Positions 1 to 64,000 of a stretch of DNA of 64,000 bases are shown here, in pieces; the first letter of the stretch is position 1; the number at the start of each line of letters is the position of its first letter. Source of the DNA: Arabidopsis thaliana (Eukaryota > Streptophyta > Magnoliopsida > Brassicales > Brassicaceae); contig NC_003070.9 in assembly GCF_000001735.4 (NCBI RefSeq), positions 29,063,971 through 29,127,970 of the forward strand, given 5' to 3'. A program made the position numbers and the translations under genes. Under the pieces are notes generated by a model. That model had not been told where the DNA came from. It saw only the letters and a program-made list of their open reading frames with translations, and searched no databases.

Positions 1-69
1 ACACAAAGGTGAGATTTTTGAAAATGGGTTTGAAAGATTTTGACTAGTTTTAAAAGAGAAAATGTTTAC

Positions 70-540
<471 letters not shown>

Positions 541-594
541 TTAGTAGTAATCTTCTGATTTAGTTGTGAAGATTATGGAAAGCTTAAGCCTCCA

Positions 595-600
595 TTTATA
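595..600 (-). promoter_or_regulatory. TATA box of ACO5
   Basis: TATAAATG on the minus strand, about 118 bases upstream of the ATG at 477. This would place transcription start near 565 and give a leader of about 90 bases that includes a GA-rich run (481-505). Confidence 0.5.
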
Positions 601-603
601 CTA

Positions 604-3600
604 TTTCTAAATTTTCCCATGTATTTGTTTTCTTTAACGAAAATGAAAAAAACGTAACAGTGACCAGTTGACTATTGTATTTAATTTATCGTTCATTTTT
701 ACGTTATGTTATTTTTTAAAAGCTAAGCATGCATAAGTACAACCGTTGAATCTTATAGTTTCCATATTGAAAATATCACTTACAAAAATTGGGATGCACA
801 AAACCAATGCGTTTATGAAAATTTTAAATATCCTTTAGTTACAGTTAGTCCATCTTCTGACTTTTTATGTTTTAAAAAACAAAAGTTACTAATAGAGATT
901 AAGGAATTATATATAGTTATTGAACATTTGTATAATCCTTGGCATTAGTAAAACTATATATTTTATAATCTTAAGTTTAAATTGTATGCTACGATATGAT
1001 TATGGATGAAACAGAAATCCCTTACATATATAGTAATGATATGGTTACTCCAGTTTGAAATTCCTTTATTAAACAGAGTACAGACTAATACCTCTTGACT
1101 TTAGATTACGATGAGATTTTCACATAAATGATTAATGAGCAAAAGAAGAAAGAGACAGAGACATGGTTTTTATTTAATTTATATGTATTGCCTCTTTTAT
1201 AGCTTATGAGTTATGAACATGGAAAGTTATAATAGGTTAGCTAATTATTATCCAAAAATAAACTAATAGGCCTTGTTTTCATGGTACGTGGACAATTTAG
1301 ATTTTAGGGGAACATGGAGGATTTTATCTATATAAATTGTAGAAGACATTAAAGAACATATACACTACTAATTTTGCATAAAGCTAACTAAATAGTACTA
1401 TAAAACTAGAAGATAATTATCAAGAACATGTATAAAATTAGAGGAAAAAGTTATTAATTAGTGGAAATAATTGTATGTACAGCACAGCCATCTCTGCTGT
1501 ACACATGAGCAGGTGATGTCTCGTTTTTGTCCTCATCCCAAAACTCAGTTGAGCACAATAACTAACAGAGTCTCTCTAATTATATAATTTCCAACTAATC
1601 TTTAATATTATCAACACAGAGGTGAAATAAACAAAAAAACAGAGGTTGAGATCAGTATCACCAACTAGGATCAAACCATATAATTTGTGCCAATTTTCTT
1701 ACGATTAATTCGGCAGGAAAGGAGTAGGATTAGCTCATGTCAGAAAATGAGAAAATTTGAAGTGGCTGACTACCATAATATTCTTAATGATAGTTTAGTC
1801 ATAAAAGTAGAGTTTCTTTAGTTTTATGGTTCATGAAGATTTTTTACAACGTTGTTTTCAAAACAGTTAAGACTATTTTTCACAACTTGTATCTTAATTA
1901 GTGATAATTTAATAACGAATCAGGAGTAATTGTGTTTTGTAACATGATCCATAGTATAAATATCTTTGTTTTGTTTCTGTACTGATGTACTTCCCTAGGT
2001 GTACTTTTGGTATAGCAAATTATATATGTGGTTTATTCCGTTTGTTTTCTTTAAGTTTTGACATTGGATTCTTGTTATTCTGAAGGTTGAAGTATTGTTT
2101 CTAACACGACTTTTTCTAAAATACGAAAAATTCATTGATTTATTCCATTTGACCATATGTCGGTGTATATATTATATATTTTTGCTTCATTTTTATCAAA
2201 ACGTAAATGATCAAAGCTTGTCGTAGAGTTAGAATTATATCTTAATTATTTGATTTTGCTAGTAGCTAGTTATGATAATTGTTTGCTGTTTGTTTTTCTA
2301 GCTATTGCAGCATTATAAACCCTAAAATAGTAACGTATATGTGAACCAAACAATTCAAATAAGCATAAACTCATTTTTTTAAGAACCTTTCTTTCCTAAT
2401 TAATCTATAAAAAAATTAATTTTTTTTTAATTGAAAAAAAAAGACAAAGCCGTCCATGATCACATGGGACTACACTTGGAAGTGGCGTTATAGTTTGTTT
2501 AAATGTTAATCATCGATCCATTTTTTTATCAAAAAGAAGAAAGCAAAATCATTTATTATCCAAATGCATTCCCCCGAGCCACTGTTTTAGTAAAGATCAA
2601 CGAGAAATAATACTGACAACAATATAATTTACTCGTTTAGTTTTCTTTCTACAAACAAACTGATATATAAATGAAAAAAGTTAAGAAAAGAGATAGATAT
2701 ATGTTGGATTAATTAGTCTTGAAGGACAATTGAGTGTGAATCACATGGTGCTTAGTGATCTTTGTCTCTTTTATGTTACAGCAATCGAATCTATGGACTA
2801 AAAGCTTACCTTAATTATAAGGTTAATGAAGTAGTGGCCTCATATTGTTTGCGCACCAAAAACAAATTTCTATCAATCAGTCAATCGAAATGTGTTTTAA
2901 ATATGTTGAAAAAATATAGTAAATTACATACCGAAAATACGATAAGAATTGTTCATTTGTTTTTTCTTGGGTTGAAATTATAAAGTTTCAAATTTGTGAA
3001 AAAAAAACAGAACCCCATAAGGAAATGATCACTTTTAAGTTTTTATTTATTAACATTCATAGCAAAAAAAATTAAAAAATGATCACTTTTAATAATCAGC
3101 GTAAATACCAACTAGTCAAGTTCAATGTATGAACATTTTCCTCTATATTATATGAGCTTGATTTGGTGAAAAGAAAAATAAAATACTAATTAAAGCTTGT
3201 AAGAACTAATGTCGACAGTGCTATAAATCCTCAAATCTAGTGGACTACTACTTATATAAAGTTTGAATACTAATAACTAAAAAAACATTATCTTCTTGGT
3301 TTGCTTATTGACTCTGTGTTATATTAATTCATACTAATATATTTCATCATTTAATTTGTATATTTACTTCGTGAGAAAATGAGAACACATTCGCTAAGTG
3401 TGCTTACTCCGCAAAGTAAATAGTGAGACGTGGTCGGTTTCGTTTCCATAAATTTTGGACCAACTAATTTGACCTTATTAAACTTATTATTACGTCTCTA
3501 ATCTTTCTCTTATCTCTTTAACCGTTACCGACATTTTTTGGGGATCTTCGTTCTTCATTTCCCGACTTCAATTATACAATTATTTCTTATGATTTTTACT

Positions 3601-4271
3601 CTCTTTTGCACAAAAACACACAAAATATAATATTCTTTCATGGAAGGAAAAACTTTAACATAAAAAAACTTTTGAATACCCATTGGCTATGTTACTAATA
3701 CACATTCCGAGATTAATTTTAGTCCAAATGCAATTAGTTCTGCTAGTTTGAAAAGTGACTATTTTTGACTCGAACAATATGAGATACATTTCTAACATCT
3801 AGTATATGATGGTTTAAATAAAATAAAATAGTCTACATATCGAAACGTATGATGTATGCAATTTGATGGGCACAGAATCAATGTACATAGAACCACATTA
3901 CACGTCATGGTCTACGATTCTTGGCTTTCCATCGACGCGTAGGAGCCAACTTCAAATGCAATTTATTGCAAACTAATTAACTGTATTATCAAAAGTCAAA
4001 ACTCTCTTTTTAATCATTTCTTTCGCCCATCTTCACGTTTCCACAACTTCAAATTACAATTATATAATTGGTCACTTACTTTTTGATTTTATAAAACCAG
4101 ATAAAGAAAGTAGAAACTTCAATTACATTTGTCTATGGTTTCATTTTGGCACTAGGACATACAAAATTATATCTTTGTAACAAAAAAAAAAAATACATAG
4201 GACATAACATCAAATACCAAATTTAGAATGTATAACCAATCAGAGTGACTAAAGTGGTTGGTAAAATGTAA
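604..4271. other. Gene-poor AT-rich spacer between ACO5 and the PPR gene
   Basis: I see no convincing gene in 3.7 kb. The only open frame of note (2762-2983, plus, 73 codons) has no recognisable domain or coding bias. Poly(A) and poly(T) runs are common. Part of the stretch near ACO5 is presumably its promoter. The blocks at about 3465-3600 and 3945-4090 share short ordered matches such as ATCTTC...ACTTCAA and TACAATTAT, which may be a very old duplication, but the similarity is too weak to call. Confidence 0.55.
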
Positions 4272-4649
4272 TCAATCTTTCCCTTGAAGACCTTTACTAA
4301 GCATCGATCGTGTATGAGAGCTAAATTTGCAGCCACTTTTTTCCATTACTTGGAACAACTCACAAAACCCCTCTACAAAGCCCTGTTTAAGCACACCATC
4401 AATGAGGATTTTCCAAGCGATTTCATCATCGCAATATCCACATCGAAGCAGTTTTTCGAAAACCGAGTTGACTCTCTCTTTTTCTCCTTCTTCACACAGC
4501 TTGCAAATCAACATTTTGCAAAACTCTAGTTGTGGTGAATGACCATTACATATCATATCTTCCACAACTTTTGCAGCTTCCTCATACTTTTGCAGCTTGT
4601 AGTAACATCTAAGAAGACCATTACAAATCTTCTCACTTAACGATATTCC
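4272..4649 (-). pseudogene. In-frame PPR continuation beyond the premature TGA
   Basis: Directly after TGA 4652-4650 the same frame reads on for 125 codons to TAA with no other stop. It contains PPR-like helices such as LEFCKMLICKLCEEGEKE and EIAWKILIDGVLKQG, and ends like the C-terminus of long P-type PPR proteins. Translated only if the stop is read through or if an upstream intron is removed; I see no obvious intron. Interpreted as the remains of the original C-terminus. Confidence 0.75.
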
Positions 4650-5858
4650 TCATACTGTACGCTGGTTTGGAACCAATCCACTTTCTTCCATCAAACTAAG
4701 CAATCTATATGCACTATCTAAATTACCAGAGCTACACTGTCCAGCGATCAATGTATTATAAGTTATCAAGTCTGGAACCAAATTCTGCTCTAGCATCTTA
4801 CTAAGCAGTCCCATTGCTTTGTGCACATTCTTCTTACAAAAACCTTTGATCAATGCATTGTATGTAATAACATTTGGCATCAACCCATTCTCCAACATAT
4901 GTTCTAGCAATCCACTTGCTTCATCAAGTGTATCTCCACTACAAAAACTCTGAATAAGCACAGTATACATACAATCATCAGGCTTAATGCCACTCTCTGA
5001 CATCTGCTTAAACAAATTCATAGCTTCTGACTTCTGTCCTGATCCACACAAAGCATCTATAAGCACTGTGTATGTTCGAACATTAGGACAACAATTGTCA
5101 TCTTTCATTTTCACCAATAAGCTCAAAGCTTCATCGATCTTCTTTGCTTCAAATAGACCATATATAAGCTGAGTGTAAGAAACCTCATTTCTATGGCAAC
5201 CGTTCTGAGTCATCTCCTTAAAAACCTTAAAAGCCGCATCGACTTCTTTTCTTCGACAATGTCCGGTAATAAAAGAAGTATATGTGAAATAATCAGGATC
5301 ACATCCAGCTTGAATAAGCCAAGTCACATACTGCTTTGCTTCTACTACATATCCAAGCTTACAATACCCATTAACCAATGTGTTAAACGTGTATATGTCT
5401 GGAGAAACCAAATCCTCCAACATTTCAGTATAAAGTCTCTTCATTTCTTCGACTAATCCAAATCTAGCTAATGAACTCAACAGATTATTGTAGCATTTAG
5501 GAGTAAGTTTATATTTAATCTCGAAGCTATCACCTTTACGCATTGTCCTACAGAAATCAACAACAAACAAAGCGTCTCGCACTGAATTGCAGCTCTTTAT
5601 CATTAAGATCGTGATCTTAGGCACCTCATAAGGTATTTCCTGGCTGCAGAGAAGAGTAACCAAAGACGCGTATGAAGTAACGTTGTGCTTGAAGTTTGGT
5701 ATCCGAGAGATCCAATCCGAGAAACTGAGAGCTGTCTGAGGATCAAGATTGAGTGAAAACAGAGAAGAGACATGAGAAGGTGTATAGAAGGGGTAAGAGA
5801 TTTTAGAGATGGATTGTTCTGCCAATTTGGTTCGGAGACAATTGAGAGTAATCGGCAT
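4650..5858 (-). CDS. P-type pentatricopeptide repeat protein, truncated (AT1G77340)
   Basis: Intronless 402-codon frame made almost entirely of 35-residue PPR motifs, helical hairpins that bind RNA in plant organelles. Typical repeat cores are visible, for example YTFNTLVNGYCKLG, RTYTVLIDALCGSGQKSEA and VITYNALIKGFCK. The frame ends at TGA 4652-4650, yet the same frame stays open for 125 more codons with further PPR-like sequence (see 4272-4649), so this looks like a nonsense-truncated copy. The first 25 or so residues do not look like an organelle presequence. A transit-peptide-like stretch lies in a different frame just upstream, which suggests an additional frameshift. From memory the closest relative is the long PPR protein AT5G65560. 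Function unknown; it may be a decaying duplicate. Confidence 0.85.
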   Translation of the reverse strand: MPITLNCLRTKLAEQSISKISYPFYTPSHVSSLFSLNLDPQTALSFSDWISRIPNFKHNVTSYASLVTLLCSQEIPYEVPKITILMIKSCNSVRDALFVVDFCRTMRKGDSFEIKYKLTPKCYNNLLSSLARFGLVEEMKRLYTEMLEDLVSPDIYTFNTLVNGYCKLGYVVEAKQYVTWLIQAGCDPDYFTYTSFITGHCRRKEVDAAFKVFKEMTQNGCHRNEVSYTQLIYGLFEAKKIDEALSLLVKMKDDNCCPNVRTYTVLIDALCGSGQKSEAMNLFKQMSESGIKPDDCMYTVLIQSFCSGDTLDEASGLLEHMLENGLMPNVITYNALIKGFCKKNVHKAMGLLSKMLEQNLVPDLITYNTLIAGQCSSGNLDSAYRLLSLMEESGLVPNQRTV

Positions 5859-6526
5859 GGAAGATTAGAGGGGTTAGACTCTGCTGTTGAGATAGTACTT
5901 GTAACTTTGTAAGCAGAGATGCGGCGGTGGATAATGGCCTTCGACGGAGAAGGTAGCCGGAAGAAGTAGAAGGAGATTTGGAAGTAGTAATCTCATCGTC
6001 GGTTGATTCGACGGTAAGTTGTACTTCCAGTTCAAGCAACAGTAGGGTTTAGGGTTTATGAATCAGTGAATGCAAGCAAAACCTCAAACCCGGTACAATG
6101 CTACGTTTGGTATTCTGCATTGGTTTATTAATTAAACCCAAACTCAAGTGGCATGTACAATACTACGTCAGTTGTTTGTATAAAACGACAGCGTTTGAAA
6201 CCGCGACTGGTCCGTCAGGGTATATATGTAATATATACGATAAACATGTATTTTATGGTCAATGCGAATTCCCAATTTTCCCATTTCTTAAAATCTCTTC
6301 TCGATCTCCTTTGTTTCCGATTTGCCGGTCTTCGAAGTGGAACTGTGGCAGTGACGAGCGTGAGGAGAAGATCTGATCTTTAGGGCTTTCAAGGTAACTC
6401 ATCACATTCTTCTATCTGTTGATTTCTCGTTTTCCGACCAGTGGATCAATCGATCAGTTTTGTACGAATTCGTGTCTGATTATCTGTTACGGTCTTAATT
6501 TGATTGTTTAGTTTGGATTTAGAAGC
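5859..6526. promoter_or_regulatory. Bidirectional promoter region, PPR gene and AT1G77350
   Basis: Head-to-head spacer of 668 bases. It holds a double telo-box (AGGGTTTAGGGTTT, 6044-6057), frequent in leaders and promoters of plant housekeeping genes. On the plus side an apparent leader intron of AT1G77350 runs from donor GTAACT at 6394 to acceptor AG at 6521-6522, four bases before the ATG. On the minus side, frames reading LLRRRPLSTAASLLTKL lie upstream of the annotated PPR start. Confidence 0.55.
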
Positions 6527-7575
6527 ATGGCAGGAGCTGTTGGAACATCAATGTTAGGGTCTCTTATTGTGTTTACAGTGATCCTCTCGCTTCAGGAAAT
6601 TTACAGAGGAAAATTAGCTTCTTCAGAGCTGTTCACGATCCTTGGTGGATTCACAAGCTCTCTCCTCTTTTTGTTTTCTCTCACTGTAAGTTCCTTAGAA
6701 TTCCTCAACTTGATCTCGTCTTCATGGAAATGCACTACCTTTACAACTCCAATGTTGATCTGTGTCGTTAAATTTGAGATCTTTTGTTTTCTTCTCGAAT
6801 TCATCTACATTTGTTGTTGACAGTTTGGTTGATGCGGTTTCTTTTACTTTCAGTTCATTGGAAATTTTCAGGAATCTTCTGGCATCAAGAGTGGTTGGGG
6901 TGCAGGTATGTCCTTGCTTCTTCATGAAATCAAATTTGTTCATACGATCAAAACCATTGGGTGTCTACTCTACCCCATTTTGTCTTCCACTTCAGAAGTT
7001 TGAGGGCTTAAGAGTGGAATTTTTGAATCTTTGATGATGATGCTCTAAGTTTACTTTCTGATAACATATTACGAAAACTCTTACTTTTATGTGTTACAAA
7101 TACTCTTTTAGTGAATCAGTTGTTGGAACCAAATTTTTTTCATTCTTATGTCTTTTTCTGTATCACCTATATAAGAATCACAGTGATAAATGGCTCGAAT
7201 TTGTTTGCCCCCTCCTGCTTCTGCTGTGTGAAAGTGGGTATACTCATTACTCAACAAGGGTTTGCAATGTATTGAAGCCAATTTTTGTTTCCATGGCAGT
7301 CATTCTTGCAGAAATCATAGCTCTTATCGCTGCTGGCACGGTTCATCGGGTTTGTATCACAACCTGGTAAGTGGAAATTCACTAGTTCTACTTGGTATAT
7401 CCATTTACCCTGTTTAATTACTTCATTCCTCTCTTGCTAAAAGCGGTGTGGTGATTGTGATGCTGTTTCTTGATCTGCCTGCAGTTTCCTGTTCTCTGCT
7501 GGGCTATTGTACGAGGTGAACAAGATCTCTGGATACATGCTATCCAAAACCGAGTCAAAGTCTAAGAGACACTGA
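6527..7575 (+). CDS. KRTCAP2-like subunit of oligosaccharyltransferase (AT1G77350)
   Basis: Small ER membrane protein of 122 residues from exons 6527-6685, 6854-6905, 7300-7366 and 7485-7575. Hydrophobic segments at about 5-22, 36-55 and 71-110 and a Lys-rich C-terminus (KTESKSKRH) fit the keratinocyte-associated protein 2 family, known in animals as an accessory subunit of the oligosaccharyltransferase complex that N-glycosylates proteins in the ER. The short linker FIGNFQESSGIKSGWGAV between membrane segments is the family landmark. All splice sites are GT-AG. The plant function is inferred from the family. Confidence 0.88.
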
Positions 7576-8012
7576 ACCTGATAATGGAATTGATACGGCT
7601 TATTATTCTGGACTTAGATTTGTTTGGCACTTGAAGATGCAAAAACACTTTCAACATCATGAATTGTGATACTTAGAAACCCTAAATTCAAAATCCACAT
7701 CTTATGCTTGATGTGAGTATTAGGTCTGTTTCCTTTGCAGCTTATAATCATAGAGATAATCATTTTAGTTGTGTCTTATGTTCTTGGAGAAACTGAATTG
7801 TGTCTTTTGGCCTCGACATCGTATCATCCGCAACCAGACACATCAAATGGTTTGTATCATCTATATTTTAATATCTCATGTATCGAAACCGCAACAATTG
7901 CTGATTCCAATTTAAATTACAACTTTACCAAGGTAAATGGAGCCTGAGCCAAATGCTTAGGATCAGCTGTTGTTAGCGTACTAATCTGTGGTTCACAGGA
8001 AATCTAAGAAAG
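7576..8012. other. Convergent 3' regions of AT1G77350 and APPR6
   Basis: AT-rich tail-to-tail spacer holding the two 3' UTRs. The 70-codon frame at 7735-7947 has no start context or domain and is taken as chance. Confidence 0.5.
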
Positions 8013-9566
8013 TCAATCACACAACGGCTCATTGACCAAAACGTTCATCTTCTCATTAAGGAACTTGAGCACATCTTCTCTCTCTTCTTTGATAAGCAGC
8101 TGTCTTAATCTACCAAACGTTACACCCGATGGTCGAATCCCCATCTCGATCATCTCCTCTAACAAAACACAAGCTTTCTGAGTGGTACGCTCCTCGCACA
8201 ACCCATTAATAAGAACCGAGAATGTATGCATACTAGGGAACACCCCTTTCTTCCTCATGTATTTCCACACTTTATCCGCTGTCTCCATCTCTTTCTTTTC
8301 ACAAAACATCTTGATCACCATCGTGTAAGTGTCTGCATCTGGTTCACACACTTTAATCATCTTCCTAAAGACATCAAAAGCTTCGTCTTTCTCCCCTCGT
8401 TCTATTAGATGGCGTAGAATGATGTTACATGACTTGGAGTTAGGCGTCACACCTTTACTCTTCATTTCTTTCAAAACCCTATACACATTCTTCATCCTAT
8501 TTGCTTTGCAAAATGCACCGATCAATGAATTGAAAACTGCTACATCGGCTTTCATTCCACTTCTTTCCATCTCGAGGAAAGTATCAACCGCCTCTTCAAG
8601 CCGGTTCTCAGTTCCATAAGTATGTACAAGCACACTATAGATAAAAGTGGTCGGCTTGCAAATGCTTGGATCCATGCTCCTCACAATGCCAAGAGCTTCA
8701 TCAACTCTTCCAGCTTTACAAAGTATGTCAACCATTATACTATACGTCACTATATCCGGATGACAACCCGCATCAATCATTTCCCGGAAGACCTCTCTTG
8801 CCTTGGGCAAGTTGGGTTCTTTCCCCCATCCCTCAAGCAATATGCTATACGTTTTGGAGTCAGGCGTAAAGCGATCCCTCATATTTTCGAAAACTTCCTG
8901 TGCTTTCCTCACATTCTTGGATTTACACAACGCACTCAACAACCCGTTGAACGCCACAAGATTCGGCGGCAAATCATACTTCTCCATCACATTAAACGCG
9001 TAAATCGCCTCATCCACTTTCTGCGCCCTCGCATACTTCCTCATCACGATACAAAAAGTCTCTACATTTAGCATCTTCTTCTTCCTCATTGCATTGATAA
9101 GATCCCACATGAGCTTGTACTGCCTTATCTTCGCCGTAGACTCAATCATCATGTGGTACGCACGAACACTATGCTCGTAATGCCGTTGCTTCTCAGACCA
9201 TTGGAAGAACCTGTATGTCAACAAACCAGCATTCCTGAATCTATTTAAAACATCTTCTACAACTTCTTGTGAAACCCTTAACCCACTTTGATCTAAAGCC
9301 GAGTCAAGCACCAATTGCGGAGAAGACATCAATACTTTAGATATGTTCTTCGCCACATCCGCAACATCTCTCACTTGTTCGCTTGAACTATACAGCCTCG
9401 CAGACAGAAAACTCTTACAGCAGAATCTGGATTGACGATTGATAATTCTGATCGTCATGTTGAATCTAACCCAGACCGTAGCAGAAGAACTACATTCCCA
9501 TCGCATAAAAGAAAAAAAATTAACCAGCTGACGAAAATCAACTGATCTAATCCTAAAACGCTTCAT
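8013..9566 (-). CDS. APPR6: P-type PPR protein, probably mitochondrial (AT1G77360)
   Basis: Uninterrupted 517-codon frame. Residues 1-60 are rich in Arg and Ser with almost no acidic residues, as in a mitochondrial presequence; an internal Met at residue 37 (MTIRIINRQSRFCCKSF) could also start a good presequence. From about residue 130 onward there are roughly ten 35-residue PPR motifs, for example VAFNGLLSALCKSKNVRKA, VTYSIMVDILCKAGRVDEA and HTFSVLINGLCEE. P-type PPR proteins bind organellar RNA and affect its processing, stability or translation. No editing-type E or DYW tail is present. A leader intron is likely: a good donor (GTAAAT) lies at 9660 in the 5' region. The symbol is recalled, not verified. 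Confidence 0.93.
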   Translation of the reverse strand: MKRFRIRSVDFRQLVNFFSFMRWECSSSATVWVRFNMTIRIINRQSRFCCKSFLSARLYSSSEQVRDVADVAKNISKVLMSSPQLVLDSALDQSGLRVSQEVVEDVLNRFRNAGLLTYRFFQWSEKQRHYEHSVRAYHMMIESTAKIRQYKLMWDLINAMRKKKMLNVETFCIVMRKYARAQKVDEAIYAFNVMEKYDLPPNLVAFNGLLSALCKSKNVRKAQEVFENMRDRFTPDSKTYSILLEGWGKEPNLPKAREVFREMIDAGCHPDIVTYSIMVDILCKAGRVDEALGIVRSMDPSICKPTTFIYSVLVHTYGTENRLEEAVDTFLEMERSGMKADVAVFNSLIGAFCKANRMKNVYRVLKEMKSKGVTPNSKSCNIILRHLIERGEKDEAFDVFRKMIKVCEPDADTYTMVIKMFCEKKEMETADKVWKYMRKKGVFPSMHTFSVLINGLCEERTTQKACVLLEEMIEMGIRPSGVTFGRLRQLLIKEEREDVLKFLNEKMNVLVNEPLCD

Positions 9567-9945
9567 TGAGGCATTTCGTCAAACAGTTGATGAACATTAT
9601 ATTATTGTGCACATAAACAAATACACAAATCTACTTGATCAGAAAAGATTATGTATTTACCTGTATGAATCAAGTGGTGTCTGTTTTCAGGAACTGTGGT
9701 TTTTGTCACCGGAGAATAATCCACGCGGCGACGGCGTCGAATGACGAAGACTGAAGAGCGACTAGTATACGCCAACGTTTTGAAAGTGAGATAAATTTGC
9801 CACGTGTCATTTTTGTCAATGTCACGTGTTCTTTTACTAAGAGCCATAAATTGGAACCTAATTAATGGTCCAAATCCAACAATAAATCACCTAACCAAAA
9901 AAATAAAAGATTTTTACATTCGACGAGACCGTGATCGAAACGGCG
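9567..9945. promoter_or_regulatory. Divergent promoter of APPR6 and GRXC3, with two G-boxes
   Basis: 379-base head-to-head spacer that includes both leaders. Two G-box/ABRE motifs (CACGTGTC at 9801-9808 and CACGTGTT at 9823-9830) lie in the same orientation with 14 bases between them. bZIP and bHLH factors bind such sites, so ABA or light/stress control of one or both genes is plausible. Confidence 0.5.
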
Positions 9946-10672
9946 ATGGTTGACCAGAGTCCTCGCCGTGTTGTCGTGGCGGCGCTCCTATTGTTTGTGG
10001 TTCTGTGCGATCTTTCGAATTCTGCGGGAGCTGCGAATTCTGTGTCAGCTTTCGTTCAGAACGCCATCTTGTCCAACAAGATTGTCATCTTCTCCAAATC
10101 CTACTGCCCGTAATTAAATTTCACTCTTTCTCCTAATTTGAAATTTGCAATTTAGGCAACTTTCCAAGTTTTGGTTCATATCTAGCTTTCCTTATTCATT
10201 GGCACGATGGCGGAATTCGAAATTCCAAGACTTTGTGTTGAAAGTTGTGAATTTTGTTTTGGATGTGTTAGGTATTGTTTGCGGTCGAAACGTATATTCA
10301 GCCAACTTAAGGAAGAGCCATTTGTTGTGGAGCTTGATCAGAGAGGTATCACTTTCTTTCTCACCCAACTGTTTATGAGAATTGAACTGTTTCTTAAAAC
10401 TTCTGAGAGATTTGTTTTTGCAGAGGACGGAGATCAAATCCAGTATGAGCTTTTAGAATTCGTTGGTCGTCGTACTGTCCCGCAAGTTTTTGTTAACGGC
10501 AAGCATATTGGTGGATCAGATGGTATGATGAGCTCACTATCTCCTCCAAGTTTCATTCTTTTGTCCAAATTTCCCTTGTAACTCACAAGCCTTGGCTGTT
10601 TATCTTGTTGCTTCAGATCTTGGAGCTGCTTTGGAGAGTGGTCAGTTGCAAAAGCTTCTTGCTGCAAGTTGA
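9946..10672 (+). CDS. GRXC3: CPYC-type glutaredoxin C3 (AT1G77370)
   Basis: Glutathione-dependent thiol oxidoreductase of 130 residues from exons 9946-10109, 10272-10345, 10424-10522 and 10617-10672. Residues 9-30 form a hydrophobic signal peptide or anchor ([16 protein letters not shown]), so the protein probably enters the secretory pathway. The active site CPYC is at 54-57 and is split by the first intron. The GSH-binding features [17 protein letters not shown] follow. A GTG-initiated extension would begin at 9931, but the first ATG at 9946 is taken as start. Shares a divergent promoter with APPR6. Confidence 0.95.
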
Positions 10673-11230
10673 TATTTGAGGACCTCGAATGTGGAATCTA
10701 CAGTATGTGATTTACAGGAATTAGAAATCTTTGCTAGTTGTAGACTGAATAAGCGAATTGATATGTATGACTCAGTTATGTAAGTTATGATGGCATTGAT
10801 AAAGTCTTGATCTTTTGTTACTGCACTGCTCTGGTGATTGTTTCGCTTAAATAATCCATACTTGTGTGCCTTAGTGAATGGTTCATACGGCAAATATCAG
10901 ATCATGGAAAGAAGAGCAAGTACAAGAACTTGTTATTGAAATTTTACCACAATGGTAATATACTATTATGGTGCTAGTTCATGATTCTGTTGCAGCACAT
11001 GACTCTGTCATTAATCGAAGATTTACTCATTAGGACTACAATTCTTGCCTTCAGGGTACAGAGAAGATTATAGAGAAGAACTAACAGCATTATTGCTTCT
11101 ATCTATATAAAAAAAAGCTGATCAAAATTCCCAAATTCATGGTTCTTGGTTCTCTTGACTGTTCTTGATAAATCCATTGTGTTTAAAACTGACTTAGTCA
11201 TCGCTTTGAATTGGCTACTATTCAAGTTGA
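10673..11230. other. Convergent spacer between GRXC3 and AAP3
   Basis: 3' UTRs of the two tail-to-tail genes and AT-rich sequence. I see no other gene. Confidence 0.5.
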
Positions 11231-13282
11231 TCAGTATTCGCTTCGAAATGGCTTGTAGGACTTTAGATCAAGAAGTACTCCAGCTATGGACCCTGCAGCT
11301 GCAGCAATGCTAACTACTAGACACCCTAAGCTGAAGACTTGAAGGCAAACCCATCTGGTGCTCCATCTAGGTATCTTCTTCTGCGCGATGTACATTTCCA
11401 CTGGAAAATACACCGTCAATGGCCAAAACCCTAGTGCCCCGAGCAGACCCACAACGTCGTTGAAAAACGGAAGAAGCATTGAGATAACTGTCGTTATGAT
11501 CACAAACACTGTCCTCCATATCAACCTGAGTAAGCCATTCCACGCCACACAGAAGCTTTGATTATTACATACACATCATGTTTAAAACTCAGATCCCATT
11601 AGTTTAAAGGCAAGATTTGTACCTGAAGACATTCAAGCGGAGAGGCTTGAAACCAGGAATTGGAATTTTGATATCTTTTGCAATGAACTCACTATCAGGG
11701 AATTGAATGGAAGCTTGCTTCTCGATGAAAGCAAACAGAGGTTGGCAATAGACTTGGTATGCACCAATAAGGTGAATCACAATGGCTGCATTTGCAATGT
11801 CAAGAAGCCAATAAGGATTATAAAACCCGAAACCGGTTAAGAGATTTCCCGGAGACAAGTCTCCAAAGGCTGCATATCCCATACATCCACACAACATATA
11901 GAACATAGTCGTTACACTGACGCTCACAAGTGTTGCCTTCTTCATCGTCTTCTCTTCTGATGGTGGTGACTTCACTGTGTCCTGTTTCAGATCCCAGAAT
12001 AAAAAAAGCTTCATGATGGGACCAGTAATTAATGGCTTTGATCATCAAGACTTGTAAAGAAGGTATAAGTACCTGAATCTCGATGAGGATAATGGAGTAA
12101 GAGTAAGCAAAAGCAATGTCTCCAAGAGCTTGAAAGGTCCTCCATATCTTCTGTGTCTCTGTTACTGCTCCTATGCTAATCCCAGTGAGACTTCCCTTCA
12201 CCTTCCCATTAACTGATGAAACCAAAACACATAAAACCTATTAGTTTTTTACCTATGAAAGTTCTTATTTAAGACCCTAGAAGCTTTATGGTTCAAGAAA
12301 CGAACCGACAACTTGGGCTATGCCGAGGGCGAGACCGGCTGAGGAATAAGTGAAGGACATAACGGCGGCGAGGATTGAGAGCCACCAAAGTTGATCAAAA
12401 TCTGGAATCTGAGAGAATAGAATCTGGACTAATCCAAAAGCTATCATGTAAGGATTACTGTTCATGTGACATGGATCTTTCCCTCCACTCTTGTGGAAAC
12501 AGTTTGATCTCTTTATTGCCCTGTTTTTCAAAAACAAAATTTTGTTTATTTTTTATTATCATCAAAACCTATTTGGTCCATTACCTAACTTCGTAGTTTT
12601 AAGAGTTAATTAGTGAGAACACTCACATCATGCTTATAGCTGAAGCAATTGTGTAGCCAATAGCAACACCAAAGATATTAAGATACTGAACAATCCCACA
12701 TAGCGTCACCTTCACGCCACCTATACAGAACAATGAAAAATGTTAATGCTCTGTTCTGATCTGATCTCCATTGTCCGATTTCTACTTTGAAGTTTTGTAT
12801 TTACCGAGATTTGATCGGACAGCATCCATATAAGTGTAGTTCCTCTTGCCGGAGATAGGGTCGCCGGAGCGGTAACAAGCAGCAAGAAGAGAAGAAGTGA
12901 AATAAGTGACGGCAGAGAAGAGCAACATCACCACCGGTCCGGCGAGCCAACCTAGCTGCGCCGTAGCCCACGCTAGTGACAAAACTCCCGAACCTATCAC
13001 TGCCGTTATTATGTGTGCACTCGCCGTCCAAACACTCCCTAAAACCCAAAATTTAAAAACTTTCAACTTTCTCGTTTTTTCAACATAACTAAATCAGAGC
13101 AGGTTTCGAGTTCAAATTAATATTTTTTTGAATAATTAGAGAACCAAGTCTCAATATGAATTAAAGAGAAAGAGAGAAACATTGTTACCAGTTCTTTTGT
13201 TTTTCCCGTCGTCGTCCAAGTACTTGGAGCCGCCGGTTTGTGGCATATCGACGGCGAGAACTGTTTGGTGGTTTTGAACCAT
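11231..13282 (-). CDS. AAP3: Amino acid permease 3 (AT1G77380)
   Basis: Proton-coupled amino acid importer of the plasma membrane (AAAP/ATF family), 476 residues. Minus-strand exons are 13282-13189, 13038-12805, 12720-12627, 12520-12306, 12212-12073, 11981-11623 and 11525-11231. The cytosolic N-terminus (MVQNHQTVLAVDMPQ) leads into TM1, HIITAVIGSGVLSLAWATAQ, the family signature; about 10-11 membrane segments follow, with a charged loop at the position of DTVKSPPSEEKTMKKA. Known AAP3 transports neutral and basic amino acids in vascular tissue. Length and splice phases match the family, and I see no defect. Confidence 0.97.
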
Positions 13283-13446
13283 CTTTTGTTTGTTTTGCTC
13301 TGTTTTTTTGGTTCTTCGTTCAATCTATGAAGTTACATGCAGAGTAAGTGTTTGAAAGAGTTGATCTTTAGAAGGTAAGGGAAATGTTTAATGACTTTGT
13401 TAAAGAACTGTCTTGTGGATGAAGATAAACTGAGAGTGGAGTGCAG

Positions 13447-13455
13447 ATTTATATA
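13447..13455 (-). promoter_or_regulatory. TATA box of AAP3
   Basis: TATATAAAT on the minus strand, about 165 bases upstream of the ATG at 13282. It predicts transcription start near 13420. Confidence 0.5.
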
Positions 13456-13499
13456 CACAGAAACTGGTAAAAACACTCATTTGAGGCAAACACAGTAAA

Positions 13500-14600
13500 A
13501 GGTAAAAAGTGTATTAAAAAAAATATATCTGTCTTGGTAAAAAGTTGGTAGGACCACTATTACTCAAGTGTTACTATTGAAAAATTTGACTTCATGATTT
13601 ATAATTTTATATGAATGATTCGATACCAATTGGATAAAAACAAAAGAAAAGAGAAAATATGGGCAATGGAAAATTGGAAGTCCAAGATGATACCATCGTT
13701 TTCATTTGGACTTAAAATGTCATTGTTCAGCTTTTTTGAAAGAAAAAAACAAACATTCATGTACGTGTGTGTTTGAAGCTTAGTGTTATTTTCACTTACA
13801 ACTAGATTTTATTAGAGTATTTTATGAGATTAGAGAAAATAAAATGTTGTTTTAAAAATAATAGGCATTTTGGTTATATCATTTGATTATTTACGTATTT
13901 CGCTAATTTTAAATTTTATTAACCGTGGACAAACTAAATTTATTTAGAAAACAGCTTGGTTTTTTCTTGAATATTTCAATGTAAAGTGTTATCGCATTAA
14001 GATGTTAAAAGAACATTCATGGAATCATGACATATATATGGAGAAATCTATGCCGACTTTAAATAATGAGTACACGCAATCATGTGTAGATTTCAAAATG
14101 ATAACTCAAAACCAAAAGGTGATTTTTATAGTATGAGCAATAGTAACGCACATATACTATATCTTACCTAGAATCCGAAAGTATATCACCCCACCATATA
14201 AGTTTCTGTAGGTAACTAACTTATGAGGCGTGTAAGCTATATGTTCTTCTCGAAATGAAATATTTTGATTACTTTGCCAACTAAACTCATTTAAACATAA
14301 ATGACATACACAAACTTGTATTGGCTTGATTCGTGGGAAACCAAATATCCTTTAAGGACTTACGAGAAGATTTGTATTCAGACAAGTCATCATTCAAAGG
14401 AAATAGTCTCCAAATATAAAGGGAATTATATTCATAAAAATAGAATCTATATATACATTGTTGCAGTCATTTTGTGAAATAAATCCTGGAGTTGGAATTT
14501 ATTTACAATGGCTACCATTGGCTTTTAATTATTGTTTTTTTAGCAATAAATTGATTAACAAATAAAAAAACATTCGAAATATATTCCAATCCCATATATC
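13500..14600. other. AAP3 upstream region
   Basis: AT-rich spacer with no open frame of interest; the proximal part is presumably the AAP3 promoter. Confidence 0.4.
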
Positions 14601-14612
14601 ACGCAGATTTTT

Positions 14613-14829
14613 CCAAAATTTGAAATAGATTTCGACAACTATTTAAAACAAAAAATGTTTGACAACCCAAAAGACAATTGCAATCCCTTAAAATGAGCGA
14701 AACGCAACTAAATATATTTCTTATCTATTCACTAAATCTTATGTCTCCAAAATTTGAACTACATTTCGACAACTATTTAAAACAAAATTTTGTTTGACAA
14801 ACTAAAACACAATTGCAATCCCGTAAAAT
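14613..14829. repeat. Imperfect direct repeat, two units of about 82 bases
   Basis: Unit 1 is 14613-14694 and unit 2 is 14747-14829. Both read CCAAAATTTGAA, then TTTCGACAACTATTTAAAAC, then GTTTGACAA and ACAATTGCAATCCC, differing at roughly 10-12 positions. The spacer is 52 bases. The repeat lies just upstream of the Helitron-like sequence and may be part of that element. Confidence 0.8.
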
Positions 14830-14839
14830 ATTTATTTTA

Positions 14840-15042
14840 ATTATAAATTTAAATTAGCGGGGTACCGCGGTTTATTTTTACAGGACGAGTTTGGTGGAAC
14901 GGGTTTAGAAGGACGTTACTTAATAACAATTATAAACTATAAAATAAAAATATTTTATAGATAGACATAATTTGTAAAATTTTATATATACTAATTTAAA
15001 AAAATAAATTGTCTCCGCGGTGTACCGCGGGTTAAAATCTAG
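14840..15042 (+). mobile_element. Helitron 3' end (non-autonomous, rolling-circle element)
   Basis: The right end is clear: a GC-rich hairpin with 7-bp stems CCGCGGT and ACCGCGG (15015-15030), an 8-base AT-rich stretch, then CTAG (15039-15042) followed by T. That is the Helitron terminus and its A^T insertion preference. The inner part contains GGACGAGTTTGGTGGAACGG (14883-14902) and a second GC-rich near-palindrome (GCGGGGTACCGCGG, about 14859), both typical from memory of Arabidopsis ATREP/HELITRONY families. The left end, which should begin with TC, cannot be fixed by eye; the element may extend left through the 82-base repeats. No transposase is encoded. Confidence 0.8.
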
Positions 15043-15882
15043 TTCATTCTTTACAATTCCAAAGTTTATAACCGCAAAAATGCATACAAAATGTACCAGT
15101 TTTTTTATTTTTTTTTCCATGTTTACATTGAAAGATAATTAAAAGTAATAACAAAGATCTAGGAGATCATGAAAAAGAATATGGTTCTTTGGTTAAGATC
15201 ATCCACTTGATTTAAGCGCACACAATACACACACAGCCATCCTCAATGTCGATTAACGAATTAAAAGAATGAATGAGAAACGCCTTTCATCATAGCAACT
15301 GCACTTTCTTCAACTTGATCCCTTATTAAGTGTTATCTTCATTATTATTTTTATTATCTTTGTAAGAGTATACATCGCCATGAGTACTATATCCTCCTAA
15401 CACTTACATTCTCCCTTTTCACTTTTCAGACGCCGCGATTTATCGCATTCGAATTTAGAGAAAGAGGAGCATCGGATTCGTTGCTTACTATTATCAGTTA
15501 GGTTTCTATTTAGATAATGTACTGTAATTAGTAGTATTTAAATAAAAGTTAAGATCTTACAGAAATATCTGGTTTGGCACTTCCAAGATAACATAAAGAA
15601 AAGGAATCTGTATTCTCGCTAAGTATTAAATTCTAATTATACTAAACACGAAATAGTTTTTACATGGAACAAATGAACTTCTCCCATCATAGAATTCATG
15701 ACAATTAGAAAACTTAAAATTTTCAAGCTGAATAATGCTATATATATAGTGACGTGGTTTTAATCCGACTTCAAATATGATTTAACATTTTCATCAACTG
15801 TTTAAATTGATAAATCTTATTAACATGTATTATTAATGGATACAAGAAAGAAGTACATATTGGTCAAATTAAATATCTAATC

Positions 15883-15911
<29 letters not shown>
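15883..15911. repeat. (TAA)n microsatellite
   Basis: About nine and a half uninterrupted TAA units; likely length-polymorphic between accessions. Confidence 0.9.
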
Positions 15912-15913
<2 letters not shown>

Positions 15914-16894
15914 ATAGTCTCATGTATATACTTTTTGGTTTCACTTTTTAGTTCAAGAACATTATGTAATGTCTTTAAAATATATAAAGATGAGTCGATG
16001 ACGCTTAGTTTCTTGAATTTTGACATCTTTTAAGCAAGGTTTGGCGACCAGTTGACTTAAGACAACTATCTTGTATGAAATATATTCTTATTTAGAGAAA
16101 AATAATAATCGTAACTACTATAAGAATCTTTTTTGGTTGTAAACTTGTAGCTTTTCGTAATTAATTGACCAACGCACTCCGTGACTACAAATATCTAAAG
16201 ACGAGTTATAATCGATCCTCCTCAACATTATATAACATCTATATCTTCTTATACATGGTAAATCATAAAATTTGGCCCACTATATATAGATCGTATTTAT
16301 CAATTGTAATGATCATTGAATTTTCTTAGCATTACACTTTTTAAAAAGTTTTAGTTTGAATTAGTAGCCGAGCCATGGAGAAAGTTGTTTATTAAAAAAA
16401 AAAAAAAAGGTGTTGCAATGTCGTTACAGCTGAAATGTTTGAACGTTAGGTAGCATATGCGATACTTGAATTTATCATATTTCATATCTAACTGCACACA
16501 AACAAAAGCGTTTCTTTGACTCGATTACTCGAATATAATGTATTATTTGTGCTTTGCAATCGACTGACACTTGACTGAATAAACTGTTTCTTTTGAAAAA
16601 AAAATTCCACAATAATTTTGTGATTAGCAACAAACAAGTAATGATTTTGATGATTCTAGTCAAAAAAATGTTAACAACCAAAAATGTTAAAATAGGAAGA
16701 AATATTTATACTTATAGCTAGTTTTCCCTCACAATTTCATTCTTCAACATTCTTTTATATTTGTTACATTTACTAATCGATCACATCCGTATAGTACTAA
16801 CAAAGATGTTTTTATTTCCCATTTAGAAGTAGATCAGAGATGTTTTGACTTAGACCACAAACAGTAAACGTGATTTCATTTCCTATTTAACGGG

Positions 16895-16909
16895 ATGCAT
16901 GCATGCATG
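16895..16909. promoter_or_regulatory. Tandem RY motif upstream of the IDA-like gene
   Basis: ATGCATGCATGCATG, overlapping CATGCA motifs on both strands, 132 bases upstream of the ATG at 17041. RY motifs are bound by B3 factors of the ABI3/FUS3/LEC2 group; a role here is inference. Confidence 0.35.
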
Positions 16910-17040
16910 GTTGGACTTGGACCATTGACAATCATAATATCCATATATATCTGATGTATCATTCTCAATGTTACTGTATAAGTCGATTTAAAACACTTAT
17001 TTAACCCATAATAACTCATATTTTCACTAAAAAAAGAGAG

Positions 17041-17370
17041 ATGAACAAGGCCGAGATGTTGGTAACCACATGGACATTTTGGTTATTAATAATGTCTTGT
17101 GGATTATTGACTTGTCTAACATCTGCAATGCCAACCAAATCTTTGTCTTCCAAACTCTATGAATCAAGCTTACTCATAAAAGTAAAGTCGATACCGCAGA
17201 GAGAATCGGTCTCACCAATAGCCTTTGGAACCTTGCCAAAGTCTAAGTCTCCGCGTCCGCCTTCTACTCCATCCAGGTCACATAATCGACGAATATCACC
17301 TTCAGAATCTCCTGCTTCGCTGCTAGATTACAACAATTTTGTCTCATCAGAACCAATTTATCAATATTGA
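17041..17370 (+). CDS. Putative secreted peptide precursor, IDA-like (IDL)
   Basis: Intronless frame of 109 residues. Residues 7-29 form a hydrophobic signal peptide (MLVTTWTFWLLIMSCG then LLTCLTSA). A variable, basic, Ser-rich middle follows, then FGTLPK (62-67) and PRPPSTPSRSHN (71-82). From memory, the IDA family has the same order, FGYLPKG followed by PIPPSAPSKRHN; 8 of the 12 residues of the peptide core are identical. IDA-type peptides are hydroxylated and cleaved, then sensed by HAESA-type receptor kinases in organ abscission, root emergence and stress. Unusual points: Ser replaces Arg just before the terminal His-Asn, and a 27-residue tail follows the core. No gene name is recalled; it may be unannotated or lineage-specific. 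Confidence 0.72.
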   Translation: MNKAEMLVTTWTFWLLIMSCGLLTCLTSAMPTKSLSSKLYESSLLIKVKSIPQRESVSPIAFGTLPKSKSPRPPSTPSRSHNRRISPSESPASLLDYNNFVSSEPIYQY

Positions 17371-17933
17371 GACAACAAGCTCTGTAATAGCATTTTATTA
17401 AATAGATGGTCTCCGTGATTGTCAAAATCTATCATTCTAAGGCGGTTTGGGTTGGTTTTTGTTTTACATGTGTTATGTTCATTAGAAATTTGAGAAACGA
17501 AATATTTTAGTTGCATTTTTTAGTTGAAATAAAACAGATAATTAATGCTTGTTTCATATCGTTTCATAACAAGCATGTCCCATCAGCATAATCTCACATG
17601 CCTAATCAAATTTTAATTCATCCCAGAAACTATCAACATTCTATAGTTGATTCATAGAACAATTAACCAAGGTTGTTCCAAATCTTTGATCATCCTTTTA
17701 AGGCGTTGGAGGTGGTTGGTCTGCACTTCAACCACCACAACGACATCCATAGCTCAGAACTCTGTTCACATATATACACTTGTAACGAAACAACACTTTC
17801 TATTGATAAGTGGTATTTTCATCTACACATCATCTCTATCGGACTGAGTACATTTTGCCTGACCCGACTGATGAATTTTTATCAACAATATGTACAATAC
17901 ACGAGGGTAAAAAAAACGTATCCAGAAACACTA
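17371..17933. other. Convergent spacer between the IDA-like gene and TAM
   Basis: 3' sequences of both genes. Short frames at 17647-17957 (plus) and 17836 (minus) overlap the cyclin 3' end and look like chance. Confidence 0.45.
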
Positions 17934-20167
17934 TCAGAGGAAAAGCTCTTGCGGTAGTGACGTGGGACAAAGCTTCTTTGCTGCAAACTTGTACTGGCAG
18001 GAGAAGAAAAGAGAGTAAACACTTGCAAGTATTTTGATATGAAGCTATTAATAATAAAGAAAGTGGAAGGCTCGTTACTTTGTGTTGACTGTACTTCTTT
18101 CTGATTGCAACCACATCAGATGAGAGTTTCTCATTACACAGCTGAAGAAGATTCTTAACGCATGCTTCCATATGTTTAGCCCTGTACGATGTGTAATGCT
18201 CTAGCGTAGCATTCTGCAAAACCCGAAATCAGCAGGTTTTAATAGAACGCAGAGTTGAATAAAGCTAACAACTGAAGAAAATAGGAATGAAAATACAGTC
18301 TTGTGGTCATACCCATGGTTTTCTTGAAGGGTGTAGAGTGTATTGTGCCAAGAAAACTGCAGAGGCTGCAACAAGTGATGGAGCGTATCGAAGCATAGCG
18401 TAATCTAACAGCGATAATTCGGTGAGATAGCAGGCCAGACACTCAGACAGCAGTGATGGTACCTAATAGAAACCAGCTACTAGTCAGAAACGTATATAAC
18501 ACATCACCCATTGCGTTGAGAGCTCATTTTTAATTTTCATATAACAGAATACCTCCTTTCTGCCTTGAGCAGCACGAAGAAAGCGCCTAACCACATTTTT
18601 AAAGTCTAGATCAGCAGGGAACCACAAAAAATGATGAATGAAGATAACATCAATGTGACAAGAAGATACCTCAAGAAACATTTTGCTGTTGGAGTTGTTA
18701 ATTCGAACTTCAAGTAGTTCAGAACAGAAGACTCCATCTCCAAAAGCTGTTAAAAAGCTTAAAGGTTAACAACAATATCAAAACCACAAGAAGAAGAGTT
18801 TGTCCAGGGATGACTAAACATGCAAACCTCGTTACCTCATTTCTTAAGTATGTGTTATCAGTGATGTAACAGAAATCCTCCACTTGCGGCACACACACTT
18901 CTTCATATTTTCTGGAATTCCAGTGTCTCTACTAGTTAGAAATTGCATACTTTTGAAAAGAAAAAGAATGAAGCCAAAGAGTAAAATTTCTAGATTTCTT
19001 ACGCTGCTATCATCATGCAGGTAACACCAAGTAGCTGCAGATTTTGCTTGTTGATTGCATTTCCTGTAAGATACCGATCAACGTAGTTTACTGCCAAATA
19101 CAACGTCTCGGGCGAAAGCCTATACTCTTCAGCAACCTGTAGGTTTATGAAAATCCAGAAAACAGCTTTGTAACTACCTATTGCTATAAAACATTTGGTG
19201 TATTCTATTACTAAACTTATTGCCTTATCAATCAAAACTAAATATCTTGCCTTAATGAACCAGGATTCATCAAAAGCTTACCTCCACAAGCCAGTCAATC
19301 AGTATAGAACGCATGCTAGCATTGATGCTTGACTGAGTTCTTTCCATGTAATCTAGAGCCGGTCTTTTGTTCACCTGCAGAGCATAATAAGCAAAATTTC
19401 AACTTTGACAATTCAGAAACAGAATCAAATCAGTATGAGAACTGTGGCAGAGTAAAACAACAGCCATCCTACCTCAGATACACGCAAATGCTCGTAGATA
19501 TCACAAGCAAAAGAAGCACAAAGCTGTGGATCCATCAAGTCACTATCAATGTTAACAATCTCATCATCATCATCATCATTTCCATCATCAGTAGTGCTCT
19601 CGACCATGTAATCTACAACGTGGTTCGTCAAAGAGTCATGAGTGGAAATTGACGGGTCAGATTGAGTAGGAGAGGCATCCAAGGATAATGCAGGTGAAGA
19701 ACATAGAAGACTATCATCGCTTTGGAGCAATTCGGTGTCTTCGTAAGGAACGATTATGTTTGATTTCGCATTTGGCTTGGGAGGTAAACCGGAATCGAGA
19801 ATTCCCAAATTCCAATTACGAGATAAAGCAGGTTTTGGTGCTTTCTTAGATTGGCCGATCTTATTTGAACAATTCACCTTCAGAGATTGAAACATTTACA
19901 GATTCAATTCCAGGATAAACCCTAAAAACTACATTTCTCGACGAACAAACACAGGAATTGAAAAAGGAACAAAAAGTAGAGAGAATCGAAGAGAAATTTT
20001 ACCAGAGTAGACGACGGTGAAGGATTTCTAGATCCATTCTTCTGATTTGTGATGTCGCCGAGGGGAGCACGACGGTTTCCAACATCGCGGAGTGAGGTTC
20101 GAGTCTTGGCTAAGTTCGGACGAGGAATCGGATTCTCCTGAGATAGATTTCTCGACGAAGAAGACAT
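17934..20167 (-). CDS. CYCA1;2: A1-type cyclin TAM (AT1G77390)
   Basis: Cyclin that activates CDKs; known as TARDY ASYNCHRONOUS MEIOSIS, needed for meiosis I to II progression. Protein of 442 residues from ten exons: 20167-20003, 19877-19473, 19374-19282, 19136-19003, 18911-18836, 18746-18670, 18586-18553, 18462-18313, 18213-18079 and 17993-17934. A destruction box RAPLGDITN lies at 33-41, so APC/C-driven degradation is expected. An acidic run (DDGNDDDDDE) precedes the cyclin N box, whose hallmark MRSILIDWLVEV starts at 211; the C box follows from about 320. Exon 7 is only 34 bases. Upstream are an E2F site and AACGG motifs. Confidence 0.97.
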
Positions 20168-20285
20168 TGTTGATGAAGCAATCGAAAATATCTCAGGCTC
20201 GGCGTTCTCGTTTTCCGGTGAGATTTAGGGTTTCTCTTCTGCGAGAGTGAGAGAGAGAGATCTTGAAGGAGACGACGAGAAACAA

Positions 20286-20405
20286 AACGGAAAATGAAAA
20301 ACGCGGAATTATTTTGTTTTCTTTGATTAGGGGTTTTCTATTTTATATTTATTATAAGAAATAACGGATCAATCTTGGCCGTCAATTAAAACTCAAAGAC
20401 CGTTA
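20286..20405 (-). promoter_or_regulatory. Three AACGG motifs (MSA-like, MYB3R sites) in the TAM promoter
   Basis: AACGG at 20286-20290, TAACGG at 20362-20367, and TAACGG on the minus strand at 20405-20400. The mitosis-specific activator core YAACGG is bound by three-repeat MYB factors that drive G2/M genes, which suits an A-type cyclin. Confidence 0.5.
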
Positions 20406-20448
20406 CGATTACACGTATTTGATCATCAGTGGGTCCCATTATAGTTTA

Positions 20449-20456
20449 GCGCGAAA
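20449..20456 (-). promoter_or_regulatory. E2F site in the TAM promoter
   Basis: GCGCGAAA on plus, that is TTTCGCGC on minus, an exact match to the E2F/DP consensus TTTSSCGC, 282 bases upstream of the TAM ATG. Confidence 0.55.
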
Positions 20457-20660
20457 CTTTTCCCTGACTTACATAGGCATTACTAGGCAAACCTTCTCCA
20501 TGCCCTAGAGGGGTTTAAACAAGAGCAAGGAACAACTATCTATTGCAAGTGATATCATATATCTTCTTATCGTTTTGTACATACAGTCTCTTTCAGCATT
20601 GATTTCCATATCACAAGGTGATGAGCTCCTGCAGGTAAAAACTGTTAGAACATCGCACTC

Positions 20661-21061
20661 GTGTGGAAATCTGATTCAATTTCTTTTGAGTATTGCAGAG
20701 TGCTGCTGCTCAGTTTTTGGATCAACACTAACTTTGTGAGAATCTTCTCAACTACAACCGCAGCCATCAAAGTAGCCTTTGATTGCACAATTCGCAAAAG
20801 TTGTGATTCTGATATATCAAAAAAGGAAGTAGATGACATAGTAGTTGCAGAAGGATATCATCCTGCATCTCAGATTATCAATTATGTTCCTCTTTCATTT
20901 TTCCAGTGATCCATGTTCTCACAAGTTTAAGTTTCCCTATTGTGTTACAACCACTTCTAAACAATTCTCTTCCAGTGCTTTTTGACATGGTCTTTGAGGC
21001 TGATGAAAGCAAAAGGCTAAAATCTGCCATCAGCAAGCTAAGAGAGATAAAGTGTCTTTAG
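20661..21061 (+). pseudogene. Unidentified coding-like fragments, possibly a gene relic
   Basis: An 82-codon frame (about 20661-20909) contains the protein-like stretch ISKKEVDDIVVAEGYHPASQ. Downstream, an exon-like piece (20976-21061) follows a good acceptor (CTCTTCCAG) and reads LFDMVFEADESKRLKSAISK before a TAG. The two could be exons of one eroded gene. I do not recognise the family, and no plausible start or intact gene can be built around them. Confidence 0.3.
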
Positions 21062-21777
21062 CATCTTTTATGATCAAATGAATCTGTTAGTCACTTTATG
21101 TTAGTCCCGGATGGTTAAAAATGAGGGTTCTTCATCCTTTTATTATGCGCTCAACGTTTTGTATACGATGCAGATGAGTGCCTGCAGCAACTGGATGTAG
21201 AAAAGGAATACAATTTGTGGTGTTTCCGCAATTCCAGTAGAATCATTTAACTGACATGGTGTGGTCATTTGAAGTTTGGTTTCCTCTTATGTGACACGTA
21301 TCATTATTGTCATCATGCCTAATTGCTATATACTGTTTTTGGAATCTTTTGCAAGACAAGACAAAAGTTTTAAGTGGTTATCCCTTTTGAGTCCATGTAG
21401 GGAAAAGGTCAGTTGATCATTTCAAAGTTTGAATTTTTACCCCAAATTCGTTTGGTTTAGTATTTGCTTTCACGTCTAAATCATGAAACACCGCGTGCTC
21501 TAACTCTGTTTTAGAGCACTTGATATTTAAAATCTTAGCCCTTTAATTTTGTCCATCTATTACTACAAATAGTCTCATGGTCTTACTCTTTGATTAAAGA
21601 TAACAAAAATTTCAAGAGAAAAAACTAATAAAGTAAAGATCTTTGTGTGTATTGTGGTGACTGGTGACCATTGCATAATTGAAAAGTTAAGTAAATGGGT
21701 AGGGACCAATAGAAAAACCAAGTCAAATTACATATAGAGATAAACTTGTCTAATCTCTCCCGCCACCCACTCCTATC

Positions 21778-21892
21778 TTCCTCTAATCTCGCCTCTCATC
21801 TCTCTCTCTTTATCACTCTCCCCTCTCGTCATATAAAGACATTAAACTCTAAAGTCATCTCTCTTCTATCTATCTCTCTGTCTCTTCTTGAG
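21778..21892. repeat. CT-rich leader and TATA box of AT1G77400
   Basis: Long pyrimidine-rich stretch (CTCTCTCT runs) around a TATAAAG at 21832-21838. This is the usual look of an Arabidopsis core promoter with Y patches; transcription probably starts near 21865. Confidence 0.5.
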
Positions 21893-21910
21893 AGCTAAAA
21901 AGAACATCAA

Positions 21911-22609
21911 ATGGCCATTATCGACGTTGATGATTCATTCAAGAGACCAGGAACTATACCTTTTAGCTGGGAGATCCGACCCGGTGTACCTAAAACCCGA
22001 ATGTCTCAACCCGGTAACACAACTCCTCTTCAGCCTCCAAAGAAACTCTCTCCTCTCCGTTTTAAACCATTGTCTCACTCTCAGCCGCTTCTCCCGCCGG
22101 CGTTATCTCCACCGTCTTCTTCTTTCATCTCCAATTCCAAAAGCCGTCCTTTATCTCCTCTCACTCCCCATTCCTTTTCTACAACCCCATCGAAGCTCAA
22201 GCCACCACGAACACCGTCGTCGCTTTCTGGATTTTACTCTCCGGGACCTTCTTTCCGATCATCGCCGCGTGCTTTCTCGGAACGGTGGCAGCTCCACCGC
22301 CCTAACCGGATTCGACCCGAATCCGAACCAGAACCAAGTTCCGATTTTTCTGTTGCCGGGTTCGGGTGTTTCCCGTCGCCTAAGTTTAGGTTGAGGAAAG
22401 TTAAGAGCGGTGGTAGTCGGAGAAAATCCGGGTCGAGATCGGAGAATGATTATTATTGCTCCGACATGGAGACGATGTCGCCGTGGACTGTTTCAAGCCG
22501 TAGATCGGTTTCTCCGAGATGGGAATCACCCAAGTCGTCGTTTTCTTCTCTCCGATTCTCGCCACGATTCGCCAACGAAGCTGAATGGGTTGGGTTTGGA
22601 CTCTTTTGA
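21911..22609 (+). CDS. Ser/Pro-rich protein with an IPFSWEIRPGVPK motif (AT1G77400)
   Basis: Single-exon frame of 232 residues; the ATG at 21911 is the first after the CT-rich leader. The N-terminus carries RPGTIPFSWEIRPGVPKTR (12-30), a conserved motif of plant-specific proteins grouped, from memory, with DUF688-like families. The rest is disordered, very rich in Ser, Pro and Arg, with many SP dipeptides (LSPLTPHSF, SVSPRWESPKSSFS) that could be proline-directed phosphorylation sites. No catalytic domain, signal peptide or membrane segment. Function unknown. Confidence 0.85.
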   Translation: MAIIDVDDSFKRPGTIPFSWEIRPGVPKTRMSQPGNTTPLQPPKKLSPLRFKPLSHSQPLLPPALSPPSSSFISNSKSRPLSPLTPHSFSTTPSKLKPPRTPSSLSGFYSPGPSFRSSPRAFSERWQLHRPNRIRPESEPEPSSDFSVAGFGCFPSPKFRLRKVKSGGSRRKSGSRSENDYYCSDMETMSPWTVSSRRSVSPRWESPKSSFSSLRFSPRFANEAEWVGFGLF

Positions 22610-23174
22610 GCACATTTTCAATGAAATGGCTCGCGATCGGTTCTTTAGCCATCCGAACCAACGGAAGCCTCTTGAATCGCGCAAATCAAATTAAAGCAAA
22701 TGTTGGGCTAAAATGGGATTTTTCAAAAGTTTAGGGTCCTATATCTAATGTGCTTTAGAGTTTTCACATCTGTGTAATATAAATTTGTGGATCTGTGGAT
22801 GTCTAAAGACAATTCACATTTTGAATTTTGAAGTTTTGAGTGTGGGGAAAAAAGATTGTAAGATATGAAAAGTAAAATTAGTAAATGAATTTAGAAATCA
22901 CACTAAAAAGTTAACATTTTTTTGCTACATACAACTTCTTAAACTATGGAAAAAGGGTCCCAATAATAAAATACAAAACTACTATCAATCTAATTAAATA
23001 TTCAATTTTCCAATTAAGTATATGGCCGAATCAGTCAATTTAAAAGTATAGGGCTCAATGGAAATTTAAAAAACAGTTTGGGGTTCCTGGGTAAAACTTT
23101 AAAAAGCGATCCTGAGTTGACGTCACTGTTAAAGCTTTCAGCTTTGTAATGAAAACTCAAAGTAGGAGGACACC
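22610..23174. other. Spacer between AT1G77400 and the PPR gene AT1G77405
   Basis: 3' UTR of the upstream gene and AT-rich sequence. The 94-codon frame at 22410-22694 is a shifted-frame shadow of AT1G77400. Confidence 0.45.
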
Positions 23175-24551
23175 ATGAAACCGTCGCAACCGCTATGTAA
23201 CCGCATTGTTGATCAGCTTATTACTGCCATGATTCAGAACCGTCCATTCGACGCCGTTCTCGCTTCTTCAACGGTGGCGAAACCATGGACTCAGCAGCTC
23301 GTCTCCGATGTCCTCCATTCTATCCCCAGATTCTTCTTTATCTCCCCACGATCCATCGGTCGGCAAAAGGGTTTTCGTCACCGTTCACCGTTAAAGCAGA
23401 GAAACCTCAGTGATGAATCACAACGACGTCGTTCTGAAGTTCTAGTTCTAGGTCCCGGTGCGTATATGGATCCTAAGAAAGTCTCTATCGGGTTGCAGAA
23501 AGCATTGGAGTTCTTCTTTTGGATCGAAACCCACTTCGGGTTTGATCATAATGAGATCACTTGCAGAGATATGGCTTGTCTATTGGCCAAAGGCAATGAC
23601 TTTAAGGGTCTCTGGGATTTTCTCCGGCAAGTCTCTAGAAGAGAGAACGGTAAAAATGTGGTCACAACAGCGTCTATAACCTGTTTGATGAAATGCCTAG
23701 GAGAAGAAGGTTTTGTGAAAGAGGCATTAGCTACATTTTATAGGATGAAGGAATATCACTGCAAACCTGATGTTTATGCTTACAATACAATTATCAATGC
23801 CCTTTGCCGTGTGGGGAATTTTAAAAAAGCTCGGTTTCTATTGGATCAGATGCAATTACCGGGTTTTCGGTACCCACCGGATACCTATACTTACACCATT
23901 TTGATTAGCTCCTACTGTAGATATGGGATGCAAACCGGATGCAGAAAGGCGATAAGGAGGAGAATGTGGGAGGCTAATCGAATGTTTAGGGAAATGCTGT
24001 TCAGAGGGTTTGTACCCGATGTGGTGACTTATAATTGCTTGATCGATGGATGTTGCAAAACGAATCGGATTGGTCGGGCTCTGGAGCTGTTTGAAGATAT
24101 GAAGACAAAAGGGTGTGTACCGAACCAAGTGACTTATAATTCTTTCATAAGGTATTATAGTGTTACTAATGAGATAGAAGGTGCAATAGAGATGATGAGG
24201 ACAATGAAGAAGTTGGGTCATGGTGTACCTGGTTCGAGCACGTACACGCCGCTAATACACGCTCTTGTTGAGACCAGGAGAGCGGCTGAGGCTAGGGATT
24301 TGGTGGTGGAGATGGTGGAGGCTGGGTTGGTTCCGAGAGAGTATACATATAAGTTGGTGTGTGATGCTCTGAGCTCAGAAGGACTGGCAAGCACACTTGA
24401 TGAAGAGCTGCATAAGAGAATGAGGGAAGGAATACAACAGAGATATAGCAGAGTCATGAAGATCAAACCGACCATGGCTCGAAAAGAGGTTGTTCGAAAA
24501 TATTTTCACAAGATTGACGGGAATCAAAATTTTGCAATGGAGGAAATCTGA
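23175..24551 (+). CDS. P-type PPR protein (AT1G77405)
   Basis: Intronless, 458 residues. The N-terminus lacks a clear presequence but has basic patches (SPRSIGRQKGFRHRS) that could serve organelle import. From about residue 160, six to seven PPR motifs follow, for example YAYNTIINALCRVGNFKKA, VTYNCLIDGCCKTNRIGRA and STYTPLIHALVETRRAAEA, with a 10-residue basic insertion (GCRKAIRRRM) between two repeats. No E/DYW domain. Expected to bind organellar RNA; the target is unknown. Confidence 0.93.
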   Translation: MKPSQPLCNRIVDQLITAMIQNRPFDAVLASSTVAKPWTQQLVSDVLHSIPRFFFISPRSIGRQKGFRHRSPLKQRNLSDESQRRRSEVLVLGPGAYMDPKKVSIGLQKALEFFFWIETHFGFDHNEITCRDMACLLAKGNDFKGLWDFLRQVSRRENGKNVVTTASITCLMKCLGEEGFVKEALATFYRMKEYHCKPDVYAYNTIINALCRVGNFKKARFLLDQMQLPGFRYPPDTYTYTILISSYCRYGMQTGCRKAIRRRMWEANRMFREMLFRGFVPDVVTYNCLIDGCCKTNRIGRALELFEDMKTKGCVPNQVTYNSFIRYYSVTNEIEGAIEMMRTMKKLGHGVPGSSTYTPLIHALVETRRAAEARDLVVEMVEAGLVPREYTYKLVCDALSSEGLASTLDEELHKRMREGIQQRYSRVMKIKPTMARKEVVRKYFHKIDGNQNFAMEEI

Positions 24552-24800
24552 CACATGGTATAATTCCGGCTCAAATTTGCATGGCTTTCATGATACATTA
24601 GATAGTTTGATTGAAACACTAATTATAGACTTAAGTTTATGCCAGAGCCACTGGAAGATCTAACCGATCAAGTGACTAAATGTTTTCTGTGGAACTCAAA
24701 CCTTGTATACTGCTTTTGTAATATTTCACAAAAACTTTTGTTATTTGTTCATAATAAGAAAGAAAAAGGGAACAGAAATCTATACTAACGAATTGGACTC

Positions 24801-27800
24801 TCATGAGCATTGTGCACGAACAAGCAGAGATTTAACAGTGTGTGGACATGAATCACCACCAAATGTTTTGCTCCATACAGGTACAGAACACCTACTTTTT
24901 TTCAGACAAGCCTGCACAAATTCACAAGAACCTCTTGTTTGGGCTTTAACGATTTCAGAGAACAAATAGAATTTACAGGGACAAAAGTAGCTTACCTTCT
25001 GTACAACAGCTAAAGAGTTGGGTGAGTGACAGCTTCCAATAGAATAGCTCCCGCAACTTCCATTTGGAGTGCCAAAGCTTGCAAACAATATCTTTGAAAT
25101 TTTCCTGCCAGTAGGACACTGGAGCTGAACCTTAGGCTTCCTATCATACCGGTATGTTAGATTTTTTCGGTTGAGGCCTTTCTTTCTTGGAGATATGACA
25201 GGATGAGGATTTGTATTGGAGACATGACCACAGACTTCAGTGACCGACACTGTGTCTATAGTTATACCAAGAGGATTCCCTTCTCTTTCTTCTTCCAAAA
25301 TGACTAGTAAGTTACTGTTTGGTTTAAGAAAAGATCTCGGTATATGGTACCTAAAGTAGGAGAACATAGCTTCAAAAAATAATATCCAACTAATATACCA
25401 AGATTATTTAAATAAGGAGAGTGAACAATATCATACCATATCTGAGAAGGGTTCCCCTTGTAAGTGTGAAATGAGACCCAGTACCGACCTATACTCTGGC
25501 CATTCACCCAAGCTTCTCCTTTTCCCATTGATCCTAAGTTCAAGGCCACCGGATCTTCCCCCTCTGGTGTGTCAAATGAGGCCTGTAGATATAAAATACC
25601 TCAGAGATTGAAAGTTTTGAGTAATATTTTGAGCTAGTACTATTTTACCATTTTGTTGTTCTACCTTGTACCAAGTTAGAGGCTGACTTTTGGAGTCTCT
25701 GTACTGCTTCCACTGAACTTTTGCGGACCCATCTTCAGTGTAAACATGGAATTTCTCCCCTTTCAGGCCAACCTTCACAACGATTTTGAGCTAGTATCAG
25801 TTAACATGAAGGAGATAAGGTCTCTTGAAGAATAAAACTCATAAGTTTTACCTGATATCCCCAACTATAGTTGTTGAAGTACAGTTGATATCTTCCATTC
25901 CAAATCTTTACGCTCCGTGATCCAACGACTCTCCTTTCTAGATGTGCTCCTGAATTCTGTGTTACAAAGAGAGACGCCGTCAGAAAAAATGTACTCCAGA
26001 TGGTTTTTTGATATTTGCTACAGATACTGATGTAGAAGTACTCTATCTGGAGCAAATATTGAAGTTCAGTTGGTAAGACTGGGGCTCACCGGTAATCCTA
26101 CCATTACGCTGAGTAATGCCAAGTTATTTGTGCCATTATTCAATGACATATTTTTCTCCAGCAAAAATCTGTGCGCTTTGAAAGTTCCATGCATAGAACC
26201 TAAATAAAACTCAAAGTTAGAAGCATTTAACTTTGATGATGCCAAAAACCTTTAACCTTGAGTAGGATATTCAACGGTAAAAAGGCATACCTATGAATCT
26301 CCCATTAACAAAGGCGTGTAGAGCATGTCCGAGATGGTTGACTTTAAGAACTGATGGAGCTCCTTCAGATTGCTGAAACCTTTATTGCAAAAGAAAAATT
26401 ATAACTTACAGAATATCCAACAAAGAATATACTACTTATCTTGACTAATGCTATATATCTTACGGGATATAATTGGCTTTACCTAGTTGTTTGCCACAGA
26501 TAGTCGGAAGTATCCTGTGTGGTATTCATGTGCTCAAGCAAGGATTCTGATCTTATTGACGTTTCACTGAAACTTGGGACTGTTTCTGTAAATTCCTCCC
26601 ACATTTGAGGAGACGACAAATTTTGTCTTGCTTTCCTTGTTCTCGTGTTGTATTGTGCATTGACCTATCCACACCGCGAAATACAAATGAATACATCACA
26701 AGAAATCTGCGTGTATGATAGTCTTGATGTATGAGCTTACCTTGGCAGTGTTGAAGGCTACATTCTTGCAGTCTGGCAGGACACTTACAGATTTTGGAGA
26801 CAAACGATATGAAGAATTACGAAACTGTACAGTAGACTCGCATTTGTCTTGATTCACCAGAATGGCAGCGCATAGGTTCGCCTTCTTCCCAAACACAAAA
26901 GCCTGTTAAATAAGACGTAAAGATCACTATTACAACATTCTTCATGATATCACGATACTGTTAGAATTTTCTTACAGTTTGTAGCTTCCCCAATGATATT
27001 GTAGTTTGCAGTCCTGAAAGTAGAGGCTCTTCACACAACTTAACTGCAGCATGTAATTCCTTAAGGTGTCCCCATTTTGGTTGCCTAAGTAACCCTGCAG
27101 CACCAACCATTTATGTTGTACTTTCAGATGAACATCTGATTTTGACTGTGAATGGTTTGAAATATTACCATATTCATCAAGTGGAGCCTGATCATAATAA
27201 CTGGTGATTACGAACTGTGAAGCATTTCTCCCGAAGTTGGTTCCTCCATGATACTAAAATAAGATACAATGTCAAATCATCATTATTCTTGCTTCTCTTA
27301 TACATTAGAGATTTTTTTAGTGAGACTGGAAAAGGTACCATGTAGTAGTTTACAAAGCTTCCATTCTTAGCGATGAAAAGAGCAACATGAAACGCTATAT
27401 CCTCAGCTGACCTTATCAATGGTTCCTCACCATATGTTTGATAACTATACAAAGGGGTCAGCTGAAAGTTAGTAGTTTATATCTGGGGATTGGGAAGTAC
27501 ACAATAATGTAGTGAATTTGAGTGAAGACCATACAAACTCGTCCAGTTCTCAGTCCATATTGCAGGTTTGTTGGGTGAATTGGGTCCTTTGAATGTTTCT
27601 CCACATTGCCTCCCATTGCAAGCATTAACCTGAGGCACCATAGAAACAATAAGAAAACTAAAAAAAACGGATTCAGAAGTGGAAAATTGGCAGATGAGCC
27701 ACATTGCAGGACAAACATAAAAACCAACCAAAGGATCAGGGGCATCATCTTGCTTGCACATAACCCATGGCACTCCTGTGTCAAGCTCAACAGCCAATTT

Positions 27801-29178
27801 TGCTGTCCATTTGACATATGATTTCCCTTCTTGTCGAAAAGCTCTACCAACCATCCCATACTCGTTCTCAATCTGTTTTGCACATAACTTTAAGATCATT
27901 AAAAAAAAAAAAAAACTTCGAAGGAAACATACATGAAAAACCATAATGTAAACCTGTGAGAGTATGATAGGTCCTCCTTGGGAAGCATACAAGTTTTCCG
28001 ATTTCATCAGCTTAACAATCATTTTCGCATATCTCTTCATGTGATACTGCAAATAAAACGTAATCTTCTTTAGACCATAGAAGTAAGGAAGCCATCTGAG
28101 TTCAGTAAATTAATTACCTTGAATGGCTCATTATCTGTCCTGAAGACAATCCCTTGGACATTATGCAACCAGAAAGGCAAACCCCTGCAATGTGTTATTG
28201 AAAACCCTAAAATTCCACGAACATTGTGTTTTACCATATCGGAAAATCTCAACGATCTAAAGACGGAAAGAGTTTACCCATAAGACCATTCCCCTTGGAT
28301 AAAAGGTCCAATCCGAAGACAGACATATAAGCCATGATTTTTTACTTCCTTGATAAACTTCACGATATCACGGCTTCCACTGAAATCGAACTGTAGATTC
28401 ACAAAAACCATCAATCGCATAAATACCTAAATTCGTCTGTATAGGGTATAGAGACGGAGAGACTGACCTGGCCTTGTTGCGGCTCGTGAACGTTCCAGAA
28501 CACATATGTGTCTACTACATCTATTCCTCCAGATTTTGCCTTTGCTATCAAGGACGGCCACATCTGCAAGTTCGATTTCCCATTAATATTTGCAGAAGAA
28601 GAAGAAGACAAAGAGATCCCGCCAAATTTTATTGGAAGTTTCATACGTTTCAGAATGTTTGGGGTCGAATAATAATAAATCAGAAAATAAGAGCACTTAA
28701 TTTCACGAAATCCATAAAACTAAAACCAAATCAGAACGTTTGGGGTCGCATAAGAATAAATAAGAAACTAAGAGTACTTAAACTCGCAAATTCGATAAGT
28801 TCAAAACGGCCTAGTCGGAAAAGACGATTTTATCCTCTCTCTCTCTCTACTCTTAACGGCTCATGTGTTTCGTATTAGCAACCTGCCGCCGACTTAGTGT
28901 GCTAATTCACGTGACTGATCGGCGCGATTTCGCCGGGAAATTGCAGAAATTAAATTCCGGCGACGTTACGAAACTTCTAGATATAGACGGATCGGTGAGA
29001 ACGGAGAGAGAATTACCTGAGGAGTGCTGCGAGTATAATGGATTGAGCCGGAGAAAAGGATCTTATGTTCGCCGTCGATGATCAGCGAGCGACCGTCGTA
29101 TGTTACGTTTGCGACGTCTCCGGCAACTATAACCGCCATGAGAACGAGAAAAACTAGCGAGTACTGAAAAGTCGTCAT
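24801..29178 (-). CDS. BGAL16: Beta-galactosidase 16, glycoside hydrolase family 35 (AT1G77410)
   Basis: Secreted cell-wall enzyme removing terminal beta-galactosyl residues; 815 residues from 19 exons: 29178-29017, 28563-28468, 28390-28278, 28184-28118, 28046-27954, 27872-27729, 27629-27535, 27444-27339, 27253-27169, 27094-26976, 26902-26741, 26664-26483, 26379-26291, 26199-26090, 25956-25852, 25772-25665, 25582-25437, 25350-24996 and 24911-24801. Signal peptide 1-20; the GH35 opening [20 protein letters not shown] follows. Acid/base Glu is at 181 (IENEYG) and the nucleophile Glu at 252 (WTENWT). After the beta-sandwich domains, a Cys-rich SUEL-type galactose-binding lectin domain fills roughly the last 85 residues. 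All introns are GT-AG, and all phases fit. Confidence 0.96.
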
Positions 29179-29390
29179 TTCTTATGTAAACACTGACGTT
29201 TGAAGATTCTAGAGAGTTTTTATAGTTTGGGACTATGCACAACTAACTGTGCAGTGTATCTCACCATCGTCTCGAATTTATGCGACCCAATCATAAATTT
29301 CTTCTTTATTTTTTCTTAAATCCGGTTTATATATGATTCAATGGAAATTGCAATTATAAAGTAAAAGCCCAATAGCGTCAAAAAAAAGTA

Positions 29391-29421
29391 AAAGCCCAAT
29401 AATAGTGAGGCCCATCAATAA
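29391..29421. repeat. Shared promoter module, copy A (MAGL5)
   Basis: Contains two GCCCA motifs (TGGGC on the other strand). It matches 32197-32227 at 29 of 31 positions. Lies about 250 bases upstream of the MAGL5 ATG. Confidence 0.8.
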
Positions 29422-29560
29422 TCTGGAGTCAAACAATGGTGGATAATGGAAATCTCTCAAAATCCAAATCCGGTTTTAGCCGGTTATAAATGGGTTTGAC
29501 TGGTTTCGGGTCACAATCGAACGGTTGACGTCGATCATCATTCTGGTAGTTGAAAACTTT

Positions 29561-29583
29561 GTCGTCGTCGTCGTCGTCGTCGT
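29561..29583. repeat. (GTC)n microsatellite in the MAGL5 5' region
   Basis: About seven and a half GTC units, roughly 90 bases upstream of the ATG, possibly inside the leader. Confidence 0.85.
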
Positions 29584-29670
29584 AGCACGTGTTGCACGTG
29601 AGAAATTTCCCGCACAAAATCTTACTCTTTTCGTCTTCTTCCCCAATCTGGGATTGAATCTCCAGAATCC

Positions 29671-31472
29671 ATGGATCGTGCTTTAACTCCGCGTTTTGAT
29701 ACTCCAGCTACTCTCTCCCCTTTCCGATACCGATATGGGAGCTCTCTGGCCATCACTCGACGATTCGCGCCGGCGATTGTTTGCGCGAAACGATCTCCGA
29801 TCGATGGAGTGAGCGACGAGCTGAATCTGATTGCTTCACAGAACTTAGATCAAGCTCCCGCACGAAGACTAGCCCGTTCCGCTTTTGTTGACTTGCAGCT
29901 TCAGCTGGATCACTGCTTGTTCAAGGTTGCATTGACTCATACCTTTATAGCAAAATAATTAACATAATCTCCGTTCTAATCATTTGTATCTGGTGACAGA
30001 AAGCTCCGAGTGGGATCAGAACAGAGGAGGTAAGCAGTGATTTTGTTTATTTGGTCTCTTCGAAGGAGATACAAAGTCGTTGAATCTTCTTCTCTGAATA
30101 ATGATAGTGGTATGAGAGAAATTCGAAAGGGGAAGATATTTTCTGCAAGAGTTGGTTGCCGAAATCCGGCGACGAAATCAAAGCTGCTGTATGTTTCTGT
30201 CATGGCTATGGAAGCACTTGCACTTTCTTCTTCGATGGTTCGTTAGATTTATCTCTACTTGCATCATTTAGTTGAAAGGCTCTTCTTTTAATATATGTGG
30301 GAAAAAAATTGGGTTGTTTTACAGGTATAGCAAAGCAAATAGCAGGTTTTGGTTATGGGGTTTATGCTATAGACCATCCTGGTTTTGGTTTATCAGATGG
30401 TTTACATGGTCACATTCCAAGTTTTGATGACTTAGCAGACAATGCTATTGAACAGTTCACCAAAATGAAAGGTATATCTAAATTGTACCTGTTATTGCTT
30501 TTTGGTGTTGAATCTTGCTTTTGGGTTTTATTTAAGTGGTTTGATTCCTAGGGAGATCGGAATTGAGAAATTTGCCCCGGTTTTTGCTGGGACAGTCAAT
30601 GGGAGGAGCAGTTGCCTTAAAAATTCATCTTAAAGAACCTCAAGCTTGGGATGGTCTTATCCTTGTCGCTCCAATGTGTAAGGTAAGTCTCTAACTATAT
30701 CATTTTCTATGCATGTAATTGAGGTCTGGAGATTTGTTTCTCAAATCTGCAAATAAGATTTTCAGTGCTTGGAAGTATCTGTATTCACATTTTACATCTA
30801 GTTAGTTCATGTTTGAAATACCTGACCTTGGGTTGTCTCAAGATTTCAGAAGATGTAAAACCTCCTCCACTAGTCTTGAAGACGTTAATCTTGATGTCGA
30901 CACTATTTCCCAAAGCAAAGCTCTTTCCAAAGAGAGACTTGAGCGACTTCTTCTTCAGGGACCTGAGTAAAAGAAAATTGGTACTTTCTCTTAGTTTTTC
31001 AATGGTACATTTTCTGAAGCATTTTTGCTAACTTTGTCTTTGATGTTTTTGTTCTCTGTGGATAAAGTGTGAGTACGATGTGATATGCTACGATGATCAA
31101 ACACGTCTCAAAACTGCTGTTGAACTTCTAAATGCAACAAGAGACATTGAGATGCAAGTTGACAAGGTTAGTTGTAGAACCAAAGAAATAAAGGAAAGCT
31201 CTTCTCATCATAGACAGGGGCAAAAAACGAGATCTTTCTTTTCTATGTTGCAGGTCTCGTTGCCACTGTTGATACTTCATGGAGACACTGATAAAGTCAC
31301 AGATCCCACTGTGAGTAAATTCCTTCACAAACATGCAGTCAGCCAAGACAAGACTCTAAAACTCTATCCAGGTGGCTACCATTGCATTCTAGAAGGTGAT
31401 ACAGACGAAAATATTTTCACTGTAATCAATGACATCGTTGCTTGGCTCGATGCCCGCGTTGATCCCAAGTAA
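29671..31472 (+). CDS. MAGL5: Alpha/beta hydrolase of the monoacylglycerol lipase type, probably plastid-targeted (AT1G77420)
   Basis: Serine hydrolase of 382 residues from exons 29671-29925, 30000-30029, 30108-30237, 30325-30471, 30552-30682, 30843-30980, 31068-31166 and 31254-31472. Residues 1-60 are Ser/Arg-rich like a chloroplast transit peptide. The oxyanion-hole motif HGYG is at 127-130, the nucleophile elbow GQSMGG has Ser203, and the acid and His are Asp323 (HGDTDKVTD) and His353 (GGYHCILEGD). Family members hydrolyse monoacylglycerol or, for the related CSE, caffeoyl shikimate; the substrate here is not shown by sequence. Exon 2 is a 30-base microexon coding 10 residues. Confidence 0.94.
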
Positions 31473-31779
31473 AGTGAGATCATCTCTCCACAAACCTATA
31501 CTTATTATTGTCTTCTGAATACTGTCGAGTCTCTGTGATTAAACATCCGGATAAGAAGAAAAAATAGATATGTGGCTTACAATGAATACACAACCTTAGC
31601 CGTTGTTTGCTTAGCTAGTGCTTCTAGTGCTACATCAGCCGCATCTTTCGAAGTGTAGTTAGTATTGTTTGGGTGCACATAAGTCAGGCTCAGAATCAAA
31701 TTGATGACTGATCTCATTTGAACCATATTGCTCTGACAGATCCTTGAAATCTTGTGTTCTATTTGAGTGTTATTTTGTC

Positions 31780-32110
31780 AATGGACAGGCCCGGTCTAAA
31801 GCACAGACAGAGGAAACCGTACATATGAAAAGTTGCATAGCAGGAGCTCCGAAAAACTCTGTGAACACCAAGTAATTACTTCCGAAGATACCAAATGTAC
31901 CATGGTTTTGGGTGAAAACAAGACCGGTATGCATTGCACGACAATGCACTCAGCTAACATTGCAGCGAATAGGGGCGTGTGAACGAGTCCCTTGGTGAAC
32001 CATGTACCGAACCATCACTTCTAATACCATGAGCAGGTCGCAGTGCATAATGTCGGCGACAGTGACCAAATAAGTAGAGTTTGAGGACATGCCTGCACAA
32101 AAACGTTTCC
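31780..32110 (-). pseudogene. Unidentified degenerate coding-like sequence
   Basis: On the minus strand, after an acceptor-like TTTTTGTGCAG (about 32107-32094), several short frames look protein-like: TWFTKGLVHTPLFAAM in one and NHGTFGIFGSNYLVF in another, with stops or shifts between. GC content is higher than in neighbouring spacers. It may be a gene or transposon fragment with frameshifts. I do not recognise it. Confidence 0.3.
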
Positions 32111-32196
32111 CCAACTTTTATGACCAAAGCAAAATTTATCTCGTAGTAAAAAAGTAAAAGCAGAGCAAGAAAAAATAAAGACATAAAAGTCATCTG

Positions 32197-32227
32197 AAAG
32201 CCCAATAATATCGAGGCCCATCAATAA
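32197..32227. promoter_or_regulatory. Shared promoter module, copy B (PBC2), with two TGGGC motifs
   Basis: GCCCA at 32200-32204 and 32216-32220, about 145-165 bases upstream of the PBC2 ATG. TGGGC is the core of the proteasome-related cis-element described in Arabidopsis and bound by NAC53/NAC78; it also resembles site II (TGGGCY). Confidence 0.6.
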
Positions 32228-32347
32228 GAACCAAAAAAAATAAAAAATTGTCTAGAGTTTCGTCCAAGCCATCGTCGACTTTAATAATTGTTCTTCTCTT
32301 GCTCAGATTTCTTCTCCGATAGGAAAACTCCCGAAGCTTCACTCAGT

Positions 32348-32356
32348 AAACCCTAA
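32348..32356 (+). promoter_or_regulatory. Telo-box in the PBC2 leader
   Basis: AAACCCTAA eight bases before the ATG; often paired with site II motifs in housekeeping genes. Confidence 0.5.
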
Positions 32357-32363
32357 TTTTCCG

Positions 32364-34135
32364 ATGTCGGTAAGTGTTCCTTGCCGAATTCTTTTTTTCA
32401 ATTTCTAACTTTTGTTTGTTCTGCGCAAAGATTGATAGTATGAATTGAACGATAAAATCGGTGGACATTGTGGTGATTCAGATCTTCGAGTACAATGGAA
32501 GTGCCGTCGTAGCTATGGTAGGGAAGAATTGCTTCGCTATAGCTAGTGATCGGAGGCTTGGTGTGCAATTACAAACCATTGCTACCGATTTTCAGAGAAT
32601 ATCTAAGATCCACGATCATCTCTTCATCGGACTTTCCGGTCTCGCCACCGATGTCCAGACATTGTAAGCTCTCGTATATGTTTACTCCTTTCCTCAGAGA
32701 ATTTTAGGTGAATTACAAAATTTAGGGCTCCGTTTTTTTTTGTTTTGTCTTTGGTACTGAAGGTACCAGCGACTCGTATTTCGTCATAAGTTATATCAGC
32801 TTAGGGAAGAAAGAGACATGAAGCCTGAAACTTTCGCTAGTCTTGTATCGGCTATTCTTTATGAGAAAAGGTTGGTGAAATGTCTTCTTCTCTCAATTTG
32901 TTATTAGTTTCTAGTTTCCTCTTAACAATCTGATTTCTTATGATTAATGTGGCATTGCCACTACTAAGTACCAAATTCTTTATTTCAGATTTGGCCCATT
33001 CTTGTGCCAACCTGTGATTGCTGGATTGGGAGATGATAACAAACCCTTCATTTGCACTATGGATTCTATTGGAGCCAAGTATGCTCGCTTTCTTCATTAC
33101 TTAAGACGTTATATCTCATTTTTCGTCTGTAATGCCATTTAATTTACTTAGTCAGTGACTGTAATCGTGAAACTTGCTAGGTCAGCTAGAAAATGATCGT
33201 GGATTGATATTTTGGTTTTAGTTGGAATCTAATTTTGGTCTTTTGTCATCCAATGCAGTGTATGCATGTCATATGAGTGAACTTATTTTACATGTGTTGA
33301 GCTGATTTAAATATGATTCTTAATATAGTTGAGATTTTACCGAACATGATAGTTGCAATGGTGAGCATGCCTTGACGCTTGTTCTCTCTAAATGCAGGGA
33401 GTTAGCTAAAGATTTTGTTGTCTCGGGAACTGCTTCAGAATCTCTATATGGTGCCTGTGAAGCCATGTTCAAACCAGATATGGTATGTGCCTTCTGAAAA
33501 CTTGTTTTTGTACCGATTCACTGGATACTCAAATGTGTGTTTATCACCTGAAAATTTGGTAGGATCATTCATATGTAAGTATTCTATTGTAGAATCTTGA
33601 TCTGGTAGGAATATTTGTGTGCATAGTGCTGGTGATATATGACGTAACTCCAATAATTTTCTCTGTATATTTTAATTTGGCTTAGGATTAAGATGTTTCA
33701 ATATTGCGATTACTTCCCTGCCATAGTACTGCTTCGATAAAGTTTGAATTTCAAGGTCATCATTCTAAGAAGTGCATTGTAAACAGACTCGTGATGAAAT
33801 GAAAAGCATATAACTAGACTTAACAAATTTGAGTTTCAGGAAGCTGAGGAACTATTCGAGACAATTTCACAAGCACTTCTCTCTTCAGTTGACCGCGATT
33901 GTCTTAGTGGGTGGGGAGGACATGTCTACGTTGTGTAAGTTTTGTTCTCCTCATCTTCTTCTTCTTCTTCTTCTTCTTTTTTTCTGTCACATCTGGCTTC
34001 TTACAGAATATACCTCATGTGCACTTATCTTCTAAGGATATGTATTATATAAGATAGTAACATTCTTTCATGGTCATGTTGTCCAGAACACCAAAGGAGG
34101 TGAAGGAGAGAATCCTGAAGGGAAGGATGGATTGA
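32364..34135 (+). CDS. PBC2: 20S proteasome beta3 subunit (AT1G77440)
   Basis: Structural, non-catalytic beta subunit of the proteasome core. Protein of 204 residues from exons 32364-32369, 32482-32663, 32763-32870, 32989-33078, 33398-33482, 33840-33934 and 34087-34135. Coding exon 1 holds only ATG TCG; the splice at GTAAGT joins it to [20 protein letters not shown]. The family landmarks [24 protein letters not shown] and [10 protein letters not shown] are present, and no N-terminal prosequence with catalytic Thr exists, as expected for beta3. It ends ILKGRMD. Paralogue PBC1 is expected elsewhere in the genome. Confidence 0.96.
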
Positions 34136-36058
34136 TCTGATATCACATATCTGCTTTTGTCCAAGTTCGGTATACTCCTTAACCCGGTTATGTAGAAGCT
34201 CTCGTCCCATAGTAACTATGTTCCTTCTCTGAAACTGGATATTGTGGTTCGTTCTCTCGGATGTTTTATTTGCTATTGATAGAGTTCAATGAAAATGAAG
34301 AAATAGCAGTTGTTATCTTGTTCCAGTACTCGATCATTCTATGTACCTTGTTGTTTCTGTTTTAATTTCGTACCAAGTGTTCCAGATTTCTGGTTTGTCG
34401 CAGTCTTTAGTTTTCAAGGTTGGTACTGATCAGTGACACGTTTTGTTGTTTGTCTTCTTAGTGTTCATGTTCGATTCACTATGGGTGACTTTAGAAAGAC
34501 GTTAACATGTCAACGAAATATTTTGGTCAACTATCAATAAACATGGTTTGGCTAACGAAATCATACAATAACTATGAAATCAATGTAATTTGGAAGGTGA
34601 TCACTAGTAACTGCAAATAGAAACGAATCAAACTATTATGATGATGATCCTGATGCTGCCATCTGACATTGTGAATGATTTTGCATGTCCTGTTCTGTTT
34701 GTGGCGTTAGATCGAGCCAGAGAGGCAAAATCCATACGCATAAGCGTTTTGATGATTTCATATAAAACGTGGCATGTGCAATAGATGTGGTCGTTACACG
34801 AATATAAACCCAATCCTGCCGACCTAACTAATCTCGGTGGGTATTCATATACTACCTGTGTGGGCAAAGCATATAAAGGTTCTACTTGGGCAATCATTAT
34901 CGATGCTCGTAAATTCATGCGTCTAATCATTTTGATTATGAACCATCCACATCATGTCACGTGTCTAAACTCTTCGGTCACTTTTGAGCTTTTTATCAAA
35001 TTCAACCCGCCACAATAAAAAGCGGCAGAACTAACATTCCGGCTCCACGTGGCATAGATCGAAGCGTTTATCTATTAGGTGGCACAGGCGGCTCGAGATG
35101 ACGTTCTTGTGGACTCCATTAGAGAAAATGACAGAATTAAGTGGGCATTAGCATAAGTTGATAACTATGAGGTGCTTTTTAAAAAGAAAACTAACAGCTG
35201 CGATTCTGTTTTTTTTTGCCGTTAGTGTACGCTAAATCATAGACCTCTTCGTGGTTATAAAGAAAGAAACTTAATTTGTCTCGAATTTGAGTTTGGATGC
35301 GACGTTTTACGTACTAGTTTTATAAAAGTAAATGTTATAGACCTTGAATTTCAAAGTGGAATGTATTTTACACACACAATTGATACACCAACAATTGTGG
35401 AAGCAAGGATATAGAGTATCGATCTTTAATGGAGAAGAATATATCCTTAAAGTAATCATTACTTTTTAATTACGGCGGAAAGAGAATAGTTAAATTTACG
35501 GCGAAAAGAATGTTCATTAATCAATTGATGACGTTCGTTTATAATTTCAAATAAGATCGAAAATAACAGGTGAACAAAGAAAAAATAGACATTAAAAATA
35601 GTAAGATCGAAAATACAACCCTTAAAAATCTCACGAAATCAATGAGAGAAACAATTTTGAGATACGGTCAACGTTTGGTCTCCTTTAGGAAAGTACACGC
35701 ATAAGATCGAACGTGTCGATTCTTATTGCTCGTTCCCAAAATCGACATGCTCTCGGACCGCTACATTCCAAATAGTCTGACGTAAGCAATGACAAAACTC
35801 ACCTACATTACAGTCTGCCACGTGTCCCTCTCCATCTACTTCAAATGAATCCTCCACTATACAGATTTAACCATTTTTCTATTTTTGTTTGAGATTCCTT
35901 TCCACCAACACAAAGCCCCTGTCTATCCGCCATGTGTCCACGACCTTTCTTATATATATAGTCATCTTTCTTCTTTGCTCGAGAGAAGTTTCAACTTTCA
36001 AACATATCTTTACAGTTCTTTCTTGCTAAACAACAATAAAGGGGAAAATAGGTTAATT
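34136..36058. promoter_or_regulatory. PBC2 3' region and NAC032 promoter
   Basis: 1.9 kb without a convincing gene; the 100-codon minus frame at 34628-34930 shows no domain. The right half has stress-type motifs: CACGTGTC (34958-34965 and 35819-35826), CACGTGGC (35046-35053), TGACGT (35099-35104), TGACGTAA (35778-35785), and a TATA stretch at 35951-35960. Confidence 0.55.
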
Positions 36059-37011
36059 ATGATGAAATCTGGGGCTGATTTGCAATTTCCACCAGGATTT
36101 AGATTTCATCCTACGGATGAGGAGCTAGTCCTCATGTATCTCTGTCGTAAATGCGCGTCGCAGCCGATCCCTGCTCCGATTATCACCGAACTCGATTTGT
36201 ACCGATATGATCCTTGGGACCTTCCCGGTACGTTTCTTTCTTTTCCCCTTTAAATCACACTATACACTAACAGTAACAGGATTCTATAAAATCGGTCTAA
36301 GAATTAATAAACCGGTTTACAATTTACAGACATGGCTTTGTACGGTGAAAAGGAGTGGTATTTTTTCTCACCAAGAGATCGAAAGTATCCAAACGGTTCA
36401 AGACCCAACCGTGCAGCTGGTACTGGATATTGGAAAGCTACCGGAGCTGATAAACCAATAGGTCGTCCTAAACCGGTTGGTATTAAGAAGGCTCTAGTGT
36501 TTTACTCGGGAAAACCTCCAAATGGAGAGAAAACCAATTGGATTATGCACGAATACCGGCTCGCTGACGTTGACCGGTCGGTTCGTAAGAAAAACAGTCT
36601 AAGAGTGAGTGAATTTATCAGTTCAAACCGAACTTTGAATATGATTTTGAATCGGTTTAGTTAACCGGACGTGTTTTTGATATTCTTGAACAGTTGGACG
36701 ATTGGGTATTGTGTCGTATATATAACAAGAAAGGTGTCATCGAGAAGCGACGAAGCGATATCGAGGACGGGTTAAAGCCTGTGACTGACACGTGTCCACC
36801 GGAATCTGTGGCGAGATTGATCTCCGGCTCGGAGCAAGCGGTGTCACCGGAATTCACGTGTAGCAACGGTCGGTTGAGTAATGCCCTTGATTTTCCGTTT
36901 AATTACGTAGATGCCATCGCCGATAACGAGATTGTGTCACGGCTATTGGGCGGGAATCAGATGTGGTCGACGACGCTTGATCCACTTGTGGTTAGGCAGG
37001 GAACTTTCTGA
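36059..37011 (+). CDS. NAC032: NAC transcription factor NAC032 (AT1G77450)
   Basis: Plant-specific transcription factor of 253 residues from exons 36059-36227, 36330-36604 and 36694-37011. The NAC DNA-binding domain covers about residues 9-155: subdomain [17 protein letters not shown], then [47 protein letters not shown], and [11 protein letters not shown]. The C-terminal part is short and acidic/Ser-rich, the likely activation region. Close relatives are ATAF1, ATAF2 and NAC102. Known to respond to ABA, salt, wounding and oxidative stress, which fits the upstream ABRE and as-1 motifs. Two adjacent ATGs (36059 and 36062) exist; the first is used. Confidence 0.97.
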
Positions 37012-40000
37012 GTTGTCACGTGCGATTAGAGTTAGTGGAAAGTGGAAACTATCACTGTCTGTTTTCGCACGTGTCGGGTAGCCGTCTTGAAACCCGCTAG
37101 CTGATCCAGAAGTGACCTCATTGGGCTTTTCAACAACAATTGGGCCTTAGCCTTTCTTCTCCCTTAGTAAGACAAGCTACTGTATTGTGTTGTTATTTTC
37201 AGGAAGCAATATAAATTCATTTTAATCACTTATATATTCTTTACATTTTTTTTTCACTCAAAACTACAATCTAGCTTCTTCTTTTTTTTTTTTTTTTTTT
37301 GTTATGGTTGTACTACAATCTAGCTTTGTTATATATATATATAAGTTAAAAATAGTAACTAAATTACAAACTAAAATAAAATAAAGAAATTGGAAGATAT
37401 CACTAGTGTTTGGGGTATTAGGGAGGGAGGGGAGCTCGAGATCCGATTTTACTGACTGCATGGTATCGAAAAAGTGTCGGTAATGGTAGGGTCTGACAGA
37501 TAACAGTCTTATCGTTGCAACTTGCATTCAAACAAATCTCATTGTTCGCTTTAATTTCTAATTAATTTGTTTTTGTCTTTTGTATATTTATTTGATTTTG
37601 ACACGAGTTTGTCTTTCCTAATAAGACCGAGGCATGATTAGTTTAACCGGTTTGAATTGTTTAGGTTAAATCGGAGTCCAAGTCAAATACATCGCTATCT
37701 AACGAAAACGACGACTGAAATTTCGTAAAGTTCCTTACTATAAAACTGATCTAACTATCTTCTACAAGAACAATATAATAAATTTGATGCATTATGAATT
37801 CACAAGTTTTAAATCTTTATGATTTTGTAGCTCATGAAATTGAATGATGTTTCTTTTATTATCACATGTCATTAAATAAAAATAGTTATGAGTAGATGAC
37901 ATAAATACTATTTCAAATAAATTTATCCTCCATCTAATTGTTATGAGATGATTATTTCCTATAACATGGTATCTACTATATGGCCGTCTAAATTAAGTAT
38001 CAACGTTTAAACTGCGCAATGCTCAAGTTTTCATAAGATGTGATTTGTTAGAGGTTAATTAAGAAACTTGCGAGTGTATATGTGGTCTCTAATCTATATT
38101 TTAATCTATAAAAAGGGAAGTGAAAATCAAGATTAAAAGCTTGGATGTCATAGTATAAAAGAATAGTAAAGTAAGGGGACCAGACATATTTGTTGCGAAC
38201 TGGAAAAAAATGAAGACAGTCAATCTCACTGGGGAAGTGTGGGGTTTGAAGTCCATGTTAGGTCTGTTTGTTGTTGCTCTTACAACCTTCACTTTCAATT
38301 TACAACCAAATCTTCTTTACACTTTATACTAATTTATTATTCATGTTTCCAATAGCATTAAAACAGTTTTAAAATCTATCCAACTCTTTTTTTCCCCTAC
38401 TAAATCAGGAAATTCAAATCATATGGACAATATACTCCATCAAACAGTGTAAATCTGTTATCCACAATGCATAATGTTGTGTTTAATTAACTCGCATTCG
38501 TCACAACCAAATTAGTGATTTCTCTCTAATTAACCAATGTATGTAGATGTGAATAATACTTATGTAATAGTCCAGTTTTCAACAAACATATCATAGTTTA
38601 ACGAAATTGGACAGATTCGAGATCACAACTCGGTTAAGATAAAACTGTGAATAGAATATTTTTCTGCCTAGGTTATAACTTAAAACTATAATATTTTTGG
38701 GAGCATGTATTATGTGACTTGTGCGAGAATTCTGTGTATATATGGTTGACAAGATGGATGCTATTTTTGTAAATAGCTAGATGGCTACATACATATTCAC
38801 TCATGTTTTATAACGTAGAGAATAATTAGTCCACCGCTCTATGCCCCATTTGGAATAAGGTTAATTGTTACAACATATATTTTGGTTAAATGGTTCCGAG
38901 TTAATAGACCAAATCATATAGTAGTAGTTTGGAAACAAGACATGGTCAAAACGCAAGATAATACATAGACACATAATTTCAGTTTAAAAGTTCTTAAAAC
39001 TTTAAAGAACAAAACTTAGATGTAGTTTTAAATGTTAATTTACCTGGTTTTGGCATAACACAACCTAGGAGTTAGGAATGTTCCAACTTCCAATACTTTT
39101 ACATTTATCAAAACATGCGTTAAATAGAGGGAAAAAATGAATCTTGAGGAACGTTTTATTTCTTCCTAATTTGTTGGCTAAAAAATGAATAAGATAAGCT
39201 CAACCAAATGGAGACCCAAACAAAGTTGACATTGAAAAAGTCTAAAATTTCAATGTTTATAAAATCTAACAATAATCCTATTCTTTAGATTGGACAACTT
39301 TATGCTAAGATAAGAGTAATTCAGAATTCTAACTAAATCACACTCACTCCATTATTATGGCCGCCGTGGAAAATTCAACAACCAAATCTTCAATCATATA
39401 AATACTTTTTCAACTGACTTAAAAGTAAAAAAAAAAAAAATCAAATGTGGAGAAATAATAAATCGATATTAGGACACTCAAATGTACTAGTTAACAAGCT
39501 TATGATGACAGAAAATTGGATAATTATGGGAAAATAAGATTGGATGATTAAGGGCTGGGAAAAACAAATTGATGATTAAGGAAAGTAAAAAAGTAAAAAA
39601 AAAACGAACGAAAACTGAAAAAAAGTAAAAAAAGGGACTGATCTCTTCTCTTTCTCTCGTACGTTCTTCTTCCTCATTCGAGAGAGTTAATTTCACCATT
39701 TCTGATTTCGACAACGACAAACGAGCAAAAGGTGATTTTCCTGTGAGCTTCCTCTTCTTTTAAAATCGCAATGCTCCTACTATTTCTATACTATTATTGT
39801 TGTTCTCCAATTGATCCAACGAAACTACGAAATCCATTCTTTGTTTTATTTTTTTAGCCCTAGGATTCTGTGATCCAATCTCTGTTTTCTTCTTCGCTGA
39901 TTCTGGAAGGTTCTTTTGCTTCTTTGAATTTCTAGAAGCGGAACTTTGAAGGTTAAGTGTTACTTTGACCGGACAGATGGATTCTGACTCGGAACTTTAT

Positions 40001-40407
40001 ATCCCGGCGCCGTTTGGAGATTTTACGGTGATGCGGATTTTGAGTTAGAAGCGACGCGGAGAGATTTCATAGGTTTCTTCTGCACCACATTCCACGAGGT
40101 GTGTAATTTTCTTCTTTATTTTAAATCTGTTGGGTTTTTGAATTCTAACATTGCAATGTTGATTTAATTTACCGTTGTAATTTGAGTATGAAGAAATTCG
40201 ACATAGTTGTGGTAAGAAAGAATTGAATTTAAAAGATGAAATCTTTGAGTTTTTATAACAAAAAACTGTGAGGTTTCTTTTTTTTTTGGCCATTCAGAGT
40301 AGTAGTTTCACTTCGTCCAGTGTAAGTGCAAAGATAGTTTGAATGTTTGGTAAGTTTGAATATTGGTTTCTTCTATTCTAGGAAACCAGAGGCTGAAGCT
40401 AAAAGCG
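37012..40407. other. Spacer between NAC032 and CSI3, including the CSI3 leader
   Basis: Mostly AT-rich without genes. It holds the NAC032 3' region with two TGGGC motifs at about 37120-37145, a poly(T) run near 37283-37300, an (AT)n stretch near 37331-37342, and the CSI3 leader. A leader intron runs from a donor at 40099 to an acceptor at 40380-40381. An upstream ORF is listed separately. Confidence 0.5.
39977..40048 (+). CDS. Upstream ORF in the CSI3 leader
   Basis: Short frame of 23 codons (MDSDSELYIPAPFGDF at the start) ending in TAG, lying before the leader intron of CSI3. If the leader starts near 39700 this is the first ATG scanned and could lower translation of the main frame. Whether the peptide matters is unknown. 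Confidence 0.4.
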   Translation: MDSDSELYIPAPFGDFTVMRILS

Positions 40408-43400
40408 ATGTTGAAGGCCTTTCTTCCTGGAACGCAGGAGGAGGAAACATTATCTTCTTTGCAGTCTGGGTAGGCACTTTCTATTTATGAATAGTATTTC
40501 AACATTATCCTTTCTGTTGTCCTGAGAAATAACAATGGAAGTCGTTGCCTCAAATGTGCAGGAAAGTCGATGCAAAAATGGAAATGGACGACCCAGAGAA
40601 GGCAATGGCTACAGTTGCTCAGCTCATAGAGCAACTTCATGCGAAAACATCTTCACCGCAAGATAAAGAACTCACAACAGCTCGTCTACTAGGTATTGCA
40701 AAAGGCAAAAGGGAGGCAAGAAGGCTCATCGGTTCGTATGGCCAAGCAATGCCTTTATTTATTTCCATGCTTAGAAATGGGACGACTTTGGCCAAAGTAA
40801 ATGTCGCTTCAATCCTTTGTGTATTGTGCAAAGACAAAGACTTGCGACTAAAAGTGCTTCTAGGAGGATGCATCCCGCCATTACTCTCGGTTTTGAAGTC
40901 CGGAACCATGGAAACTAGAAAAGCAGCAGCAGAAGCTATATATGAGGTTTCTTCTGCTGGTATTTCCAATGACCACATTGGAATGAAAATATTTATCACA
41001 GAAGGTGTTGTTCCAACTTTGTGGGATCAACTTAGCCTGAAAGGAAATCAGGATAAAGTTGTTGAAGGGTATGTTACTGGCGCTTTGAGGAATCTTTGTG
41101 GCGTTGATGATGGTTATTGGAGACTGACACTAGAGGGTAGTGGTGTAGACATAGTTGTGTCTCTTTTGTCATCTGATAACCCTAATTCTCAAGCAAATGC
41201 TGCTTCTCTGCTGGCTCGTCTAGTTCTGTCCTTTTGTGATAGCATCCAGAAAATATTAAATTCTGGAGTTGTCAAGTCTCTGATACAGCTTTTGGAACAG
41301 AAAAATGATATCAATGTTCGTGCTAGTGCAGCAGATGCTTTGGAAGCTCTTTCAGCAAATTCCGATGAGGCTAAGAAATGTGTCAAAGATGCAGGAGGTG
41401 TTCATGCTCTCATTGAAGCCATTGTTGCTCCATCGAAAGAGTGTATGCAGGGAAAACATGGACAATCTCTACAAGAACATGCAACTGGAGCTTTAGCAAA
41501 TGTGTTTGGTGGGATGCGCCATTTGATTATATATCTTGGACAAGTCTCACAATCCCCTCGTCTAACGGAACCAATTGGTGATGTAATTGGAGCCCTTGCC
41601 TATGCTCTAATGATTTTCAAACAACCAGAGAGTTCCGAGAATATATTTGATCCAAGCGTGATAGAGAGCATTTTGGTAAAGTTACTAAAGCCTCGTGACA
41701 CAAAGTTAATCCAAGAACGGATCTTAGAGGCTATGGCGAGCTTGTACGGAAACAGTAGTCTGTCGTGTTACCTAGATGATGCAGAAGCTAAGAGAGTTCT
41801 TATCGCTCTCATAACCATGGCTTCTGCTGATGTACGAGAGCGTCTGATAATTTGCTTGTCTGGCTTATGCCATGACAAGGTTGGAATTTGGGAGGCGATT
41901 GGAAAGAGAGAAGGAATCCAGTTATTTATATCATTTCTAGGTTTGTCTAGTGAGCAACACCAAGAGTATGCTGTTGAAATGTTGAAAATTTTGACGGCTC
42001 AGGTGGATGATAGTAAATGGGCTGTAACAGCAGCCGGGGGGATACCTCCACTTGTCCAGTTGCTCGAGACTGGATCTCAGAAGGCCAAGGAAGATGCTGC
42101 CTGCATTCTCTGGAATTTGTGTTGTCACAGTGAGGAAATCCGTGATTGTGTTGAAAGAGCTGGTGGTATTCCAGCATTCTTGTGGCTTCTGAAGACTGGT
42201 GGACCAAATTCCCAGGAAACATCTGCAAAGACACTTGTGAAGCTTGTCCATACAGCTGATCCTGCCACAATAAATCAGTTGTTGGCTTTACTTCTGGGAG
42301 ATGATCCGACTTCAAAGATTCAGGTAATAGAAGTGTTGGGTCATGTGCTCTCAAAAGCTTCACAAGAGGATCTTGTTCATAGAGGATGTGCCGCTAACAA
42401 AGGACTGAGGTCCCTAGTCGAGTCCCTAACATCTTCCAGAGAAGAAACAAAGGAGCATACAGCTTCAGTTTTAGCTGATCTGTTCAGCTCAAGACAAGAT
42501 ATTTGTGGTCATCTTGCGACGGATGACATTATTAATCCCTGGATCAAGCTGCTTACAAACAACACTCAGAATGTGGCAAAACAGGTGGCTAGGGCTTTGG
42601 ACGCACTGTCCCGCCCAGTTAAGAACAATAATAATAAAAAGAAGTCTTACATTGCCGAAGGAGATATTAAGTCACTCATAAAATTGGCTAAGAACTCTTC
42701 CATTGAGTCTGCAGAAAATGCGGTATCTGCCCTCGCAAATCTTCTGTCTGATCCGGATATAGCTGCAGAAGCACTAGCTGAAGATGTTGTTTCCGCTTTC
42801 ACAAGAATTTTGGCTGATGGATCTCCAGAGGGTAAGAGAAATGCGTCACGCGCACTTCATCAGTTACTTAAGAACTTTCCAGTTTGTGATGTGCTAAAGG
42901 GAAGTGCTCAGTGCCGTTTTGCTATACTTTCACTCGTTGATTCTCTAAAATCAATTGATGTGGATAGCGCAGATGCTTTCAACATATTAGAAGTAGTTGC
43001 GCTCTTGGCAAAGACTAAGAGTGGGGTGAATTTCTCTTACCCTCCATGGATTGCCCTTGCCGAAGTGCCATCAAGCCTGGAGACTCTTGTGCAATGCCTT
43101 GCCGAAGGCCATACTCTTGTGCAAGATAAGGCAATAGAAGTTTTGTCCAGGCTTTGCTCTGATCAACAGTTTCTGCTCAGTGAACTTATAGTTTCAAGAC
43201 CCAAGTCAATGTTGGTTCTGGCTGATAGAATAGTGAATGCATCCAGCTTAGAAGTGAGAGTTGGGAGCACAGCGCTGCTCTTATGTGCTGCAAAGGAAAA
43301 GAAGCAGCTGATCACGGAGACACTTGATCAGTCTGGTTTTTTAAAGCTCTTGTTACATGCCCTCGTTGATATGATAAAGCACAATTCTACAAGCTTTTCT

Positions 43401-46400
43401 CTAGAGACTGAAGTCCAGACACCTAAAGGTTTTTTGGAAAAAAATGTTTTCCAGGATACAGGTAGTTTTTATTTTCCTGATCCAGCTAAAATCTTGGGTG
43501 GTACAGTCGCATTGTGGCTGCTATGCATACTCACTTCCGTTGATGCTAAGTCAAAGGTCATTGTTATGGAAGCTGGCGGACTTGAGGTGCTCGTGGGGAA
43601 GCTTGCTAGGTATACTTCCAGTGCTCAGGTAAATGTTCCTTTCTCGGGTATAAAAAAATTATATGCTTCTTCATGTTTATTGGTTATGGGTATCCTACAG
43701 GGCACCTTCGTTGGGAATGAAATAAATTAGCGAACTTCTGTTATGAGTTATACAACTTTGCGGGGCGGGGTTTGGTCTTTAGGTCCTTCTGTTAGATAAG
43801 AGGTTCTGTTACAGTAAATCTCACTTCTTTATATCGTTACAGACTTGTCAAGCATGAATTGTGCATTTCGGTTTTGAATCACACTGCTCTCTCAGTTTCT
43901 CTTAGGCTTGACTTGATTCTAACTTTTTTTGTGGCAGAGATGCCTTGTATGATGAATTTTCCCCCTTGAAAGTAATCTTGAGCTAAACTATTTTACCAGG
44001 CTGAATTTGAGGATACAGAAGGCATTTGGATTAGTGCTCTCCTCCTGGCTATCATGTTCCAGGATGACAATGTGTCCTTTTCTTCAACGACAATGCGGAT
44101 CATTCCAACACTTGCAGTTTTGCTAGGATCTGATGAACTGATAGATCGGTATTTCGCTGCCCACGCAATGGCTAGTCTTGTTTGTACTAGGAACAGAGGA
44201 ATAAATCTGACAATTGCAAACTCTGGTGCTGTTTCTGGGATAATAAACCTTCTTGGCTATGTGGAATCGGAGATACTGAACTTGGTTGCTTTGGCAAATG
44301 AATTTTCTCTCGTGAAAGAGCCTGATCAAGTTATTCTTCAACACCTTTTTGAAATTGAAGATGTGAGGCTTGGCTCCACTGCACGTAAATCTATCCCGCT
44401 GCTTGTAGATCTCTTAAGGCCAATTCCAGATAGGCCTGGAGCCCCTCAGTTTGCTGTCCAAATCCTGATTCGCATTGCTGATGGAAGTGACACAAATAAA
44501 TTACTTATGGCTGAAGCTGGAGCTGTTGAAGCTTTAACAAAGTACCTTTCTCTAAGTCCTCAAGATTCAACTGAGTACGCCATATCTGAATTGCTTAGGG
44601 TATTATTTAGCAACCACGAGCTTAGACAAAACGAAATGGCACTAAGTTCCTTGAATCAGCTTATCGCAGTACTGCGGCTAGGTTCACGAAGTGCAAGATA
44701 CAGCGCAGCTGGGGCTCTGAATGAACTATTTGATGCTGAAAACATCAGAAATTCTGAAATCGCCTGCCAGGCTGTTCAACCACTTATGGACATACTCGGT
44801 TCTGTATCAGAAAGTGAGCAAGAGGTAGCTCTCTCTGCATTGATCAAACTAAGCTCAGGAAATACTTCGAATACAGCTCTTCTGATTGATGTGGAAGGAA
44901 GTCTGCTGGAAAACGTGATCAAAATCTTATCATCTGCTACTGCTTCAGAGGAGTTAAAGATAAATGCTGCCAGACTTTGTTCTGTTGTTTTCTCGAATAA
45001 AAACATCAGAACAAGTGCATCCGCCTCCGGATGCATGAAGCCGTTAATAACACTTATGCAGTCTGAAAGAAGTGCAGCAGTTGAAGCAGCAGTTTTTGCT
45101 ATTAAGATATTATTGGATGACGAGCAACATTTAGAACTAGCAGCCGCACATAACATTCAGGAGCTTCTTGTTGGCTTGGTTTCCGGGAAAAATTACGTTA
45201 TTATTGAGGCTAGCTTATCAGCTCTCATTAAGTTGGGAAAAGACAGAGTACCACGCAAGTTGGACATGGTGGAAGCTGGAATAATTGAGCGATGTCTTGA
45301 GCTACTACCTGGAGCCTCGAGTTCGTTATGTTCCGCTGTTGTAGAGCTGTTTCGTATTTTAACAAATAGTGGAGTAATCGCGAGAAGACCAGATGTTGCA
45401 AAAACTGTAGAGCCTCTCTTCGCGGTCTTGCTGCGGTCAGACTTGACCTTATGGGGGCAACATAGTGCCCTGCAAGCACTCGTAAACATATTGGAAAAAC
45501 AGCAAACCCTTGAAGCTTTTAGTTTTACACCCAGTGAAGCCATTGTGCCGCTGATTTCTTTTTTAGAATCTTCATCCCAAGCTATCCAGCAGCTTGGAGC
45601 AGAACTGCTGAGCCATTTTCTTACAATGGAAGATTTCCAGCAAGACATCACAACACAGAGTGCTGTTGTTCCTCTGGTCCGGCTTGCAGGAATTGGAATA
45701 CTGAGCCTGCAGGAAACTGCGATAAAGGCATTGGAGAAGATATCTGCTAGCTGGCCTAAGGCTGTTCTTGATGCTGAAGGTATTTTTGAGCTATCCAAGG
45801 TTATTCTTCAGGAAGATCCTCAGCCCCCTCTTGATCTATGGGAGTCAGCTGCCTTTGTTCTTTCCAACATTCTGCAGTATGATGCAGAATGCTTTTTCAG
45901 AGTTGAACTGCCAGTGTTGGTAAAATTGTTGTTCTCGACAATTGAAAGCACAGTGTTACTGGCTCTTAAAGCTTTGATGCTTCATGAGAAGAACGACGCT
46001 TCAAGTACAGTACAAATGGCTGAGCTTGGTGCAATCGATGCATTGCTGGACCTCCTGAGATCTCATCAATGCGAGGAAGAATCTGGAAGCTTACTTGAAG
46101 TAATATTTAACAATCCAAGAGTAAGAGAGTTGAAGTTATGCAAATATGCAATAGCACCACTATCTCAATATCTGTTGGACCCTCATACAAGATCAGAACC
46201 TGGTAGGCTTCTTGCTGCTCTGGCACTGGGGGATCTATCTCAGCATGAAGGGCTTTCTAGATCCAGTGGTTCTGTTTCCGCTTGTCGGGCACTCATTAGC
46301 GTGCTAGAAGAACAACCAACAGAAGAAATGAAAGTGGTGGCCATCTGTGCGTTGCAGAATTTTGTGATGAATAGTAGAACGAATAGACGAGCTGTTGCAG

Positions 46401-47610
46401 AGGCTGGTGGCGTATTGTTAATTCAAGAGCTACTGCTTTCTTGCAACCCAGAAGTTTCTGGGCAGGCTGCACTGATGGTCAAATTTTTGTTTTCCAACCA
46501 CACACTCCAAGAATATGTCTCGAATGAGCTTATAAGATCACTAACAGGTACTTTTCAATTTAAGTTATACGAATCCTATGTCCCTGTCACTCTAGCACTA
46601 CAGTTTTTATATTCTGATAATTTGTTTTGTTCTATCTTCAACTGTTTGACATCTTATTCTTGTGAACAGCTGCACTTGAGAGAGGCTTGTGGTCTACAGC
46701 AACTATAAATATTGAAGTTTTGAGAACCTTAAATGTGATTTTCTCCAATTTTCCTAAGCTCCGTGCCTCAGAAGCTGCTACTTTCTGCATCCCTCATTTG
46801 GTAGGGGCGCTCAAATCTGGTGTTGAAGACGTCCAGGGATTAGTATTGGATATTCTTTACTTGCTAAGACACTCCTGGACGAATATGTCTATAGATGTTG
46901 CAAAGTCTCAAGCCATGATTGCAGCTGAAGCAATTCCCGTCCTGCAAATGCTGATGAAAACATGCCCTCCTAGGTTTCACGACAAGGCAGATAGCTTATT
47001 GCACTGCTTACCAGGTTGCTTAACAGTGAACGTCATGCGTGCCAATAACTTAAAGCAGTCTATGGCAACCACAAACGCCTTTTGTCAATTAACAATAGGA
47101 AACTGCCCTCCACGGCAAACTAAGGTAAAACAAATCCATCACAGGAGAATATTCTACACTCCCACCATTGCCAAAAACTGTCTTTGTATCATTTGGTTTT
47201 TGTCTCTTTTTCTGTAGGTCGTGAGCAATAGCACTACTCCTGAATGGAAAGAAGGCTTTACTTGGGCATTTGATGTTCCCCCCAAAGGACAAAAGCTTCA
47301 CATCATATGCAAGAGCAAAAGCACATTTGGAAAGGTAACATTGTAACAAGAGCCACACTGTTCAAATTGCAGTGTTGGGATAGAGATCTTTGATATGTAT
47401 TGTCTTATTTGGTCTTTGTCTAACACACAACATATTCCTTGTCTGCAGACGACTCTAGGGCGAGTTACTATCCAAATCGACAAAGTCGTGACAGAAGGAG
47501 AGTACAGTGGATCTCTAAGCCTGAATCATGAAAATAGCAAAGATGCTTCTTCCAGATCACTCGACATTGAGATAGCATGGTCCAATAGGACAACGGATGA
47601 GACTCATTGA
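40408..47610 (+). CDS. CSI3: Cellulose synthase interactive protein 3, armadillo-repeat and C2 protein (AT1G77460)
   Basis: Protein of 2136 residues from exons 40408-40469, 40562-43628, 44000-46547, 46670-47124, 47218-47334 and 47449-47610. After a short N-terminus ([20 protein letters not shown]), about 2000 residues are tandem armadillo repeats, for example [40 protein letters not shown] and [20 protein letters not shown]. The last 130 residues form a C2 domain beginning [19 protein letters not shown]1/POM2 tethers cellulose synthase complexes to cortical microtubules; CSI3 is its paralogue with a partly overlapping role. The start at 40408 is the first ATG after the leader intron and keeps the frame through every exon. 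Confidence 0.96.
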
Positions 47611-48223
47611 TCTTCACAAGCACAATGCACTTGGTCATTGGAAGACTGAAATCTGTCTAATGCTCCTAATGACTGCATTTTGGTAGTAGAAGAAGGAAAG
47701 CAAAGTCTGCAGCAGATGTATAGCAATACGTATATATGGGTAGAGAATATGGTGTGTGAAAAGGAACATAGAAGCAAAGAGTTCCTGCCTAGCAAGAGAG
47801 AAGGGTCTTATTGTATAGGTTGAATCTCTTCTTTTTTTTGGTCTGCGATGTTCGGTATTTGACAGTTTGTTTACGAACCTTTTCGCTCGGGGATCAACTA
47901 AGCAGCACAAAGTGCTCTGATTTCTGTAGCGATGTTCAAGTTATTTTACCATAATTTTGTTGCGTTCATTCATAGTTAGACACGACCACAAGATCATTAA
48001 AACATAATTTGATCAAGAAATTGAAAGTTACAAATTCGAGGAGATGAGAAGAGGATAACAAGGTGGCATTGAAACTCTTCATAAGAAATAAAAAGCAAGC
48101 CTATTGGTCACAAACGCCACAAAATGTACAGAGACTATCAGGAAAACATCACGGAGATAAAACATTCTAGCGGTTTGTTAAGGTGGCGAGCTACTGCGGG
48201 TTCCAAAATGGTAAAAACATGGT
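47611..48223. other. Convergent spacer between CSI3 and RFC3
   Basis: 3' UTRs of both genes. Short minus-strand frames (47604-47910) overlap the CSI3 tail and are not considered genes. Confidence 0.45.
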
Positions 48224-50353
48224 TTACTTTGCTGCACCAACAATGATAGACCGGGCATGTGTGAAAGTAGAAATGATAGCTCCAAGCTGCAGTTTGTCGT
48301 TGCAACCAAAACTTAATCTGTACCTATAAACAGTAAAACGACTCGAAATTACAAAAAAAAAAAGATTGTGGATAACACAAGCTTAAATATTCTACTCCAG
48401 GCAATCCTAATTTTAAGTTTAAGATGCAAAAGATACTAACTCAATGTCTGCCAAATCGTTTATCAGTTGAACTCTGACAGCGGAAGGCATCTTGATTTTA
48501 AAAATAAACCTGATGTAGAAACAAAACTCAGTTCACAGACGTACGGATAAAACAGCATTAGAAGCAGCAACCAAGTATGTCACTCACAAGGTAATCTCTT
48601 TGACGATATCAACAATGGCAAGTCCTTTTCTCGTCTTGATTTCTGAAACGTCTGCAGGGTGAAGTAATAATCAGGACTCAGGAGTCAGGACCATGGAATC
48701 ATTAAGTGAGTAAATATCAGTTATCGTTCAATACTTTTGTAGGTCTCAGAAAATGATATAGTACCTTTGTAGCACTCATCAAATGGTTTATTCAGAAGCC
48801 AGTGAGATATCTGCTCAATGTCCTTGGGCAATGGGTTTCCGGTGCAGAGGTAAACGTCTTCCTCTGTAATTTGCTTTGACTCTTCCTCTGTAATTTCCTT
48901 TGACGCCATATGCGTTGACTGTCCACACCAATAAATCCGTTAGAAATTTTTACAGATCCATTCATAGTGATTGAAATGTATTATCTTTTTTAGATTTACA
49001 ATTGTAGATTATGTGACAGAACCAAAAGGAAATATTACAGAACCTGCAAAATGTTCAATGCTTTTCTCATGTCCCCATTGCTCAGCCGTACAAGAGCTGC
49101 CAAACCACAGTCACTTACAACAAGCCTAGTCCAATTATGAAAAGGAAGCACAAAACAAAGGGTTAAAAGAAACAAATAGTGAAGAGGGAGGATGAAGAAA
49201 ACACAATAAGAAAGTTTACAAGACCGAAATAGCTATAATTCTCACCTTTCAGCTTCTATTACATGTTTAAGACGTTGACTCATATGAACTCCATCAAGAG
49301 GGGCAAATCTAAATCGAGTACATCTCGACTGCAAAGCTGGGATGATCTTATTGACATGGTTTCCAATGAGCGCAAACCTAGTACTCTTAGTGTATTTCTC
49401 AATCACTTGCAAAATTTAAGAAAATAAGGACGCCAAAGATGTTAGAAGTTAGAACCGTGCTTAAGCAAAATAACCAGAGAGAGCTAGATAACACTAAAAG
49501 GTTTTACCTCTACGCAAGGCAAACTGAGCATCTTTTGTCATGGCATCTGCTTCATCTAGCAAAACCAACTTCACCGAAGATTTTCCTCTACAATCATGAA
49601 TTTTCTTTTATTTCTATATCCACAGCAAACTTGTTAAACACAAACTTATGATGCTACATTTAAACATAGCTCACGCCCATCACAATGCATTCGATATTAT
49701 GAGTAATAAAAGCCAGTTTTTGAGGTATCTAAATGCACAAATGGAAACATGATAGGATACTCACAAAGAGAAACTCTGCGTGCTAGCGAAATCTTGAATC
49801 TGCTGCCTTACAACATCGATTCCTCTATCGTCTGATGCGTTCAGTTCAAGAATCATATTCCGGTACTTTGGTCCATATAGTTTCCGGGCAACAGCTAGAA
49901 TGGTGGATGTTTTGCCAGTACCGGGAGGACCATACAACAGAAGATGGGGCAATTTGTTCTCATTGGTCAGCCTATCAACTGTTTTCAAAATCACAACAAC
50001 ACCTTCAGTGAGCATATAGGTAATAAGCTATAACATGCATTAGCCTACTCAATCATATATGAAACAACATCAATTTCAATTTTAGAAAACTGTAAACACT
50101 AAATCCCTAAAACCCTAGGGTATGGGGAAATAGAGGGAGAGAGTGTTATGTGTAAAGTTCAATTACTCGTATCAATAATGTCACGATGTGCAGCCACGTC
50201 ATCAAGCGACTGAGGTCGATACTTCTCAACCCAAGGCGTCGCCTTACTCTGCGGCGGAGGTCCAAAACCGACGACGTCTTTGCCCTTGTTTATCGGCTTG
50301 CGAGGCTGAATTTCGTCTACGTCAATGTCCATCGCCGACGTTAGCTCAGTCAT
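48224..50353 (-). CDS. RFC3: Replication factor C small subunit (AT1G77470)
   Basis: AAA+ subunit of the clamp loader that places PCNA on DNA; 369 residues from exons 50353-50167, 49978-49765, 49587-49508, 49405-49246, 49125-49044, 48918-48765, 48651-48588, 48509-48441 and 48323-48224. Walker A GPPGTGKT is at 79-86, Walker B DEAD at 145-148, and the SRC motif with the arginine finger at 187-189; the C-terminal collar domain follows. Naming of plant RFC3 versus human RFC5 differs between sources. The ATG at 50353 is preferred: the frame extends upstream only through a GTG. An E2F site lies 74 bases upstream. Confidence 0.95.
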
Positions 50354-50734
50354 CTTCACCGCCGTAAAAGAAATTATTTCAGAATCTCTCTCGCTCAGCC
50401 CTAATTTCACTCTCTCCCCGGTAATGGCGCCAAACCCTCAAGGCTCTTTCCTTCCGCCATTTTCTCTACCTTCGTTGTCGAATTCCCATTTTACCCCCAA
50501 GAAATGTAGCTTATGCTGGGGTCATTTTCGTAAAGCTTCCGGTTACATAAAAAAAACACCCCAACAAGTGAAAATTTCTGAATCTTTGCTTAAACTCTGT
50601 TGCATTTTGCTATTATATGATGATATATATATTCACAAAATATTTTCCTTGTTTCTATGATAACAACAAAACCAAAAACCAAAAACCTCAAAATCTTTTT
50701 ACTACACCACTTTAAAAAAGACTCTTCTCTTGTG
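50354..50734. promoter_or_regulatory. RFC3 promoter, also the 3' flank of AT1G77480
   Basis: Compact region between the RFC3 start and the end of the next minus-strand gene. It contains the E2F palindrome at 50425-50434. Confidence 0.5.
50425..50434 (-). promoter_or_regulatory. E2F site upstream of RFC3
   Basis: TGGCGCCAAA on plus, that is TTTGGCGCCA on minus, an exact match to TTTSSCGC with SS = GG, 74 bases upstream of the ATG. Fits S-phase induction of a replication gene. Confidence 0.6.
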
Positions 50735-53180
50735 TCAAAGCTCTCCATCTGAGACCAAGTTCTTGTTCTTTGAAGAATCACTTCCTGAGAAAAGCTCTTT
50801 TATCAAACCAAATCCTATTGGATAAGCTTCCTCCGACAGATCTCCTCCATAGTCGTGATTCACACTGTTAACAGAATAGTTCAGAGGCAACAAGGCAACA
50901 CAAGAAGAAAAGAGAAATTTTATTATTGATTTGATGAAACAGAAGAAGACGATACAAATCAAATCAAATGATATATTAAAAAGAGGTGAATAAAGGTTCA
51001 GACTTGGGAAGTTTGTCACAGTCTGAAGAAATCCATCCAATCCTCTGCTTCTCATTGTCATAGATCACCATTATCCCTTGGAAAGATATGTCTATCACAC
51101 ACATAGACACGAGATATTGTTGTCAAGTTATGAACAAAAGAAACCTGAGAAAAACTTAGTATATATATACGTACCTCCAATGATATTGTAGCCCTCGAGA
51201 CCGATTTCAGTTCCATTCAGAATACCCAAACATACTCTTCCTTTTTCCTGAGAAAACAAACCAGAAGAAACAGACTTCTCAGCTATAGATTTTTATGGAG
51301 ATACAAGTCATATCTAGGCCAGTATATGTGTGACTTACGGTGATTATGAGATACGACTCAGGTGGAACCTGAAATAGCTGACCATTCTTTTGATTCCCAA
51401 ATCGTAAAGTAATCGTCTTGAAGTATTTCTTAACCTCATCAAGTGATTTCAAAGGTTTTTTGCCTTTCCAGCAGACTGGTAAGCTTTTATCATCTTTTGT
51501 GTCCGTCAAAGGCTTCCCATTCAAGTCTTTTCTTATCTGTAGGAGACCAAATTAGTCATAAAAAAGTGGAAAAACATAAACGGTGAAGCTAATCTTTTTT
51601 TTCCAGAGAAGAAATTATCCCATACAAGATCGAGAATAGCTTGGTATGCTTCTGCATTGAAGTAAGTGTACGAGCTTCCACTATCGAAAACTACGTTAAT
51701 GCCTTTGACACCTGTGGTCTTGTCGTTAAAGAGAAGCTCTGCTGGTCCAGCCATGTAGTTTTTACTACAGAAAAAATTCACACCATAATTTCAACTTGTC
51801 AATTATAAAAGTGTGAGTAAACAAGTGGCAGTTATAAAGAAGATAATGCTCAAAGATTGCTCACCTAGGTGAATTAGTAGCCAATGAAGTCCATGTAACT
51901 CCAGAAGAAGGAACAAGCTCATCTCCAATAGAGAGAAAGCCTTTACCAGTATGACTTAAGCAATGCACAATCACATTCTTCGTTATCCCCAAGGACTTTA
52001 GCTGAGTTGAGAGGCCTACTTTCCCTCTTCCAAGGCCAAGTATTCCCGCTGTTGGAGGAGGAGGATGTGGACCAGGATTCTGCTGATCATACCCACATCT
52101 AAAAGAAAATTTGATTCAAAAATTAGGAACTTGTACAACCGCAAATTTAGTGTTTTTCTTTTCTAATGTGTGAAAAAAGGTAGAATAAAACTAACCCAAA
52201 TGTCAAACGAAGATTCATAATGGAGCCATTTGCGAGTTTTAGAGGAACCTCATCAGTTACAAGTGCACCAATAGATGATGCATGATCGGAGTATCCGATT
52301 TCATAGTCACATTGATCCTCAGGGTCAGCACAAGGTCTGTCCTGGGGAAGGTCAAGACCAGAACACAAGATGTGTGAACAAGGCAAAGTGTTGTGATTGG
52401 GCTTGTACTGCTTAGCACGAGGCTGCAAAGAAAGAGAAAGAAATTCTAAGATAGAACCTTTGCTTATTATGTCACACACTAAAAAGCATATCAACGCTTA
52501 CCTTTGTGCAACCGTTGCAAGGTGCATCACACTGAACCCAAGTGAGGTCACTGCCAGTGTCAATGTCCAAGTCAAAGAGCTTAGGTGGGTTGCCAATGTT
52601 AAGCAACACATAATAGTACCTGCAAAGATGAATTCGTTAATTACTTCAACAATCAAATTGGGCGTTTTCAATACAAGGTGAAAATCAGAATCAACATTGC
52701 CCAAAATCTTCAATTCGTGAAAGTAGCAAGCTTTGAAATCATCTCAAAGATCAATAGAATGAAGATTTCACATCTTGTCAAGCAATGAAATAGATTACAA
52801 GTGAAGAATCCACACAGATGCAAGAGAAGCCAACAAAGTATCCGCACCAATTCAAAATCCAGACATAAGTCAACACAATCCCGTTAAGGAAAATCAAAGA
52901 AACAAGATCAAACCCACGAATGGGTCACTGAAAAGTAGCATAAAACAGAGAAATTGAAACAAAAAGATGCGAAATTTGGCACTTACCCAAGAGGATACAC
53001 ATTCCCGGAGACAGGAAACACGACGGTGGAGCTAAGTCGACGATTCTGTAACTTCACTTGAGCCGACGAGTCTTTAGTAGCTTCAGAGGTTTGAAAGCGA
53101 GCACAGAGGATGAAGACATAGAAGACGAAGACGAAGAAGAAGTAAAGGTTTCTTCTTTGCTGCTTATTCGGATTCATCAT
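50735..53180 (-). CDS. A1-family aspartic protease, secreted or membrane-linked (AT1G77480)
   Basis: Pepsin-like protease of 466 residues from exons 53180-52987, 52619-52502, 52422-52196, 52098-51865, 51764-51626, 51536-51339, 51247-51175, 51091-51004 and 50864-50735. Residues 12-28 are hydrophobic (LYFFFVFVFYVFILCA), a signal peptide or anchor after a basic head. First catalytic motif DTGSDLTWVQ has Asp85; the second is DSGSSYTYF with Asp285. A Cys-rich region after the first motif (CDAPCNGC) is typical of atypical plant aspartic proteases. It ends in a polar tail (KNKNLVSDGEL). Substrate unknown. Confidence 0.94.
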
Positions 53181-53717
53181 CTCCTCTTTTTGGCCCCCAA
53201 GAAAGCGAAACCAAATCCCACCAAAAAGGTTTCTTTTTTGACACAGGGCAACAAAAAGGAGGCTTTTTCTTTGTAGAATTGCTGCTCCCTTATAGGAGTG
53301 AGTATTTGTTTATATATCTGATCTCTCTCACACTCAATTTCGTGCAACTTGCAGCAGAGGTTTCTTTGAGTTCCCGTAAGCTAAATTGAGAAACTTGGCA
53401 TTTGGCTAAAAGAAACTCAACGCCCAACGCTCACTACACTTAGCGTGTAAAGCACGCGCCAACCAGGATTGACTCAAAGGCCTAACGATCTTCAAATGTA
53501 CAGGGCCCAATATACTCGGCCCATAAACTCTAAAACTATTCAAATGTTAGGCGCGTGACGTTCACCTGTGAATCAGCTGATAGAAATCATTATCCAATAT
53601 CCAGTTATGAGTGGGTGACTCCAAATAGATCCAACTGGCAACGCATTATTGACACGTGTCTTTTCATTTCTCTTCTTCCGGCGTTTTCTCTCCGCCGTTT
53701 CGCCACCGTACGTGACA
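53181..53717. promoter_or_regulatory. Divergent promoter of AT1G77480 and tAPX
   Basis: Head-to-head spacer with site-II-like GGGCCCA (53503-53509) and GGCCCA (53518-53523), and CACGTGTC near 53653-53660, about 60 bases before the tAPX start. Control of an antioxidant gene by these sites is inference. Confidence 0.5.
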
Positions 53718-56076
53718 ATGTCTGTTTCTCTCTCCGCCGCCTCTCACTTACTCTGTTCCTCCACCAGAGTCTCTCTTTCCCCCGCCGTCACCTCTTCGTC
53801 CTCGTCCCCTGTCGTTGCTCTTTCTTCCTCTACATCGCCACATTCTCTTGGAAGCGTCGCATCTTCTTCTCTGTTTCCTCACTCCTCCTTCGTGCTTCAG
53901 GTATTCGTACTTCATTCATACTTTTTGTAAATTTCTCTCCGAACATAACATTTTCTGTTGATTTTAGAAAAAACATCCGATCAATGGGACGAGCACGAGG
54001 ATGATTTCACCAAAATGTGCCGCTTCTGATGCAGCTCAATTGATAAGCGCTAAAGAAGATATCAAAGTTCTTCTCCGGACTAAGTTTTGCCATCCCATCT
54101 TGGTGAAGTATCTTTCTCTTCTTCATGATGATAGGACAGGGAATTTTTGAATTCATGGAAGTAATAGTTCTTTGCTTGTTACTAAAGATATTGGAGGAAT
54201 TTTGTGAGTCATGTTGCTTTGTGTTACATGTTTCATTGCAGGTTAGATTGGGGTGGCACGATGCTGGTACTTATAACAAGAATATTGAGGAGTGGCCACT
54301 GAGAGGTGGAGCTAATGGAAGTCTTAGGTTTGAGGCTGAGCTTAAGCATGCTGCAAATGCTGGTACTGGTTTCATCATTTCACATGCATTGTGGCTTAAG
54401 ACTTTTATTTGGTGTCTTGATATTCTACTTTTGACATTTACAGGTCTGCTTAATGCTTTAAAGCTCATTCAGCCTCTCAAAGACAAGTATCCTAACATCT
54501 CTTATGCGGACTTATTCCAGTTAGCTAGTGCCACAGCAATAGAGGTCTTTCTTCACTTTTCTTGGGCTTGGCCTATTAGGAAACTATTTTGGTCTTAAGG
54601 CTTTACTGATAACTCTAGAAATAAATAAAACTTCAGGAGGCTGGTGGTCCTGATATCCCGATGAAATATGGGAGAGTTGATGTTGTAGCACCTGAACAGT
54701 GTCCAGAAGAAGGAAGACTCCCTGGTTAACTAATCTTTCCATTGTCTGTTTCATGTCTTCTATGAGTTTGTTTCAGATTTTGTTTATGGACTAATTGAAA
54801 TAACGAGGTGAAATATGCTATGTTTAGATGCTGGACCTCCTTCACCAGCTGATCATTTGAGAGATGTTTTCTACAGAATGGGACTTGATGACAAGGTTAT
54901 TTTGATTTTGTTCTCTTTTGTGTTATTCATGTCAAACGTGAATATTTTTGTTATTCTGAATATTCTTTTTGACAAACAGGAAATAGTTGCCTTGTCTGGT
55001 GCACATACCTTAGGGAGAGCCAGACCAGACCGTAGTGGTTGGGGAAAACCTGAGACAAAGTACACGGTATTAATAAACGACAAACTGAAGCTACCTTATA
55101 TATAGTTCTAGGGATGATAGTGTAGAGAGATGTTATGGAAACGTTCAAAATGGCAGAAAACTGGACCTGGAGAAGCAGGAGGACAGTCATGGACAGTGAA
55201 ATGGCTCAAGTTCGACAACTCTTATTTCAAGGTCTATCTCTCTATCTTTCTTAGTAACTTGGTTTGGGACTGAAAAAGAGTTTTCTATGAAGTTTTCTAA
55301 AAATAGTTTTATCAACCATTGACTTCTATGACTTTGCAGGATATCAAAGAAAAGAGGGACGACGATCTTCTGGTGTTACCCACTGATGCGGCGCTATTTG
55401 AAGATCCTTCATTCAAGGTTTAAACAACAGTGATTGCTAATAAGATGCCTCAGAATTAGTAGTTCACTGTTACTTAAGAGGAAATGTTTTTAAAAACAAT
55501 AGTTTCTTACAGAACTATGCAGAGAAGTATGCTGAAGATGTGGCTGCATTTTTCAAGGACTACGCTGAAGCCCATGCCAAGCTTAGCAATCTCGGTGCAA
55601 AATTTGATCCTCCCGAGGTACAAGGAAAGGGGAGAAAATCTAATATCTATGCACTTGTGTATACCATTATAAACCATACGTTTAAAATCCAGTTCAGTGA
55701 CTTAAAATCTAAAACTGCTAATGTGTCACTATGAAACTAATCAGGGCATAGTCATTGAAAACGTTCCAGAGAAGTTCGTAGCTGCAAAGTATTCTACGGG
55801 AAAGGTTTGTCCTTACAAAACAAAAATGCGCTTGTGTAGCTTATTCTAATATAGGATTCGGTTCTTGTTTTTAATCTCTCCGGCAATATTTTGCAGAAGG
55901 AGCTTTCGGATTCGATGAAAAAGAAGATAAGAGCAGAGTATGAAGCAATTGGAGGAAGCCCAGATAAGCCATTACCCACAAATTACTTCCTCAACATCAT
56001 AATTGCCATTGGCGTTTTGGTCCTCTTGTCCACTCTCTTTGGTGGTAATAACAACTCCGATTTCTCTGGTTTCTAA
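53718..56076 (+). CDS. TAPX: Thylakoid-bound ascorbate peroxidase (AT1G77490)
   Basis: Haem peroxidase reducing H2O2 with ascorbate at the thylakoid membrane; 426 residues from exons 53718-53900, 53968-54102, 54242-54362, 54444-54544, 54637-54724, 54828-54895, 54980-55066, 55157-55231, 55340-55417, 55513-55617, 55745-55804 and 55897-56076. Residues 1-78 are a Ser-rich chloroplast transit peptide. Distal residues Arg108, Trp111 and His112 lie in RLGWHDAG; the proximal His241 is in [13 protein letters not shown]. The last exon adds a membrane anchor at about 398-415 ([18 protein letters not shown]), which separates tAPX from stromal APX. Confidence 0.98.
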
Positions 56077-57782
56077 TTGACAAATTATATATTTTGATTT
56101 CTCTTACCTACATACATAATTACGTGGTGATCATATATTCCTTGCAAACAAAAACATCATTGTTAAAGTTTGCTTGAATAAAATCACCTTATAAATAACA
56201 TTGTTTATTTGGTTTTTAGAATTTTGAGATTAGTGTGAGTTTCTTAAGTATAGGATACTAAAATAATGTGTGTGAATCACTGCTACGCCTTTGCACGAAT
56301 AGATTCAAAAATTAAAATAAGTTTTTTTGAGATTCATTAAAGATTCTTCTCTTTTTGTAAAGAAAGAAAAGTCTTGTCGCTTGGATTAGGTTAACCATCG
56401 ACCATCGTACTTGTTTCCAAATCTATACAAACAAAGGTGATTATTTTTTTCATGAACAGGTTTAGAGAACTTTTACAACACCACGTGTGACATAATAAAC
56501 GTGCATAGTTATGCTTGATCGGTCCTTCTCTTCTCAATTTTTTTAATACCCAGGAAGACTATTGGCTAACTAATATTTAGTTTGTTGGGATAATCAATGT
56601 GTACTTAACAACAACCAACTTTAAATATTAAATTCTGAATCTAGAAAGATGTATGAATTTAGGTTGGTATGGAAAATGATGTTCCTTCTTCTAGTGACGC
56701 AAGAATGCTTACGGTGAACCGATGGGATTGGTCAGACTCAATCAATCCCATTGTTCTAATCGATATTTGAAACTTTTCCCTCTTTTACTTTTGTATATAT
56801 GATTGAGCTTATGTTTCCTCTGTATTTTATGACGAAACTAATTTCATATAGTATATTGCAATCATGTTAGTATTATATTGATTTTGAGGAAACATTATGC
56901 TATGGATTTGGCTGTTTGGTGATTGGGATAATGAAGTGCATGTGAGCTTGATTTTGGTAGCACATGTCCTACTTTTTCATCCAATAGTCTTAATGTCTCA
57001 TGTTATAGATGCATTATTTTGTTATCAACGACATTATGATATGGGAAAAATGTGAAATTTATTAAGAGAACTTTTTTTACATCATGGTGCGTTGTACTGC
57101 TGTTGTGTCATGTGTGCACAAAAATAGAAATAATGGGCAAAATTAGTAGGGACCAAAACTAAACAAATCTTAATCTTTAGGGAAAATATCGTAAAAAACT
57201 AAATTCCCGCGTCAATTGTGAAAATGACAAATACACGTAGACGACAAAACAAAAAAAGAATACACGTCTCCTTCGTTGACAGTCTCTCCCGGTGAATTGC
57301 GAAGAATTTCAGATATTAAAATCTTTTTTCGTTCCTCATCGCGGCCACTTTCTTCTTCCCCAATTCAATATGCAATTAATATATTGCCCAGATCCCCTAG
57401 CTTTCTTCTTCGCACATCTTTATCCATTAAATTTACTAAAAAGTTGAAAATTTAATTGCAAGACGACGACTTTGAAATTTCCTTTTTTGTTTTCTTTCAT
57501 TTGTCTTTCTCCTCTGATTCATGTTTTCACGTTTTCATATAAATCAGCAACCATGGATTCTTCTGCTTTTTCCTCCTCCATCACTCGTATAAAACTCGTT
57601 TTCACGAAAATTCTTACTTAGGTTCTTCAAATCACAATTTTGCTCTGTTCCTTAGAAAAAGCTAAACTTTGCTCTGTTTCTTCAACAAAAAAAGTGAACT
57701 TTGCTCTGTTCCGTCCATGTCCGATGATGATCGGAGTGGAAGCAGAATGAGATTTGAAGCAAACGTCTAGAGTTCCGACGTT
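56077..57782. other. Spacer between tAPX and AT1G77500
   Basis: tAPX 3' UTR, then AT-rich sequence with no open frame of interest; the last 400 bases are pyrimidine-rich and presumably contain the AT1G77500 promoter and leader. Confidence 0.45.
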
Positions 57783-60700
57783 ATGGGTTGCGGAGGATCA
57801 AAAGTAGATAATCAACCAATAGTGATTCTCTGTAGAGAACGAAAGGAGCTGCTTAAAGCGGCGTCGTATCATCGTTCTGCTCTCGCTGTCGCTCACCTAA
57901 CTTACTTCCAGTCTCTCTCCGACGTCGGTGAAGCTATTCAACGTTTCGTTGACGACGAAGTCGTAGCTGGTTTTTCTTCTTCTTCTTCGCCGGATTCTCC
58001 AGTTCTTACACTTCCGTCCGACGAAGGGAAACCGACGAAACACAAGAGGATTTCTCCTTCTTCAACCACCTCAATTTCTCATTCCGTCATCGAAGAAGAA
58101 GACACTGATGATGATTCGCATTTGCATCTAAGCTCCGGATCCGAATCCGAATCAGAAGTTGGATCTAAGGATCATATCCAAATTACTAGCACTCCAGAAC
58201 AAGAGCGGTCAACGGAATCATTTCCTTCCGGTTATCATCCAACAAACTATGCTCCACCGGTTTACCCACCTGGTTATCCACCCGGTTACCCATTCAGTTA
58301 CCCGACCGGTTATTCATCGGGTAATTATCAACCGGGTTACCCGAATTACACAGGTGAGAATCCATACGGAAATCGAGGAATGTATTACATGAAGAAATCT
58401 GCGCCACAATCACGACCGTTCATTTTCCAACCGGAGAATCATCGAGTGGAGGAGAACGCGCAATGGCCGTCGGATTCTGGATTTAGAAACACAGGAGTGC
58501 AACGGAGATCGCCGTCTCCGTTACCTCCTCCGTCACCACCTACGGTTTCAACTTGGGATTTTTTGAATGTGTTTGATACTTATGATTACAGCAACGCCCG
58601 TTCTCGTGCTTCGGGATATTATCCGATGGGAATGGCGTCAATCTCAAGCAGTCCTGATTCGAAGGAAGTTAGAGAAAGAGAAGGGATTCCTGAGCTAGAA
58701 GAAGTAACAGAGCAAGAAGTTATCAAGCAAGTGTATAGACGTCCCAAGAGACCAGGATTGGAGAAGGTTAAAGAACACAGAGACGAGCACAAGCACAACG
58801 TTTTTCCTGAGAGGAACATTAACAAAAGGGAAGTTCCAATGCCAGAACAAGTCACTGAGAGCTCATTGGATTCAGAGACAATTTCGTCTTTTTCAGGAAG
58901 TGATGTAGAATCGGAGTTTCACTATGTTAATGGTGGTGAAGGAAAGAGTAGCAGCATCAGTTCAATCAGTCATGGGGCTGGGACAAAGAGCTCGAGAGAA
59001 GTAGAAGAACAGTATGGGAGGAAAAAAGGAGTGAGCTTTGAGTTGGAGGAAACAACGAGCACTTCGTCTTTTGATGTTGAATCTTCCAAGATAAGTAGCT
59101 TATCCAGTTTGTCGATTCATGCCACTAGGGATCTCAGAGAAGTTGTTAAGGAGATCAAGAGTGAGTTCGAGATTGCTTCTTCTTGTGGGAAGGAGGTTGC
59201 TTTGTTACTTGAAGTCGGCAAGTTGCCTTATCAGCATAAAAACAATGGCGTTAAAGGTACTGTGTCTTAACTCGTATGTTTTGCTAGCCATGATCATGCA
59301 TTAGTTTACAGCTAGAATAAAACTATCTGCTTTTGTAACCCATGCGTTTAAATTTTGCAATGTTATGTCATGGTTACAAAGTAATGCTGATAAACTTAAG
59401 TTTAATGGTTATTTGATGAATTGTAATATGAACAGAAATGTTGAAAACTCTAAATTCCAATATAATGGGAAAGTATCTTAAATTATTGTGGTTTAGACTG
59501 ATTTGCTTGGTGTTGAACTATGAACCATGTATTCTGTCCGCACTGCTTTTTAGATGAAGGTCTTTTTTACTGTTTTGTTTGGTGGGGTTTTAAATGAAAA
59601 GTTTTGCTTTTCAGTTATCTTATCCAGGATCATGTATCTGGTAGCACCATCCACACGGTCATCGCACTCTCAGCCCAGACTATCAATACGTTTAACATCT
59701 AGAACTCGAAAAATGGCGAAATCATACAATGGACAAGATGTTAATGGAGGCTTCAATGGAAACCTCTCATCAACCTTAGAGAAACTGTATGCGTGGGAAA
59801 AGAAACTGTACAAGGAAGTCAAGGTATTAATATTTTTAATATTTGATGCAGCTTTGTGTTTCTGAATCACTAATGGGAATCTATATCACATATAGATTCT
59901 TGCGTGATGTTAAATTGTGATTTGCGTGTGATGGCAGGACGAAGAAAAGCTTCGTGCTATCTATGAAGAGAAGTGCAGGAGACTAAAAAAAATGGATAGT
60001 CATGGAGCAGAATCTATCAAGATCGATGCTACTCGGGCAGCCATTAGGAAGCTTCTGACCAAAATCGATGTTTGTATAAGATCAGTTGATTCGATTTCCA
60101 GCAGAATCCATAAACTTAGAGATGAAGAGTTGCAGCCACAGTTGATACAGTTAATTCACGGGTAAATCATCTCTCTATATTTTGACATCTTTTTACAGAT
60201 TAAGCTGAAAAAACTGATATTTTGTGTTTTGAAGGTTGATAAGAATGTGGAGGTCAATGCTGAGGTGCCACCAGAAACAGTTTCAGGCGATCAGGGAGAG
60301 CAAGGTTCGATCTCTAAAGGCGAACACAACCTTACAAAATGACTCTGGCTCTACAGCAATTCTTGATCTTGAGATAGAGCTTAGAGAATGGTGCATCAGC
60401 TTCAACAACTGGGTCAACACCCAGAAATCATACGTCCAGTTCCTAAGCGGATGGCTCACGAAATGCCTTCACTATGAACCCGAGGCAACCGATGACGGAA
60501 TCGCTCCTTTCTCTCCTAGCCAGATCGGTGCACCGCCCATCTTTATCATTTGCAAAGATTGGCAAGAAGCAATGTGTAGAATATCTGGAGAGAATGTGAC
60601 CAATGCAATGCAAGGTTTTGCTTCAAGCCTACACGAGCTATGGGAGAAGCAAGAAGAAGAGCAAAGGGTAAAAGCGCAATCTGAGCAGCGAGATGCAGAG

Positions 60701-60967
60701 TCAGAGAGAAGTGTGGTTTCGAAAGGTCGGTCAGAGAGCGGGATATCAGCTTTGGATGATTTGAAAGTGGATTTAGATTCAATGAGGAAGAGGCTAGTCG
60801 AGGAGAGAGGTAAGGGTAAAGAAACCATTAAGCTTGTGAACAACGCGTCTTCGAGCAGCTTAAAAGCTGGTTTAGTTCCCATTTTCGGGGCACTGAGAAA
60901 ATTCACATCAGAAGTTGTGAAAGCTCATGAAATTGTTAGGCTTCAACATCCTCAGACCTCTTCTTGA
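57783..60967 (+). CDS. DUF630/DUF632 protein, N-myristoylation candidate (AT1G77500)
   Basis: Plant-specific protein of 879 residues from exons 57783-59256, 59615-59823, 59938-60161 and 60235-60967. It starts MGCGGSK, a strong N-myristoylation/palmitoylation context expected to hold it at the plasma membrane, followed by DUF630 (about residues 1-60). The middle is disordered with a Pro-Gly-Tyr repeat (VYPPGYPPGYPFSYPTGY, about residues 155-190). DUF632 starts around residue 460 (LREVVKEIKSEFEIASSCGK) and runs to about 800 with VILSRIMYLVAPST across the first splice and coiled-coil-like helices. The acceptor at 59614 rather than internal AGs is chosen because it restores this motif. Relatives include leaf-rolling and NRG2-type proteins; the role here is unknown. 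Confidence 0.93.
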
Positions 60968-61383
60968 GTAGAGAGTGTGGACTTACCACATTTTTGCACC
61001 GTTTTGAAGTTTTGTTACTTGCAAATTAGACATAGGTCTATATAGAAGGAAATTGTTGTATAGATGAGTTCATATTCAATTATTGGTTGGTTAGTTTCCC
61101 TTGTAAACCGTTTTTAAATGGTGAAGAAGAAGATATCTAGTTTGCCTTGTAAGCCGTTACTTGCTGAATTAAAAAGAATGTAATATGACTGTTCCTGGTT
61201 GAGATTAAAAGGAAAATAGGATAAAGCTATGTGGAATAGATTAGAGAGTATGGTTAGGCATGATCTATGTCTATAAGACTATAATAGAGTATCTATAATG
61301 GCTAGAACTTAAACTAAGAACGATTATGATGAATTGTCAACTATTGGATCAGTTTTGGAAGAAGAAAAGAAAAATTACATATA

Positions 61384-61920
61384 CAGTAAAACCTTTATAA
61401 ATTAATAATGTTTGGACTGCAAAATTTTATTAATTTATAGAGGTATTAATTTATCGATAAATTAATAAATATTAATTTATAGAGAGATTTTCTTAATTTA
61501 GTAACTTTTTAAAAAACTTTATGAGATTTTTTCATTATAGAAAATATATTTCTAGAACCAGTTACAAGTATAACATAATAATAATGACTAGAAAACAATA
61601 CCAAAAATTTTGATACACTAAAATATGAAAACTATAGTCAAACAAAGAACAAATATGAATTTAAGCAAAAAATTATTATAAATATATTTTACAGAATTTT
61701 TTTACATATAATATATATATATATTTGATATATTTATACAATTATTAATTTATAATATAAATGGGACCATATATTTACATAGAATTTTCAAAAAAATTAT
61801 TATCTTATTAATTTATCGATTTGTGTAACTTTTTACACTGGTCCCAACTTGGGACCGGAAGAATTTATTAATTTACAGAGGTTATTAATTTATAGAGTAT
61901 TAATTTATGAGGTTCTACTG
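61384..61920. mobile_element. Emigrant-like MITE (pogo/mariner-related, TA target site)
   Basis: 537-base element with terminal inverted repeats: left CAGTAAAACCTTTATAAATT, right (reverse complement) CAGTAGAACCTCATAAATTA. A TA lies on each side (61382-61383 and 61921-61922), the target duplication of Tc1/mariner elements. Subterminal TTAATTTATAGAGG motifs are repeated inward on both sides. No coding capacity. The termini match, from memory, the Arabidopsis Emigrant family of about 500 bases, mobilised by pogo-like Lemi1. Several mismatches between the two ends suggest an old copy. Confidence 0.85.
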
Positions 61921-62613
61921 TAAACTACTGTGACATTTTTCATAACTTAACTTGGAAAAAAATATGAAATTTAGATATGAAAAATCACAAATTCACAACA
62001 AGGTAAATAGTTTCAAACTATGCACAATGTTGCAGGCGATAGTTTCAAACTCTTGACAAGTTGACATGCATAAACTACAAAACTATCAAAGATTTCTCAT
62101 GTTTTGGATTCGTATTTAGTAGTTTTATGCATTTTGTTCATTATCACACAACTTAATAAATCATCAGTGTAGGTACAATTACAAAGACAATAGTCTAGAA
62201 CTTAAAAATCATTTTTACAAGTGCAGAAATGGGCTATGTTGCCATATGGCTTCACAATGTCAAAACGGGAGAGATACTATGGTTAGGCATGATCTATGGT
62301 TTAGGGTTATCAATACTGGCTAATTATGTATCAAAGTCAAACCACCATGGCTTTCATTTTTTTTTGGTCAGTTATTTTTTTTAAAATGCACATTACATTA
62401 TTATGTTGACTCAGCAGGATATAATAATGAGAAAATCTAATGCTATTTAAAATAGAGAAAAATTAAGAAATAACTTTCTCCTAATTGTGATTTTCTTTTC
62501 AATGGTTGATTATGGAAGTAAATATTGAAATATCAATAACCGCTGTGGGTCAAAGAGTCAATGACAATTATTACTTGCCCAAAAGTTAATGAAAAACCAA
62601 TGACGAGGTTTAT

Positions 62614-62632
62614 CCAATGAAAACTCTCCACG
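62614..62632 (+). promoter_or_regulatory. ER stress response element of PDIL1-2
   Basis: CCAAT, nine bases, then CCACG: an exact ERSE-I match (CCAAT-N9-CCACG), 140 bases upstream of the ATG. NF-Y with bZIP28/bZIP60 bind this element in the unfolded protein response, which is known to induce PDI genes. A second CCAAT lies at 62597-62601, followed by TGACGAGG overlapping it. Confidence 0.7.
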
Positions 62633-62771
62633 TGTATGTATGACCAGTAATCATCCAGCGATTTCGTAATTTCCAGTGTAAGAAATGCGCTCATAAATAT
62701 CATCTTCTCTATTGAGAAGAAGAAGAAGAATTCACAAGAAGAATATTCACAGAGAAGAGAGAGCGATAATA

Positions 62772-64000
62772 ATGGCGTTTAAGGGTTTCGCGTGTTTTTC
62801 GATTCTTTTGTTGTTGTCTCTATTCGTTTCCTCTATACGAAGCGAGGAGACGAAGGAATTTGTCTTGACTCTCGATCACTCTAACTTCACCGAAACCATC
62901 TCCAAGCACGATTTCATCGTCGTCGAGTTCTACGCCCCTTGGTAAGTTCTCTATTACTCTACTCTTCAATTTCTTCTTATTCGTGAGAGATCTCTGTTGC
63001 CATGGACTTATGTCGTGAAATTCGTGGTTAGTGTTAATTTAAATGGCGCAAAGCTTTTGATTTTGATTGATTGCGTCTAGTCGAATTCTGTAGATAAAGT
63101 GTTTAGGACTATACTTTGGTACAACGATGCTTGATTTGTAATTGATTCGTGATATCTATGTGTTTTTGCTTTGTTTCAGGTGTGGTCACTGCCAGAAGCT
63201 TGCTCCTGAGGTGAGAAATTGGCTTTGAAATCACTTTCTTAGGATTTGTGTGTGAAACCAATCTATTTTAGCTAAAATGGTTTATATTTGATTGTTTACA
63301 GTACGAGAAGGCTGCATCAGAGTTGAGTAGTCATAACCCTCCTCTTGCTCTCGCCAAGATCGATGCTAGTGAAGAAGCAAACAAAGAATTTGCTAATGAG
63401 TACAAGATTCAGGGTTTCCCCACTCTTAAGATTTTGAGAAATGGAGGGAAGTCGGTTCAAGATTACAACGGACCTCGTGAAGCTGAGGGTATTGTCACTT
63501 ATTTGAAGAAGCAAAGTGGTCCTGCTTCTGTTGAAATTAAGTCAGCTGATTCTGCCACTGAGGTTGTTGGTGAAAAGAATGTTGTTGCTGTAAGTGTCTC
63601 TAATGGATCATTTTTTCTTGGTTTCTTTTCCATTAGTATTGCAGGCACTAATGTCTAGCTCTGTTGTCTTAGGTTGGAGTGTTCCCTAAATTATCCGGGG
63701 ATGAGTTTGATTCTTTCATGGCCCTTGCTGAGAAATTGCGTGCTGACTATGATTTCGCACACACTTTGGATGCTAAGTTTCTTCCTCGTGGAGAGTCTGT
63801 GGAAGGACCTGCAGTGAGGCTGTTCAAGCCTTTTGATGAATTGTTTGTTGACTCCAAGGTAAAGGGGAACCTTTTCATTTTGTACATTACATCAATGAGA
63901 AGTCAAGTTTTATGCAATAATGTTTCAAATTATTTATTTGATTTGCGAATCATGGATTCAGGACTTCAATGGGGAAGCTCTAGAGAAATTTGTCAAAGAA
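62772..64000 (+). CDS. PDIL1-2: Protein disulfide isomerase, N-terminal part (AT1G77510, partial)
   Basis: ER enzyme forming and rearranging disulfides. Exons in the window are 62772-62941, 63180-63210, 63302-63589, 63673-63858 and 63962 to beyond the right edge. Signal peptide 1-24 ([14 protein letters not shown]), then thioredoxin domain a with active site CGHC at 58-61, split by intron 1, and cis-Pro in [12 protein letters not shown]. Domain b begins around residue 135. The second CGHC domain and the C-terminal ER retention signal are outside. Exon 2 is only 31 bases. Phases are consistent through the visible part. Confidence 0.96.

Follow-up and report, generated by a model that had tools for sequence, protein, structure and literature searches.

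The window analysed is a stretch of 64,000 nucleotides of Arabidopsis thaliana chromosome 1, spanning C1:29063971-29127970, and positions without a chromosome name are counted from its first letter. It harbours a 109-codon frame in the spacer between two genes on the minus strand. We take the left neighbour, at ~11.2-13.1 kb, to be the amino-acid permease gene AAP3 (At1g77380), and the right neighbour, at ~17.9-20.2 kb, is presumably the cyclin A gene CYCA1;2/TAM (At1g77390); both were recognised from translated frames and synteny. The frame, at Chr1:29081011-29081340 of the genome, is present as described in the initial annotation and has no internal stops. It is single-copy according to a genome search. 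Its predicted elements are listed in Table 1.

Table 1. Features at and around the candidate frame, with positions in the window.
Feature	Position	Strand	Basis or remark
1-kb upstream region; six TTGACY W-boxes, counting both strands	16041..17040	+	TATA-like sites at 16944 and 16998
Candidate IDA-like prepropeptide frame, 109 codons, intronless	17041..17370 (stop included)	+	ATG-to-stop open reading frame
Probable signal peptide, residues 1-29	17041..17127	+	Hydrophobicity; possible cleavage between TSA and MP, by eye
FGTLPK, residues 62-67, counterpart of IDA FGYLPK	17224..17241	+	Possible subtilase site after Lys
Candidate 12-residue core PRPPSTPSRSHN, residues 71-82	17251..17286	+	Profile match, identities
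C-terminal tail, 27 residues, starting Arg-Arg	17287..17367	+	Translation
AATAAA, possible polyadenylation signal	17528..17533	+	Sequence

The spacer had also been said to carry transposon-like DNA, and a dispersed repeat is indeed present at ~14445-15043, ~2 kb from the frame and without overlap. This repeat is abundant: at least 45 matches were listed, counting the one to itself (of 602 candidates, 40 were scored), and the roughly 600-base matches listed share 84-95% identity with it. Its 3′ end is CTAG, preceded by a GC-rich hairpin, which suggests that it is probably a non-autonomous Helitron. A transposon origin of the frame is ruled out by the place of the repeat and by the genome search, in which the segment 16601-17800 matched itself alone.

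Papers are cited here by PMC number. The nine known members of the family, IDA and IDL1-8 (PMC4526919), were recovered from the same genome with lengths that agree with the table of that paper, and the IDA sequence used as query is 100% identical to the genomic one. All nine lie at places other than the frame, which rules out that it is one of them; IDL5 is located at C1:28914677 on the opposite strand, 166 kb off. A retained whole-genome-duplicate copy was also rejected. In the duplicated AAP5-CYCA1;1 segment, located via synteny, tblastn found no recognisable copy of the frame, the best matches having E values of at least 0.55 and none keeping the core. No relatives were found in viral and prokaryote contigs, as expected. 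Pfam gave two matches to the frame, both under the cut-off, the PDB search gave one match (E 0.43), and Rfam gave none at gathering score within the window. With the whole candidate protein or the core as tblastn query, at E up to 10, no known member was found. The IDA query did not find the candidate either, which is weak evidence since four of the eight IDLs escape the same query. This query gave a weak match at C3:4265335-4265541 (minus strand, E 1.05), where no known member was recovered.

A literature search of article texts found no mention of AT1G77379 or of AT1G77381 to AT1G77389; nor did the literature search find the core letters, or IDL9 together with abscission. The accessible parts of PMC8847575, PMC13056886 and PMC13091385 name no further Arabidopsis IDL. 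The frame may already have a gene model, or be among the unannotated secreted ORFs listed by Lease and Walker, which number 33,809 as quoted in PMC11756074.

The predicted precursor shows the order of elements that the initial annotation had compared with IDA: a hydrophobic N-terminus, a variable part, FGTLPK, the core PRPPSTPSRSHN and the 27-residue tail. IDA/IDL genes are intronless and encode precursors of less than 110 amino acids (PMC4526919), and the candidate, with 109 amino acids in one open frame, is within this size rule. The step from TSA to MP was judged by eye to be a fair -3/-1 cleavage site. The N-terminal hydrophobicity of the candidate is 2.37, against 2.74-3.14 in the five known members for which it was computed, and at least the same value is found in 4888 of the 97,186 simulated ORFs described below. 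The family possesses a conserved Arg after the signal peptide (PMC4526919), which is absent in the candidate, where MPTKSLSSKL comes after the presumed cut. In IDA, LPKG is cleaved between Lys and Gly (PMC6681299). The gap from LPK to the core is one residue longer in the candidate than in IDA. The long tail is present as annotated, and only its length is unusual: in known members the core is followed by no more than 13 residues (PMC4526919), and the 27 residues of the candidate are twice that maximum.

The candidate core is identical to that of IDA at eight of twelve positions, as had been noted from the letters, and IDL1-8 share between six and nine of the twelve with IDA. The replacement that had been pointed out at position 10 is also found, with Ser in the place of Arg67 of IDA. 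This position is Arg or Lys in all nine known Arabidopsis members, so the Ser of the candidate is unlike all of them; likewise, position 6 is Thr in the candidate, and Ala or Gly in all nine. In place of the family block S(G,A,V)PS the candidate has STPS, which keeps the S-x-PS frame with Thr at the variable place, and in place of (R/K)(R/K)HN it has RSHN, in which HN is kept and the second basic residue is changed to Ser. The C-terminal Asn, the central Pro and the upstream LPK are all kept.

Similar to the candidate, IDA (At1g68765) and IDL1 have intronless short precursors with residues to be trimmed after Asn, and IDA shares with it both FGxLPK and PxPPSxPSxxHN. The candidate differs from this pair by Ser instead of Arg at position 10, by Arg and Thr at positions 2 and 6, respectively, by a tail of 27 instead of 8 residues and the lack of an Arg behind the signal peptide. 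IDL2-IDL5, the type with Lys at position 10, each share eight of twelve core residues with the candidate, as well as Arg at position 9 and an LP[KR] flank. However, position 4 is Pro in the candidate and Ala, Thr or His in these four, the Lys at position 10 is lacking, and the start of the tail differs from DIG, EIG or VYG. Varying spacing and core ends are also seen in IDL6, IDL7 and IDL8, which are linked to stress in the literature; IDL7 shares Arg-Pro before the SxPS block, and IDL8 a Ser/Pro-rich tail. The HN pair, kept in the candidate, is absent in IDL6 (IN), IDL7 (TN) and IDL8 (ET), so departures from the consensus occur in accepted members; these three keep the basic position 10. The genomic IDL8 core, encoded in a frame of 95 amino acids on the minus strand, is PIPPSGPSRKETPP, without an HN pair. 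PMC5853212, by contrast, ascribes a C-terminal Asn to the motif in every IDL member.

A profile was built from the nine known core regions with the candidate left out. The candidate scored 12.0 bits (best domain; E 7e-6 for one sequence), a value that already includes a HMMER correction for biased composition of -7.3 bits. Known members, each left out of its own profile, scored 20.9-57.1 bits, so the candidate lies below their range and has diverged further than each of the nine. As a null we used a simulated 120-Mb genome from a fourth-order Markov model trained on real DNA, with 97,186 ORFs of at least 60 amino acids; it is lenient, since the composition of real coding and antisense DNA is absent from it. 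None of these ORFs reached 12 bits with the nine-core profile, and one reached 11. Among those with an N-terminus as hydrophobic as that of the candidate, none reached 8 bits and one reached 6. Shuffling the part after the signal peptide never reproduced the score of the candidate (0 of 5000 shuffles, 4072 of which were given a score). The likeness to an IDA-type prepropeptide thus exceeds the simulated null, as the initial annotation would lead one to expect. The margin is nonetheless fragile and hangs on single family members. With leave-one-out profiles the candidate scored 6.4-14.4 bits, and between 0 and 29 of the 97,186 null ORFs scored as high: 29 without IDL7 (candidate 6.4 bits), 10 without IDA (8.2 bits), five without IDL4 (9.4 bits), two without IDL6 (10.4 bits) and none with the other five profiles. 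When the hydrophobic N-terminus was required as well, one null ORF remained without IDL7 and none with the other eight profiles. In real DNA, 284 ORFs of at least 60 amino acids in 208 kb, a small set largely chosen for containing known members, scores above 5.5 bits were confined to ten, namely the candidate and the nine known members.

These scores against the null, taken with the hydrophobic N-terminus, make it unlikely that the resemblance arose by chance. Several other observations nevertheless fit a frame opened by chance in non-coding DNA, untranslated or translated as noise, with a Pro/Ser-rich stretch that happens to look like the IDA core. Simulation predicts 0.15-0.20 such frames in a 4.8-kb spacer, so length by itself carries no significance. 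Codon preference is weak. In favour of the peptide reading, the codon score falls within the range seen in six known IDA/IDL genes and is equalled or exceeded by 64 of 4181 null frames (counting nested starts), but of the other five frames of this segment two, both on the reverse strand, out-score it (0.077 and 0.051 against 0.002). The size of the composition correction, the missing family features and the null ORFs that match the candidate under some leave-one-out profiles point the same way. On the other side stand the empty upper end of the lenient null and the two separated motifs, FGxLPK and PxPPSxPSxxHN, which follow a hydrophobic N-terminus in the expected order. GC content also rises across the frame, to 0.40 from 0.31 upstream and 0.30 downstream, and six known genes show a like rise (0.38-0.47 inside against 0.27-0.33 upstream). 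With both sides weighed, we regard a chance frame as rather unlikely, though a serious contender.

A secreted precursor of another SGP-rich family (SCOOP, CLE, PIP or a family restricted to Brassicaceae), with an IDA-like core acquired by convergence, would account for the Ser/Pro-rich C-terminal half and for a core away from the C-terminal end, as in PROSCOOPs (PMC6382344). CLE peptides resemble the candidate in being dodecamers with a central Pro and an HN ending. However, the candidate lacks both the Gly at core position 6 and the Pro at position 9 of CLEs. Compared with seven CLE cores, the candidate core is identical at two to five of twelve positions, against eight for IDA, and its BLOSUM62 scores are 5-21, against 19-48 with the nine IDA/IDL cores; by these measures it is nearer to IDA/IDL than to the seven CLE cores. 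PIP/PIPL and SCOOP precursors are secreted and S/P-rich, as is predicted for the candidate, and PIPs share SxPS. Yet GxGH, the mark of PIP/PIPL at the C-terminal end, is absent in the candidate, its long tail after the core is unlike PIPs, and FGxLPK is an IDA-type flank (SCOOP, PIP and CLE were compared at the level of motifs). Convergence from such a family is improbable.

Least credible of the alternatives is a decaying IDL duplicate, once functional and now free of selection with its frame still open: the lost basic position 10 and post-signal Arg, the very long tail and the lack of a recognisable sister copy in the duplicated region would suit it, but the frame is fully open and keeps the upstream LPK as well as the C-terminal Asn and central Pro, whose counterparts Asn69 and Hyp64 in IDA are critical for HAESA binding (PMC4848090).

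The 1 kb upstream of the frame is the densest 1-kb stretch of W-boxes in the 164 kb scanned. Six TTGACY were reached by three of 2000 dinucleotide shuffles and by two of 623 overlapping real 1-kb windows from these 164 kb, both of them over this same upstream region; this excess is a lead and not a proof, since the test was chosen after inspection of the sequence. Known members have between one and five TTGACY upstream (1 kb for eight of them, 435 bases for IDL8). The bare TTGAC gives a weaker picture, with seven sites, a number reached by 27 of 2000 shuffles and nine of 623 windows, and IDL3 has eight. Five W-boxes also occur in a 1-kb segment that takes in the upstream DNA of IDL3. The W-box-rich region suggests induction by stress.

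Because several of the features that define the family were found to differ, we do not class the candidate as an IDA/IDL member; it is a plausible, unconfirmed, divergent IDA-like peptide gene. If expressed, it would most likely work like a member. On balance we lean towards the view that the frame encodes a secreted prepropeptide, IDA-like but diverged, which may be induced by stress and would make weaker contact with SERK. From its elements we infer the following course. The signal peptide would direct the precursor into the secretory route, and a subtilase would cut after the Lys of FGTLPK. The tail would be taken off after Asn, perhaps by a cut behind Arg-Arg followed by trimming of both Arg, and the Pro at position 7, within S-T-P-S, would be hydroxylated. 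A peptide of 12-15 residues could then occupy the groove of a HAE/HSL-type receptor. Binding of the co-receptor should be weaker, since the basic residue that touches SERK at position 10 is not kept.

Published work on IDA bears on the removal of the tail and on receptor binding. The initial annotation had named the tail, with the C-terminal trimming that it would call for, among the features that set the candidate apart. A tail to be removed is present, but the need to remove it is not special, as IDA itself requires it (PMC4848090, PMC5853212). HAESA depends on Asn69 and fails to bind an IDA peptide with an SFVN extension (PMC4848090), so trimming after Asn is a rule of the family and not a peculiarity of the candidate; it has been argued for IDL6 and IDL7 also (PMC5853212). 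Regarding position 10, the last four residues of IDA contact SERK1 in the HAESA-IDA-SERK1 structure, the affinity of a K66A/R67A peptide is about tenfold lower, and overexpression of this variant in plants gave a hint of a weak dominant-negative effect (PMC4848090). A K66A/R67A/H68A peptide was weakened with HSL1 too, and the ida mutant was not rescued by it (PMC8847575).

By analogy with these variants, the kept receptor anchor (central Pro and C-terminal Asn) together with the lost SERK-contacting basic residue could make the product a WRKY-induced, naturally occurring weak agonist or antagonist of IDA signalling, which would occupy HAE/HSL2, recruit the co-receptor poorly and damp cell separation under stress; we consider this a long shot.

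If expressed, the frame would add a further member or near-member to a hormone family of nine genes in the plant that has been studied best. It would also carry a natural change at a shared co-receptor contact residue, so that a role of position 10 in setting agonist strength becomes directly testable. Should the frame be a product of chance, it shows to what extent resemblance in the core alone can lead one astray.

Among angiosperms, Arg, Lys and a monocot Gln are described as the types found at position 10, and Ser is absent among the types given in the accessible parts of PMC4627355 and PMC6681299. One sentence in these texts assigns a conserved Ser to 'positions 5 and 10'; going by the printed IDA core, positions 5 and 8 must be meant.
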